Positions 1-49,782 of a DNA stretch of 49,782 bases are shown in pieces (the first letter of the stretch is position 1; every line of letters begins with the position of its first letter). Where the stretch lies: NCBI GenBank assembly GCA_013002345.1, contig JABDKH010000257.1, positions 1-49,782 on the forward strand, given 5' to 3'. This DNA is from Rhodothermales bacterium (GTDB taxonomy: Bacteria; Bacteroidota; Rhodothermia; Rhodothermales; JABDKH01). The notes below the pieces were generated by a model, which saw only the letters and a list, made by a program, of their open reading frames with translations, was not told where the DNA came from and ran no database searches. A program made the position numbers and the translations under genes.

Positions 1-2283
1 GAAGTCGTCACAGAGTACGACCGCTCCGGACTGATCAAGCAGGCGGTCAGGACTCTTCAGACCAAACTGTGGGAGGAGATGCTCGCGGTGGCCCTGATCG
101 TCGTCATCTTCCTGTTACATGTGAGGAGCGCGTTCGTCGCGTTGATCACCGTGCCGGTGGGCATTCTGATTTCTCTCACGGTGATGTACCTGCTGGGCAT
201 CAACGCAAATATTATGAGCCTGGGCGGCATCGCTATCGCGATTGGAGTGATGGTGGACGCATCTCTCGTTATGGTCGAGAACGCCCACAAGCACCTGGAA
301 CGTACCAGAGATCGACTCGGACGAGAACTTCGGGAAAAAGAACGCTTCATCGCAATCGTCGACGCGGCTAAGGAAGTCGGGCCCAGCCTGTTCTTTTCGC
401 TGCTGATCGTAACCGTCAGTTTCCTTCCCGTGTTTACGCTTGAGCAGGTGGAAGGGCGCCTATTCAGACCGCTCGCCTTCACGAAGACGTTTGCGATGAG
501 CGCGTCTGCTCTCCTCGCGATCACTCTCGTGCCCGCCCTGATGGTGACCTTTATCAGGGGACGGATTCCCAACGAGAAGACCAACCCGGTCGCGCGCTTC
601 TTCATCGCATCCTATCGACCGGTCATCCGATTCACGTTGCGGCACCCGGTCGGGATCCTCGTGGCAAGTCTCATCATCCCGATCGTTACGCTGCTGCCGC
701 TGCAGCGAATGATTTTTGATCGGACCATCGTTCCGTTTCCGCAACTCGGATCTGAATTCATGCCGCCTCTTAATGAGGGGGACTTGTTGTACATGCCTAC
801 AACGCTTCCCGGTGTTTCAATTCAGAAGGCAAAGGAGCTACTGCAGCAGACCGACCGGATCATCGCAGGGTTTCCGGAGGTGCAGAGTGTCTTCGGCAAG
901 GCGGGACGGGCCGAGTCGGCCACGGATCCAGCACCGCTGTCGATGATCGAAACGACAATCATCCTCAAACCGCGGGCAGAATGGCGACCCGGGATGACGA
1001 TCCCCCGTCTCGTAGACGAACTTGATGCCGCAATTCAGATTCCCGGACTGACGAACGCGTGGACGATGCCTATTCGCGCAAGAACGGACATGCTGGCGAC
1101 GGGTATCCGAACTCCCGTAGGTATAAAGATTGCAGGCGCCGACCTCAAGGTTCTCGAGCAGATCGGGTCCCGGATAGAGGGTGTAATCCGGGGAGTGTCA
1201 GGTACACGATCTGTATTTGCGGAGCGAGTGGCCGGCGGCTATTTCGTTGATATCGACGTGAACCGGGCGGAGGCTGGACGCTTCGGGCTGACAACGAGCG
1301 ACGTCCTGGATGTCGTCGCATCGGCTGTCGGAGGTATGAACGTGACAAGGACGGTCGAGGGCCTGGAGAGATACCCCGTCAACGTGAGATACCCCGAAGC
1401 CTATCGTGATAATATCACGGCGCTACGCGACGTTCTGGTGTCTACTCCGAACGGAATTCAGTTACCGCTGGGTCAACTGGCCGACGTGAGCCTCACTACG
1501 GGCCCGCCGATGATTAAGAGTGAGAATGCGCGGCCGAACGCATGGGTTTTTGTCGACCTGAACGATGGTGTCGACATCGGGTCATACGTTCAGGAGGCCC
1601 GACGCGCCGTTGCGGATGCCGTCGACCTTCCGGCCGGATACTCGCTCGCATGGAGCGGGCAATTCGAATACATGGAACGAACCAGCCGGCGGCTTCAGGT
1701 GCTGGTGCCGCTGACGCTGGCTGTCATCTTCCTGCTGCTCTTTGTGCACCTTCGAAGCGGAGTCGACGCCCTGCTGCTGATGATCCCGCTTCCATTCGCC
1801 GCGATGGGTGCCGTCTGGCTTCTCGTTCTGCTCGACTACAATATGAGCGTCGCTGTCGGAGTGGGAATTATCGCGGTGGCCGGACTCGCGGCCGAAACGG
1901 CGTTGGTCATGCATGTGTATCTGCACGAAGCGGTCGAACGGTATCGGCTCGGCGGCCGCCTCGTCGATCGATCGAGTCTTGGCAGTGCCCTCGAGGAAGG
2001 AGCGGTGGACCGGGTTCGCCCCAAACTGATGACTGTTTTCACAACGATTATCGGACTCCTGCCGATCATGTTTGGCACCGCCATCGGCACCGAGGTGATG
2101 AAACGCATTGCGGCGCCCATGATCGGTGGACTCATCACCTCAACCATCAACACATTGATTATGATTCCGGCTATATATGCGCTCGTCTATGGCATCCGGT
2201 ACAGAGACGAGATATCAGGTAAATCCGTTGGCAGCGGCGAAGCGGACGAGGGCGAGGTGGCAGGGGTGATCGCCAACCGGTAG
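1..2283 (+). CDS. cusA: CusA/CzcA-type heavy-metal efflux RND transporter (5' end cut off by window)
   Basis: Inner-membrane proton-driven pump of the heavy-metal RND family, which normally works with a periplasmic adaptor and an outer-membrane channel to expel Cu(I)/Ag(I). The reading frame is open from base 1, so the N-terminal ~300 residues lie outside the window; 760 residues are visible. Seen directly: the transmembrane segment with MVDASLVMVENAHKHLE, the periplasmic-loop motif NEGDLLYMPTTLPG, and a hydrophobic C-terminal block with RVRPKLMTV and RIAAPMIGG, all close to E. coli CusA. Met codons at 1090 (in TDML) and 1510 (in PPMIK) fall where CusA has its periplasmic copper-binding methionines; a third at 1336 (in GGMN) is shifted by one residue. 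This favours a monovalent-metal pump over a Co/Zn/Cd pump, as inference. The partner genes would lie upstream. No clear terminator follows. Confidence 0.95.
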   Translation, partial: EVVTEYDRSGLIKQAVRTLQTKLWEEMLAVALIVVIFLLHVRSAFVALITVPVGILISLTVMYLLGINANIMSLGGIAIAIGVMVDASLVMVENAHKHLERTRDRLGRELREKERFIAIVDAAKEVGPSLFFSLLIVTVSFLPVFTLEQVEGRLFRPLAFTKTFAMSASALLAITLVPALMVTFIRGRIPNEKTNPVARFFIASYRPVIRFTLRHPVGILVASLIIPIVTLLPLQRMIFDRTIVPFPQLGSEFMPPLNEGDLLYMPTTLPGVSIQKAKELLQQTDRIIAGFPEVQSVFGKAGRAESATDPAPLSMIETTIILKPRAEWRPGMTIPRLVDELDAAIQIPGLTNAWTMPIRARTDMLATGIRTPVGIKIAGADLKVLEQIGSRIEGVIRGVSGTRSVFAERVAGGYFVDIDVNRAEAGRFGLTTSDVLDVVASAVGGMNVTRTVEGLERYPVNVRYPEAYRDNITALRDVLVSTPNGIQLPLGQLADVSLTTGPPMIKSENARPNAWVFVDLNDGVDIGSYVQEARRAVADAVDLPAGYSLAWSGQFEYMERTSRRLQVLVPLTLAVIFLLLFVHLRSGVDALLLMIPLPFAAMGAVWLLVLLDYNMSVAVGVGIIAVAGLAAETALVMHVYLHEAVERYRLGGRLVDRSSLGSALEEGAVDRVRPKLMTVFTTIIGLLPIMFGTAIGTEVMKRIAAPMIGGLITSTINTLIMIPAIYALVYGIRYRDEISGKSVGSGEADEGEVAGVIANR

Positions 2284-2485
2284 CAACAGCCTGAAGTCGG
2301 TATGAGATCTCGACGAAAGCGACACGTCCGGCTCGCATATCAGACGGACATGTGCAATACTCTGACTGCTTTCTCCGCGACAAGGCCGGCAGGTTTGACA
2401 CCGTTCGGTGGCGCCTCGCCGGCGCAACGATCGCCGGACGATGGATGTGACACGCATTGCTGTAATCGAACAAGACAGAACAGAC

Positions 2486-2875
2486 ATGGAAACGTATTAC
2501 TTCTCGACAACGCTCGACGCGGGCATGGACGAGGCCCGGCAGCAAGTCGTGGATGCTCTCCAGAAAAAGGGCTTTGGTGTTCTGACCGAAATAAATGTTG
2601 CCGCGACTCTCAAGAAGAAGCTGGACGTCGATTTCAGGCCGTACGTGATCCTCGGAGCCTGCAATCCCGGGTTTGCACATCAGGCACTGCTCGCGGAAGA
2701 CAAGATCGGCACGATGCTGCCGTGCAATGTGATTCTCCAGGATGCCGGCAACGGGCGAACGGAGGTGGCGGCAGTCGATCCCATGGCGTCCATGCAGGCC
2801 ATCGAGAACGAGACGCTTGGTACGGTCGCGAGCCAGGTTCGGGAGATGCTGAAATCCGTTATCGACGCGCTGTAG
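2486..2875 (+). CDS. DUF302 family protein
   Basis: Small soluble protein of 129 residues from the chosen ATG. DUF302 proteins have no firmly established biochemical role; some are linked by context to redox or metal stress. The family pattern is clear: a first strand, then KKGFGVLTEINV, LKKKLDVDFRPY, ILGACNPGFAHQAL and IGTMLPCNVIL, with the conserved CNP motif and a second Cys in LPC. The ATG at 2486 (METYYF) matches the usual family start. In-frame starts upstream, such as the ATG at 2441, would add residues unlike the family. It follows the metal pump by about 200 bases and precedes the methyltransferase by 16 bases, so it probably shares a transcript with the latter. Confidence 0.88.
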   Translation: METYYFSTTLDAGMDEARQQVVDALQKKGFGVLTEINVAATLKKKLDVDFRPYVILGACNPGFAHQALLAEDKIGTMLPCNVILQDAGNGRTEVAAVDPMASMQAIENETLGTVASQVREMLKSVIDAL

Positions 2876-2891
2876 AAGACCAGGGAACGAA

Positions 2892-3746
2892 TTGATCTAT
2901 CCGCGACGCTCTCAGGATGTGGAGGACGTCGGCCGGCACTACGACGCGCTCGACGAATTCTATCGTGAAGTCTGGGGAGATCACGTCCACCATGGCCTCT
3001 GGTTGAGCGGTGACGAGTCAAATGATGTGGCAGTGCGCAATCTTGTGTCGTACGCGACTCGGCACACAACGCTGCCGCCGGGCACGACCGTCTGCGATGT
3101 TGGATGCGGCTACGGTGCCGTCGCCAACCTTCTTGCCGGAGAGCACGGCGCTGTCGTAACCGGACTCACCGTGTCAGAACGCCAGTATGATTACGCCCTG
3201 CGTGAGTACGGAAGTCCACAATGCGAATTTCTGCTCAGAGACTGGATGCGAAATGAACTGGATGATTCGAGCTTCGACGTAGTCCTGGCAATCGAATCAC
3301 TCAGTCACATGCCGGACAAGTCGCGGTTCTTCTCCGAGACCTTTCGAGTGCTGAGGCCGGGAGGCACACTGGTCGTCGCCGCCTGGCTCGCTGGACCATC
3401 GGTCGGCCGTCTTCAGCGGCGCCATCTGCTGCAGGCCATATGCTCCGACGGCCGGCTGCCCTCCATGGCGAACGCGGGCGAGGCCCGCGAGATGGCTCGC
3501 ACTGCGGGATTCGACGAAATAGTCGTCGAGAATGTCACAGGTCGAGTCCGACGCACCTGGTGGATCTGTCAACGCCGACTAGTCGCAAGAATCCTGACCG
3601 ATCGCCGATATCAACGCTACCTGCTGGATGCAGCGAGTTCCGACAGGAAATTCCTGCTCACGATCTTCCGCATTCTCGCTGCTTACCGGACCGGCGCGAT
3701 GCAGTACGGGTTGTTTTCGTTCGCGAAACCCCCGGCGTCGAGCTGA
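2892..3746 (+). CDS. SAM-dependent methyltransferase, gamma-tocopherol/sterol methyltransferase-like
   Basis: Class I SAM-dependent methyltransferase of 284 residues. The N-terminus contains FYREVWGDHVHHGLW, very like the region before the SAM site in gamma-tocopherol C-methyltransferases and the related sterol and small-molecule enzymes. Motif I is VCDVGCGYGA, followed by a SAM-domain core with DVVLAIESLSHM and LRPGGTLVVAAW. The C-terminal ~110 residues are rich in Arg and aromatics and probably form the substrate cap. The start is a TTG 16 bases after the DUF302 stop; an in-frame GTG at 2919 is the alternative, and both keep the whole domain. The substrate cannot be told from sequence; a prenylated quinone or lipid is a guess from family likeness. 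The gene ends 15 bases from the stop of the convergent GH30 gene, with no clear terminator between. Confidence 0.82.
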   Translation: MIYPRRSQDVEDVGRHYDALDEFYREVWGDHVHHGLWLSGDESNDVAVRNLVSYATRHTTLPPGTTVCDVGCGYGAVANLLAGEHGAVVTGLTVSERQYDYALREYGSPQCEFLLRDWMRNELDDSSFDVVLAIESLSHMPDKSRFFSETFRVLRPGGTLVVAAWLAGPSVGRLQRRHLLQAICSDGRLPSMANAGEAREMARTAGFDEIVVENVTGRVRRTWWICQRRLVARILTDRRYQRYLLDAASSDRKFLLTIFRILAAYRTGAMQYGLFSFAKPPASS

Positions 3747-3761
3747 CGAACCCGCCGGCAA

Positions 3762-5276
3762 CTACTCGATCACGATCGTCTGTAAAGCTCTCGCGTCAAT
3801 CGTAGTGCCTACCGTCCTGTCTCCGATGCTGACCCCGTATTCTACAGCGTCGTCTGTCTGATTCAGAACGGCGACGACGATCTGACCGCCCTCATTCCGG
3901 AAGGCCGTTACCATCAGATTCGGCGGACTCGAACCTACGCCGATACGCACTGCACCCGGCCGGATGAACTTGCTGAACTGCGCGAGTACGTAGTAGAGCG
4001 GTGTGTAGTACACCTCATCCGTTTCGGGCTTCGCAATCACGGGTGCGATGCACCAGTTGCTTGCATGGTTAGGACCGCCCTGTGTATCCAGCACCATGTT
4101 CCAGTCGATCCATCCAACGAACCAACTGTTCAACCCTCCGATGATATCACGGGCGTAACGGAACGCCGGTACGTATTTCGGGTGGAGCGGCTTGTCCTCT
4201 TCAGGCGCCCAGTCCCATCCCCAGTCGGTGGCTTCCGGCCGCCAGTACCAGTCGTCATCCTGCCACACCGGTATCTCGGCGTCAATGGTTCCTTCCGTGT
4301 GCAGAATCTGTTTGTCGGGGTACCGGTCGTGCAGCGCGTTCAGCACCTCCGGGTACCATTCGACCGTACTGCTGTACCAGTGGACGGCAGTCCCCCATAC
4401 GTATTTCGAGGCGTCGGGATCGGCCAGAATCGTGTCGACCCATTCTTCAACGTGATCCCGGTTCTGGTCATAGATCAGAATCTTACTTTCAATACCGTCC
4501 TGCTCGAAACGCGGGCCGAGATGGTTCTTCAGAAAGTCGAGCATCGAGGCCGGCGTGTAGATCATGCTCTCCCAGTTCCCTCCATTGCCGAGCGGCTCGT
4601 TCTCGATGGTGACGCCCCAGATGTCGATCCCCTGATCCCTGTAGGCTTCGATATACTTCGAGAAATACAACGCCCACGTTGGATAGTACTCCGGCTTCAG
4701 AGCGCCGTCGTTCCAGTCGTTGTTGTCTTTCATCCACGGCGGCGCAGTCCACGGCGATGCGATAATCTGAAAGCCGGACGGTGAGACTGCAGCAGCATCC
4801 TTGATCAAAGGAATGACATCGTCCATGTCCTCTTCGATGCTGAAGTGCTCAAGCAACGTATCGCCCGGCACCTCGGCGTACGCATAGTTCCGGAGCGAGA
4901 AGTCCGAGCTGTTGATGTGCGTTCGCGTCAACGTGTATGCCGCCCCATCCGGGCCGAAGTACGCATCGATGACCTCGCTGCGTTTTTCGTCACTGAGCTG
5001 ATTCAGGACATACGCGGTCGATTCTGTAAACGAACCGCCAAAACCAAGAATCTGCTGATATTCCGTGGCGGGATCGAGGGACAGGACCGGGTGGTCCAAT
5101 CGATCCTCTGCGGCAAATCGCAGAGTCCCCTTCTCGGCCAGTTTGTCGCCGCCTCTTGACGTCTGATATACGGCCGCCGTTGCATAGGCGCGGTCTTCCT
5201 CAGGCGCGTTTTTGTCAACACAACCCACGAGAACGGCCGCGAGCAACGACAGGAGAATCGGTCGGCTAGATAGCAT
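3762..5276 (-). CDS. GH30 glycoside hydrolase, predicted lipoprotein (glucosylceramidase-like)
   Basis: Secreted retaining beta-glycosidase of family GH30 (beta-glucosidase, beta-1,6-glucanase or glucosylceramidase type), 504 residues from the ATG. The signal peptide ends in a lipobox LVGC, with the lipidated Cys at residue 19, so the protein is probably membrane-anchored. Catalytic positions are recognisable: the acid/base Glu in TIENEP (about E227) and the nucleophile Glu in ILHTEG (about E328). Further GH30 landmarks are LGFGGSFTES near the N-terminus, SPWTAPPWMK, and a C-terminal beta-sandwich starting near SKFIRPGAVRIG. A GTG three codons upstream (5285) is an alternative start; neither has a good ribosome binding site. 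It lies 79 bases downstream of the GH97 gene on the same strand and probably shares its transcript. Exact substrate is unknown. Confidence 0.92.
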   Translation of the reverse strand: MLSSRPILLSLLAAVLVGCVDKNAPEEDRAYATAAVYQTSRGGDKLAEKGTLRFAAEDRLDHPVLSLDPATEYQQILGFGGSFTESTAYVLNQLSDEKRSEVIDAYFGPDGAAYTLTRTHINSSDFSLRNYAYAEVPGDTLLEHFSIEEDMDDVIPLIKDAAAVSPSGFQIIASPWTAPPWMKDNNDWNDGALKPEYYPTWALYFSKYIEAYRDQGIDIWGVTIENEPLGNGGNWESMIYTPASMLDFLKNHLGPRFEQDGIESKILIYDQNRDHVEEWVDTILADPDASKYVWGTAVHWYSSTVEWYPEVLNALHDRYPDKQILHTEGTIDAEIPVWQDDDWYWRPEATDWGWDWAPEEDKPLHPKYVPAFRYARDIIGGLNSWFVGWIDWNMVLDTQGGPNHASNWCIAPVIAKPETDEVYYTPLYYVLAQFSKFIRPGAVRIGVGSSPPNLMVTAFRNEGGQIVVAVLNQTDDAVEYGVSIGDRTVGTTIDARALQTIVIE

Positions 5277-5355
5277 CTGGTTCACTTTCGTATTGGGTGT
5301 AACCGGTCGCTTTCGTCCTCAACACCGCACAGAACGCCGCCGGAAGGTCGTTTCA

Positions 5356-7425
5356 CTATTCGGATCCAGCGGGCCGTATGCGAATCGCCTGGCCACCTCC
5401 TGGCGCAAGACGTAGATCCAGCACCGTGTCGCGGGTTACCGCCCGTTCCGAGATCGTCATGGCATATGGACGCGTCTCCCAGTCGGCATTGAAAGCGTCG
5501 GCGTAAATTTCAGCGACGTACTCACGCCCATCCTCCAGAAACGTCAGCGCCACATCGAGCTGACGCGCGAATTCGTCCGTCACGCTTCCGACGTACCACT
5601 CGTCGCTTCGACGATCCTTGCGAGCAATCGTCACATAGTCGCCGATTTTGCCGTTGACCACAATGGTCTCCGACCAGTCCGTCGGCACATCGACGATAAA
5701 CTTGAACGCCGGATGCCCCTCGTAATTCTCGATGAGGTCGGCCGCCATGTGCAGCGGACTGTAGATGATGACGTAGTTCGCGAGCGCCTTGGCCAGCGTT
5801 GTGTTGACACGCGCCACGAGCGGATTCCGTTTGGAACTGCTCAGCGTGAGATCAAAAACTCCGGGAGTAAAATCGAACGGCCCTGCGAGTCCACGCGTGA
5901 ACGGGATGATCGTCTCGTGCTCTGGCGGATTCCCGCCATCTGTCGCCCACGCGTTGTATTCCATCCCACGTGCACCTTCGCGCGTCATCATGTTTGGCCA
6001 GGTGCGCCGAATTCCCGTCTCCTTGATGGGCTCGTGAACGTCCAGCACAATCTGATAGCGGGCAGCCGTCTCAACCACCTTGCGAAAATGTCGCACCATG
6101 TACTGCCCGTGGTGGAGTTCGTGGCGCTCGGCGCTGTTGTCCACATAGCCGGTCTTGACCGCCTTCACCCCGAGTCGCCGGTACAGCGCAAATGCTGCGT
6201 CCATCTGCTGCTCGTAGTTGTCGATCCCGAACGACGTTTCGTGGTGCCCGACCAGCGTAACGTTACTGGCCGCCGCATACCTCGCCATCTTCTCCAGGTC
6301 GAAGTCCGGGTAAGGTCGTGTGAAACTGAACTTGTCGCCGTTTTCACCCCAGTTGCCATCCCATCCGACATTCCACCCCTCGACCAGTACACCATCGAGA
6401 CCATGCCTGGATGCGAAGTCTATGTAGCGACGCGTGTTCTCCGTCGTTGCCCCGTGCCGCGGACCGGATCCCCATGTCCAGTTGTCCAGATGCATCCCCC
6501 ACCAGATCCCGACGTACTTGCCGGGCTGAATCCACGACGTATCTACAATCCGACTCGGCTCGTTCAGATTCAGTATCAGATAGGAAGTGATCAGAGCTCC
6601 AGCACTTTTCGCAATCTGGATGGTTCGCCAGGGCGATACGAATGGCGCCCGGGCCTTCACCAGAGTTCCATCCGACCACGGCACGAGATTCGCCTCGAGA
6701 CGACTAGAGCCTCGTGACTGCAATATCATCGATGAGTAATCGGTCAGTGCGGCTTCGTGGATGCTGAGGAACAGTCCACTATCTGTCTCGAGTGTAAGCG
6801 GCGTGTGAACCAGGCCCAGCTCCGAAATTGGTGAGCGCTGGTAGAGATACTCGTAGCGATGGACTCTGTAGGCGGGAATCCACCACGCGTCATGGTCTCG
6901 GGTGAACGCGAACTCGGTCACCTCGTCGGTAATCACAAAATCCGTAAGGGCCGGTTGCTCTGGCCACTCGTAGCGGAAACCTATGCCGTCATCGAACACT
7001 CGAAAAACTATGTTCATGGTGCGCGCCGGCGTTGCGGACGTCGCGAGCTCTACGCTGAGTTCGTTGAAGTGACTCCTGATGTCCTTCGCCTCCCCCCACG
7101 GCTGACGCCATGTCTCGTCGACCGATCGTCGGCTGATGCCTGTCATCACCAGGCCATCGTGAAAGCCATTGGCACCGCGCAGCCGCACACCCAGACGCGA
7201 CGGCTCGATCACCTCCATCTCACCGTACACCACGTTGTAGAACGCACGGCCGTCAACCAGCAGGAAGACGACCATGACCTCCTCGTTGGGTGACGTGACG
7301 ATGAGGTGGTCGGCCGGCGGATCGCCGTGGGCTGACGGAGTACCTTTGGCCGCGCCGACGTGCGCGAAAACGCAAAGGGCGGCAGCAAGGATCGGAATCA
7401 TCGAAACTCTCATCCTGAATACCAT
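5356..7425 (-). CDS. GH97 alpha-glucosidase, SusB-like, exported
   Basis: Family GH97 exo-acting alpha-glycosidase, 689 residues including a cleavable signal peptide. Order: N-terminal beta-sandwich (to about residue 295), a (beta/alpha)8 catalytic domain beginning at KYVGIWWGMHLDNWTWG, and a C-terminal sheet domain from about residue 590. The segment DVHEPIKETGIRRTWPN (Glu at 465) followed by REGARGMEY matches the inverting, Ca-dependent SusB-type subgroup. The retaining subgroup carries a PRG-type segment there. Glu502 and Glu504 (in PPEHE) are candidates for another catalytic acidic residue. An ATG at 7413 would remove four residues and leaves an equally good signal peptide. It stands upstream of the GH30 gene, and the pair may process a glucose-containing oligosaccharide. 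It is not next to the starch cluster at the right of the window. Confidence 0.93.
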   Translation of the reverse strand: MVFRMRVSMIPILAAALCVFAHVGAAKGTPSAHGDPPADHLIVTSPNEEVMVVFLLVDGRAFYNVVYGEMEVIEPSRLGVRLRGANGFHDGLVMTGISRRSVDETWRQPWGEAKDIRSHFNELSVELATSATPARTMNIVFRVFDDGIGFRYEWPEQPALTDFVITDEVTEFAFTRDHDAWWIPAYRVHRYEYLYQRSPISELGLVHTPLTLETDSGLFLSIHEAALTDYSSMILQSRGSSRLEANLVPWSDGTLVKARAPFVSPWRTIQIAKSAGALITSYLILNLNEPSRIVDTSWIQPGKYVGIWWGMHLDNWTWGSGPRHGATTENTRRYIDFASRHGLDGVLVEGWNVGWDGNWGENGDKFSFTRPYPDFDLEKMARYAAASNVTLVGHHETSFGIDNYEQQMDAAFALYRRLGVKAVKTGYVDNSAERHELHHGQYMVRHFRKVVETAARYQIVLDVHEPIKETGIRRTWPNMMTREGARGMEYNAWATDGGNPPEHETIIPFTRGLAGPFDFTPGVFDLTLSSSKRNPLVARVNTTLAKALANYVIIYSPLHMAADLIENYEGHPAFKFIVDVPTDWSETIVVNGKIGDYVTIARKDRRSDEWYVGSVTDEFARQLDVALTFLEDGREYVAEIYADAFNADWETRPYAMTISERAVTRDTVLDLRLAPGGGQAIRIRPAGSE

Positions 7426-7616
7426 AACGTGATGATGGCGACGCCTGAATCAATCCACGCTCTCTAATCTAGTGAGCACGCCCGAACCGCGCCCAGACCG
7501 TATCCTGCCATCCTGTCACGCCGCTACTCTTGGTACGCTTTTCGATGCCAATGTAAATCCACGAGCAAGACAAGCGTTCTGCCAATACGTCGGGACGCGC
7601 CCGCGATTCAACCTGC

Positions 7617-10256
7617 ATGAATATGAATCTTCAGAAGTTTACGATAAAGGCGCAGGAAGCCGTCCAGCGTGCGCTGGAAATTGCCTCATCTCGCAGTCAT
7701 CAGGGCCTCGAGTCCCCTCACCTGATGCGGGCATTCCTCGACAATGAGGACAGCGTGGTTCTATCGCTCTTCCAACATCTGGGAGCAAGCACGGACCTCA
7801 TTTCTGCAAGAACGGATCAGGCACTCGACAAGCTGCCGGTAGTGAGCGGGTCGAGCGTATCGGGACAATACCTCGGTCAGGAGATGAAGAAGATCTTCGA
7901 CCGGGCGCTGGCTGAGGCGAAGGTGCTCAAGGACGAGTATGTGGCCGTCGAGCACCTGCTCATCGCTATCGCGGAGGCAAAAGATACTATTGGTGAAACC
8001 CTTTCGTCGCAGGGCGTGACAAAGGACTCCATTGTCAACGTGCTGCAGGAAGTGCGCGGTAGCCAGCGCGTTACCGATCAGCATGCGGAGAGCCGGTACA
8101 ATGCGCTGGATCGCTTCACGCGCAATCTGAATGAACTGGCGAAGCTGGGAAAGATCGACCCGGTCATCGGTCGCGACGAAGAGATCCGTCGTGTGCTGCA
8201 GATCCTCTCCCGCCGCACCAAGAACAACCCCGTTCTGGTTGGTGAGCCGGGCGTAGGGAAGACCGCGATTGCAGAAGGCATCGCGATCCGCATCGTGCAG
8301 GGCGACGTGCCCGATGGTCTGAAAGACAAGCGCATCGTGGCACTCGACATGGGTGCGCTCATTGCCGGCGCGAAGTACCGCGGCGAGTTCGAGGATCGAC
8401 TGAAGGCCGTCGTCAAAGAGATCACTGAGGCGGAAGGAGAGATCGTCGTCTTTATTGACGAGCTCCACACGATCGTTGGAGCGGGCGCAGCCGAGGGCGC
8501 GATGGACGCCGCGAACATCCTCAAGCCCGCCCTTGCGCGGGGTGAGTTGAGAGCAATCGGCGCGACGACCCTCGACGAGTACCGAAAACACTTTGAAAAG
8601 GACAAGGCACTCGCGCGTCGATTCCAGAAGGTCGTCATCCCGGAACCGTCTGTGGAGGATACGATCTCTATCCTGCGAGGTATCCGCGAGAAGTACGAAG
8701 TTCACCACGGCGTTCGTATCACCGATGCGGCGATTGTAGCGGCGTCAGAACTGAGTCACCGGTACATATCCGATCGCTTCCTGCCCGACAAGGCCATCGA
8801 TCTTATCGACGAAGCGGCGGCCCGGATGCGCATCGAGATCGATTCGATGCCCGAGGAGCTCGATCAACTCGAACGCAGTATTCGCCAGCTTGAGATCGAG
8901 CGTGCGGCCGTCAAGCGCGACAAGGATGCGGAGAAGCTCGAGAACATCGCGAGACAGCTCGCCGACCTGCAGGAGACTCGCACAGAACTGCGGGCGCGTT
9001 GGACGCGAGAGAAGGAGCTCATTCAGGATATTCGGCACGCGAAGGAAGGGATCGATAATCTAAAGATCGAGGCCGAAGGCCTTGAGCGCAGTGGCGACTA
9101 CGGCAACGTCGCCGAGATTCGCTACGGCAAGATTCCGCAGCTCGAACAGCAGATCATCGAGGCCAAGCAGAGCCTCGACGAAATCCAGTCGAACGGAGCA
9201 CTGCTCAAGGAAGAGGTTGACGAGGAAGACATTGCTGGAATCGTGTCGCGGTGGACCGGAATCCCCGTCTCCCGCATGCTCGAGAGCGAGAGGTCCAAGC
9301 TTCTCCGAATGGAAGAAGAACTGACGAGGCGCGTCGTGGGTCAGCCCGAGGCCGTCGAAGCCGTGGCTAACGCGGTCCGCCGGGGCCGCGCAGGTCTTCA
9401 GGAAGAGTCGAGACCGATCGGATCCTTCATCTTCCTGGGTACCACGGGCGTCGGAAAGACCGAACTCGCGAAAGCGCTCGCTGAATTCCTGTTCAACGAC
9501 GAGCAGGCCATGGTCAGAATCGACATGAGCGAATACCAGGAGAGGCACACGGTGAGCCGGCTTGTCGGTGCACCTCCCGGATACGTCGGCTACGAAGAAG
9601 GCGGCCAGCTCACGGAAGCGGTGCGAAGACGGCCGTACGCAGTGGTGTTGCTCGACGAAATCGAGAAGGCGCACCCTGAGGTGTTCAATATCCTTCTTCA
9701 GATGCTCGACGACGGACGCCTCACAGATAACCAGGGCCGGACGACGGATTTCAAGAATGCCATAGTCATCATGACAAGCAACCTCGGCTCTGAGGTAATC
9801 CGCGACCGCATGGAGGCGTTCGAAGATGGGCTGGGCTCCGCTGAGCAAGAGTCGATAAAGAACGAAATACTGGAACTTCTGAAGAAGCAACTTCGGCCGG
9901 AGTTTCTGAATCGGATCGATGAGATCGTGATGTTCAGAGCACTGGGCCGCGATCAGATTCGGGAGATCGTGGAGATCCAGTTTGCCCGGATCCAGTCGCT
10001 CGTGATGCGCAGTCACGGAATCAATCTGCAGATGACGGACGACGCGAAAGACTGGCTCGCGAGTCAGGGATTTGACCCGGTGTTCGGCGCTCGACCACTG
10101 AAGCGTGTGCTTCAGCGTCAACTGACCAATAAGCTCGCTGAGGAGATTCTTGGCGGATGGCTACAGGATGGGTCCGAGGTCCGGGCCGATCGTGCACCCG
10201 ACGAGAGTGGACTGGTCTTCGAGATCCTTCGCGAGGAAGAACTGGCTGACGCCTGA
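7617..10256 (+). CDS. clpB: ATP-dependent disaggregase ClpB
   Basis: Cytoplasmic AAA+ chaperone that threads aggregated proteins through a hexameric pore together with DnaK. Length 879 is normal for the family. Order: Clp N-terminal repeat domain (1-145), first AAA+ domain with Walker [10 protein letters not shown] (about 206) and Walker [10 protein letters not shown], the coiled-coil middle domain (about 410-520) that distinguishes ClpB from ClpA/ClpC, second AAA+ domain with Walker [10 protein letters not shown] and Walker [15 protein letters not shown], then the C-terminal small domain. The start [15 protein letters not shown] agrees with relatives. No CIRCE element is visible in the 191-base region shared with the divergent GH97 gene. 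A terminator hairpin follows 34 bases after the stop. Confidence 0.98.
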
Positions 10257-10289
10257 TCCCAAACTGACCGACGGTGTCCGATGCTGATG

Positions 10290-10315
10290 AATCCCCTACG
10301 ATCGCGTAGGGGATT
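10290..10315 (+). terminator. Rho-independent terminator of clpB
   Basis: Perfect inverted repeat of 11 bp: AATCCCCTACG, loop ATCG, CGTAGGGGATT. It begins 34 bases after the clpB stop. The T-tract after it is short (two or three T), so it may be a weak terminator or a 3' stability hairpin. Confidence 0.7.
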
Positions 10316-10406
10316 TCCGGTCTACCGTATCGGGATAGCGCTTCCACGTTGCTCCGTACGCACCTGCTATCTTCGCTGCGGAATAAAAAACCAGCAGCAG
10401 ACATTC

Positions 10407-11414
10407 ATGAAATACCTTCAGATAACACTATCCCTCTGCCTATTCCTCCTGACGGGATGGAACGTCTCGTCCGCGAGTGCTCAGTCCGCGCAGGACCAGG
10501 GAGTGTACGAATACGTCGTCCGGGCGGCGGACGGCTCGATAGATTCCATCACAAACGCGGTTCAGGATGCACTGCTGGGTGCCGGCTGGGAAATCGTCGC
10601 CAACGTCGCTCCGGGTGCTCCAGCCTCCTGCAGCTACGCCGCGAGCGTGGTTATCGCCCACCGCCCCGCCTATGGAAACGTTGTGATGAGGGCGAACAAC
10701 GCCACAGGACCGTTCGGCGTCCTCGACCGCATCAACATCTTTGAGGATGAAGACGGAGTACATGTGTCGATCGTGAACCAGCGGAATATCATCCGCACTG
10801 TATTAATGAACGACACGGGCTATGCAGATTTCGTAGAGCAGCACGTGACCGGCCTGCGCACAGCCATTCTTGATGCGGTCACGGGCTCAGAAAGCGTCAG
10901 GCAGTATGGCCAGGTCAGGAGCAAGGGATACATCGGGCGAACAATGGGCGTGATGGCAGGCGGAAGGTTCGACGGCAAGGTCAAGGATGTTGCTCTGATA
11001 CCGGGCCGATCACTCAACGAAGTTGCGAACCTGGTAGAGCAAGGACTTCGTCGTCCCGGCGAGAAGTGGGGTACGGGGCTCTCATTCAGAGTGGATCTGG
11101 CCCAGTACCAGACGGTCCTGTTCGGGACGACCGGCACGCCGCTGGATTCGAAGTCGTTTGAGATCGTCGGAGCGGGTGAAGATTCCGAGCGGGACGGCTT
11201 TGCGTGTCCGGGACTGGCGCACGCCGGAGCATATCCCATCGAGCTGGTTGTGACAGCCACCGATGACGGCGTCGCGATCCGGATGGTGGACGCGATGTAC
11301 CGCATGAAGATGTATTTCGAGGATGCCGGCAAGATCGCTTTCATGAAGAACATGACGATGCCAGGGTCCATTGCAGGGGAGCTGGAGAACAAGTGCGAGA
11401 TGGCTGGAGCATAG
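10407..11414 (+). CDS. Exported protein of unknown function, possibly two DUF302-like domains
   Basis: A 335-residue protein that I cannot assign to a named family with confidence. A signal peptide is clear: MKYLQITLSLCLFLLTG and a likely cut after ASAQ near residue 26. The ATG at 10407 is chosen because it begins this peptide; the frame is open further upstream. The mature protein seems to hold two alpha/beta units. The first (about 30-165) contains GWEIV, SYAASVVIAHRP, GPFGVLDRINIFED and VHVSIVN. Its layout resembles the DUF302 fold (helix, GW/GF turn, strand, acidic-strand hairpin). The second (about 190-320) has VANLVEQGLRRPGEKWG and further strands. The link to DUF302 is inference. The gene stands alone between two terminators, so it is probably monocistronic. 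A role in the periplasm or outer membrane is likely. Confidence 0.75.
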   Translation: MKYLQITLSLCLFLLTGWNVSSASAQSAQDQGVYEYVVRAADGSIDSITNAVQDALLGAGWEIVANVAPGAPASCSYAASVVIAHRPAYGNVVMRANNATGPFGVLDRINIFEDEDGVHVSIVNQRNIIRTVLMNDTGYADFVEQHVTGLRTAILDAVTGSESVRQYGQVRSKGYIGRTMGVMAGGRFDGKVKDVALIPGRSLNEVANLVEQGLRRPGEKWGTGLSFRVDLAQYQTVLFGTTGTPLDSKSFEIVGAGEDSERDGFACPGLAHAGAYPIELVVTATDDGVAIRMVDAMYRMKMYFEDAGKIAFMKNMTMPGSIAGELENKCEMAGA

Positions 11415-11436
11415 GATCTCGGAGTTGGTCATTGAG

Positions 11437-11471
11437 AGTCCCTCCGCAGGTGGCTGCGGGGGGACTTTTTT
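11437..11471 (+). terminator. Strong rho-independent terminator
   Basis: Arms AGTCCCTCCGCAG and CTGCGGGGGGACT form a 13-bp stem (one G-T pair) with loop GTGG, followed directly by a run of six T including the last stem base. It lies 22 bases after the stop of the exported unknown protein and separates it from smc. Confidence 0.92.
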
Positions 11472-11851
11472 GTATCGCTGGCCGCCTGCCAGACGAATTC
11501 CTTGTTAACCGCGGAGGGTATCCCGGCGTCGGCAACGAGAACCCGGATGATCAGGCGCCGATGGCGGGCGCGACGGGCCTCCCTCTTTCTGTCCGAGCCC
11601 TCAATCTTGCCATGTATCCGAGCAATAACGGCTATCGGAGTAAAGACGTTTAGCGAGTCGAGTCTGCAAGCGCAGCATTTACAACAGGCTGCGTCAATCG
11701 ATGGCACGACCCATCGGCAACGCCATATTGCTTGCAAAACGGCTATAAACTCCGTTTCTTTGGAGGTCGTCGTCCAAACCAGGCACCACGGTGCCGTCTG
11801 CCAGATCCCCCCACCGGCAGAGTAAATCAACGCTCTCACAGTTCCGCCAAT
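11472..11851. other. Intergenic leader of smc, no convincing gene
   Basis: About 380 bases between the terminator and the smc start. Open frames exist on both strands, but none has a family-like protein, a credible start or neighbours in step with it. A small palindrome GGCACC-AC-GGTGCC sits at 11782-11795, about 57 bases before smc. No tRNA or clear promoter could be recognised. The smc promoter must lie here. Confidence 0.5.
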
Positions 11852-14800
11852 ATGTACCTAAGCAAGTTGGACCTGCATGGCTTCAAGAGCTTCGCGGGTC
11901 GAACCGATCTGCAATTCGATCCAGGCGTCACAGCCGTAGTTGGGCCGAACGGATGCGGCAAATCCAATATCGTTGACGCCGTCCGCTGGGTCGTAGGTGA
12001 GCAACGCGCACGCGTGCTCCGTTCCGAGAAAATGGAAAACATCATTTTCAACGGGACATCCAAACGACGACCCCTCGGCATGGCCGAGGTCAAACTCACG
12101 ATCGAGAATACGCGCGGTATCCTGCCCGTAGAATATGCGGAAGTCACGATCGGGCGGCGCCTTTTTCGCTCCGGCGAATCCGAGTATCTGCTCAACGGCG
12201 TCCAGTGCAGACTCAAGGACATCACCGACCTCTTCATGGACACGGGCATGGGTGCCGGGGCCTACTCCGTGATCGAACTCAAGATGATCGAGGAGATCCT
12301 GTCCGACAATGCACAGGACCGCCGGCGACTATTCGAAGAAGCGGCAGGCATCACCAAGTACAAGCTTCGCCGGACGCAGACGATGCGCAAGCTCGACTCG
12401 ACTCAGGCCGACCTCACGCGTCTGCGCGACCTGGTCGACGAAATCGACAAGCGCGTCCGCAGCCTCAAGCGTCAGGCGAACAAGGCGGCTCGGTACAAGG
12501 AGTTTGAAGACGAACTGCGAACGCTGGAACTCGCTTTCTCCTTTCTCGAGTTCACCCGCCTGAACCAACAAGGACTGACCATTGACGGCGAGATGCGAGA
12601 CCTGCACGATGACCTCGAAGGTCAGAATGCCCGGCAGTCTCAGTTCGAGGCAGATCTCGAGTCACTCCGTATCGACCAGATCAAGAAAGAGGAAATTCTC
12701 GTCACGCGCGAGGCAGGCCTGCAAAGTCATCTCGAGGAAGTTCGGCGGATCGAAGCGGACCTCCGGCTCATCGGCCAGCGTCTTGAGACGGTCGCACGGG
12801 ACAGGGTTCGGAGCGAGCGCGAACGGGCCGAGGCCCTCGACAGGATCGGAACACTGAAATCGTCGGTCATCCGGCTCGATCAGTTGCTGACCGCCACCCG
12901 GCCGGAACTCGAACGCCTCCTTCACGAACTGGAACGCGCGAGAGAGACCCGCGACCTCACGAGCGCAGAGGCGGAGACCCTTCGAACACGCCTTCAGGAA
13001 GCAAGAGACCTTGAGCGCTCCACCGCCGAGACCATGGCGGCCACCCAGCGAAATCTCGACCGTCTCGTCAGCCGAAAAGAGCTGCTCGAGCAAGACGGTG
13101 AATCATGTCTCGTACAGTCAACCGAACTCTCTACCGCGGCAGAGACACTTGCAGGTGAAGTAGCGACCGCGTCGGACGTGGCCGATGAGAAGCATCGTGC
13201 GCTTGCTGAGGGAAGGGAAGCCGTCAGCCAGGCTGAGACGGAGCGCCGCGCCCTGGAACAGGAAGTCGAAGAAGCCACTAACGTATTACGCCGCATCGAG
13301 AAACAGCGAGAGGCCGCAGCAACTGAAGAGCAGCTTCTCGGAAGTCTCGTGACCTCGTACGAGGACTTCTCGGAGGCGGTGCAATTCCTGGCAGAGCAGT
13401 CGAGTCAGTCGGGAGCAGAGTTGAAGACGGTGGCCGACCTCGTCTCGTGCCATGAGCGCGACCGCCTTGCACTTGATGCTGCGCTGGGCGACATGGCGTC
13501 CTGCATCGTGGTAGGTACGGAGACCGAAGCCGGTGAAGCCATGGTCAGCCTTCGCCGCCAGGGTAAAGGCCGTGCGACATTCCTCATCCTGTCACGGCTG
13601 GAAAAGGCCGCCGGGCGACTCGAGCTTGCTACCACTTCCCACGGTGAGCTACTGGAGAACCTAACACGAATCGCGGACGAATACCGACCCCTGATCAGGG
13701 TGCTGCTTCACAATTGTGTCGTCACGGACTCGACCGACGAGGCGGCCGAGGTGGCCCGGCGTCTTGAGGACGGATATCGTGTCTTCAGCCGAACAGGTGA
13801 ATGGGTCGATGTCCGCGGCATAGTATTCGGAGGCAGCGATCAGCCGGGCACGTCGACTTCGGCAGCACGACTTGGCCGCCGCGAACAACTTGACGCCGCG
13901 CGCGAGCGATTGCAGGAGTACGATCGAGAGCTGGCTGTCTGCGCGTCGAAGGTTGACGAACTGAAACGCCGTCTGGAGCAGGACCAGCTCGCCGACAAAC
14001 GAATGGCTCTTGCACAGGCCGAGCAGACGGCCGTTGAGGTCGACAAGGCGCTGGCAAGAGTCGAGTTTCAGCTGGGTTCTCTCAACGACCGTGTTCGTGA
14101 GCTCGCCGATCGGCAAAAGACGATTCGCGATACGATAGCCCGCACCGAAGGTGAAATAGAAGATCACAAGGTGGCCGTCGACAAGACCCGCATGGATCTT
14201 GTTGAGAAGAGCGACCTCCGCGCAGACGTTGAGGAAAGATTCAACGCGGCCGAGGCTTTGAGTCGTGCGGCGCTTACCGCGTTCAGCGAAGCGAACCTTC
14301 TTGCACTCGAGAAGCGGAACGAAGTCGAGAACCTGGAGCGCGACATCGAGCGAACCGGCAACCAGATCGATGAAACCTCAGAGCGCGCCGAACGGCTCAC
14401 AACAGAACTGACGCAGCTGGAGGAGACGGCCATTTCCGAGACGGAAAAGCGCGACGTACTTCGCGACAAGCTCTCCTCCGTCCGGGAGGATCGACCCGAT
14501 CTCGAATCGACGGTCTCTGCGGCGAAGGATGAGGTCATGGAAACGAGGTCGACTATTTCGAGCCTCGAAGCCGAGCTGCGAAAAGTGCGACAGACACGCG
14601 AGGAGCGAATTCGCGAAGAAAATACGCGTGCGGTCAGAAAAGCCGAAATCCAGACACGTCTGGAAGATCTGCTCGAGCACGTCAAGATCGATTTCGACGT
14701 AAATCTGGAGACGGCCGAAATCGAGATCCCGGAGGGCATGACGGAGGTCGAGACCCGGGACAAGGTGCACGACCTACGCGACCGAATCCGGTCCATGGGC

Positions 14801-15409
14801 CCCGTGAACGCGCTCGCGCTCGATGAGTACGAAACGGAGAAGGAGCGATTCGATTTCATTTCCGCCCAGCTCATCGACCTCGAGAAAGCCGAAGAAACGC
14901 TCCTCGAGACCATCGCGGAGATCAACACGACTGCGGCCACCCGATTCGACGAGACCTTCCAGGCAATCCGTACGAACTTTGCCGACTTGTTTCGGGAGTT
15001 GTTCGGTGGTGAAGCAGCGGCTGACGTTGTGCTGGTCGACGAGGCTGATCCGCTCGAGTCAGCAATCGAGGTGTTCGCCCGCCCGCGCGGAAAGCGTCCG
15101 AGCGTGCTCGCGCAGCTCTCCGGTGGTGAGAAGACCCTCACGGCCATCGCGCTTCTGTTCGCGATTTACCTCGTCAAGCCAAGTCCGTTCTGCATCCTCG
15201 ACGAGGTGGATGCGCCGCTCGATGACGCGAACATTACCCGCTTCATGCATTTGATCCGAAAGTTCTCGGAGACGACGCAGTTCATCCTTGTGACGCACAA
15301 CAAGCGCACGATGGAGGCGGCCGACCGTATGTATGGTGTGACGATGCAAGAGCAGGGCGTCTCCAGTCTGGTGGGTGTTCGGTTCGAGGAGACGCTGGAG
15401 ACGGCGTGA
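11852..15409 (+). CDS. smc: Chromosome segregation ATPase SMC
   Basis: Structural maintenance of chromosomes protein, the core of the bacterial condensin that acts with ScpA and ScpB to organise and separate replicated chromosomes. Length 1185 is standard. The N-terminal head begins MYLSKLDLHGFKSF with Walker A GPNGCGKS at residues 31-38. Two long coiled coils (about 170-500 and 680-1010) flank a hinge domain (about 505-680, including LDAALGDMASCIVVG). The C-terminal head has the ABC signature LSGGEKTL near residue 1089 and Walker B FCILDEVDAPLDD. The frame is open for 40 codons upstream, but the ATG at 11852 gives the conserved start. No scpA or scpB is in the window. Confidence 0.98.
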   Translation: MYLSKLDLHGFKSFAGRTDLQFDPGVTAVVGPNGCGKSNIVDAVRWVVGEQRARVLRSEKMENIIFNGTSKRRPLGMAEVKLTIENTRGILPVEYAEVTIGRRLFRSGESEYLLNGVQCRLKDITDLFMDTGMGAGAYSVIELKMIEEILSDNAQDRRRLFEEAAGITKYKLRRTQTMRKLDSTQADLTRLRDLVDEIDKRVRSLKRQANKAARYKEFEDELRTLELAFSFLEFTRLNQQGLTIDGEMRDLHDDLEGQNARQSQFEADLESLRIDQIKKEEILVTREAGLQSHLEEVRRIEADLRLIGQRLETVARDRVRSERERAEALDRIGTLKSSVIRLDQLLTATRPELERLLHELERARETRDLTSAEAETLRTRLQEARDLERSTAETMAATQRNLDRLVSRKELLEQDGESCLVQSTELSTAAETLAGEVATASDVADEKHRALAEGREAVSQAETERRALEQEVEEATNVLRRIEKQREAAATEEQLLGSLVTSYEDFSEAVQFLAEQSSQSGAELKTVADLVSCHERDRLALDAALGDMASCIVVGTETEAGEAMVSLRRQGKGRATFLILSRLEKAAGRLELATTSHGELLENLTRIADEYRPLIRVLLHNCVVTDSTDEAAEVARRLEDGYRVFSRTGEWVDVRGIVFGGSDQPGTSTSAARLGRREQLDAARERLQEYDRELAVCASKVDELKRRLEQDQLADKRMALAQAEQTAVEVDKALARVEFQLGSLNDRVRELADRQKTIRDTIARTEGEIEDHKVAVDKTRMDLVEKSDLRADVEERFNAAEALSRAALTAFSEANLLALEKRNEVENLERDIERTGNQIDETSERAERLTTELTQLEETAISETEKRDVLRDKLSSVREDRPDLESTVSAAKDEVMETRSTISSLEAELRKVRQTREERIREENTRAVRKAEIQTRLEDLLEHVKIDFDVNLETAEIEIPEGMTEVETRDKVHDLRDRIRSMGPVNALALDEYETEKERFDFISAQLIDLEKAEETLLETIAEINTTAATRFDETFQAIRTNFADLFRELFGGEAAADVVLVDEADPLESAIEVFARPRGKRPSVLAQLSGGEKTLTAIALLFAIYLVKPSPFCILDEVDAPLDDANITRFMHLIRKFSETTQFILVTHNKRTMEAADRMYGVTMQEQGVSSLVGVRFEETLETA

Positions 15410-15429
15410 GGACGATAGCTCAGCACCAT

Positions 15430-15719
15430 GGCGAGGGAGCGTGAGACTGGTTCTCGCACTGTCGTTGCGCGGGGTTGATAGCGAGTGCAGTAATCTGAAC
15501 CGTCGCATCTGACCCCATGCCCGGATCGCCACGTCGACCAGGGGTCTCCTCGCGAAGACGATGATCATTGGCCTGGCGAGCGAGCGTGAGACTGGTTCCC
15601 GCACTGTCGTTGCGAGCGAGTGGCAGCGAGCGAGCAATCTGAGACCTCACATCTTACCCCACCGCCCGGATCGCCACGTCGACCAGGGTCTCCTCGCGGA
15701 GACGATTGGTCCTGATCGT
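15430..15719. repeat. Tandem pair of ~145-bp units with REP-like palindromic core
   Basis: Two adjacent direct copies, 15430-15574 and 15575-about 15719. Both begin GGCGAG-N-GAGCGTGAGACTGG, continue through CGCACTGTCGTTGCG, share CCGGATCGCCACGTCGACCA (15521 and 15666, exactly 145 apart) and end in TCTCCTCGCG-N-AGACGAT. The middle parts differ. Inside each copy, the arm TCGTTGCG(AG) and the later CTCGCG-N-AGACGA are roughly inverted, as are GCAATCTGA and GGATCGCC in copy 2. This resembles the dispersed TTGCGAGCGA...GCAATCT palindromic repeats known from many bacterial genomes. It fills the space between the convergent ends of smc and the YciI-like gene, where it may also serve as a 3' hairpin for transcripts from both sides. 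Confidence 0.8.
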
Positions 15720-15753
15720 TGTGCGAGAGCAACGCCCGCGCTGAACGACCTGC

Positions 15754-16179
15754 TCAGTCGGGCCGGGACAGCCGTCCTGCCGGCACGTACCACGTCCTCA
15801 CCTCGGCGGAAAAGCGACCTGCGGCCACAGCCGGATCAGCCTCCGCCCATGCCTTCGCCTCTTCGAGAGACGACGCCCGCAGCAGCGTGAAGCCAACAAG
15901 AGATGCCGCAGCCGTAGAGTCCGGAGCCACACCTCCCGCCGCAATCGCTCGCCCATCGGCCTGCAGCCGAAGCTGGTACTGAATATGTTCGTTCATCAGC
16001 TCCTGAAGTGCCTCCCTCTGCCATTCCACAACGGGGCCCGGACGAATCAACATGACGAAGTAGGTCTCCCATTCCGTGGGCAGAGGCAACGGCTCTTCCT
16101 GCCCCACGACTGAGTTGACCTGAGCGGACCCCGGCGCAACGAGAAACACACCGAGCAGCAACAAACTGACGAGTCGCAT
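15754..16179 (-). CDS. Exported YciI-like (YCII-related domain) protein
   Basis: A 141-residue protein with a signal peptide (MRLVSLLLLGVFLVAPGSAQ). The mature part carries a YCII-related ferredoxin-like fold: TYFVMLIRPG, then HIQYQLRLQADGRAIAAGG, a strand-helix pair with GFTLLRASSLEEAKAWAEADP, and VRTWYVP. The His and the Asp-containing segment that mark the putative active site of YciI are partly present (H in NEHIQY, D in AEADP). Export is unusual, as most YciI relatives are cytoplasmic. The biochemical role of the family is not settled. The start lies four bases after the stop of the Ser/Thr kinase gene, so the two are almost certainly co-transcribed and may be translationally coupled. 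Confidence 0.82.
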   Translation of the reverse strand: MRLVSLLLLGVFLVAPGSAQVNSVVGQEEPLPLPTEWETYFVMLIRPGPVVEWQREALQELMNEHIQYQLRLQADGRAIAAGGVAPDSTAAASLVGFTLLRASSLEEAKAWAEADPAVAAGRFSAEVRTWYVPAGRLSRPD

Positions 16180-16183
16180 ACGC

Positions 16184-19100
16184 CTACCCCTCCTGGGCCT
16201 TCCGATCCAGCAGCGTCTCTATCCGCCGTCTTGCCTCCGCTACCTGTGGCTGAAGCACCGCATCGGCATCCTTCCACCGCTCTGCCATTCGCGTGTAGGC
16301 CGCGATCGCCTCGTCAGTGTCGCCGCGTTCCTCGTAGAGCGAGCCCAGTTTGAACAGTGCTATCGCTTCGGTGTCCTTGTTCCAGGGCAAAGCGAAGATG
16401 TCAATCGCCGACGTAAACTGCACGTAGTGCTTGATTGCTGCGTCCAGTGCCCCCCTTTTCTCCTCCAGGTTCCCCTGCCAGTCATGAAAGCAACGCGTGC
16501 AGGCGATCTCATCGCGGGCCGCATCGATCTCAGCCAGTGCACTCTCGACTTGTTTGTCATCGTTTAGCGCCCTGACATAGGCCCCCACAGCCCGACCCCA
16601 CGGCTCGGACTCCTCTCCGGTTTTCGCGTGATGCTCTTCGTGCCGCACCACCCACGGCAATGCTTCTTTATGAAAGCCGAGCGTCACGTGCGTCATCGCG
16701 AACCATGCGTAGGGATCGTCGTCATCTTCGATCAGATTATTCTCCTCCGCGAAACTCAATCCTTCATCAAAGGCGGCTTTCCACCTTCTCGTATCCCCCG
16801 TCATAAGGGCTACCTGATGTTCGTAGCCCATGACCCCGCCCAGCGAGTCGCCCTTCCTTTTGAGCGGGTCTTGATCTGGCGATGCAAACCGCTCCCGCCG
16901 CATCGCTCGCAGCTTATCACGGTACGGCCTGGCATCCGCAATCCTTCCGCGAGCCCTCAGGAGATGATTCTTCCTCTCCAGCGCACCCATCTCTTCCGGA
17001 ATACCGACGGCCCGTGCGGCCATCGAATCGGTCCACGCCTCGGCCAATTCGTAATCGTCTTTGAGATATGCCGTCAGCCCAAACAGATCCGCGGAGCTGC
17101 TCAGGCCCGGGATGTTGGCTTCAAACTCCTGAAGTTCGTGCTCAGCGTCATCCAGTCGGCCCAGAGCGGCATAATTGATGACGAGGTTCCGCCGAAAAAC
17201 AGAGGCGTTCTCTACCTCAAGAGCTCTCCTGAGCAGGGGAATCGACTCCTCGTGCCGCTTCTGCCGGCGATACTCGAGCGTCACGTTGTTGAGCGCCACA
17301 CGGTCGTAGGGGTACCGCCGAAGAACCTCCTCGTACAACCTCGTCACCTCGTCCCGATCTTCCGTCACTTCGGATGCGTAGTAGGCTTCGGCGAGCAGGC
17401 GCTCGCGGAGCGGAAGCTGATCCCGGAGTCCATAGGCTTTCGTGATAGCAGCTTTCGAGGAGTCGTCACGATCACCGAGGTTGGAGTGCAGCACGGCCTT
17501 CTTGCGATAGGCCATCGCAAAGTTCGAGTCCATCGCAATAACGCGCCGGATCAATCCGAGAGCATCCTCGAACCGACCGGCACTCGCGACCTCGTCAGCC
17601 TCGGTAAACAGTCGTAGCGCTTCGGTATTCGAGGTCGTCACCTGACTTAGCGCTTCGCCCGATCGAATGTTGACCAAAGATTCGCCAATCTCTTCCCTCA
17701 GCTTGGCGGAAAGCCGGTCAATGGCATCAAGAATGTCGACATCGGATCGGGCACTCTCGCGGTACGCCGCCAGCTGAGAGCCATCAACTCCCGACATAAT
17801 GCGGGCGTTAAGAATGAACCCTGCTCCGGCAGCGTTGATGTCCCCTTCGATGATCCCCTTTGCGCCCTCCCGCTCGGCGAGTTGCAGCGCCAGGCTCGAT
17901 GTGAGCGTCGTGTCCGGGTTGATCTCCATTCGCTGAAGCGCCGACTGGACAGCCGACCGGTCCATCAAACGTATTGCAGTGGACTGCGAGAGGTCGATAC
18001 GGAACGCTTCCGTCACCGTGAGGCCGAGGGTCGGGTCGGTGGTCTGGTTGTGGAAATCTGCTACAATGAGCAGATCCTGCTCCGATAGCGTTCCGCCACT
18101 GATGAGCGTGGCGAAGGGGCCGACGCCGGCCGTCCTGAGTCCTACAAATCCGAGTACCACGGCGATGAGTCCAGCGCCTGCGAGTATGCCGCCCTGATAG
18201 GCGCGCTTCGTCGTAAGCCACGCCCTCAAACCGGTCAGTTTCTGGCGCTCTCCCGTGTTGAGTGAGGCGCGCTTTCGGTCGAGTGAAGCGCCGTAGAGAA
18301 CGATTGGAAGCCCCACCAGAGCCAGAAGCACGCCTGCCGGGAATACCCAGCCCGGGAGACCAAACGCGATCATCGTAGCGTACAGAACTCCTAGAACCAC
18401 CGCTGCTCCGATGCAAAACCTAAGAACAATGCCCTGCAAGCCAGGGACAGCCGCGTTGGACCGGCCGACGGACGGCCTGATCGCCGTCTGAAGCACGGCG
18501 TCTCCTGAAAATTCCGCCAGATCATTCGCCATCTCGACGGCCGACTGGTACCGGGTATCGACATCTTTCGACAATGCCTTGCTGACGATGTTAACGATCT
18601 CCTCCGGCACATCCGTGAGCGGCGCGGGCTCCTCGTTGAGAATCGAATACGCTATGGCCGCCTCATACGGACCTCCAAACGGGCGACCACCCGATAGCAT
18701 CTCGTAGAGAACGACGCCGATCGACCAGATGTCCGAACGCGAATCCACGCTCTCGCCACGAGCCTGCTCTGGCGACATGTACGCTGCCGTTCCGATTGTA
18801 GAGCCTTCGCGCGTCAACATCGACGATTCGCCAAGCTTGGCAACACCGAAGTCCAGAAGCTTCACCCGGCCCTTTGACGTCACCATCACGTTGGCCGGCT
18901 TGACGTCGCGATGAACGATACCCGCGTCATGCGCCGCACCCAGCCCAAGTGCCATTTGCCGGGCGATGCTGCAGGCCTCCGCAGCGCTCATCGTCATGTC
19001 GTCGATCGTGTACTTGAGCGTATTTCCGTCGTAGAAGGCCATCACGATGAACAACTGTCCGTCTTCCGCCTCCGCCACATCGTGGATCGTGCAGATGTAC

Positions 19101-19300
19101 GGATCGTCGAGCGAAGACGCCGCCTTCGCCTCCTGGATGAACCGCTCCTTTACGGCGGCATCCGTACTCACCGCGACCGGCAAAAATTTCAGCGCAACAA
19201 TTCGATCGAGTTTGGTGTCGCGAGCCTTGTAGACGACGCCCATGCCGCCTGCTCCGAGTTGCTCGATGATCTCGTATTGAGCTACTGTCTTGCCGATCAT
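16184..19300 (-). CDS. Membrane Ser/Thr protein kinase with TolB/FlgO-like and TPR regions
   Basis: Hanks-type protein kinase of 1038 residues. Kinase domain at 9-265: glycine loop GAGGMGVVY, Lys38 in VALKFL, HRDVKPAN (130-137), DFG (150-152) and AYMSPEQARG. All catalytic residues are present, so it should be active. Hydrophobic segments near 291-312, 317-338 and 375-393 place the rest across the inner membrane. Residues ~415-545 (LIVADFHNQTTDPTLG, LQLAEREGAKGIIEGDI) resemble the TolB N-terminal/FlgO-like sensor fold seen in such kinases. From ~560 to the end there are tetratricopeptide-type repeats, for example ALGLIRRVIAMDSNFAMAYR and the C-terminal GSLYEERGDTDEAIAAYTRM. The substrates are unknown. 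It is followed four bases later by the YciI-like gene. Confidence 0.93.
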   Translation of the reverse strand: MIGKTVAQYEIIEQLGAGGMGVVYKARDTKLDRIVALKFLPVAVSTDAAVKERFIQEAKAASSLDDPYICTIHDVAEAEDGQLFIVMAFYDGNTLKYTIDDMTMSAAEACSIARQMALGLGAAHDAGIVHRDVKPANVMVTSKGRVKLLDFGVAKLGESSMLTREGSTIGTAAYMSPEQARGESVDSRSDIWSIGVVLYEMLSGGRPFGGPYEAAIAYSILNEEPAPLTDVPEEIVNIVSKALSKDVDTRYQSAVEMANDLAEFSGDAVLQTAIRPSVGRSNAAVPGLQGIVLRFCIGAAVVLGVLYATMIAFGLPGWVFPAGVLLALVGLPIVLYGASLDRKRASLNTGERQKLTGLRAWLTTKRAYQGGILAGAGLIAVVLGFVGLRTAGVGPFATLISGGTLSEQDLLIVADFHNQTTDPTLGLTVTEAFRIDLSQSTAIRLMDRSAVQSALQRMEINPDTTLTSSLALQLAEREGAKGIIEGDINAAGAGFILNARIMSGVDGSQLAAYRESARSDVDILDAIDRLSAKLREEIGESLVNIRSGEALSQVTTSNTEALRLFTEADEVASAGRFEDALGLIRRVIAMDSNFAMAYRKKAVLHSNLGDRDDSSKAAITKAYGLRDQLPLRERLLAEAYYASEVTEDRDEVTRLYEEVLRRYPYDRVALNNVTLEYRRQKRHEESIPLLRRALEVENASVFRRNLVINYAALGRLDDAEHELQEFEANIPGLSSSADLFGLTAYLKDDYELAEAWTDSMAARAVGIPEEMGALERKNHLLRARGRIADARPYRDKLRAMRRERFASPDQDPLKRKGDSLGGVMGYEHQVALMTGDTRRWKAAFDEGLSFAEENNLIEDDDDPYAWFAMTHVTLGFHKEALPWVVRHEEHHAKTGEESEPWGRAVGAYVRALNDDKQVESALAEIDAARDEIACTRCFHDWQGNLEEKRGALDAAIKHYVQFTSAIDIFALPWNKDTEAIALFKLGSLYEERGDTDEAIAAYTRMAERWKDADAVLQPQVAEARRRIETLLDRKAQEG

Positions 19301-19362
19301 AATTGGTAGGGTTTATTCAGTATGTGCGAATCGGGCCGGTGAGCACTTCACACCGCACTCTG

Positions 19363-20400
19363 CTACTCGTAATCGTGCTCGAAGTACTCAATGCCACGCT
19401 TCGGCACACCCTTCGAGTTGTCCTCGATTCGCTCTGACAGCCGCTGCGCGAACACTTCCGCTGCATTGTATCCATAGTGTGCAAGAAGATGGTTCATGGC
19501 GATCACCTCACACAACACGGTCACATTCTTTCCAGGCGTGATCGGAAGCTTCACGAGTGGAAGCTTCACGCCGAGAATCTCGTACTCGTCCTCGACCATT
19601 CCAAGCCGCGTATACTCTTCGTCCGGATCCCAGACGTGCATGTTTACGACGACTTCGACTCTCTTCTGAAACCGGATTGCGCGAATGCCAAACATGGCGC
19701 GAACGTCCACCAGGCCGAGACCACGAATCTCCATGAAGTGCTGAACGAGATCCGTGCCCGAACCCATCAACAGGTTCTCTTCTTTTTGGGTCGCGATCAC
19801 AACATCGTCCGCAACTAGGCGGTGGCCCCTCTCGACCAGGTCGAGCGCAACCTCGCTTTTCCCGATTCCGGCTTTCCCCATCAATAGCATTCCGATGCCG
19901 TATACATCAACGAGCGAGGCGTGGATTGACTGCTGGAGTGCAAACTGATCGATCAGGAAGTCGCGGAGTACGGACATGAACTCCGTCGACGGCAGCGGCG
20001 TCCTGAAGATCGGTATGTCCGCCCGCGTCGCTATGTTGACGAGCGACTTGAGCAGCTTATTTCCTTCCGTCAGGAAGATGCACGGCACTGGGAATTTGAC
20101 CAGGTTGCGGAACGCTTTTGAACGATCCCTGGCTTCGAGATACATCAGAAACTGGTTCTCCGTATTCCCCAGGACCTGCACTCTCTGGTGGGTAAACAGA
20201 TCAATGTAACCGGCGAGCGCGAGCCCCGGTCGATGAAGATTGCTCTCGGTGACATTGCGCCCTTCACCGGTGAGTCCGTTCACGGATTCGATCTCCACGC
20301 CGACGACGGTCCGCAGATTTTCAATCAGAAATGGTACCGTGATCGAGTCCTTCTTGTACGCGATCGGTTGATGCAGCATTCCCGTCAGAGAAGATGGCAT
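19363..20400 (-). CDS. hprK: HPr kinase/phosphorylase
   Basis: Bifunctional enzyme that phosphorylates (and dephosphorylates) a serine on HPr in low-GC Gram-positives. In Bacteroidota and Proteobacteria with incomplete PTS it serves regulatory roles that are less clear. Length 345 is slightly above the usual ~310-330. The N-terminal domain (1-145) precedes the conserved His160, the P-loop GKAGIGKSE (175-183; canonical members have G-D/T-S-G-x-G-K-S, so Ala replaces Ser) and the family signature MEIRGLGLVDV (223-233). The start at 20400 is likely; a second ATG seven codons in is possible. It lies 46 bases downstream of the MoxR gene on the same strand. No ptsH or ptsI is in the window. Confidence 0.95.
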   Translation of the reverse strand: MPSSLTGMLHQPIAYKKDSITVPFLIENLRTVVGVEIESVNGLTGEGRNVTESNLHRPGLALAGYIDLFTHQRVQVLGNTENQFLMYLEARDRSKAFRNLVKFPVPCIFLTEGNKLLKSLVNIATRADIPIFRTPLPSTEFMSVLRDFLIDQFALQQSIHASLVDVYGIGMLLMGKAGIGKSEVALDLVERGHRLVADDVVIATQKEENLLMGSGTDLVQHFMEIRGLGLVDVRAMFGIRAIRFQKRVEVVVNMHVWDPDEEYTRLGMVEDEYEILGVKLPLVKLPITPGKNVTVLCEVIAMNHLLAHYGYNAAEVFAQRLSERIEDNSKGVPKRGIEYFEHDYE

Positions 20401-20446
20401 GATCTGCGGTTAAAACGTGATGGGGATTCGCGGTGGAACCATCCTG

Positions 20447-21442
20447 CTACGGTACCTCTACGGTGTCGAGAATCTTCTGGACAATATCTTCGCTGTTGAT
20501 CTCCTCAGCTTCAGCCTCGTACGTAATCGCGACGCGGTGGCGAAGGACGTCCATCGCTATAGAACGAACATCTTCCGGTGTCACGTACGCCCTATGGCGC
20601 AGAAACGCATGAGCGCGCGCGGCCAGATTGAGATTAATCGATGCACGTGGCGAGGCACCGTACTGAATGAGGGGAGCAAGATCGGCCAGTTTGTAAGCGG
20701 CCGGCTCTCTCGAAGCGACGACCAGGTCCACCATGTATTGCTCGACTCGATCGTCTGCGTAGAGATCGTTGATGACGGTCCTCGCTTTCAGAATCTGCGC
20801 TGGCGTTACGACTTCCCTGACAACCGCTTTGTCTCCGGTCCGGGCATTGCGCCGCATGATCTCCAGTTCTTCCTTCCGGGTGGGATACGAGACTTTGATC
20901 TTCATCATGAAGCGGTCGACCTGCGCTTCCGGTAACGGGTAGGTGCCCTCCTGCTCGATCGGGTTCTGTGTAGCGAGTACCAGAAAGGGTTCCTCCAGTG
21001 GAAACGTGGTTTCTCCGATCGTCACCTGCCGCTCCTGCATGCTCTCCAGGAGGGCGCTCTGCACTTTCGCCGGCGAACGGTTGATCTCGTCCGCCAGAAT
21101 GATATTCGAAAAGATCGGTCCCTTCTTAATAAAGAAGTCACCATCCTTCTGGTTGTACACGAGCGTTCCGAGGAGGTCCGCCGGCAGCAGGTCAGGCGTG
21201 AACTGTATTCGCTGGAATCCGGTGCCAATCGACCGTGCGAGGGAACTGACGGTCAGCGTCTTGGCAAGCCCCGGCACGCCTTCCAGCAGCACGTGGCCCT
21301 CTCCCAGCAACCCGATCAGCAGCCGCTCGATCATATATCGTTGTCCGACAACAACTTTGCCGATCTCGGATACCAGGTCATCCACAAACCTGCTCTCACT
21401 GGCAATTCGTTCGTTTACTGCCGCAATGTCGAAATCACTCAT
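20447..21442 (-). CDS. MoxR-family AAA+ ATPase
   Basis: Cytoplasmic AAA+ chaperone of 331 residues, of the type that usually activates or assembles a partner protein with a von Willebrand factor A domain. Walker A is EGVPGLAKT (54-62), Walker B is ILADEINRSPAK (about 115), sensor 1 is LATQNPIEQEGTYPLPEAQ, and the arginine-finger region follows with QVDRFMMKI. The C-terminal lid carries YGASPRASINL, typical of MoxR. Normally a DUF58 and a VWA gene follow moxR. Here hprK follows instead, so the usual partner genes are missing locally. The stretch upstream is only 54 bases, so it probably continues the transcript of the galactokinase-like gene. Confidence 0.95.
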   Translation of the reverse strand: MSDFDIAAVNERIASESRFVDDLVSEIGKVVVGQRYMIERLLIGLLGEGHVLLEGVPGLAKTLTVSSLARSIGTGFQRIQFTPDLLPADLLGTLVYNQKDGDFFIKKGPIFSNIILADEINRSPAKVQSALLESMQERQVTIGETTFPLEEPFLVLATQNPIEQEGTYPLPEAQVDRFMMKIKVSYPTRKEELEIMRRNARTGDKAVVREVVTPAQILKARTVINDLYADDRVEQYMVDLVVASREPAAYKLADLAPLIQYGASPRASINLNLAARAHAFLRHRAYVTPEDVRSIAMDVLRHRVAITYEAEAEEINSEDIVQKILDTVEVP

Positions 21443-21496
21443 ACACTCGCTCTTCTGGCGTCTTGTGCCACTACCACTCCGTACTTCACAACGAAG

Positions 21497-22741
21497 CTAC
21501 AAAAGTACGGTATTTGCGGCTATTCCGAATTGCTCCTGGAGCGCGACCTTCGCTTCATCCAGAAAGGCCGGAACCACGAAAGGTCGTCCCAGGATGAGCA
21601 CAGCACCCGCGGATCCGAGCGCACGCGCTCCGTGTATTCCATCGGCGCTTCTCTCCTCGGCAAGTTGGACGACCATATCGGTTTCGTCCACCGTGTACCC
21701 GAAATCACGATCCAGCGACGCGTGCGACATCAACATCAGCGCTCCGAAGAGTTGCCAGTCACCCTTGCGAGCCGCCACCATAAGACGGTGGACGCGCTGG
21801 TTCTCCCGGACGAGGTGCCTGAGCAATGGCCGCGACCCGCGCGAGAGAGCCTTCTCGGCGAGCTCCAGATCCTTGTGCTGCAGATCGCGAATGGAGTCCA
21901 GTTCCGGAAACTGCTTCTTTCTCAGTCGTTCCGCAATCCCGTCGGCTTCCTGCTGGCGACGCTCGAGGAGCGACGCTACCGACTCCTTCTGCTTACCGGT
22001 TTCTATCAACCCGAACGCAATTTCGTCGTGAAGCGCCACCGGGAAATCCGTGTGACGCCCGGTCTTCACATCAATCGCCATGAACGAATCGGCAATTGCG
22101 GCGTCCGACGCGATGGCATACGCAATGCTGCATGGCCGGCCTGTTGACTCGACAATCGCTTGCGTCGCGATGGAGAACACCTCCTCGTCTCCCAGCGCAA
22201 GAGCGAAGACTGACTGCAATGTCCGCAGGCACGATACAGCAAGTGCAGCTCCGTACGACTCCTCGCACGATGGCACGATCGTGCTTACGACAGATATGTC
22301 CACCTGGCGTGTAATGCCATCGAGCGCGTGGAGCACACGCATAACGACCTGGGCCCACCAGGGGGTTTCGGGTGTCACAGAGTCGATCGACCCGGCATCG
22401 AACGACCAGCAATAGTCTTCACCCTCAAACACCAATCGAGAGACCCGGTCTGGACTGTCACGTATTGCGACGGCGATGCCATCCCTCACGGGAATCAGCA
22501 AGGCGAAGCCATCAAACAGTACGGTGTGATCCACGGCAACACCCAGGGCGCCGTGAGAGAACGTACGTTCCACCACTTCGGACGATACGCCGAGCTGCCC
22601 GATAAGGTTGTCGTTTGCGCGGGCAGTGAGCCCGGCAGGCGTGATCGCATCTCGCTCGTTAAGACGCTCAAGTGCGCGCAGCAGAGGAGGCACGAACGGA
22701 GGCGTCCAGTTCTGTATCGAGAGTCGAGGATCCTGCTCCAT
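21497..22741 (-). CDS. Degenerate galactokinase-family (GHMP) protein, probable pseudokinase
   Basis: A 414-residue protein that I match to the galactokinase family by region-by-region reading. Residues 71-85 (DHTVLFDGFALLIPV) correspond to the GEHTDYNDGFVLP sugar-binding motif. Residues 311-347 (VRENQRVHRLMVAAR through SHASLDRDF) match the conserved TENARTxEAA...SHASMRDDF block of GalK. VDETDMVVQLAEE matches the VPQIDTLVE stretch, and ARALGSAGAVLIL the MTGGGFGGC motif. The key sites are altered. The arginine of GRVNLIGEH is lost, the ATP motif GLSSSAAL reads SCEESYGAAL (158-167), CGIMDQ reads CSIAYA (204-209) so the catalytic Asp is gone, and the GGGFGG loop is not kept. A sugar or nucleotide sensor like yeast Gal3 is one idea. 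The gene is intact, so it is not an obvious pseudogene. Confidence 0.75.
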   Translation of the reverse strand: MEQDPRLSIQNWTPPFVPPLLRALERLNERDAITPAGLTARANDNLIGQLGVSSEVVERTFSHGALGVAVDHTVLFDGFALLIPVRDGIAVAIRDSPDRVSRLVFEGEDYCWSFDAGSIDSVTPETPWWAQVVMRVLHALDGITRQVDISVVSTIVPSCEESYGAALAVSCLRTLQSVFALALGDEEVFSIATQAIVESTGRPCSIAYAIASDAAIADSFMAIDVKTGRHTDFPVALHDEIAFGLIETGKQKESVASLLERRQQEADGIAERLRKKQFPELDSIRDLQHKDLELAEKALSRGSRPLLRHLVRENQRVHRLMVAARKGDWQLFGALMLMSHASLDRDFGYTVDETDMVVQLAEERSADGIHGARALGSAGAVLILGRPFVVPAFLDEAKVALQEQFGIAANTVLL

Positions 22742-22860
22742 GGAGTGGACGTAGTCTCGCTGGATAGCTCAGTTCTGGTTTAGCCGCGAGAAGGACCCAT
22801 CATCGGAGTAGCAGGTGGACAGGTCTGAAGCGTGATGAAATCAACTCCTCCCGCGGGCGT

Positions 22861-22868
22861 CAAATATA
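22861..22868 (-). promoter_or_regulatory. Possible Bacteroidota -7 promoter element
   Basis: On the minus strand the sequence reads TATATTTG, a full match to the TAnnTTTG element of Bacteroidota promoters, 120 bases before the galactokinase-like gene. A -33 TTG at the ideal distance is not clear, so this is a weak call. Confidence 0.3.
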
Positions 22869-22915
22869 TCCAACACAATCATCAAGTGCCTATTCAACCG
22901 CTGTGCCAAGGACGT

Positions 22916-23866
22916 TTATCGGGCCGCCTGGCGCCCCGGGCGACCAAGTAATTCGCCTCTGGTCAGACGGTATCCTCGTAGTGCCTCTCTGGCGCTCATC
23001 TTGCGACGGCCCTCCAGTTGGAGCTCCATGATCTCAACCGCACCGTCTCCACAGGCGACAATCATTTCATCTTCCGAACCAAGCACCTCGCCGGGCGCAC
23101 CGCTTTCGCTGCGACGGCGCGACCTCAGAGCCTTCAGAATGACGTCGCCATGATGCGTGAACGCTCCCGGAACCGGCGACATCCCTCGAATGTGGTTGTG
23201 GACCTTCGCCGCCGGCAGATTCCAGTCAATCTCCGCGTGGGCGCGGAATACTTTCGGCGCGGGGCTGGCAAGCGTGTCGTCCTGTGGAAGCGAGGGCACA
23301 TCGCCGAGTTCAATTAACCGGACGGTATCGACAACGGCCTCAGCGCCCAGGGTCATCATCCGGTCGTGGACGTCACCCGTCGTCTCGTCCGGACCAATAG
23401 ACATTTCACGCCTTAGAATTACGTCTCCCGTGTCGACCTTTTGCTTCAGAAAGAACGTCGTAACTCCCGTCGTCCGGTCACCGTTCAGCACCGCATGATG
23501 GATGGGTGCAGCACCACGATACCTGGGAAGAAGTGAGCCGTGCAGATTGAACGCTCCGAGTCGGGCGGCTTCATACACCGCCGGTGGAAGAATCTTGAAC
23601 GCCACTACGACAATCACGTCCGCGGCCAGGTCTACGACATCCGCAGCGAATGCAGGGTCCTTCACCGACTCGGGCTGCATCACCTTGTCGATCCCGAGGC
23701 GCAATGCCGCCCGCTTGACCGCAGAGGTCTGCAGCTTTGACCCTCTTCTCCCTGGCACGTCCGGAACGGTGGCAACGGCTACGGGCCCGTAGCCTTCTTC
23801 CACGAGACGCTCGAGAGAGGGTACCGAAAACTCCGGCGTTCCCATGAACACGATCCGCAAAGACAT
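22916..23866 (-). CDS. fmt: Methionyl-tRNA formyltransferase
   Basis: Transfers the formyl group of 10-formyltetrahydrofolate to initiator Met-tRNA before translation starts. Length 316 is normal. The N-terminal Rossmann domain begins MSLRIVFMGTPEFS. The active site shows Asn107, His109 and Asp145 in FNLHGSLLPRYRGAAPI and KVDTGDVI, the same Asn-His-Asp triad as in E. coli. The C-terminal domain (from about 205) has IDWNLPAAKVHNHIRGMSP. The frame is open for 20 codons upstream, but the ATG at 23866 gives the conserved start. A def gene, the common neighbour, is not present; the gene stands between the GWxTD gene and the galactokinase homologue on the same strand. Confidence 0.97.
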   Translation of the reverse strand: MSLRIVFMGTPEFSVPSLERLVEEGYGPVAVATVPDVPGRRGSKLQTSAVKRAALRLGIDKVMQPESVKDPAFAADVVDLAADVIVVVAFKILPPAVYEAARLGAFNLHGSLLPRYRGAAPIHHAVLNGDRTTGVTTFFLKQKVDTGDVILRREMSIGPDETTGDVHDRMMTLGAEAVVDTVRLIELGDVPSLPQDDTLASPAPKVFRAHAEIDWNLPAAKVHNHIRGMSPVPGAFTHHGDVILKALRSRRRSESGAPGEVLGSEDEMIVACGDGAVEIMELQLEGRRKMSAREALRGYRLTRGELLGRPGRQAAR

Positions 23867-23954
23867 GGCGCACGCTAGATGGTGGACGGACTGAAAACAA
23901 GAAAAGGATGCCTGGAAATCAGACACCCTTCACGATAGCGAATATCCGGCACAA

Positions 23955-25286
23955 CTACCGAAGGCGCGTGCGTTCATCCCAGATCGGCACGAGCAACTGG
24001 TAGTCACCGAGACCTGTTCGATCGACGAAGATGAAGCGGCGACCTATGCTGTAGTAAAACCAGATCTCGTAGGGCTCGACGTTGAAATTGTATGGGTGAC
24101 TCTCAACGAAGTCCGGTTCTCCGAACAAGACGACCACCTGCCCGCGATCGGTCTTCCAGCCATCAATGAGGGAGCCGTATCGCCGGTTCGCGTGAGATAC
24201 GCGATGATAATACTCTTCCATGCGCTCGTTTCGTCGTGTGCCTGGCGACGGATCGCGCTTTCTCCAGAACTCCTGGAAGCGTGCCAGCCGCTCGGACTTC
24301 GACTCGGGCTCGAGGATGTGTCGTATCTCCTTCCGCTTGGCGATATACTGCAGCTGGGCGATCGCCTCATCGACATCCATGATGTGATCGGCTAGCCCCA
24401 TCCAGTCGACCGTGAATGACTTCTCCGCCACGTCGAACACGTTGCCGTCTTCGTCCTCTAAAGAAACCCGCACGAGATATCCACCAAGCCTGAGTTCGTT
24501 GGTCGGAATCGTGACGATGTGCTGGCTTCGGCGGGCTTCCAGGAATTTCGTTTCCGCATCAACGAACACGATCTCTTCAGATTCCATCTCGTCTGCAGGC
24601 GTTTCCCCAGCGGTCATGCCGTCCGGGGCAAGAAATACCTGGCGTGAAATACGCACCGACCGCGGCTGACGCACGTAGACCTCGTACATCAGGGAAAAGC
24701 CGAGTTGATCGGATCCCAGGCGGTTTGATACACTCGGCAGCATCTGCGATGACTCAACGTCGTACTCTTCCAGGAGAAGCAGATCGCTGATGGATATCGG
24801 AGCGTCGAAGCCCTTGACCTCGATCTCGGTTTCCTTGACGAACGAGGTTGCGCCGTCCTCGCTCTGGAGAGAGAGCTCGACCGCGTACCGCCCTGGTCTC
24901 AGCAGGACGGTCTGCGTCGTGTAGTCAAATCGCGTCCTGTCTTTTGTCTCGCCGAAACTGGGCACATTCACGGTTCGATCCCAGACCGGGCTCCTGACTG
25001 GATTGCCGCGCCGACCATCTGCTCCGAGCTCAACAATCTCGCCTGCAATCCGATACCTCGCGACGAAGCCCTCCGGAGAGGGCTGAAACGCCAGTTCGGT
25101 AAAAGGGACTCGGGTGTATACATCGACCCGGGACCCTGCATCGCGCGTCTGCGCCATCAGACTGATCGCCTCGATATCGAGGTCGATGGCATCCACCTGT
25201 CCCATCACCGATACCGGACGAACGGCCAGCGCCAGGGTGACGAAACAGAGGATGACGTAGAGAGCCGAGTCGTATCGATGCGTCAT
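23955..25286 (-). CDS. Exported GWxTD-domain protein
   Basis: A 443-residue protein with an N-terminal signal peptide (THRYDSALYVILCFVTLALA, likely cut near VMGQ). The start at 25286 is chosen because it begins the peptide; the open frame extends 48 codons further. The C-terminal ~140 residues form the GWxTD domain: RFQEFWRKRDPSPGTRRNE, then YGSLIDGWKTDRGQVVVLFG and EPDFVES, then YEIWFYYSIGRRFIFVD. This domain is frequent in Bacteroidota, Acidobacteria and relatives, and its function is unknown. The middle (about 70-300) looks like beta-sandwich modules, with LRPGRYAVELSLQSEDG and LRLGGYLVRVSLEDEDG. It is probably periplasmic or on the inner face of the outer membrane. Confidence 0.9.
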   Translation of the reverse strand: MTHRYDSALYVILCFVTLALAVRPVSVMGQVDAIDLDIEAISLMAQTRDAGSRVDVYTRVPFTELAFQPSPEGFVARYRIAGEIVELGADGRRGNPVRSPVWDRTVNVPSFGETKDRTRFDYTTQTVLLRPGRYAVELSLQSEDGATSFVKETEIEVKGFDAPISISDLLLLEEYDVESSQMLPSVSNRLGSDQLGFSLMYEVYVRQPRSVRISRQVFLAPDGMTAGETPADEMESEEIVFVDAETKFLEARRSQHIVTIPTNELRLGGYLVRVSLEDEDGNVFDVAEKSFTVDWMGLADHIMDVDEAIAQLQYIAKRKEIRHILEPESKSERLARFQEFWRKRDPSPGTRRNERMEEYYHRVSHANRRYGSLIDGWKTDRGQVVVLFGEPDFVESHPYNFNVEPYEIWFYYSIGRRFIFVDRTGLGDYQLLVPIWDERTRLR

Positions 25287-25452
25287 GAAATGCCGTTGAG
25301 CCCCGTGTAACTTCGGTGCATCGTAGATACTTCCGCGAGGAAGCCTGCACCCACGAATATCGGTAAAATCCCTGAAACCGCTACGTTCGCAAAGATAGAC
25401 GGTAGAATTCTCGACACGAATGGTCCCCAAAGTCTATCGAATGGACGCCAAA

Positions 25453-26409
25453 TCAGCCGAATAGAGCGTCGACGAACCGCCTCTTGTCGAAGACTTGCAG
25501 GTCGTCGATCGTCTCGCCCACACCGATATATTTTACGGGTATTCCGAACTCGTTGGAAATGCCAATCACAATGCCTCCTTTGGCGGTTCCGTCGAGTTTC
25601 GTCAGCACCAGGCCTGTCACGTCCACACTTCTCGTGAACTCCTCTGCCTGACGAATCGCGTTCTGCCCCGTGGATGCGTCGAGTACCAGGAGTACCTCAT
25701 GCGGCGCATCGTCGACCTGCCGATCCATGACCCGCTTGATTTTCGAGAGTTCGTCCATCAATCCGCCCTTCGTGTGCAGCCGGCCCGCAGTGTCGATGAT
25801 GACGACATCTGCATTCCGGTTGTTCGCAGCAGCCAACGTGTCGAACGCCACGGCGGCCGGATCGGAACCGTGCCGCTGCTTGATCAAATCGACTCCGGCG
25901 CGTGTGGCCCACACCTCGAGCTGTTCGATGGCGGCGGCACGGAATGTGTCGGCGGCTCCGATCACTACCTTGCGTCCGGCCTGCTTGTATCGATGTGCAA
26001 TCTTCCCGATCGACGTCGTCTTTCCAACACCGTTGACGCCCACGATCATGATAACATGCGGGCGATTCGGAAGGGATGCGTCAAAGTCGGCCGGCCGCTC
26101 CGCCGTGCTGTCGAGCAGAAGGCCGGCGACCTCGTCGCGAATCAGATGCTGGAGCTCTTTTGTCGATACGAACTTGTCACGCGCCACGCGAGCCTCAACG
26201 CGATGCACGATATCGACCGTCGTTTTTACACCAACGTCGCTCGTTACCAGTAATTCTTCCAGCTCATCCAGCACGGAATCATCGACGGCGTCCTTTCCGC
26301 GAACGATCCGATTCAATTTTCCGAAAATACTGGACCGCGTTTTCTCCAGGCCCTCGGCGAGTTTTTCGGCCTCTGCCTCCGCTCTCTGAGTCTTGTTGAA
26401 GAGTGCCAT
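25453..26409 (-). CDS. ftsY: Signal recognition particle receptor FtsY
   Basis: SRP GTPase that receives ribosome-nascent chain complexes from Ffh at the membrane for co-translational insertion. Length 318 shows a compact form without the long acidic A domain of E. coli FtsY. The N helical domain (1-100) is followed by the G domain: Walker A GVNGVGKTT (124-132), DTFRAAAIEQL (154-164), DTAGR (206-210) and TKLDGTAKGG (270-279). The C-terminus GVGETIDDLQVFDKRRFVDALFG is typical. The gene is 69 bases downstream of the phosphatidyltransferase gene and upstream of the GWxTD gene on the same strand. Confidence 0.98.
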   Translation of the reverse strand: MALFNKTQRAEAEAEKLAEGLEKTRSSIFGKLNRIVRGKDAVDDSVLDELEELLVTSDVGVKTTVDIVHRVEARVARDKFVSTKELQHLIRDEVAGLLLDSTAERPADFDASLPNRPHVIMIVGVNGVGKTTSIGKIAHRYKQAGRKVVIGAADTFRAAAIEQLEVWATRAGVDLIKQRHGSDPAAVAFDTLAAANNRNADVVIIDTAGRLHTKGGLMDELSKIKRVMDRQVDDAPHEVLLVLDASTGQNAIRQAEEFTRSVDVTGLVLTKLDGTAKGGIVIGISNEFGIPVKYIGVGETIDDLQVFDKRRFVDALFG

Positions 26410-26478
26410 CAGCTACGTGAAATGGACATTGCATCTTGAGTGGACACACGAACGCACTGGAAGCCCGTGTGTTGCCGT

Positions 26479-27114
26479 CTATACTGCTTCTACCTTGTCC
26501 TCTTCCACCAACTCCTCGTCCAGATTCAGATGCGGCACGGCACCGTAACTGAGGAATCGAAAGAAACGCACGAGGTATCTGATGTACGAGTATACCAGTA
26601 GACCCGCGGACGTCCAGATACAGAAGTTCAGGATCGGCGGGTCGGCGCGAAGCAGGGCAGCGAGGACCGTGATGGCGACTGCCGTGACCGCGACCTTCCC
26701 CGACCACATACTGACGGCGATCCGGCCGGTGCGTCGCACGAGTACCAATCCACCGAGCAGAATCAACAGGTCGCGGCCTGCGATGAATCCCAGATACCAG
26801 CCTGGAAGCTGGCCGGTGATGAACAGCGCCAGAACGACGAGGCCTGCGCTGAATTTGTCGACCATCGGATCCAGGACCTTACCCCATTCCGACACGGTGT
26901 GCGACCATCGCGCAATCTGCCCGTCGAACCAGTCGGTCGCCATAGCCAGAGCCAGCAGCACAAACAACCAGACGAGCGACCCGTTCGTTAGAATCAGGTA
27001 CGTGACACAGGCGGCGAGGACCAGCCGACTCATCGTCAGTATATTGGGCACGGTCCAGAATCGCCCCAGGGCAGGCCACTTCTTCGGCCGGGTATCGGTG
27101 CTGTCAGAAACCAT
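26479..27114 (-). CDS. CDP-alcohol phosphatidyltransferase (PgsA-like)
   Basis: Integral membrane enzyme that transfers a phosphatidyl group from CDP-diacylglycerol to an alcohol, most often glycerol-3-phosphate. The catalytic pattern is complete: D61-x2-D64-G65-x2-A68-R69-x8-G78-x3-D82-x3-D86. The N-terminus has TVPNILTMSRLVLA, as in PgsA and cardiolipin synthases of this family. About five further hydrophobic segments follow, for a length of 211. Phosphatidylglycerophosphate synthase is the likeliest role, but another acceptor alcohol cannot be excluded. Its start is 10 bases from that of the divergent glycosyltransferase, so the two promoters must overlap the coding starts or the true starts are further in. 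Confidence 0.9.
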   Translation of the reverse strand: MVSDSTDTRPKKWPALGRFWTVPNILTMSRLVLAACVTYLILTNGSLVWLFVLLALAMATDWFDGQIARWSHTVSEWGKVLDPMVDKFSAGLVVLALFITGQLPGWYLGFIAGRDLLILLGGLVLVRRTGRIAVSMWSGKVAVTAVAITVLAALLRADPPILNFCIWTSAGLLVYSYIRYLVRFFRFLSYGAVPHLNLDEELVEEDKVEAV

Positions 27115-27124
27115 CGACTAGCGA

Positions 27125-28312
27125 ATGGGAATTGAGGACAGGGAAGATACACAATCGACCCTGCTTGTTTTTGACATTGACCGGCGAGAAGCCGGGGTAC
27201 GGCTCACGTTGACCGCTTTCATCGTATTCTCGTTTTGCCTCGCCGTTCAGATCGGGTACTGGACCATCCTGACTCTGGGCTTCCGGCGGCAGCTCCGCCG
27301 CACCGCGACCGCGCCATCGACCACTGCAGTGCCAGTCTCGGTGATCGTCGCCGCACGTAACGAGGCCGATCGACTGCCGGCCCTCCTCGCATCCCTGGCT
27401 GCTCAAACCTACGATCGCTTTGAGGTTCTGATCGTCGATGATGGCTCCACGGATGCCACGGCTGACATCGTCCGAAAACAGGCTCGTTCGGACGACCGAT
27501 TCCGGCTTGTCGCAACGACGCCGGCGGAACCACGAAAGAAGAATGCACTCGGGGCTGGCATCGAGGAAGCCGCGTTCGAGCGTCTGGCATTCACCGACGC
27601 TGACTGCCATCCCCGTGCCGGCTGGCTGAGCTCACTCGCCGCCTGTTCGACCGACCGCGACACGGTGGTGGCAGGCTACAGCCCGTTTGAGCGGGAAGCC
27701 GGAATGGTCAACGCAGTCTCGCGGTATGAGACGTTTCTGACCGGCTACCTGACAGCCGCCGCCATCGGCCTGGGCCGTCCCTACATGGCGGTTGGGCGCA
27801 ATCTGTCTTATTCGAAAGAACTCTTTGGTCGCATCGACGGATTCGATCACTCCGCGCACCTGTTGAGTGGCGATGATGATCTGCTCGTTCAGGAGGCCGC
27901 ACGACGCGGCGCTTCGGTACTGCACATGCACGAGCGGGAGAGTCAGGTACCGACTGCCGCGCCCGAGAGCTGGTCAGAGTGGATCCGGCAGAAGCGGCGT
28001 CACGCCTCTGCCGGCCGATACTACCGTCCGTCCGTCAAGGCCCACCTGCTGGCATTTCACGTCACAGGACACGCGATGTGGCTGGCGCCCATTGTGGCCG
28101 GTCTGCCGGGACTCGCGCTGCTGGCCGGTCGCCTCATCATACAGCGAGCCGCCCTCGCCCGCCCGGCCGCCGTCTTCGGTGAGCGGGATCTCCTGAACCT
28201 CCAACCGGTGTGGGAGCTACTGTACGCGCTCTACAACGTCTTGGTGGCGCCTGTCGGACTACTGTTCCAACCGGGTGAATGGAGAACGGGAGGCGAAAGG
28301 CAGGTCGGTTGA
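27125..28312 (+). CDS. Family 2 glycosyltransferase, membrane-bound
   Basis: Inverting GT-A glycosyltransferase of 395 residues that probably adds sugars to a lipid or polysaccharide at the inner membrane. A first hydrophobic segment (about 29-50) precedes the catalytic domain: VSVIVAARNE (71-80), VDDGSTD (104-110), the metal-binding TDAD (157-160), SGDDDLLVQEA with the probable catalytic base, and QKRRHASAGRYY in the place of the QxxRW motif of processive enzymes. C-terminal hydrophobic stretches (about 310-340 and 360-385) anchor it. The first 25 residues are charged and may not be translated if a later start is used. It is the only plus-strand gene in this part of the window and ends 25 bases before the convergent malG. 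Confidence 0.88.
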   Translation: MGIEDREDTQSTLLVFDIDRREAGVRLTLTAFIVFSFCLAVQIGYWTILTLGFRRQLRRTATAPSTTAVPVSVIVAARNEADRLPALLASLAAQTYDRFEVLIVDDGSTDATADIVRKQARSDDRFRLVATTPAEPRKKNALGAGIEEAAFERLAFTDADCHPRAGWLSSLAACSTDRDTVVAGYSPFEREAGMVNAVSRYETFLTGYLTAAAIGLGRPYMAVGRNLSYSKELFGRIDGFDHSAHLLSGDDDLLVQEAARRGASVLHMHERESQVPTAAPESWSEWIRQKRRHASAGRYYRPSVKAHLLAFHVTGHAMWLAPIVAGLPGLALLAGRLIIQRAALARPAAVFGERDLLNLQPVWELLYALYNVLVAPVGLLFQPGEWRTGGERQVG

Positions 28313-28337
28313 CACCGTACAGAGCGCCACGGGACGG

Positions 28338-29183
28338 TCATCCCTTAACAGCGCCGAGCGTCAATCCGGAAATGAGGAAGCGACTGAGAATGAGGAAGAG
28401 CGCAACGACCGGCACCGAGACCAGCATCGAACCGGCCGCATACAGGCCCCACTGTGTCTGCATGCTCCCCTGAAACATCTTCAGCCCGAGGGGCAGCGTG
28501 TACAGCTCGGTGTCTTGCAGAACGACATTCGCGACCACATACTCGTTCCACGCCGTCATGAACGAGAAGAGCGCGGTGATCACCAGTGCGGGTGCCGCGA
28601 GCGGAAGGATCACCCTGGTAAACGTCTGCCATGGAGTCGCGCCGTCAATGCGAGCCGCCTCTTCGAGCGCGAACGGAATGGTGTCGTAGTAGCCTTTCAT
28701 CTGCCACACGCAAAACGGTAACGCCGTGGCGGTATAGATGATGACAATCCCCAGATACGAATTCAGCAGGTGCAACTTGATCAGCACCACGTAGAGGGGA
28801 AGCAGAAGCATCGTGGCCGGAAACATCTGCGTGACGAGCAAGCCGCTGAGCATCGCGCCTTTGCCGGAGAATTTATACCGCGATAGCGCATAGCCGGCCG
28901 TCGACGCAAACGCGACGCCCGTTGCCGTCACAACCAGAGACACGACAAGCGAGTTCAGCATCCACCGGAGGAACTGCGTCTCCGTCAGGAGATGCACATA
29001 GTTCTTCAGCGACGCGCCCTCAGGAATCATGGCGAGAGACGTAGACAACAGCTGATCGCCCGGGCGAAGCGAAATAGTGATAATTCGCGTTACCGGGTAG
29101 ATCGCGATAAACGCGAACACCAGGAGGACGGCATAGGTACCGAACATTCCCAGAAACCGCCTTGACTCGAACCGTTTGATCAT
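28338..29183 (-). CDS. malG: Maltodextrin-type ABC transporter permease MalG
   Basis: Inner-membrane permease of the carbohydrate uptake family 1 (MalG/LacG) type, 281 residues with six predicted membrane spans. The EAA loop that docks the ATPase reads LEEAARIDGATPWQTFTRVILP. The N-terminus (residues 13-35) is the first span, and the ending LISGLTLGAVKG is typical of MalG. It lies seven bases after malF and is the last gene of the long minus-strand cluster. No terminator is evident in the 25 bases before the convergent glycosyltransferase stop. Placement beside GH13 enzymes suggests maltose or maltodextrin as substrate; this is context-based. Confidence 0.93.
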   Translation of the reverse strand: MIKRFESRRFLGMFGTYAVLLVFAFIAIYPVTRIITISLRPGDQLLSTSLAMIPEGASLKNYVHLLTETQFLRWMLNSLVVSLVVTATGVAFASTAGYALSRYKFSGKGAMLSGLLVTQMFPATMLLLPLYVVLIKLHLLNSYLGIVIIYTATALPFCVWQMKGYYDTIPFALEEAARIDGATPWQTFTRVILPLAAPALVITALFSFMTAWNEYVVANVVLQDTELYTLPLGLKMFQGSMQTQWGLYAAGSMLVSVPVVALFLILSRFLISGLTLGAVKG

Positions 29184-29190
29184 GGTCTCC

Positions 29191-30120
29191 CTAATAGGCG
29201 GCTTTTGTCGCGCCCGTCCGGCTCAGAAACACCTGGCTGAACGTGAACAGAATGACGAAGATGACCATCGACAGGGCTGCAGCCCATCCGAACCGGTATG
29301 CACTGAAGGCCGCCTTGTACACAAAGGACACAAGGATGTGGGTCTGATCATTTGGCTCGCCCATATTCGAGACCAGCCACACAACGTTTATGTTGTTGAA
29401 TGTCCAGACGATGCCGAGCGTGATCGCCGGAAGCATGACCGGTTTCAACAGCGGCGCAGTGACGTTCCAGAACTTCTTCCAGGCCGAGGCTCCATCAACG
29501 TCGGCAGCTTCGTATAGCTCGGCCGGAATAGACTGCAGTCCTCCCAGGGCAATCACCATCATGAAGGGAAAACCGAGCCAGATATTCGTGAGGATGGCCG
29601 CTGAGAAGGCTTCTAGTGGCGATGTCAGCCACTCGACCGGCGACAGATTCATGTACTTCGTGATCATCAGATTTATCGCGCCGTAGTCGTAGTTGAACAT
29701 GCCGCGCCACGTGAGCGCAGTGATGTACTGCGGCAACGCCCACGGCATGATCAACAGCACACGCCACGCCGGCTTCCCGACCACGAACTTCTGATGCAAC
29801 AGGACCGCGAGGAACACGCCGAGTACGACGTGAAAGATGATGTTGACGAGCGTCCACACGACCGTCTTGAACAGGATCTCCCAGAACTTCGGCTCCTGAA
29901 ATACGGCCGCGTACTGCTCGAAACCGACCACATCCCAGTCGCGGATGTGGTAGATGTTCATATTCGAAAGCGACAGAACCACATTGAAGAAGAACGGATA
30001 CGCTACGACCGCAAATACAAGGACTACGGTCGGTCCGAGCAGGAAGAACAGAAACAGTCGCGTCCGCCGCCTTTCGCTGCTGCCTCCCACCGATAAGTCC
30101 AGAACTCCGCCGCTCGACAT
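29191..30120 (-). CDS. malF: Maltodextrin-type ABC transporter permease MalF
   Basis: Second inner-membrane permease of the importer, 309 residues with six predicted spans. The EAA loop is YEAADVDGASAWKKFWNVTAPLL, and RVLLIMPWALPQYITALTWRGMF is the usual MalF stretch. The large periplasmic insertion of E. coli MalF is much shorter here. The gene begins four bases after the malE stop and ends seven bases before malG. A MalK-type ATPase is not encoded anywhere in the window and must be supplied from elsewhere, as with the shared MsmX-like ATPases of other bacteria. Confidence 0.93.
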   Translation of the reverse strand: MSSGGVLDLSVGGSSERRRTRLFLFFLLGPTVVLVFAVVAYPFFFNVVLSLSNMNIYHIRDWDVVGFEQYAAVFQEPKFWEILFKTVVWTLVNIIFHVVLGVFLAVLLHQKFVVGKPAWRVLLIMPWALPQYITALTWRGMFNYDYGAINLMITKYMNLSPVEWLTSPLEAFSAAILTNIWLGFPFMMVIALGGLQSIPAELYEAADVDGASAWKKFWNVTAPLLKPVMLPAITLGIVWTFNNINVVWLVSNMGEPNDQTHILVSFVYKAAFSAYRFGWAAALSMVIFVILFTFSQVFLSRTGATKAAY

Positions 30121-30124
30121 AGCT

Positions 30125-31342
30125 CTACAGGAATGTATCCGCGATTCGTTTCTCCACTTCGCGCTGCATCAGGCGAGCGCCTTCCTCCGGCGATACGGCG
30201 CCGTTCATCACCAGCTGGTACGGCCCGCGCATGCCGTCCCATATCTGCCGCATTTTCGGATCGATCGGCATAGGGCGGCTCACTTCGATCTGTGCAAGTG
30301 ACTGCTTGAGCCGCGGGTTCTCGTTCATCACTTCCGATTCGCGGACGGACGTCATGACCGGAATCGTCGTCAGTTCGGCGGCCATCGCCGCCTGCATCTC
30401 AGCACTCGTGAGATACTCAAGTACGCGGCGAACGAACGGAAGCTTTTCGTCGGGTACGTTCGCGTTCACACAGTAACCCTTGGACGAGATGACCGGTGCG
30501 CTCCACAATCCGGTTTCGTCGTTCATCGGAATGCGCGACAGACCGTAATCGATGCCCACCTGTTCGTATCCGGTCCACGACCACGGTCCGTTTATGATGG
30601 CCGCCACGCGCTGCTCCTTGAACGTCGCCTCCGCGGTGTCATAATCGGTCGTGCCCGGAATCACGCGGTACTTGTCGCGGAGGTCCAGTATGAGGCGGAT
30701 GGCCTTTACCGTCGCCTCCGTATTCAGCGACGGACGACCGTCTTCGTCCATGACCCACCCTCCGTACCCCGTAAGAAACGGAAGGAAAAAGAAAGGCTCC
30801 GTGTAGTTCCACGTCAATCCGTACGTGACTTCGGGACGACTCGCGAGCTCAGTGAGCATCGAGATCATTTCCGAGATCGTCTCGGGCGGTTCCGTGATGT
30901 AACGCTTGTTGTAGACGAACATCAGATGGTTGCCAACCTGATCTGCGACCATCCACGGCTGATCGTTCCAGCTGAGTACGCCCTCGTCGTTGAACTGCGA
31001 GAGATATTCGGACGTCAGGACACGATCAATCGGCATGATCGACTCCGTAAGCGCCAGCACCGACACGTTGTCCGATGGCCCAAAGAGAAGTTCTGGACCT
31101 TTCCCTCCCACCGATGCGATCACGAACAGGTTACGCGCCTCCTCCGTCTCGCGATAAAGCACTTCAACGACGTGATCCGTATTGTCCGCATTGTACTGGG
31201 CGACAACCCGTTCGAAGAACAGACGCTCCGGACCGATCTTCTGATGCCAGATCCGAATTCGGGGTACATCGGGCGCACTGGCACAGCCGGCCACAAGAAG
31301 CGTGCACGCAAGTATAATTCCCCGGTGGAAGCCGCTACTCAT
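30125..31342 (-). CDS. malE: Maltodextrin-type solute-binding lipoprotein MalE
   Basis: Extracytoplasmic solute-binding protein (family 1) that delivers sugar to MalFG. From the ATG at 31342 it has 405 residues; an ATG at 31381 in the same frame would add 13 residues and lengthen the overlap with the preceding gene. The signal peptide ends LLVAGC with the lipidated Cys at residue 20. Family landmarks are IRIWHQKIGPERLFFERVVA near the N-terminus, YNKRYI, YGLTWNYTEPFFFLPFLTGYGG, and the hinge region AAIINGPWSWTGYEQ. A lipid anchor in an organism with two membranes suggests tethering to the inner membrane, or to the outer membrane facing the periplasm. Its start overlaps the stop of the GH13 gene by eight bases. 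Confidence 0.92.
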   Translation of the reverse strand: MSSGFHRGIILACTLLVAGCASAPDVPRIRIWHQKIGPERLFFERVVAQYNADNTDHVVEVLYRETEEARNLFVIASVGGKGPELLFGPSDNVSVLALTESIMPIDRVLTSEYLSQFNDEGVLSWNDQPWMVADQVGNHLMFVYNKRYITEPPETISEMISMLTELASRPEVTYGLTWNYTEPFFFLPFLTGYGGWVMDEDGRPSLNTEATVKAIRLILDLRDKYRVIPGTTDYDTAEATFKEQRVAAIINGPWSWTGYEQVGIDYGLSRIPMNDETGLWSAPVISSKGYCVNANVPDEKLPFVRRVLEYLTSAEMQAAMAAELTTIPVMTSVRESEVMNENPRLKQSLAQIEVSRPMPIDPKMRQIWDGMRGPYQLVMNGAVSPEEGARLMQREVEKRIADTFL

Positions 31343-33236
31343 TCCGGTCACGAGTGGATTGGATGGCTGTCGAGTCCTCAAGCAGAGCAGCCGTTAGCGG
31401 CGCCAGCTCAACCGCAAAGGTAGCACTATTCTCAGTGACCCGAACGTCCGTGTCACTTGACGTCGAAACGACGACATCGACACCACTCCACCCGGCAGGT
31501 CGAGGAATATCGAACGTGCATGACTCGTTGCCCCGGTTCATGACGACAATGGACCGGTCCGAACCCACACTGCGAACGAACCCGAACGATTGACTGCAAT
31601 CGCTTGAGCCGATTGGCTCGAAATCGCCGCGGCGCAGAACAGTACGCTCGTGTCGGACACGGAAGATCTTTTGGTAGTAGTCGTAAAGATCCCGGTCAAA
31701 AGCGACCGTGTCGGCTCGCTCTGCGCGTCCGGAAGGATCTGTCCGCTGTACATCGTAGTCCAGGTCATCCCAGACCATTGGCATCCTGTCATCGGGGTCG
31801 TCGGCGCCCCACATACCTGACTCGGTGCCGTAGTAGATCATCGGGGGTCCCACGTGCGTCGCCTGAAGCAGCGCGATCATCCGCTGAATTCGGCGTTCAC
31901 GGGTGTCCGGCTTGCGGACGTCGAATGCTCGCCCACCCCGCGGGGACGAATCACGATCGAAGTCGAACACATCGGGCTCTGTATAGCGGCTTTCACGATT
32001 TGCAATCATCGACGCGATGCGTGGTGTGTCGTGAGAATCAACCAGGTTCAGAAGACCGTATCGATTCGCCGGAGCGTAGCGATCCATCCGATCCTTCAGC
32101 ATCCGGACAAAGGCGTCTCCCGTCATCATGTCATCAACCAGGAATCCTTTGACGGGCATCGCGAAGGCGAAGTAGTTCATGGTTCCGGAAAAGCCGCCGC
32201 GCTCCACGTCTTTGCCTGCGTCAAGCCAGATTTCGGCCACCGTGTACGCGTCAGGATTTATCGATCTCACATGCGCGTTCCAGTCTGCCCAGAACTTGAT
32301 CGGTACGTCCGGAACGACATCGAGTCGCCAGCCTGCGATCCCATCCGACGGATCGCCGTCACCGTCCGGATCCATCCACCGGCGAGTAACCTCGAACACA
32401 TATTCCTTCGGACCTGGATGCAGATCATCACCGCCGGGCGCATCCGCAAATTCGGGAAGGCTCTTTGCTCCCCACCAACCGTGGTAGTCGAATTCGTTCG
32501 CCGGTGTTGACGGGTCGTCGAAGCGTTTGACGCGGTACCAGTCGCGGTATGGCGAAAGCTCTCCGTTTCGACGCAGATCTGCGAAAGCGAAGAAGTCGCG
32601 GCCCGTGTGATTCCACACACCGTCCATGACAATACGAATATCGCGATCACGTGCTTCCGCCAGCAGATCGAGGAAAAGCCGGTCGGCCGTAGTCCAGTGC
32701 CATGACTCGGGGTCGGACGTCTCTGAGGCGATCAGTTCGAGGTCCGCGACGGGATCCGGCCCGAAGAACGGATCGATGTGGTGGAAGCTGTTCCCGTCGT
32801 ACTTGTGCATCGAGCGGGCATAGAAAAGCGGATTGAAGTAGATGGCGTTGATCCCGAGTTCCGCGAGGTAGTCCAGTTTTTCGATCACACCGGCGAGATC
32901 ACCTCCGTACCGCCGGTGAAAGACGCCGTGTTCATAGAAATCATCACCGGCAGCGACTTCCCAGTCGGCCCGGGCGTACCAGTCGGCCGTCCAGCTGCTC
33001 GGCCGCCAGGTGGCAGGGACTCGCTCCGGATAATCGAGCGAGGCGTGGGTCGGGTCATTATCAGGATCGCCGTTCCGGAAGCGCTCCGGAAAAATCTGAT
33101 AGAAGATGGCGTCGGCCACCCAGTCAGGGACCGTGTTGCTGGCGAGGTGTCCTCCCGTCTCCTGCTCAGACGTGCAGGACGCGATTGCGACAACGAGGAG
33201 GCTACATAAGATCAGGCCTGACGTTACTTGTGACAT
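31335..33236 (-). CDS. GH13 alpha-amylase-family lipoprotein (neopullulanase/cyclomaltodextrinase-like)
   Basis: Alpha-glucan hydrolase of 633 residues. The signal peptide ends VAIASC with lipidated Cys21. The GH13 barrel starts WVADAIFYQIFPERFRNGDP, as in neopullulanases and cyclomaltodextrinases. Conserved regions: region I DGVWNH (205-210), region II GWRLDVV with nucleophile Asp306, region III VAEIWLDA with acid/base Glu335, and region IV VDSHDT with Asp403. All are intact. The C-terminal beta-sandwich begins near residue 540. It probably cuts maltodextrins in the periplasm or at the membrane, feeding MalEFG. Its stop codon overlaps the malE start, so translation is probably coupled. The 214 bases upstream hold an 8-bp hairpin and no gene. 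Confidence 0.94.
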   Translation of the reverse strand: MSQVTSGLILCSLLVVAIASCTSEQETGGHLASNTVPDWVADAIFYQIFPERFRNGDPDNDPTHASLDYPERVPATWRPSSWTADWYARADWEVAAGDDFYEHGVFHRRYGGDLAGVIEKLDYLAELGINAIYFNPLFYARSMHKYDGNSFHHIDPFFGPDPVADLELIASETSDPESWHWTTADRLFLDLLAEARDRDIRIVMDGVWNHTGRDFFAFADLRRNGELSPYRDWYRVKRFDDPSTPANEFDYHGWWGAKSLPEFADAPGGDDLHPGPKEYVFEVTRRWMDPDGDGDPSDGIAGWRLDVVPDVPIKFWADWNAHVRSINPDAYTVAEIWLDAGKDVERGGFSGTMNYFAFAMPVKGFLVDDMMTGDAFVRMLKDRMDRYAPANRYGLLNLVDSHDTPRIASMIANRESRYTEPDVFDFDRDSSPRGGRAFDVRKPDTRERRIQRMIALLQATHVGPPMIYYGTESGMWGADDPDDRMPMVWDDLDYDVQRTDPSGRAERADTVAFDRDLYDYYQKIFRVRHERTVLRRGDFEPIGSSDCSQSFGFVRSVGSDRSIVVMNRGNESCTFDIPRPAGWSGVDVVVSTSSDTDVRVTENSATFAVELAPLTAALLEDSTAIQSTRDRNE

Positions 33237-33277
33237 CGAATCCAGCTCTTGGTCAGTTGCGTGGCACTTTCTCCGTC

Positions 33278-33297
33278 ATGGCCGCAAGAGCGGCCAT
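33278..33297. repeat. Hairpin between the two GH13 genes
   Basis: Perfect inverted repeat ATGGCCGC-AAGA-GCGGCCAT in the 214-base gap upstream of the lipoprotein GH13 gene. There is no T-tract on either side. It could be an mRNA processing or stabilising element within the operon; a regulator site cannot be excluded. Confidence 0.45.
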
Positions 33298-33450
33298 CCA
33301 TGGACATCTCATGTCGTATCGACTGTGTACGATTTTCGCAGCCTGTCCAGCGCTATCACGAGCACGGGATCGATCTCCGATCACGCCCCGCCCTCTCGAA
33401 CACGATGGAAAGCGAGCGAATGCGGAGTCCCGGGACGACAACCGTAGTGT

Positions 33451-36390
33451 CTACCTCAAATGAACAACTGTGCGATTAAGAATCACGCCGTCACTCTGCA
33501 GACGCACCAGGTAGGCCCCACTGGGTTGGTCAGTGGCATCCCACAAGATTTCGTGATTGCCCGCCGGCAGTCTTCCTGCAACGGGGACAGCCACGCGCCG
33601 GCCGAGGATGTCGAACACTTCAACTTTCGCACTACCGGGAGCGGGCAGCGCAAATCTCAGGGTCGCAACCCCACTGAAGGGGTTTGGATAAACTGACGCG
33701 AACTCGACCGCTTGTGGTAGTTCGGACGGTTCCTGCTCCACATCTACCGTGATCAAACCCGACTCCGGTGTCTCGACCGGCCTGTTCGTATAAATGTGAA
33801 ATTCGCCAGGCGCAAGTAATAACGGCGCACTGGCGTCCGCCACCGGCACGTCAGCGCCGGTAAAGAAGTCGAACCAGGTACCCGGGTGATGGAAAGCCGG
33901 TGTACCGTTCGCCGGAGTGACACCAAAGTTGCCCAGAATCACCACATTCATGGTGGGATGCGACAGCTTGATGCGCTTGACAGCACTTGAGACGCTCAGC
34001 TCAACATTGGTCTGGGTGCTGGAGAACACCTCATGGTTCATTCGCAGGTTGATGATCGCGGACAATGCGCCGTAGAGCCGCTCGCGGAGAGGATCGTTGC
34101 GGTAATCCCACCGGATCGGTTTGCGACCCGTGCGGCTCGGCGTGCCGGCCGGGCAATCGCCCAGCTCGTCTCCCGGACGTAGACACTCCCGCCCGTCCGG
34201 TCCGTAGCCGTATCCAAGCTCCCCGAACTGCCACATCATCTTGGGACCCGGCAAGGTGAAGAAAAAAGCCCCAGCCATCTTCATTCTGTCTAACGCCGTG
34301 TTGAGCTGGCGAACATTGTACGTCCCGAAGTTCAGGGGATCGGACGGCGCGCAGACAAGATGATTGGTGATCGACCGCGTACAGGCTCCAAATGCCAGGT
34401 TCTTGAACATCAGCCACTGCTCGTCGTGGCTCTCCATGTAGGAGACTATATTCGGGACGGTCCACCCACGGCCTCCGGTTCCGTAGTACACGCTGGCGAA
34501 GTTGGACTTGCCACTGCCGTGGTAGCCCATCGCCGCTTCGCTGTAGTTTGAGTGCTTATTGTTCCAGAGCATCATTCCCGGGCGGCCGCTAGCGATCCCG
34601 TATTCTGCCAGTTCACGCTCCTCGCGATCCTCTGCGAAGTGTTCCAAAATGACATACGCCGTGGAGTCTACCGCCCAGAGCTGATCCGCCATCCGCTTCA
34701 GTATCTGGATCCGGCTGGTGTCGTACAGACGCATCACTGAATCATCCGTACTGTTGACCTGCGTGAAGCCCTTGGAGAGGTCAAAACGAAATCCGTCGAC
34801 ATTGAACTCCTCCAGCCAGTACTCGCTGGCTCGATCAAGCCAGTACTTTGTCGCTGTACTCTCGTGGTTCAGATCGTTAAAAACGTTGAAGGGGTGCCGG
34901 GCCGTCGTGTTGGCATAGATGCTGTTCGAATTTGGTGGCGCGGATGGGTCCCCCGTTTGCGAGGCATTGTAGAGGCGTATCAGCGGTGACTGACCCGTTG
35001 CGTGGTTATAGACGACGTCAAGGATCACCGCGATACCTCGCTGGTGACACTCATCCACAAAACGCTTCAGGTCTTCCGGGGGGCCGTAGTACTTGTCCGG
35101 CGCCAGATGAAAGGCCGGGTTGTAGCCCCAGCTGTCATTCCCGTCGAACTCGGCCACCGGCATCAACTCGATGGCGTTGACGCCAAGTCGCTCTATGTAG
35201 TCGAGAGTATCGATGAGCGTTGCGTAGTCGTGATTCGAAATGAAATCGCGAATGAGCATCTCATAGATGACAAGGTCCTTCTGCTCCGGGCGTTCGAAAG
35301 GCGCCCAGTTGAATGCACTCTCTCCCGTTTTGAAGACACCGACCATCTGGGTCGTCTCGCCGGTCGGGTAGGCCTTGAGTCCCGGATAAACCGATGCCAG
35401 AAAACCGTCATGGGACGGATCCAGCAGTTTCGTGGCGTAAGGATCTGCAACCCGTATCTGGTTGTCGACGAGATACTGATACCCGTATTCCTGTCCGGGA
35501 GTCAGGCCGTCCAGCGTTAGCCACCACCGAATGGAGTCTGCATTGATTGAATCGCGCTTCATGAGGAAGTCGTCACTGACTTCCCAGTTGTTGAAGTCGC
35601 CGATGACATGCACGAAGTTCTTGCCCGGGGCAAACAAAGCGAGGGTGACGCGGGACGGATCGGCATCGTCCATTGTGACGCCGTCGCGAACACCAGGAGG
35701 GGCTGGTTCGTCGACCACGATGGGGGCGGGGTCGCCGACGCTCACGGAATCAGATCGCCCCATGGCGTCCGTCGCGATCAACTTGAATGTTGAATTAATA
35801 GAGAGGGGCGACGGAGGCGTGTACTGAAAGACTCTCTTTCCCGCATCGAAGAACGGCATGCCGTCCATCGGGACTTCGTTGATCTCAAATGTAATTGCGG
35901 TTACAGCAGCCGTTCCAAATACACCGACCGAAATACGTTCTACTTCGTTCAACGACGTACTGATTTTTCCCGCTGGCTGGAAGACCATTGGGTCCTTGAT
36001 CGTGACGAGCGAATTCCCGTCGTTGTTGCCTGTGAAAATGCGGTCGTTGTAAAAGTCTGCGAACCATGCCCAATCTGAACCGCTGTCGTTGAACTGAAAA
36101 TGAAGCTTATACTGATGCGAGGCGCCCACAAGCAGGGTTTTGGTGTACACGTATTCGTCGAGTTCAGCGTCATAAGTGAATTGCGACGGGTCCCCCACCG
36201 GGATTCTGCCGGCACTGTTGTTGCCCCAGTTGTTAAAGTCACCCGGGTTGTACACACGGACAAAGTTCAGGTCAGGTCGCTGAACGTAACGAAACGTCAC
36301 GTTGATCGGCTGGGCTGCTGCCATCCCCGCAAGCACGAGCGACAGCGATGCCGCGCACACGAATAGTCGTCCGACAGGCATTATTCGCAT
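33451..36390 (-). CDS. T9SS-exported GH13 alpha-amylase with starch-binding modules
   Basis: Large secreted alpha-amylase-family enzyme of 979 residues from the ATG at 36390, chosen because it starts a signal peptide (RLFVCAASLSLVLAGMAAAQ). Modules in order: an N-terminal beta-sandwich (about 28-140) with VRVYNPGDFNNWG, a linker sandwich (about 145-225), a CBM48-like module (about 240-335) with FVHVIGDFNNWE, the GH13 barrel (about 370-770), an all-beta domain, and a C-terminal T9SS tail (VYPNPFSGVATLRFALPAPG to the end). Catalytic regions: DVVYNH (458-463), GFRFDLSKG with Asp537, ILEHFAED with Glu583, and MESHDE. The tail implies passage through the type IX system to the cell surface or medium. 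It should act first on starch or glycogen outside the cell. Confidence 0.94.
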   Translation of the reverse strand: MRIMPVGRLFVCAASLSLVLAGMAAAQPINVTFRYVQRPDLNFVRVYNPGDFNNWGNNSAGRIPVGDPSQFTYDAELDEYVYTKTLLVGASHQYKLHFQFNDSGSDWAWFADFYNDRIFTGNNDGNSLVTIKDPMVFQPAGKISTSLNEVERISVGVFGTAAVTAITFEINEVPMDGMPFFDAGKRVFQYTPPSPLSINSTFKLIATDAMGRSDSVSVGDPAPIVVDEPAPPGVRDGVTMDDADPSRVTLALFAPGKNFVHVIGDFNNWEVSDDFLMKRDSINADSIRWWLTLDGLTPGQEYGYQYLVDNQIRVADPYATKLLDPSHDGFLASVYPGLKAYPTGETTQMVGVFKTGESAFNWAPFERPEQKDLVIYEMLIRDFISNHDYATLIDTLDYIERLGVNAIELMPVAEFDGNDSWGYNPAFHLAPDKYYGPPEDLKRFVDECHQRGIAVILDVVYNHATGQSPLIRLYNASQTGDPSAPPNSNSIYANTTARHPFNVFNDLNHESTATKYWLDRASEYWLEEFNVDGFRFDLSKGFTQVNSTDDSVMRLYDTSRIQILKRMADQLWAVDSTAYVILEHFAEDREERELAEYGIASGRPGMMLWNNKHSNYSEAAMGYHGSGKSNFASVYYGTGGRGWTVPNIVSYMESHDEQWLMFKNLAFGACTRSITNHLVCAPSDPLNFGTYNVRQLNTALDRMKMAGAFFFTLPGPKMMWQFGELGYGYGPDGRECLRPGDELGDCPAGTPSRTGRKPIRWDYRNDPLRERLYGALSAIINLRMNHEVFSSTQTNVELSVSSAVKRIKLSHPTMNVVILGNFGVTPANGTPAFHHPGTWFDFFTGADVPVADASAPLLLAPGEFHIYTNRPVETPESGLITVDVEQEPSELPQAVEFASVYPNPFSGVATLRFALPAPGSAKVEVFDILGRRVAVPVAGRLPAGNHEILWDATDQPSGAYLVRLQSDGVILNRTVVHLR

Positions 36391-36429
36391 TTTGTCCTTA
36401 GACGTTTTCCTGATAGTTGCCGGAGACAC

Positions 36430-36457
36430 AGTCGGCCACCCCTCGAGGTGGCCGACT
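36430..36457. repeat. Strong hairpin between two T9SS-cargo genes
   Basis: Perfect 11-bp inverted repeat AGTCGGCCACC, six-base loop, GGTGGCCGACT, in the 118-base gap between the starch-binding-like gene and the amylase gene. No T-tract follows on the minus strand. A second, imperfect repeat (CTGGCCGAAT and ATTCGGTCAG) lies next to it at 36469-36496. The site could lower read-through or protect the upstream message. Confidence 0.65.
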
Positions 36458-36508
36458 TGCGTTTCCGACTGGCCGAATGACCGCCGATTCGGTCAGATCG
36501 TTGGCCGG

Positions 36509-38560
36509 TTACTTCAGCAGAACCATCGTCCGCGTCATCACCTTGTCCGCGGTTTCAAGTCTGTAGAAGTAGGTTCCGCTGGCCAGGTCCTTCGCGTCGA
36601 AGTTGACGCGGTAGGCATTGGCAGGCTGAACACCGTCTACCAGTGTCGCGACGCGGCGTCCGATCAGATCATATACGTGCAGCTGGACTCGCTGCGGCGC
36701 GTTGATCGCATACTCGAACGTCGTGGTCGGGTTGAACGGGTTCGGGTAGTTCTGGCTCAGCGAGATGGCCTGAGGCAGTTCCCCGTCAATAGGCTCAACC
36801 GCGACGAGAGTTGGATTCTCTTCGAACGGAAGCGCACCTTCGGGCTGATACGTTTCAGACGGGAAGGAGAAGTCCGCCGGCCAGCTACCGTCCCCGTTGG
36901 CCGGAACGAACCGCACGCGACGACGTCCCGTGCCCGAACCCAGACCCTGTCCCGCTTCATCCTGGAACGCATCCACTGCAGGCCGGCCGTACGTGTACTT
37001 GTACCCGATTCCGGCATACGTCGGACCCGTCACCGGGACCACGCCCGAGTACACATTAGCACCCTCAAGTGTCAAGGGATAGGCAAGAAGCCGCGCGAAG
37101 TTGCCCGCGTTCGCCTCGATGCCCTGCGTGAAGTTCCAGATCGGATCTTCGACGAGAACAAATACCGAGTCGGTCGACGGTACAAACGGCTCCGTTGTAA
37201 CCAGCAAGGCGGCCGACATATCAACCGTAAACGTGACGTTGGTTGTCACGCCATCCGGCATGATGTTCCCCGAGAGGATGTTGTTGAACTGGGTCCTTCC
37301 GATGTCCTGCAACGGCTCTCCGGCCCATTCGAATACGCGGTTGGCGCCGGTCGTGTTCAACGGCTCTTCCCATCCGGCCGGTGGATCTACCCCGAACTCC
37401 GCAATAAAGGCGTCATCCTTGAAGTTGATGAAGTACTTGTAATTGACCGTGCTACCGACGACCCTCGACAGCGCCACTTGCTGCGAGAAGACAGTCGGCT
37501 CGAACGGATCGGGAAGCAAGAGACAGTCATCCGGATTGTCACAATCCCAACCGTTGAAGTCGCCACGTACCTCAAGAGTATCTCCACGTGCGCGGTCGAA
37601 CACTCCGATAGCCTGCAAAGGCGCAAGGTCGACGGAATACAGGACCGTTCCGGCGACCGGCTCCGTTCCGATGGGAGCTCGCGGGTCGTTGTTGAAGTAC
37701 TTCCAACGCAGCGTCGAGTCCTGTGCCGGCACCGTGAAGGCGCGATCACTAATGCTCTCCCACCCGATGGTGAAGCCATCCTGAGCGTCGTCGTCGACCG
37801 TGAACTTGTACTTCTGCTCCATGCCGATAGCGCTGGCCGGATACGTGATCTGACCCGAATACAGGTCATAGCCTGTCTTTCCCATCTCGGCAACTTCGCG
37901 AGTTAGCGTAGCTATCGTGGAATCCTTTTCGCCCCAGTCGCTCGGCGCGCCGGGAGCCGGCGGGCCACCGCGGACACTGATCGTGATGTCCGGGTTCTCT
38001 GCATCATAGCCCGCGTTCGTCGCTGCGTCGCGGGTCTTCATGAATACGCGGAACCAGACGGCCACCGAGTCACCCTCAGCACCAAAGGGACGCCAGTCGT
38101 ATTCGCCACGATCGCCGGACACACCGCGCCACTCCGACTGCGACTCAAAGTAGTGCAGCGGCAACGTGGTATCGCCCGGCGCCGGACCGATCTTTGGATT
38201 CGGATCTGCCTCCCATCCGTTCAGCCCGGCATCTTCGGCCTGCTGCGAGAAGAACTTGAACTGCTGCAGAGAATCAGCGATCTCGAACTGAAGTCGCCAG
38301 TAATCTCCACCGATGTTCGTCGGCTCGAGCGTGCTGGCGGAACCCCAGTCGATAATGTTGCCGTCGGAGAGCGTGTCCGGCGGTGAATTATCGGCAGTAC
38401 CACGTACCTCAATCAGGCCGTTGGCGTTTGTGGTGTCAGGTATCGTCGCCGTGTTCAACGTCAGCGTGACCACCCGCTCCTGCGCACGCGCAGGGACAAC
38501 GGCGGTCATCAAGAGGAACACAGCGGTTAACCAGCACCACTTGATAGTAGTCGTCTGCAT
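36509..38560 (-). CDS. T9SS-exported multi-module starch-binding-like surface protein
   Basis: A 683-residue protein without a catalytic domain. The ATG at 38560 is used because it opens a signal peptide (KWCWLTAVFLLMTAVVPARAQ); the frame extends 33 codons upstream. About four similar beta-sandwich modules can be traced at 30-140, 165-290, 305-415 and 440-560, several ending in a Y-K-Y/F strand (YKFTVDD, NYKYFINF, GYKYTYG). The third carries EVRGDFNGWDCDNPDDC, like CBM20/CBM48 or SusE/SusF-type starch-binding folds. The last ~80 residues, from LSQNYPNPFNPTTTFEY, are a T9SS type A sorting domain. Position between PorV and the amylase suggests that it holds starch at the cell surface. Ligand binding is inferred. 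Confidence 0.85.
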   Translation of the reverse strand: MQTTTIKWCWLTAVFLLMTAVVPARAQERVVTLTLNTATIPDTTNANGLIEVRGTADNSPPDTLSDGNIIDWGSASTLEPTNIGGDYWRLQFEIADSLQQFKFFSQQAEDAGLNGWEADPNPKIGPAPGDTTLPLHYFESQSEWRGVSGDRGEYDWRPFGAEGDSVAVWFRVFMKTRDAATNAGYDAENPDITISVRGGPPAPGAPSDWGEKDSTIATLTREVAEMGKTGYDLYSGQITYPASAIGMEQKYKFTVDDDAQDGFTIGWESISDRAFTVPAQDSTLRWKYFNNDPRAPIGTEPVAGTVLYSVDLAPLQAIGVFDRARGDTLEVRGDFNGWDCDNPDDCLLLPDPFEPTVFSQQVALSRVVGSTVNYKYFINFKDDAFIAEFGVDPPAGWEEPLNTTGANRVFEWAGEPLQDIGRTQFNNILSGNIMPDGVTTNVTFTVDMSAALLVTTEPFVPSTDSVFVLVEDPIWNFTQGIEANAGNFARLLAYPLTLEGANVYSGVVPVTGPTYAGIGYKYTYGRPAVDAFQDEAGQGLGSGTGRRRVRFVPANGDGSWPADFSFPSETYQPEGALPFEENPTLVAVEPIDGELPQAISLSQNYPNPFNPTTTFEYAINAPQRVQLHVYDLIGRRVATLVDGVQPANAYRVNFDAKDLASGTYFYRLETADKVMTRTMVLLK

Positions 38561-38655
38561 TTCACTACTCCTGTGGTTTGTTTGAAAAAACACCCTATTG
38601 CATTTCATGCTGTTGGGATTTTGCGATGCCGGCAAGACTACCGGCAGATTCATGT

Positions 38656-39717
38656 TCAAAATTGAACGGTCAAAGTAAACCGGCTGATGTCGGAGAAAAA
38701 CTCCTGCAACTCATAAGCATAGTCAACAGCGAAGTCCAGCGGCGCGAACCGGTACCGCAAGCCAACTCCAGCCGACCACGATCGCACGTTGTCCGTTAGG
38801 AAGATCTCACCGTACCCTCCTCGCAACATGATCAGATCACCCAGGAGCCCCACTTCGGCTCCGACGTTCACGTACTGCTCACTGTTATTCGGATTCAGTG
38901 CATCGATGGCCAGTGTCACTCGATACTGTTCGTTATTGACGACCTCACCGGCTAACCCGATCCGCATCACCAGCGGAAGGTCGAACTCGTCCGTGCGCAG
39001 AAGAGCCCGGTTGCTCTCGTTGTTTCCGCGGTTATTCGGATCGATGTCGACCACGACGAGCAGGTCCTCCCCCCCGATCTGCATTTTCGACCCGAAATTA
39101 CTGATGGACGCTCCAAGTCGGATACCATGAAAAGGTGTCTCGAACATGGTGCCGATGTCGAACGCTACTCCGCTGGCTGTCGAATTCCAGATTCGCTCGT
39201 TGACAAGTTTGATGGAACCGCCAATACCAAAACGGTCGGTCAGAGATTTGGCGTACGCCAGTGACACGGAATACGACGAGGCATCGAACTGCTCACCCGT
39301 GCCATCCGGCTCGTTGACCGTTGTGACTTCCATATCGGGCACGCGCATCGAGGTCAACCCGAAGCCGATTGTTCCAAAGCTGCCGTTGACAGCCAAAGCG
39401 ACATATGAAAAGTCAATTCCTGCCAGCCACTGTGCGTATTCGGCCGTAAAGGCGCCGCCGGTCATTGACGCGAGGCCGGCCGGGTTCCAATAGATCGAGG
39501 TCGGCCCTTCAGTCGACGCGCTGATTGCATTGCTCATGGCCGTCGCACGTGCTCCGACCGGAATGCTGAGGAACTCCGCCGCCGTTGTCCCGCGCTTCGT
39601 GACGTCTCGTGTGGTACTGTCAAACTGCGCAGAAACCGGCAGGGCAGCTACGCCGCAGAGGAGGAGCAGTGCCAGCGCGATCGGGGTGCTTCTTCTGATG
39701 ATCATGTGTTTGTCCAT
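38656..39717 (-). CDS. PorV-like outer-membrane beta-barrel protein
   Basis: A 353-residue outer-membrane protein of the PorV/PorQ (UPF0164-like) group. The signal peptide is STPIALALLLLCGVAALPVSAQ. The mature start GTTAAEFLSIPVGARATAMS and SIYWNPAGLASMTGG are the family signature. Alternating beta-strands follow, and the protein ends in a hydrophobic strand with terminal Phe (RFTLTVQF), as usual for barrel proteins. PorV is the shuttle that moves T9SS cargo from the SprA translocon to the attachment complex. A copy among cargo genes may be a dedicated shuttle for them. A second ATG four codons in is a possible start. Distance to the upstream gene is 20 bases. Confidence 0.88.
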   Translation of the reverse strand: MDKHMIIRRSTPIALALLLLCGVAALPVSAQFDSTTRDVTKRGTTAAEFLSIPVGARATAMSNAISASTEGPTSIYWNPAGLASMTGGAFTAEYAQWLAGIDFSYVALAVNGSFGTIGFGLTSMRVPDMEVTTVNEPDGTGEQFDASSYSVSLAYAKSLTDRFGIGGSIKLVNERIWNSTASGVAFDIGTMFETPFHGIRLGASISNFGSKMQIGGEDLLVVVDIDPNNRGNNESNRALLRTDEFDLPLVMRIGLAGEVVNNEQYRVTLAIDALNPNNSEQYVNVGAEVGLLGDLIMLRGGYGEIFLTDNVRSWSAGVGLRYRFAPLDFAVDYAYELQEFFSDISRFTLTVQF

Positions 39718-39737
39718 GGCTCTTACGGCGCGTACCG

Positions 39738-42700
39738 CTACTTGATAATCGCGAAGGTGCCTGTCTTCTCTCCGATACCAGGCGCTTCGACGTGATAGAG
39801 GTAAACTCCGTACGAGACGGTCAGATTATCACTGCTCTCTAGATCCCAGTCCAGCGTTCCATCCAGCAGGTCGGCTGCAGTGAGTCCGTCGTTCCCGCCC
39901 TCGTCTCGGCGAAGTACACGAACCAGCTTGCCGCCAACAGTAAAGATACGAACCGTCGCTCGCGGTGGCAGGTGCGTGAACTTGATAAGCCGGGGGCCAC
40001 GGCCCGTACTGAACGGGTTGAGCGGCTCGAACCGGTTTGTGACAACGTACGGATTCGGCACGACGCGAATCATCTCCAGCAGTGAGTCCGGATTCGACGC
40101 ATCAACCGACGGCGGAGCCGTAGTGAACTCAAACTCATCCGTCGAGAGGAACGGCTTCTTTGTGATGATGTCGATCACATCTCCTTCCTGCGGGTTGCGA
40201 GCACTCTGCACGGTGAAGTTGAGACCGATTTGCCACGTGTATCTCGGGCCGGCCTCTTCCGCGCCGATTAGCGGCTCGTACAGTATGATGAGATCGGTGC
40301 CGAAGGAACTGGCCGGATCGGCTGTGAACTCCGCAGGCTCGGTCGACGTCACGTTGATCAACGGATCGCCGGTTCGATCGATGAAGACATAGTCTACGGG
40401 CGTCTCGGTACCATCAGGCGCCAACCGATAAACAGCCACATTGGTTGCAATCGACGGTACGGTCAGGCCCGGCCTGAGCGTTCGTTCGATCGACCGGCCC
40501 TGCTCCGGCGCCAGAACTCGGATGCGGTAGTCAGAGGGATTCCGGATACCCTTGATGAAGGGCGGAAACAGGAACGGGTCGAGCGAGATCGGATATGCTC
40601 CGGCCGGCTCCCAAACCGTGCGCACGCGGTCGACAACGATGAACGGCTCAGGAACAAAAACCAGATCGAACCCGATGGGACGCCCGACGTCATCGAGAAC
40701 CGGAAACTCGATTCCGGACTTGAATGCTATAGAGCGCTGGAGAAGTGTATCGCCTGCAGTCACGTCAATCAGCGAGAAGTCCTTCGTCGCCAGCGTATCG
40801 GGCGCAGTCGCCGAGCCCTTGCGAAGCGTGTCGCGAAAAACCACACGATACTGATGGTTGTCGGCAATGACGGTCGGGTCGACAATGTTGTAGAAGATCC
40901 GACTGGTCGTCGAACCCTTCGTACGTCTTAGATCTTTCAACTGTGCTGAGACGAAACCTGCCACGGGAGCAGCAGGGGTCACTTCGACGACGTTGGGCCC
41001 CGTCTCGATGGTACCGTCCGCCAGGCGCCGGATCCGAATCGGCGTCTCGGTGGGCGGAATATTGTCGATGGCCGACCCATAGTCGTAGGCCGTAACGGCG
41101 TAGAAATACCGGATGCCATTCGTCACGGTCGAGTCGACGAACGTATGCGCCAGGCCGTTTGAGGCTTCGCCCGGATCCCGACGATTGTTGCCGAGATAGA
41201 ACTTGACCCCGTTGATGTCGACGGGATGAAATCCCTCGAATCCGTCTATGCGATCGAACTGTGCAATCGGCTTTCGGAAAAGCAGGTTGCCGAACCCGTC
41301 CGTGATGATACGAGGATCAAGAAACGCGGGGTCCGTCGATCGATACACGCGATACCCTTCAAAGTCGAAGGGATCGCGGCCGAGTCCTGCGAGGAACTGG
41401 TCGAACGACTGCTCCGCCTCGGAATCCCAGTACAACGTCACGCGCTGGTCACCTTCGACAGCTCTCACGGTGGGCGTGACAGGGGCCTGAGCAAACTGGT
41501 AGTCCTCGAGGTAGGCCTGCAGCGCATTGTCGCGCGTATCAAGAACCTCCTCCCGCGTCACTCCGATCTGAATGGACAGGGAAATCCGCTCGGTCTGCCC
41601 GGCAGCCAGAGGGAAAAGCCCGCTGGAAATGACAAGGTCGCTCTCGCCCGGTGGCGGCGGCTCGACGTCGAAGTCGCCGGGAATCATGAACGAGTTGTAC
41701 AGAAAGCGGTCAGACTGCGACTGGAAGTTGAGGGAGAAGGCCGGAATAATTTGAACATTCGTGATTCCGATCTGATCGGACTCCGAAACATCGGTCTTGT
41801 CAATATTTCGCTCACCGGGAAAGTCCGTGCCGGCCCCGGTCGTAGGCACACCGTCGGAATCACCGGGGTCGCCGTTGAACGGCACGCCATCGAGTCCGGC
41901 ATCGTGCTGGAGAGCGTTCCAGTCGCGGTCGTTGTCGATGCCATCGGACCGACTCTCATCGATCATCTCGTCGAAGCCCTCATCGATCCCTTCGTCGATC
42001 GCTCCGTCGCCGTCGTTATCAATGCCGTCGGCGTAAGCCTTGCCCAGATCCTCCGGACCGACGGCGTAGAGCACAATGTTCGTGTTCGGCACCCGATAGC
42101 GTCCGTACGGATCTCCCGAAGCTTGATCGACAATCGCCTGGTCTATCAACGGCGATCCGGGTTCGGAGAGCGACGGGTAGTCGGCGGTTGCGCTTACGTG
42201 CGAATCGTCGTTGTCAATATTATCGCGAAAGGGCAGACCAATATCCTGTTCGTCGAGATCCACCACGTGCACGATGGGCCGTCCATTCAGGTCAATACTT
42301 GTCGCATCATTGCCGGGGTTCGGCGGCCAACGCCTCCATCTATCCCCGGCTGACGCCGCAATCATTTCAGCCGTGATCGTCGGACCACCCGTCTCGCCAT
42401 CCTGATCATTGTCAATGCGATCGGCAAAACCGACGCCGACGCTCGAGCCCTGCTCACCTGAGAACGGAACGTGCGTCGTGTTCTCGTCGATCAGCCCGTT
42501 TGCGTTGTCGTCAACACCGTTGGTGCGATTCTCGCCCACCAGAAACTCCTCTGATACGACAGGGCTGTTGCACTCACCGATGAAGGGAAGACAACCGATG
42601 GTTGAACCGTCGCCGTCGTTATCGATTCGATCAGCCGCATTGCCCGGCGTCTCCAGAAAGGCAAAAACGGCTTCGCCGACAGGATCCGATCCGAACGGCT

Positions 42701-43595
42701 CGGTGCCGATACCGTCGGCGTCGGTCATGAATGCAACGTCTTCCTCGATATCGAAGAACGGTATGTCGTCGGAGGCGTCACCACCGACGAGGTCGGCGAG
42801 CCACATGGTGAACGCAACACGATCGAGATCTTCCGTTCCGTCGTTGGTAACACCGTGAATAACAAAGACGGCATCATCAATCAGAATCTGACTCCAGGCG
42901 AGCATGCGCACGTCGGCGATCATTCCCATTCCTTTTCGCGACAGGTCGGTCGAGTCGGGGAAATAGGTCGGATAGCGATCGTACTGGTCGTCGCCAACTT
43001 TGAAGAAGAACTCCTGATCGGCGTTGAAGATGTCCTTACCGAAGAAGCCGTTCCACGAACCGGCCCAGCCGGGATCGTCCGTATCGTCAAGCTTGTCCGG
43101 CCAGAACGGTGGCCACGAATCCTGTTCGTCGGACTGTGCCATCCCGGCCGCCTCGGTACTCGCCTCTCTATTCGGGTTGACATAGCCCTTGATCGGTTCG
43201 AGCGTCCACGAGACATTCTCTTCGCCGGGCTTGCTTCTGAAGTCAGCCACGTCAACGACCCAGAGTGAGTCGCCGTTGTTATCTCGGACGCGGGCTCCGA
43301 TCCAGAGCTGCGTCAGTGAGATGTAGATGCGGTTTGTGTTTTTGGGCCACTCGTAGAAGAAGTCCTGCTGTGAACTCCCCGACTGGGCCGTCTGCGCCCA
43401 GTTCGTGATCGTCGCCCGGATGTTATTCGCGTCGATGTTGTCACGCCTGCGCTCGAATGCATCCACGCGTTCGCTGCTCGGCACGTGATCCCGGTCAATG
43501 ACTCCCTGCGCGGCCACCGGTCCGACGATCAGAAGCCCTGCACCAACCAAAATCAGCGAGAGCAACCACCGCCTGCGGTTTGATCTTATTCTCAT
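39738..43595 (-). CDS. Giant exported protein with Asp-rich calcium-type repeats and T9SS-like tail
   Basis: A 1285-residue protein, start set at the ATG at 43595 that opens a signal peptide (RRRWLLSLILVGAGLLIVGPVAAQ). I recognise no enzyme. Residues ~320-560 hold about six D-x-I-D-N-D-x-D-G repeats (for example at 322-330, 392-400, 458-463 and 524-532), like thrombospondin type 3 or dockerin calcium loops; the stretch around 535-548 adds IDEG-type repeats. A fibronectin-III-like region follows near 730-870 (VTLYWDSEAEQSFDQ, FEGYRVYRSTDP). The C-terminus from VVPNPYVV through a final YGVYLYHVEAP is a sorting-tail-like domain. It lies between the TonB receptor and PorV genes, 20 to 44 bases from each, so one transcript is expected. 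A surface scaffold is my guess. Confidence 0.8.
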   Translation of the reverse strand: MRIRSNRRRWLLSLILVGAGLLIVGPVAAQGVIDRDHVPSSERVDAFERRRDNIDANNIRATITNWAQTAQSGSSQQDFFYEWPKNTNRIYISLTQLWIGARVRDNNGDSLWVVDVADFRSKPGEENVSWTLEPIKGYVNPNREASTEAAGMAQSDEQDSWPPFWPDKLDDTDDPGWAGSWNGFFGKDIFNADQEFFFKVGDDQYDRYPTYFPDSTDLSRKGMGMIADVRMLAWSQILIDDAVFVIHGVTNDGTEDLDRVAFTMWLADLVGGDASDDIPFFDIEEDVAFMTDADGIGTEPFGSDPVGEAVFAFLETPGNAADRIDNDGDGSTIGCLPFIGECNSPVVSEEFLVGENRTNGVDDNANGLIDENTTHVPFSGEQGSSVGVGFADRIDNDQDGETGGPTITAEMIAASAGDRWRRWPPNPGNDATSIDLNGRPIVHVVDLDEQDIGLPFRDNIDNDDSHVSATADYPSLSEPGSPLIDQAIVDQASGDPYGRYRVPNTNIVLYAVGPEDLGKAYADGIDNDGDGAIDEGIDEGFDEMIDESRSDGIDNDRDWNALQHDAGLDGVPFNGDPGDSDGVPTTGAGTDFPGERNIDKTDVSESDQIGITNVQIIPAFSLNFQSQSDRFLYNSFMIPGDFDVEPPPPGESDLVISSGLFPLAAGQTERISLSIQIGVTREEVLDTRDNALQAYLEDYQFAQAPVTPTVRAVEGDQRVTLYWDSEAEQSFDQFLAGLGRDPFDFEGYRVYRSTDPAFLDPRIITDGFGNLLFRKPIAQFDRIDGFEGFHPVDINGVKFYLGNNRRDPGEASNGLAHTFVDSTVTNGIRYFYAVTAYDYGSAIDNIPPTETPIRIRRLADGTIETGPNVVEVTPAAPVAGFVSAQLKDLRRTKGSTTSRIFYNIVDPTVIADNHQYRVVFRDTLRKGSATAPDTLATKDFSLIDVTAGDTLLQRSIAFKSGIEFPVLDDVGRPIGFDLVFVPEPFIVVDRVRTVWEPAGAYPISLDPFLFPPFIKGIRNPSDYRIRVLAPEQGRSIERTLRPGLTVPSIATNVAVYRLAPDGTETPVDYVFIDRTGDPLINVTSTEPAEFTADPASSFGTDLIILYEPLIGAEEAGPRYTWQIGLNFTVQSARNPQEGDVIDIITKKPFLSTDEFEFTTAPPSVDASNPDSLLEMIRVVPNPYVVTNRFEPLNPFSTGRGPRLIKFTHLPPRATVRIFTVGGKLVRVLRRDEGGNDGLTAADLLDGTLDWDLESSDNLTVSYGVYLYHVEAPGIGEKTGTFAIIK

Positions 43596-43639
43596 TATTC
43601 CAGATTTCAACGGCATTGAATACACCTGCACCACGCTCG

Positions 43640-46450
43640 CTAGTACCTGATTTCGACGCCAATCTGAATCCGTCGGGGTTCACTGTAGAACCCTGGACGC
43701 ACCCAGAATCCCGGATCATACGAATCGGGGTTAAACGCCTGCAGCGTAACGTCCGGCTCGCCCGTATCACCGAACACGCCCTGCACGTTTCGACGATCGA
43801 ACAGGTTGAACACCTCGATGAACAGGCGTGGTCTTACCGAGCCAAGACTGAATTCTTTGTAGGCACTCAGGTCGATCTCCCAGGCAGAGGGCATACGCCT
43901 CGAGTTCTCGGCGAACTCCGGCTGAACGTCGTTACCGACGATGGCCGCTTCGGGGAAACTGGGGTCGTACGGAAACCCTGACTGAAGCCGTGCGCGGAGA
44001 GACGCGCCCCACTCGTTTCCACCAAGGTAGAAACCGCCCGCGATCTTGTGCCGCTGATCCCAGTCGAGCGGCAGGAGGGCCAGCTTCCGTTGTGCGTTCC
44101 CCAGTGAAGCGAAAAACTCGTCGGCCGGGTTGGAGTTCGACCCTTCGACGACCTGAAACGTGTAGCTCGCGTCAAATCCCCAGTGATCCGTGAATCGCCG
44201 GCTCAGGCTCAGCGTGACGCCTCGCGTGTTCGCGTAATCCCGGTTCGAGTAGACGACGTACGAGATGCCCGGCTGGACCGTCAGAATGACCGGCGACGTG
44301 GAAACCCAGTTTCGAACGTCCCGATAGTAGCCGGTAACATCCAGCACGTACTCGCCGAATCCCTGCTTGAAACCGATCTCGTACATCGTAGTGCTCTGCG
44401 GCTCGAGATCGGGATTGCCGAACGGACCGTATTGTCCGGATGAATTCGGAATCTTATAGCCGAAATTGTCAAACAGATTGTTCAAGGTCGGTATCTGGTA
44501 GAAGAGCCCGAACGAGAAGTGGATGACTCCCTGTGCAGATATGGGGTAGGCCACACCGAGTCTTGGAGAAATCGTGGTCTTCGATCCGGGCTCAGCCCAC
44601 CAGTACTGCTCGCGATCTTCAATCGTGAGCTGGTTATCCGCCCGCTCCTCCGCGGTGTCGATAAAGCCGTTGCCATTCTCGTCGCGGAAGCGATTCTCCT
44701 TCTTCAGAGGATTGAAGATGTTGGGATCCGACGGATCGGCAGGAATGACTGAACGCGAGTCGAAGTAATCCATACGGATTCCCGCATTCACGATGAAATT
44801 CTCGTACTCGATTTTGTCCTGCACGTAGGCGCTGATGTTGATGGGCTCGACGCCATCAAAACTGCTGAATGAGGAGGAAGACTCTTCTGGAATGGCCGGC
44901 CTGAAATCAGCTCCGGACGTCGGGGCGCCCTGAGCGTCGGTCGCCGGGATAAGCCCGTATCCCGTCAACTCAAGATTATCCAGCTGCGCCTGAACCCCAA
45001 TCTTCACGAGGTGATGCTCGCCGAGCTGGCTGGAAAGATCCGCCTTGGCCAGATACGATCGTGTTGTCCTGTTGAAACGACCCAGGTCGGTGCCGCCCCG
45101 AAGAAGCCGCAAGCCGCCGGTGGGTACGGAATCGGGGGGACTGATGTTGAAGTCGTTGTAGCGCGTGTCGAACGGATCGTCATACAGTGCAGCCTCGGCA
45201 CGCTTGTAAAATGTGGCGACGTTGAACGTGTAGAAGGTCGTGTTGCTCAGGAGATGCGTGACCTTGATTTTGAAGTCGTACCCGTTGTTGTCAAACGCCT
45301 GTCGGCCATCCGGCACCCATCGGCGGCCCTGGTCTGCACTGCGGCCCGTATCGATCGATCCCAGCCCAATCAGGTTGACGATGATGCGGTTGGTTAGCCG
45401 GATCCGAACGTTTCCCTGGAGGCTCAATTTCTCGAATGTGTTCATCGGAACGAGTGAACTGTCGCCCGGTGTACCATCGATATTGAACAACCGTGCGCCA
45501 TAGAACCAGCCGTCGTTCTGGAAATAGCGAGCCAGACCGTAGAAGGTGACGCGGTCCGAGAGAATGGGTCCCTCAAGCGAGACGTTCGCGTTGTAGTAAT
45601 GACCCGGTTTGAAGGGCAGGTACGAATAGACATTGACGTCCCGGTACTGAACCCCGGCACTGGTGAACTCGTCAACGGCTGTGCCACGCAGGAAATCTTC
45701 CCCGCCGTCGCCCCCTACTGCATAGGTCCCCGCATACACTTTAGCCGAGCCACCGAATCGGTCGCTACGCCCCTCTTTCGTCACGATGTTGATGACACCG
45801 GACATGGCGTTGCCGTACTCGGCATTGAATGTGCCGGACACCACCTGGAGCTCCTGGATGCCTTCATTCTCAAGCTGAATCGCCGCTGATCCATCGTAAC
45901 GATCAGTGACTGGCACACCATCGACCATATATGTGATCTCGCTGCTTCGGCCACCACGAATGTGGATGCCATCCCGGTTTGTAATTCCGGCCTGGACCTC
46001 CAGTATCTGGCCGAGTTCGGTAACGGGTAGCTTATCGATCGTCTCGGCGGTCACGCGTGCTTCCGAGCTCGTCAGATCCTTCTTGACCGTGATGGCCTCG
46101 GCAGTCACGACAATCTCGTCGCCCTCGATGACCTGCTCACCGAGCTCAAAGTCGACGGTCGTCGTAAGGTCGACGTTAACCTGCACGCCCTCCTTTCGCT
46201 GCGTCGTGAAACCGATGAAGGACGAAGAGATCGTGTACACGCCAGGGCGAACGCCGATAATGACGAACCGGCCGTTCAGGTCGCTTGCCGTACCCTGGGT
46301 CGTCCCTTCTATGAAGACGTTGACGCCCGGTAGCGGATCACCTGTCGCCATGTCGGTGACCGTACCGACGATCTTGCCAGTCTGGGCGCCTGCCGATACA
46401 GAAATCAGCAGCAGCGCCGCACTCAATACGAGTTTCTTGAATCGTAGCAT
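43640..46450 (-). CDS. TonB-dependent outer-membrane receptor with carboxypeptidase-regulatory-like N-domain
   Basis: Outer-membrane active transporter of 936 residues. Signal peptide LRFKKLVLSAALLLISVSAGAQ, then a CarboxypepD_reg-like domain (about 24-105: GTVTDMATGDPLPGVNVFIEG), a TonB-box-like DEIVVTA, a plug domain (about 125-235: IHIRGGRSSEITYMVDGVPV and NAEYGNAMSGVINIVTKEG) and a 22-strand-type barrel ending in an aromatic Tyr (RIQIGVEIRY). It lacks the SusC-specific features I would expect (about 1000-1100 residues and a neighbouring SusD). Gene position among amylases makes a maltodextrin or starch fragment the likely cargo, but iron or other substrates cannot be excluded from sequence. 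The start lies six bases after the isomerase stop. Confidence 0.93.
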   Translation of the reverse strand: MLRFKKLVLSAALLLISVSAGAQTGKIVGTVTDMATGDPLPGVNVFIEGTTQGTASDLNGRFVIIGVRPGVYTISSSFIGFTTQRKEGVQVNVDLTTTVDFELGEQVIEGDEIVVTAEAITVKKDLTSSEARVTAETIDKLPVTELGQILEVQAGITNRDGIHIRGGRSSEITYMVDGVPVTDRYDGSAAIQLENEGIQELQVVSGTFNAEYGNAMSGVINIVTKEGRSDRFGGSAKVYAGTYAVGGDGGEDFLRGTAVDEFTSAGVQYRDVNVYSYLPFKPGHYYNANVSLEGPILSDRVTFYGLARYFQNDGWFYGARLFNIDGTPGDSSLVPMNTFEKLSLQGNVRIRLTNRIIVNLIGLGSIDTGRSADQGRRWVPDGRQAFDNNGYDFKIKVTHLLSNTTFYTFNVATFYKRAEAALYDDPFDTRYNDFNISPPDSVPTGGLRLLRGGTDLGRFNRTTRSYLAKADLSSQLGEHHLVKIGVQAQLDNLELTGYGLIPATDAQGAPTSGADFRPAIPEESSSSFSSFDGVEPINISAYVQDKIEYENFIVNAGIRMDYFDSRSVIPADPSDPNIFNPLKKENRFRDENGNGFIDTAEERADNQLTIEDREQYWWAEPGSKTTISPRLGVAYPISAQGVIHFSFGLFYQIPTLNNLFDNFGYKIPNSSGQYGPFGNPDLEPQSTTMYEIGFKQGFGEYVLDVTGYYRDVRNWVSTSPVILTVQPGISYVVYSNRDYANTRGVTLSLSRRFTDHWGFDASYTFQVVEGSNSNPADEFFASLGNAQRKLALLPLDWDQRHKIAGGFYLGGNEWGASLRARLQSGFPYDPSFPEAAIVGNDVQPEFAENSRRMPSAWEIDLSAYKEFSLGSVRPRLFIEVFNLFDRRNVQGVFGDTGEPDVTLQAFNPDSYDPGFWVRPGFYSEPRRIQIGVEIRY

Positions 46451-46456
46451 CGCAAC

Positions 46457-48133
46457 CTATGAAGCCTGCTCTTGTCTTAACTGGAGAGAGCCCAATGTCT
46501 CATCAAATATGGTCACCGGGTAGCGACCACGCAATTCCCGCGCATGGTCCCTTACCGCCTTTCGCAACCAGACGAATTCCAACTGGCGCCTGATGGCATC
46601 CTTGGCGTCGGCGTATTCCGCCTCTCGTTCCGGCTTTCGCTCACCGACATACAGCACCACATAGCGACCTCCGACCTCGATGGGTCCAAGAATGTCGCCC
46701 GATTCTGCCGAGAAGACGCGATCCGCAAGCACGCCGAGTTGATCACGGGCAACAAATCCGAGTGCTCCGCCTCGCTCATCAGCTCGTGGCCGGACCGACC
46801 TGCGACGGGCGGTATCTGAGAAATTGTCGGGCGTAACGGTGCCACGCACAGCAATAGCTTCCTCTCGACTCTCAAGCAGGATTTCGCGCACAAAGACCTG
46901 TTCGGGCAGCCGAAACTCTGCACGATTCGTCGTGAAGTGCGAGCGAAGCGAATCCTCCGGTATTTCGAGGTTGTCGGCCAGTGCTTCCCACGCGCGCTCG
47001 TAGGTCCAGTCTCTCAACTCGTCTTCAAGGGCCCGCTTGAACTCCGGTGCCTCCTCGATTCCCGATCCCCGTGCCCGGCGAAGAATAGCCAGGCGGATCA
47101 TGATGCCTTCGAGGAAGGCGTCGAGGATTTCGGGGGTCCGGACCATTGTTCGTTGCTCGGCGCTGGCGAAAACGGCCTCGTCGAAGAACTCGCCAACTGT
47201 GAGAGTCCGCCCGTCCAACTCGACCAGGACGTCATTCATCTCGATATTCGTCACTTGTTCTCGACGGTCGATGGTCGTCCCGACGAGCCGCTCAAAAAGC
47301 GCGGCCAGAACGGGTTCGTCGATCCTGGGTGCGATCTCCTCAAGAAGTGCATCATACGTAGCCTTCTTCGCAAGCTGGCGACGGCGAACAACTACGTAGC
47401 GGCTAAGATTGGCTTTGCGCTCCGCGAATTCGGTTTCCGAGATGACAGGTTTGACCAGACGATCATCCAGCCGAATGACGGAATAGCCCTGCGCCGTCCT
47501 GACGGGCGGCGATATCTCCCCGACTTCCAGTGCATAGGCAGCCTCTTCAAAGGCCGGATCCATTTCGTCGAATCCGAAATAGCCAAGAGAACCCCCGTTT
47601 TCTGCCAGCGCCGGATCCTCGAAGTGCTCGCGGGCGAGATCCTCAAAGCGCTCTCCCCGCTGAAGCCTCTCGTGCAGGGTTGCGGCAGCGTCAAGCGTCG
47701 GTGCGTACAGGTGACTTGCTTTCAGCGTCGTCTTGGTTCTCAGGAAGAGCTGCCGAAGATCCTGCTCCCGGACAGCAATCGAATCGTACACGGCCCGCGC
47801 CAGATAGCCTTCAATGAGCAGCTTTCGTATGACACGGTCGCGTGAAAACTCATACTCGGGAGAACTGGCAACTCCATTGTCATTCTGCTCACGCACGAGG
47901 AGATCGACGGAAATGAGTCGCTCGAGGAAATCCCGACGGCGCATGGGTGTGTCTTCCAGGCCTGTCTCGAGCAGGTACTGCGCGTATTCTGTTCTGTAGC
48001 GATCTACTGTGATTGGCACGCCGTCGACGTCTGCCACTGCGACCGGGTCGTCACCAGCAGGACGGATGATGCCGAGCCAGGCGGCCGAGGCAGCGGCTGC
48101 AATCAATACCACTATGATGGCCGGCTTACGCAT
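46457..48133 (-). CDS. Periplasmic parvulin-type peptidyl-prolyl isomerase (SurA/PrsA-like)
   Basis: Folding helper of 558 residues with an N-terminal signal anchor (PAIIVVLIAAAASAAWLGII). A SurA-N-like helical region (about 30-130) is followed by a clear parvulin domain (about 135-225: KASHLYAP, then FEDPALAENGGSLGYFGFDEM, FEEAAYALEVGEISPPVRTAQGY). A second, less canonical parvulin-like unit lies at about 405-505 (FVREILLES, ERGGALGFVARDQLG, GDILGPIEVGGRYVVLYVG). Such proteins chaperone outer-membrane barrels. The coding start overlaps the lacI stop by eight bases and the TonB receptor follows six bases on, so it may help that receptor fold. A plain housekeeping isomerase that happens to sit here is the alternative. 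Confidence 0.87.
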   Translation of the reverse strand: MRKPAIIVVLIAAAASAAWLGIIRPAGDDPVAVADVDGVPITVDRYRTEYAQYLLETGLEDTPMRRRDFLERLISVDLLVREQNDNGVASSPEYEFSRDRVIRKLLIEGYLARAVYDSIAVREQDLRQLFLRTKTTLKASHLYAPTLDAAATLHERLQRGERFEDLAREHFEDPALAENGGSLGYFGFDEMDPAFEEAAYALEVGEISPPVRTAQGYSVIRLDDRLVKPVISETEFAERKANLSRYVVVRRRQLAKKATYDALLEEIAPRIDEPVLAALFERLVGTTIDRREQVTNIEMNDVLVELDGRTLTVGEFFDEAVFASAEQRTMVRTPEILDAFLEGIMIRLAILRRARGSGIEEAPEFKRALEDELRDWTYERAWEALADNLEIPEDSLRSHFTTNRAEFRLPEQVFVREILLESREEAIAVRGTVTPDNFSDTARRRSVRPRADERGGALGFVARDQLGVLADRVFSAESGDILGPIEVGGRYVVLYVGERKPEREAEYADAKDAIRRQLEFVWLRKAVRDHARELRGRYPVTIFDETLGSLQLRQEQAS

Positions 48134-49199
48134 TCGATGGCTCCCTCGCTACGCCGCGAACGGATTCGAGTACCTCGTCCATTGCGCCAGACTTTTGTTC
48201 AGCGACGGTCGATCGACGCACCACGACGCTCGGCGCAAGGACGGTGTGCCGTGCCCCGAGTTCGGGCTCGGCGATGCGCGCCAGAAGCATTTCCGTTGCG
48301 AGGCGGCCCATATCGTACATGGGTTGCCGAAGCGTACTCAATCCGATGTGTCGGCTGAAGTGAAGATCGTCGAAGCCGATAATCGCTACGTCATGAGGAA
48401 CCGCCAGGCCACGATCCTGAACGGCTGCCAGGGCTCCGACAGCCTGAACGTCGGAGGTGACGAACACTGCATCAGGCTTGCCACGATCAAGCAGTGCATT
48501 CATGGCAGTGTAGCCCTGAGCTTCACTGAAGCCGTGTCGCGTCTGATCCGTGCTCGCCATGACAAGATCATGGTCGACGGGGATTCGCTCATCTTGCAGC
48601 GCCCGACAGTAGCCTTGATAGCGATCGTGCGCAGGAACCGAGCCGGCGTGCCCCATGATGAGGCCAATTCGCGAGTGACCTTGCTCAATCAGGTGCCCGG
48701 TCGCCAGATACCCGCCGAGCTCATTGTCGATCGAAACGGAATCAAAATCCGGATGGGAGCAATCAACGAACACCGCTCGCTGCCCGGATCGCCTGAGTTT
48801 TGCGATTCTACCGTCGTCGACGGGCGTCGAAAATATCATGGCGCCGTCGGACCGACCCCGATGCAGGGCGCGGTCCAGCTGCGTGCCGACTTCCTCCATC
48901 GTTCGAGCGGTGTAGACGAGAAGATCGAACTCACTTTCCGCCAGTCGATCCTGAAGCCCTCGAAGTACTTCCATGAAGAAGTAGTTCGTGATCATAGGGA
49001 TCACGGCGGAGATAAGGCTGGATTTTCTGCGTGCCAGACTTTGAGCGGACGCGTGAGGCTGGTAGCCCAGCTCTGACGCAACCTCGAGCACTCGTCGCCG
49101 GGTCTTCTGGGCGACCCGGGCCTGGTTGTTCAGTACGCGCGACACCGTGGCGATGGAGACGCTGGCCCGCTCCGCGATATCGTATATGGTGACGCCCAA
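48126..49199 (-). CDS. LacI-family transcriptional regulator
   Basis: DNA-binding repressor or activator of 357 residues from a TTG start. The helix-turn-helix reads VTIYDIAERASVSIATVSRV (residues 3-22), followed by the hinge helix HASAQSLARRKS and a periplasmic-binding-protein-like effector domain (LISAVIPMITNYFFMEVLRG to the end). Landmarks: DGAMIFS, SVSIDNELGGYLATGHLIEQGH, PDAVFVTSDVQAVGALAA and VAIIGFDDLHFSRH. The TTG at 49199 gives the normal family N-terminus; an in-frame ATG at 49292 would add 31 atypical residues and cover the operator-like site, so I reject it. It is the first complete gene of the starch cluster and probably controls it in response to a maltodextrin; that ligand is inferred from context. 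Confidence 0.93.
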   Translation of the reverse strand: MGVTIYDIAERASVSIATVSRVLNNQARVAQKTRRRVLEVASELGYQPHASAQSLARRKSSLISAVIPMITNYFFMEVLRGLQDRLAESEFDLLVYTARTMEEVGTQLDRALHRGRSDGAMIFSTPVDDGRIAKLRRSGQRAVFVDCSHPDFDSVSIDNELGGYLATGHLIEQGHSRIGLIMGHAGSVPAHDRYQGYCRALQDERIPVDHDLVMASTDQTRHGFSEAQGYTAMNALLDRGKPDAVFVTSDVQAVGALAAVQDRGLAVPHDVAIIGFDDLHFSRHIGLSTLRQPMYDMGRLATEMLLARIAEPELGARHTVLAPSVVVRRSTVAEQKSGAMDEVLESVRGVAREPSNA

Positions 49200-49225
49200 A
49201 TATGCAGTTTTATTGCGGTTTCTCG

Positions 49226-49242
49226 TTTGCAGAAACTGCAAA
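49226..49242. promoter_or_regulatory. Palindrome upstream of lacI
   Basis: Perfect inverted repeat TTTGCAG-AAA-CTGCAAA, 27 bases before the TTG start of the LacI-type gene and directly beside the cre-like site. It could be a second regulator site or part of the leader. Confidence 0.5.
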
Positions 49243-49243
49243 A

Positions 49244-49257
49244 AGAAAGCGCTTACA
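49244..49257 (-). promoter_or_regulatory. LacI-family (cre-like) operator upstream of the regulator
   Basis: On the minus strand the site reads TGTAAGCGCTTTCT, with the palindromic core AAGCGCTT (49247-49254) and the central CG step that LacI/CcpA-type proteins contact. It matches the TGNNANCGNTNNCN pattern in all but the last half-site base. It lies 45 bases before the lacI start, where autoregulation and control of the following operon would be expected. Actual binding is inferred. Confidence 0.65.
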
Positions 49258-49497
49258 TGTGTCGTAGCCGCAAGGTAAAGGCATAATTTCATCGATTCAA
49301 CAGGGAGGGTGCCTCCTCGCGACGTGCTGTCGACGCGCGCCCGACTTCGCCGCCCGGAAGTCTTCAGAAAACGCCTCGCCCTGCTCCCCTGGAACGCGAA
49401 AAGGTTTTCATGAAATGGGAGCGAAAGCCGCGCAGAACCGATTTGGGGACGCCGAATTGCCCTTTTGCTGACCTGCCGTCGATGCGTCCCCTGTTCG
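49258..49497. other. Upstream leader region between GH13 fragment and lacI
   Basis: About 240 bases without a credible gene. The open frame reading through from lacI gives a low-complexity, unlikely protein. An inverted pair GCTCCC and GGGAGC brackets a GAAAA-GG-TTTTC palindrome near 49385-49425. This may act as the terminator of the GH13 gene at the window edge or as a leader structure. A promoter could not be fixed. Confidence 0.4.
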
Positions 49498-49782
49498 TCA
49501 CCGGCTGACCAGGACCACGCCGGAGCGCGGTAACAGCGATGCGCGATGACTTGATACCACTGAGAACGCGCCGCGACGCGACGATAACTCAGGCACGAAC
49601 GTGCTTGCACGAGCCAGTTCAAACTCTCTCGTTTCACCCGAGATGTTGAACACAACCGTGAGACTGTCGCCTGGCAGCGTGCGCCGGTACGACAGAAGTC
49701 CGGCGTCGTCATCCACAATCGTATAGTCGATATCGCCCCCGACCAATAATCGGTTCTTCGACCGGCGTAGATGGATGAGGTC
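49498..49782 (-). CDS. C-terminal end of a GH13 alpha-amylase/alpha-glucosidase (cut by window edge)
   Basis: Only the last 94 residues are in the window; the frame is open to base 49782. The visible part DLIHLRRSKNRLLVGGDIDY, then GLLSYRRTLPGDSLTVVFNISGETREFEL and a final short strand GVVLVSR, is the C-terminal beta-sandwich of GH13 oligo-glucosidases and related enzymes, where an LIxLR-type helix precedes a domain with VVxNxSG. The catalytic residues lie outside. It is on the same strand as the lacI gene and 298 bases upstream of it, so the starch cluster continues to the right. Confidence 0.8.
   Translation of the reverse strand, partial: DLIHLRRSKNRLLVGGDIDYTIVDDDAGLLSYRRTLPGDSLTVVFNISGETREFELARASTFVPELSSRRGAFSVVSSHRASLLPRSGVVLVSR

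Follow-up and report, generated by a model that had tools for sequence, protein, structure and literature searches.

A galactokinase-derived pseudokinase maintained beside moxR and hprK in the Rhodothermales

Why should a gene that resembles galactokinase, and whose catalytic motifs are all changed, lie between fmt and a gene for a MoxR ATPase in a member of the Rhodothermales? We addressed this question starting from contig JABDKH010000257.1, the whole analyzed stretch of which (49,782 nucleotides) is referred to here as the window, and in which the frame proved to be intact, as first described (Table 1). The original prediction took its product for a conserved pseudokinase encoded in an operon with moxR and hprK, perhaps a sensor comparable to yeast Gal3. 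The first part of this proposal is borne out by motif loss throughout the clade, purifying selection, the predicted fold, monophyly, and a co-directional gene order, while the comparison with Gal3 fared poorly.

Table 1. Features of the pseudo-galactokinase locus, in window coordinates
Feature	Position	Strand	Evidence or state
hprK, HPr kinase/phosphorylase, third operon gene	19363..20400	-	TIGR00679, 353 bits (cut-off, 240); full length
moxR, AAA+ ATPase, next operon gene, 54-57 bp downstream	20447..21442	-	Pfam AAA_3, E = 8e-65
Pseudo-galactokinase ORF, 414 aa	21497..22741	-	Intact frame, ATG start
GSAGA, residues 376-380, shortened GGGFGG loop	21602..21616	-	Shorter by two residues in nearly all orthologs
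PCSIAYA, residues 203-209, at the GalK CGIMDQ site	22115..22135	-	Catalytic Asp replaced
Site of the missing GLSSS phosphate loop, residues 157-166	22244..22273	-	Loop absent in 59/59
Replaced motif 1, residues 63-81	22499..22555	-	GalK PGRVNLIGEHTDYNDGFVL, here HGALGVAVDHTVLFDGFAL; family consensus HGxxGLxADHTHYFDGFAL
fmt, methionyl-tRNA formyltransferase, conserved upstream neighbor	22916..23926	-	TIGR00460, 227 bits (cut-off, 201.5)

The galactokinase-like blocks noticed in the sequence reflect a genuine relationship, since three NCBIfam galactokinase profiles gave significant matches running along the length of the ORF (PRK03817, E = 1e-29; PRK05101, 4e-25; TIGR00131, 3e-18) and phmmer matched it to human GALK1 (E = 3e-14). 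The bit scores were far under the curated equivalog cut-offs (104 versus 443 for PRK03817 and 66 versus 226.65 in another galactokinase profile), and both Pfam domains fell just short of their gathering values (GHMP_kinases_N, 18.0 versus 22.3; GHMP_kinases_C, 20.8 versus 21). Despite these subthreshold Pfam scores, homology to the GHMP family is clear from the galactokinase profiles. All 54 aligned members matched galactokinase models, and 26 of them still matched the Pfam galactose-binding signature PF10509. With 54 orthologs as input, AlphaFold gave a model (mean pLDDT, 91.3; pTM, 0.89) whose top Foldseek matches among solved structures were human galactokinase chains (E = 4e-25; TM score of 0.76 by query and 0.82 by target). 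Relative to GalK, the protein has ca. 30 extra N-terminal residues, which form a helix in the model. By sequence as well as by predicted structure, the product is a galactokinase-fold protein.

In order to follow the catalytic and ligand positions, residues were mapped on MAFFT and HMMER sequence alignments, and motifs were counted over 59 aligned orthologs. Four losses had been predicted from the window's copy, and the same changes recur throughout the orthologs, the first three in every one of the 59. Within GalK motif 1 (GRVNLIGEHTDY), the Arg of GRVNL (E. coli R28) is gone in 59/59, and the galactose-contact Asp (E. coli D37) is retained in none, being replaced by His in 49. The GLSSS loop was found neither at its site nor at any other position in the 59 orthologs. 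At the position of the catalytic Asp (E. coli D174) there is Tyr in 36 and Phe in 15, with an acidic residue in none, and no ortholog has a relocated acid within 3 columns; a shift of the Asp or of the phosphate loop to other positions, looked for by alignment, is thereby ruled out. The fourth motif, the GGGFGG loop, is two residues shorter in nearly every ortholog. The adenine-side Tyr is also gone in all 59, and the Tyr equivalent to human Y236 is mostly gone. By comparison, true GalKs of the same order keep the Arg, the Asp, the SSS, and the catalytic Asp in 18 of 18 rows (E. coli GalK being counted twice).

A column comparison showed 24 conserved GalK positions common to both groups, 19 GalK-invariant positions that have been lost, most of them in catalytic or ligand sites, and 23 positions newly conserved in the pseudo-galactokinase clade and not in GalK. 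The signature HTHYFDGFAL is conserved where GalK motif 1 was, as is a C-terminal helical block (RPxxRHLVTENRRVQ ... DWQxxGALL). Motif loss combined with newly conserved positions indicates a pseudoenzyme under a new constraint and not decay. At the level of aligned residues, the clade has lost the positions for ATP binding, phosphotransfer, and galactose contact and has gained conserved residues of its own; the protein presumably carries out no phosphotransfer. The most divergent ortholog (L054:6029-7231, genome G033) has a GGGVGG glycine loop and an SGEHTAY motif 1 together with loss of the phosphate loop and of the catalytic Asp, and may preserve an intermediate state.

Strong orthologs, with 25 to 40% identity, were found in ca. 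66 of 114 Rhodothermales genomes from 11 GTDB families. Part of the genome set consists of metagenome assemblies, in which a gap may pass for an absence. Many genomes of the order also have a true galactokinase elsewhere, visible as a weaker second match. A profile search across the class gave, beyond the order, matches that scored at the galactokinase level only, and the six that were checked as possible relatives turned out to be ordinary galactokinases with intact motifs. Among 396 genomes sampled from the phylum, a nucleotide pattern for HTHYFDGFAL matched 19, all within the order; the pattern does not detect diverged copies, the one in the window among them. In the window's genome, no galactokinase-model match exceeded its cut-off, so that this genome may have no true galactokinase; other GHMP kinases are encoded there (L121:153-1316 and L124:2524-3159), of the types PGRIEVLGKHTDYAGG, GMSSSSAL, and GGSEDHTAIL.

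In an 84-row tree, the pseudo-galactokinase orthologs formed one clade (support of 100/99) that excluded the order's true galactokinases, with subclades following families, as vertical inheritance predicts. Motif loss is therefore most simply placed once, before the sampled families diverged, and the tree shows that this galactokinase-derived pseudokinase arose a single time, before or early in the Rhodothermales radiation. Close pairs with unsaturated synonymous sites gave dN/dS values of 0.14 (L122/L092) and 0.11 (L055/L084), while more distant countable pairs ranged from 0.07 to 0.14, with one outlier of 0.30 (L081/L082); these values range from near the fmt level to about three times that level. 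The frame is open in almost all orthologs. Values of 0.07 to 0.14 indicate a functional protein, and the gene is kept by purifying selection in the Rhodothermales, which, together with the loss of catalytic residues across the clade, is the combination that characterizes a functional pseudoenzyme.

The prediction that the gene lies between fmt and a MoxR ATPase, in an operon with moxR and hprK, was confirmed by profile identification of the neighbors, and its relatives keep this company. The usual order is pgsA, ftsY, in some cases a GWxTD protein, fmt, pseudo-galactokinase, moxR, and hprK, often followed by a convergent smc. The pseudo-galactokinase and moxR are on the same strand in all 37 loci where both were captured, separated by a median of 57 bp (within 150 bp in 33 of the 37), and the median gap between moxR and hprK is 27 bp. 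Where genes have been inserted, they fall between fmt and the pseudo-galactokinase: genus g37 has an MscS-type channel there and family f1 an RND-type permease, both identified by eye. The MscS-type mechanosensitive channel gene (L048:7549-8490, L080:4974-5924, L117:8446-9648) takes this position in g37 and lies between fmt and moxR in G058, a genome without the pseudo-galactokinase; in G058, a 401-aa ORF between moxR and fmt was considered as a diverged copy and, by eye, looks like a channel of this type. In the hprK regions examined from genomes without the gene beside hprK, it is absent from the region, most of these regions reading fmt-moxR-hprK, and in G067 it adjoins fmt at ca. 450 kb from moxR-hprK. 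The window's genome has a second moxR elsewhere, 49% identical.

The locus had also been described as lying apart from sugar genes. This holds for the immediate operon but not for the wider region, given that a maltose-type ABC transporter and amylase genes lie ca. 4 to 12 kb upstream of fmt, beyond ftsY and pgsA. At positions 28338-36429 of the window, malE, malF, and malG-like genes and two alpha-amylase-family genes precede the pgsA-ftsY-fmt block. In family f7 (L051, L053, L114), malG lies directly before pgsA, so that a sugar uptake locus recurs beside the region.

Given that the third gene of the operon encodes a complete HPr kinase/phosphorylase, we examined the rest of its pathway. The window's genome has one HPr gene, adjacent to an EI gene, and its product carries AGIHTRPA at the His15 site and GKSIIGVM at the Ser46 site, so that the components of an HprK/P-HPr-EI system are present, hprK in the operon and the others elsewhere in the genome. 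In a survey from 2008, Bacteroidetes were listed as having no PTS (PMC2405797), which implies that the Rhodothermales branch was not covered by it. In several genomes of family f12 (G051, G053 to G056, and G074 to G077), HPr and EI domains are fused in one frame of 840 to 940 residues resembling multiphosphoryl transfer proteins, mostly alongside a stand-alone HPr. Neither hprK nor the pseudo-galactokinase occurs in families f2 and f3 (f3 is almost entirely without HPr as well), a co-occurrence that counts as one or two events because the hprK-less genomes are phylogenetically clustered. The evolutionary rate of the pseudo-galactokinase covaries positively with those of moxR and hprK (for hprK, partial r of 0.37 to 0.52 after control for fmt and ftsY; L001 and G022 are the same and were counted once) and equally strongly with that of fmt, so that this measure is not decisive. 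Among sites of moxR or hprK, consistent change where the gene was lost gave no signal above that of fmt. Many HprK-positive genomes have no pseudo-galactokinase and an intact moxR-hprK pair, to which the gene is thus not essential. From gene order, co-occurrence, and rate covariation, that is, from genomic context, we infer a link to HprK/HPr.

A galactokinase shape without its catalytic parts, kept for so long with two regulatory genes, probably belongs to a regulator or adaptor and not to an enzyme, and we put the probability of a non-catalytic regulatory or adaptor partner in the MoxR-HprK operon at roughly 55%. The protein would act with the products of its operon; its altered sugar pocket (HTHYFDGF) may accommodate a ligand, or the conserved helical block near its C terminus may contact a partner. 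MoxR would serve as the ATP-driven remodeling factor, and the output would be HprK, the enzyme that phosphorylates HPr at Ser46. That the control is exerted specifically on HprK/HPr is a more tentative proposal, and we are more doubtful still of the complete module, in which the pseudo-galactokinase as a metabolite sensor and a dedicated MoxR ATPase together govern HprK and thus the phosphorylation state of HPr. MoxR AAA+ proteins work in systems such as RavA-ViaA and CbbQ-CbbO or with DUF58/vWA partners. The ATPase encoded here is a canonical MoxR, but no vWA partner was found among the neighboring genes examined, and the pseudo-galactokinase occupies the position where such a partner usually lies.

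Among the other readings of the locus, a decaying galactokinase is the least credible. The gene does evolve faster than its neighbors, several lineages have lost it, and the family f1 branch that includes the window is long; against this, the frames are open, dN/dS is about 0.1, and the clade has a conserved signature of its own, so that for the clade as a whole decay is refuted by selection and conservation. Within f1 alone, relaxed decay is possible. The window's own copy reads HTVLFDGFAL instead of HTHYFDGFAL, and the departure from the signature, the long branches, and the losses in this lineage may together reflect relaxed constraint. The f1 copies (21497-22741 of the window and L056:6584-7813) lack the signature His and Tyr (HTVLF and HVIFM), and the sister genomes G023 and G025 have no copy and carry the RND-type permease on the opposite strand. 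Scarcely more credible is a sensor of galactose and ATP modeled on Gal3. The resemblance to yeast Gal3 and Kluyveromyces lactis Gal1 lies in a galactokinase homologue, inactive in Gal3, with a regulatory role, which for the pseudo-galactokinase is presumed, and the fold without its catalytic Asp and the surviving PF10509 matches speak for it. However, inducers of the Gal1/Gal3 type act through binding of galactose and ATP, which induction requires, and through Gal80 (PMC7556753), whereas here both sites have degenerated and the neighboring genes are moxR and hprK. With the motif 1 Arg, the galactose-contact Asp (now His), mostly the Y236-equivalent Tyr, the adenine-side Tyr, and the whole phosphate loop lost, the analogy is weak; a sensor of some other ligand is possible.

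Two further readings are unlikely, each to a lesser degree. The protein could serve another process as its regulator or adaptor and be a mere passenger of the fmt-moxR-hprK region, as suggested by the persistence of moxR-hprK after its loss, by the genome in which it stays with fmt far from moxR-hprK, and by the rate covariation with fmt. Yet a passenger would not readily account for its invariable orientation with moxR or for insertions that fall on the fmt side and not between the gene and moxR. A little less probable is that the GalK fold now catalyzes a different reaction, perhaps without ATP, in an altered pocket (H72, H74, Y75, S205, Y208, R102, and D224). New polar residues near the former sugar site are indeed strongly conserved (S205 in 53/59, besides the His that replaced Asp in 49/59), but the window's copy has Val and Leu instead of H74 and Y75, H72 is Gln in 11 orthologs, and no clear invariant catalytic set emerges. 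Moreover, known GHMP kinases and decarboxylases use the phosphate loop, which is missing here. Compared with GalK of human (GALK1), E. coli, Lactococcus lactis, and Pyrococcus, the protein shares the fold, the full-length profile match, the 24 conserved positions, and the C-terminal helical block ending in SHAS, but differs in the missing phosphate loop, catalytic Asp, and motif 1 Arg, in the shortened glycine loop, and in the changed galactose contacts. The non-catalytic partner in the MoxR-HprK operon is the reading we prefer.

In a literature search limited to open-licence papers, we found no description of such a bacterial pseudo-galactokinase, nor of a pseudo-galactokinase or MoxR as a partner of HprK. 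The clade represents an order-wide bacterial pseudokinase of the GHMP family that curated models would label galactokinase-like. If the protein works with MoxR and HprK, it would offer a handle on the input of HprK in the Rhodothermales and show how a MoxR ATPase functions without an adjoining vWA partner, and it would be a second galactokinase turned regulator, after yeast Gal3. Should the complete module prove true, it would be a bacterial sensor with a sugar-kinase fold wired to carbon regulation and evolved independently of Gal3. Rhodothermus marinus, which belongs to the order and has been cultivated, is the natural choice of species for testing these proposals.
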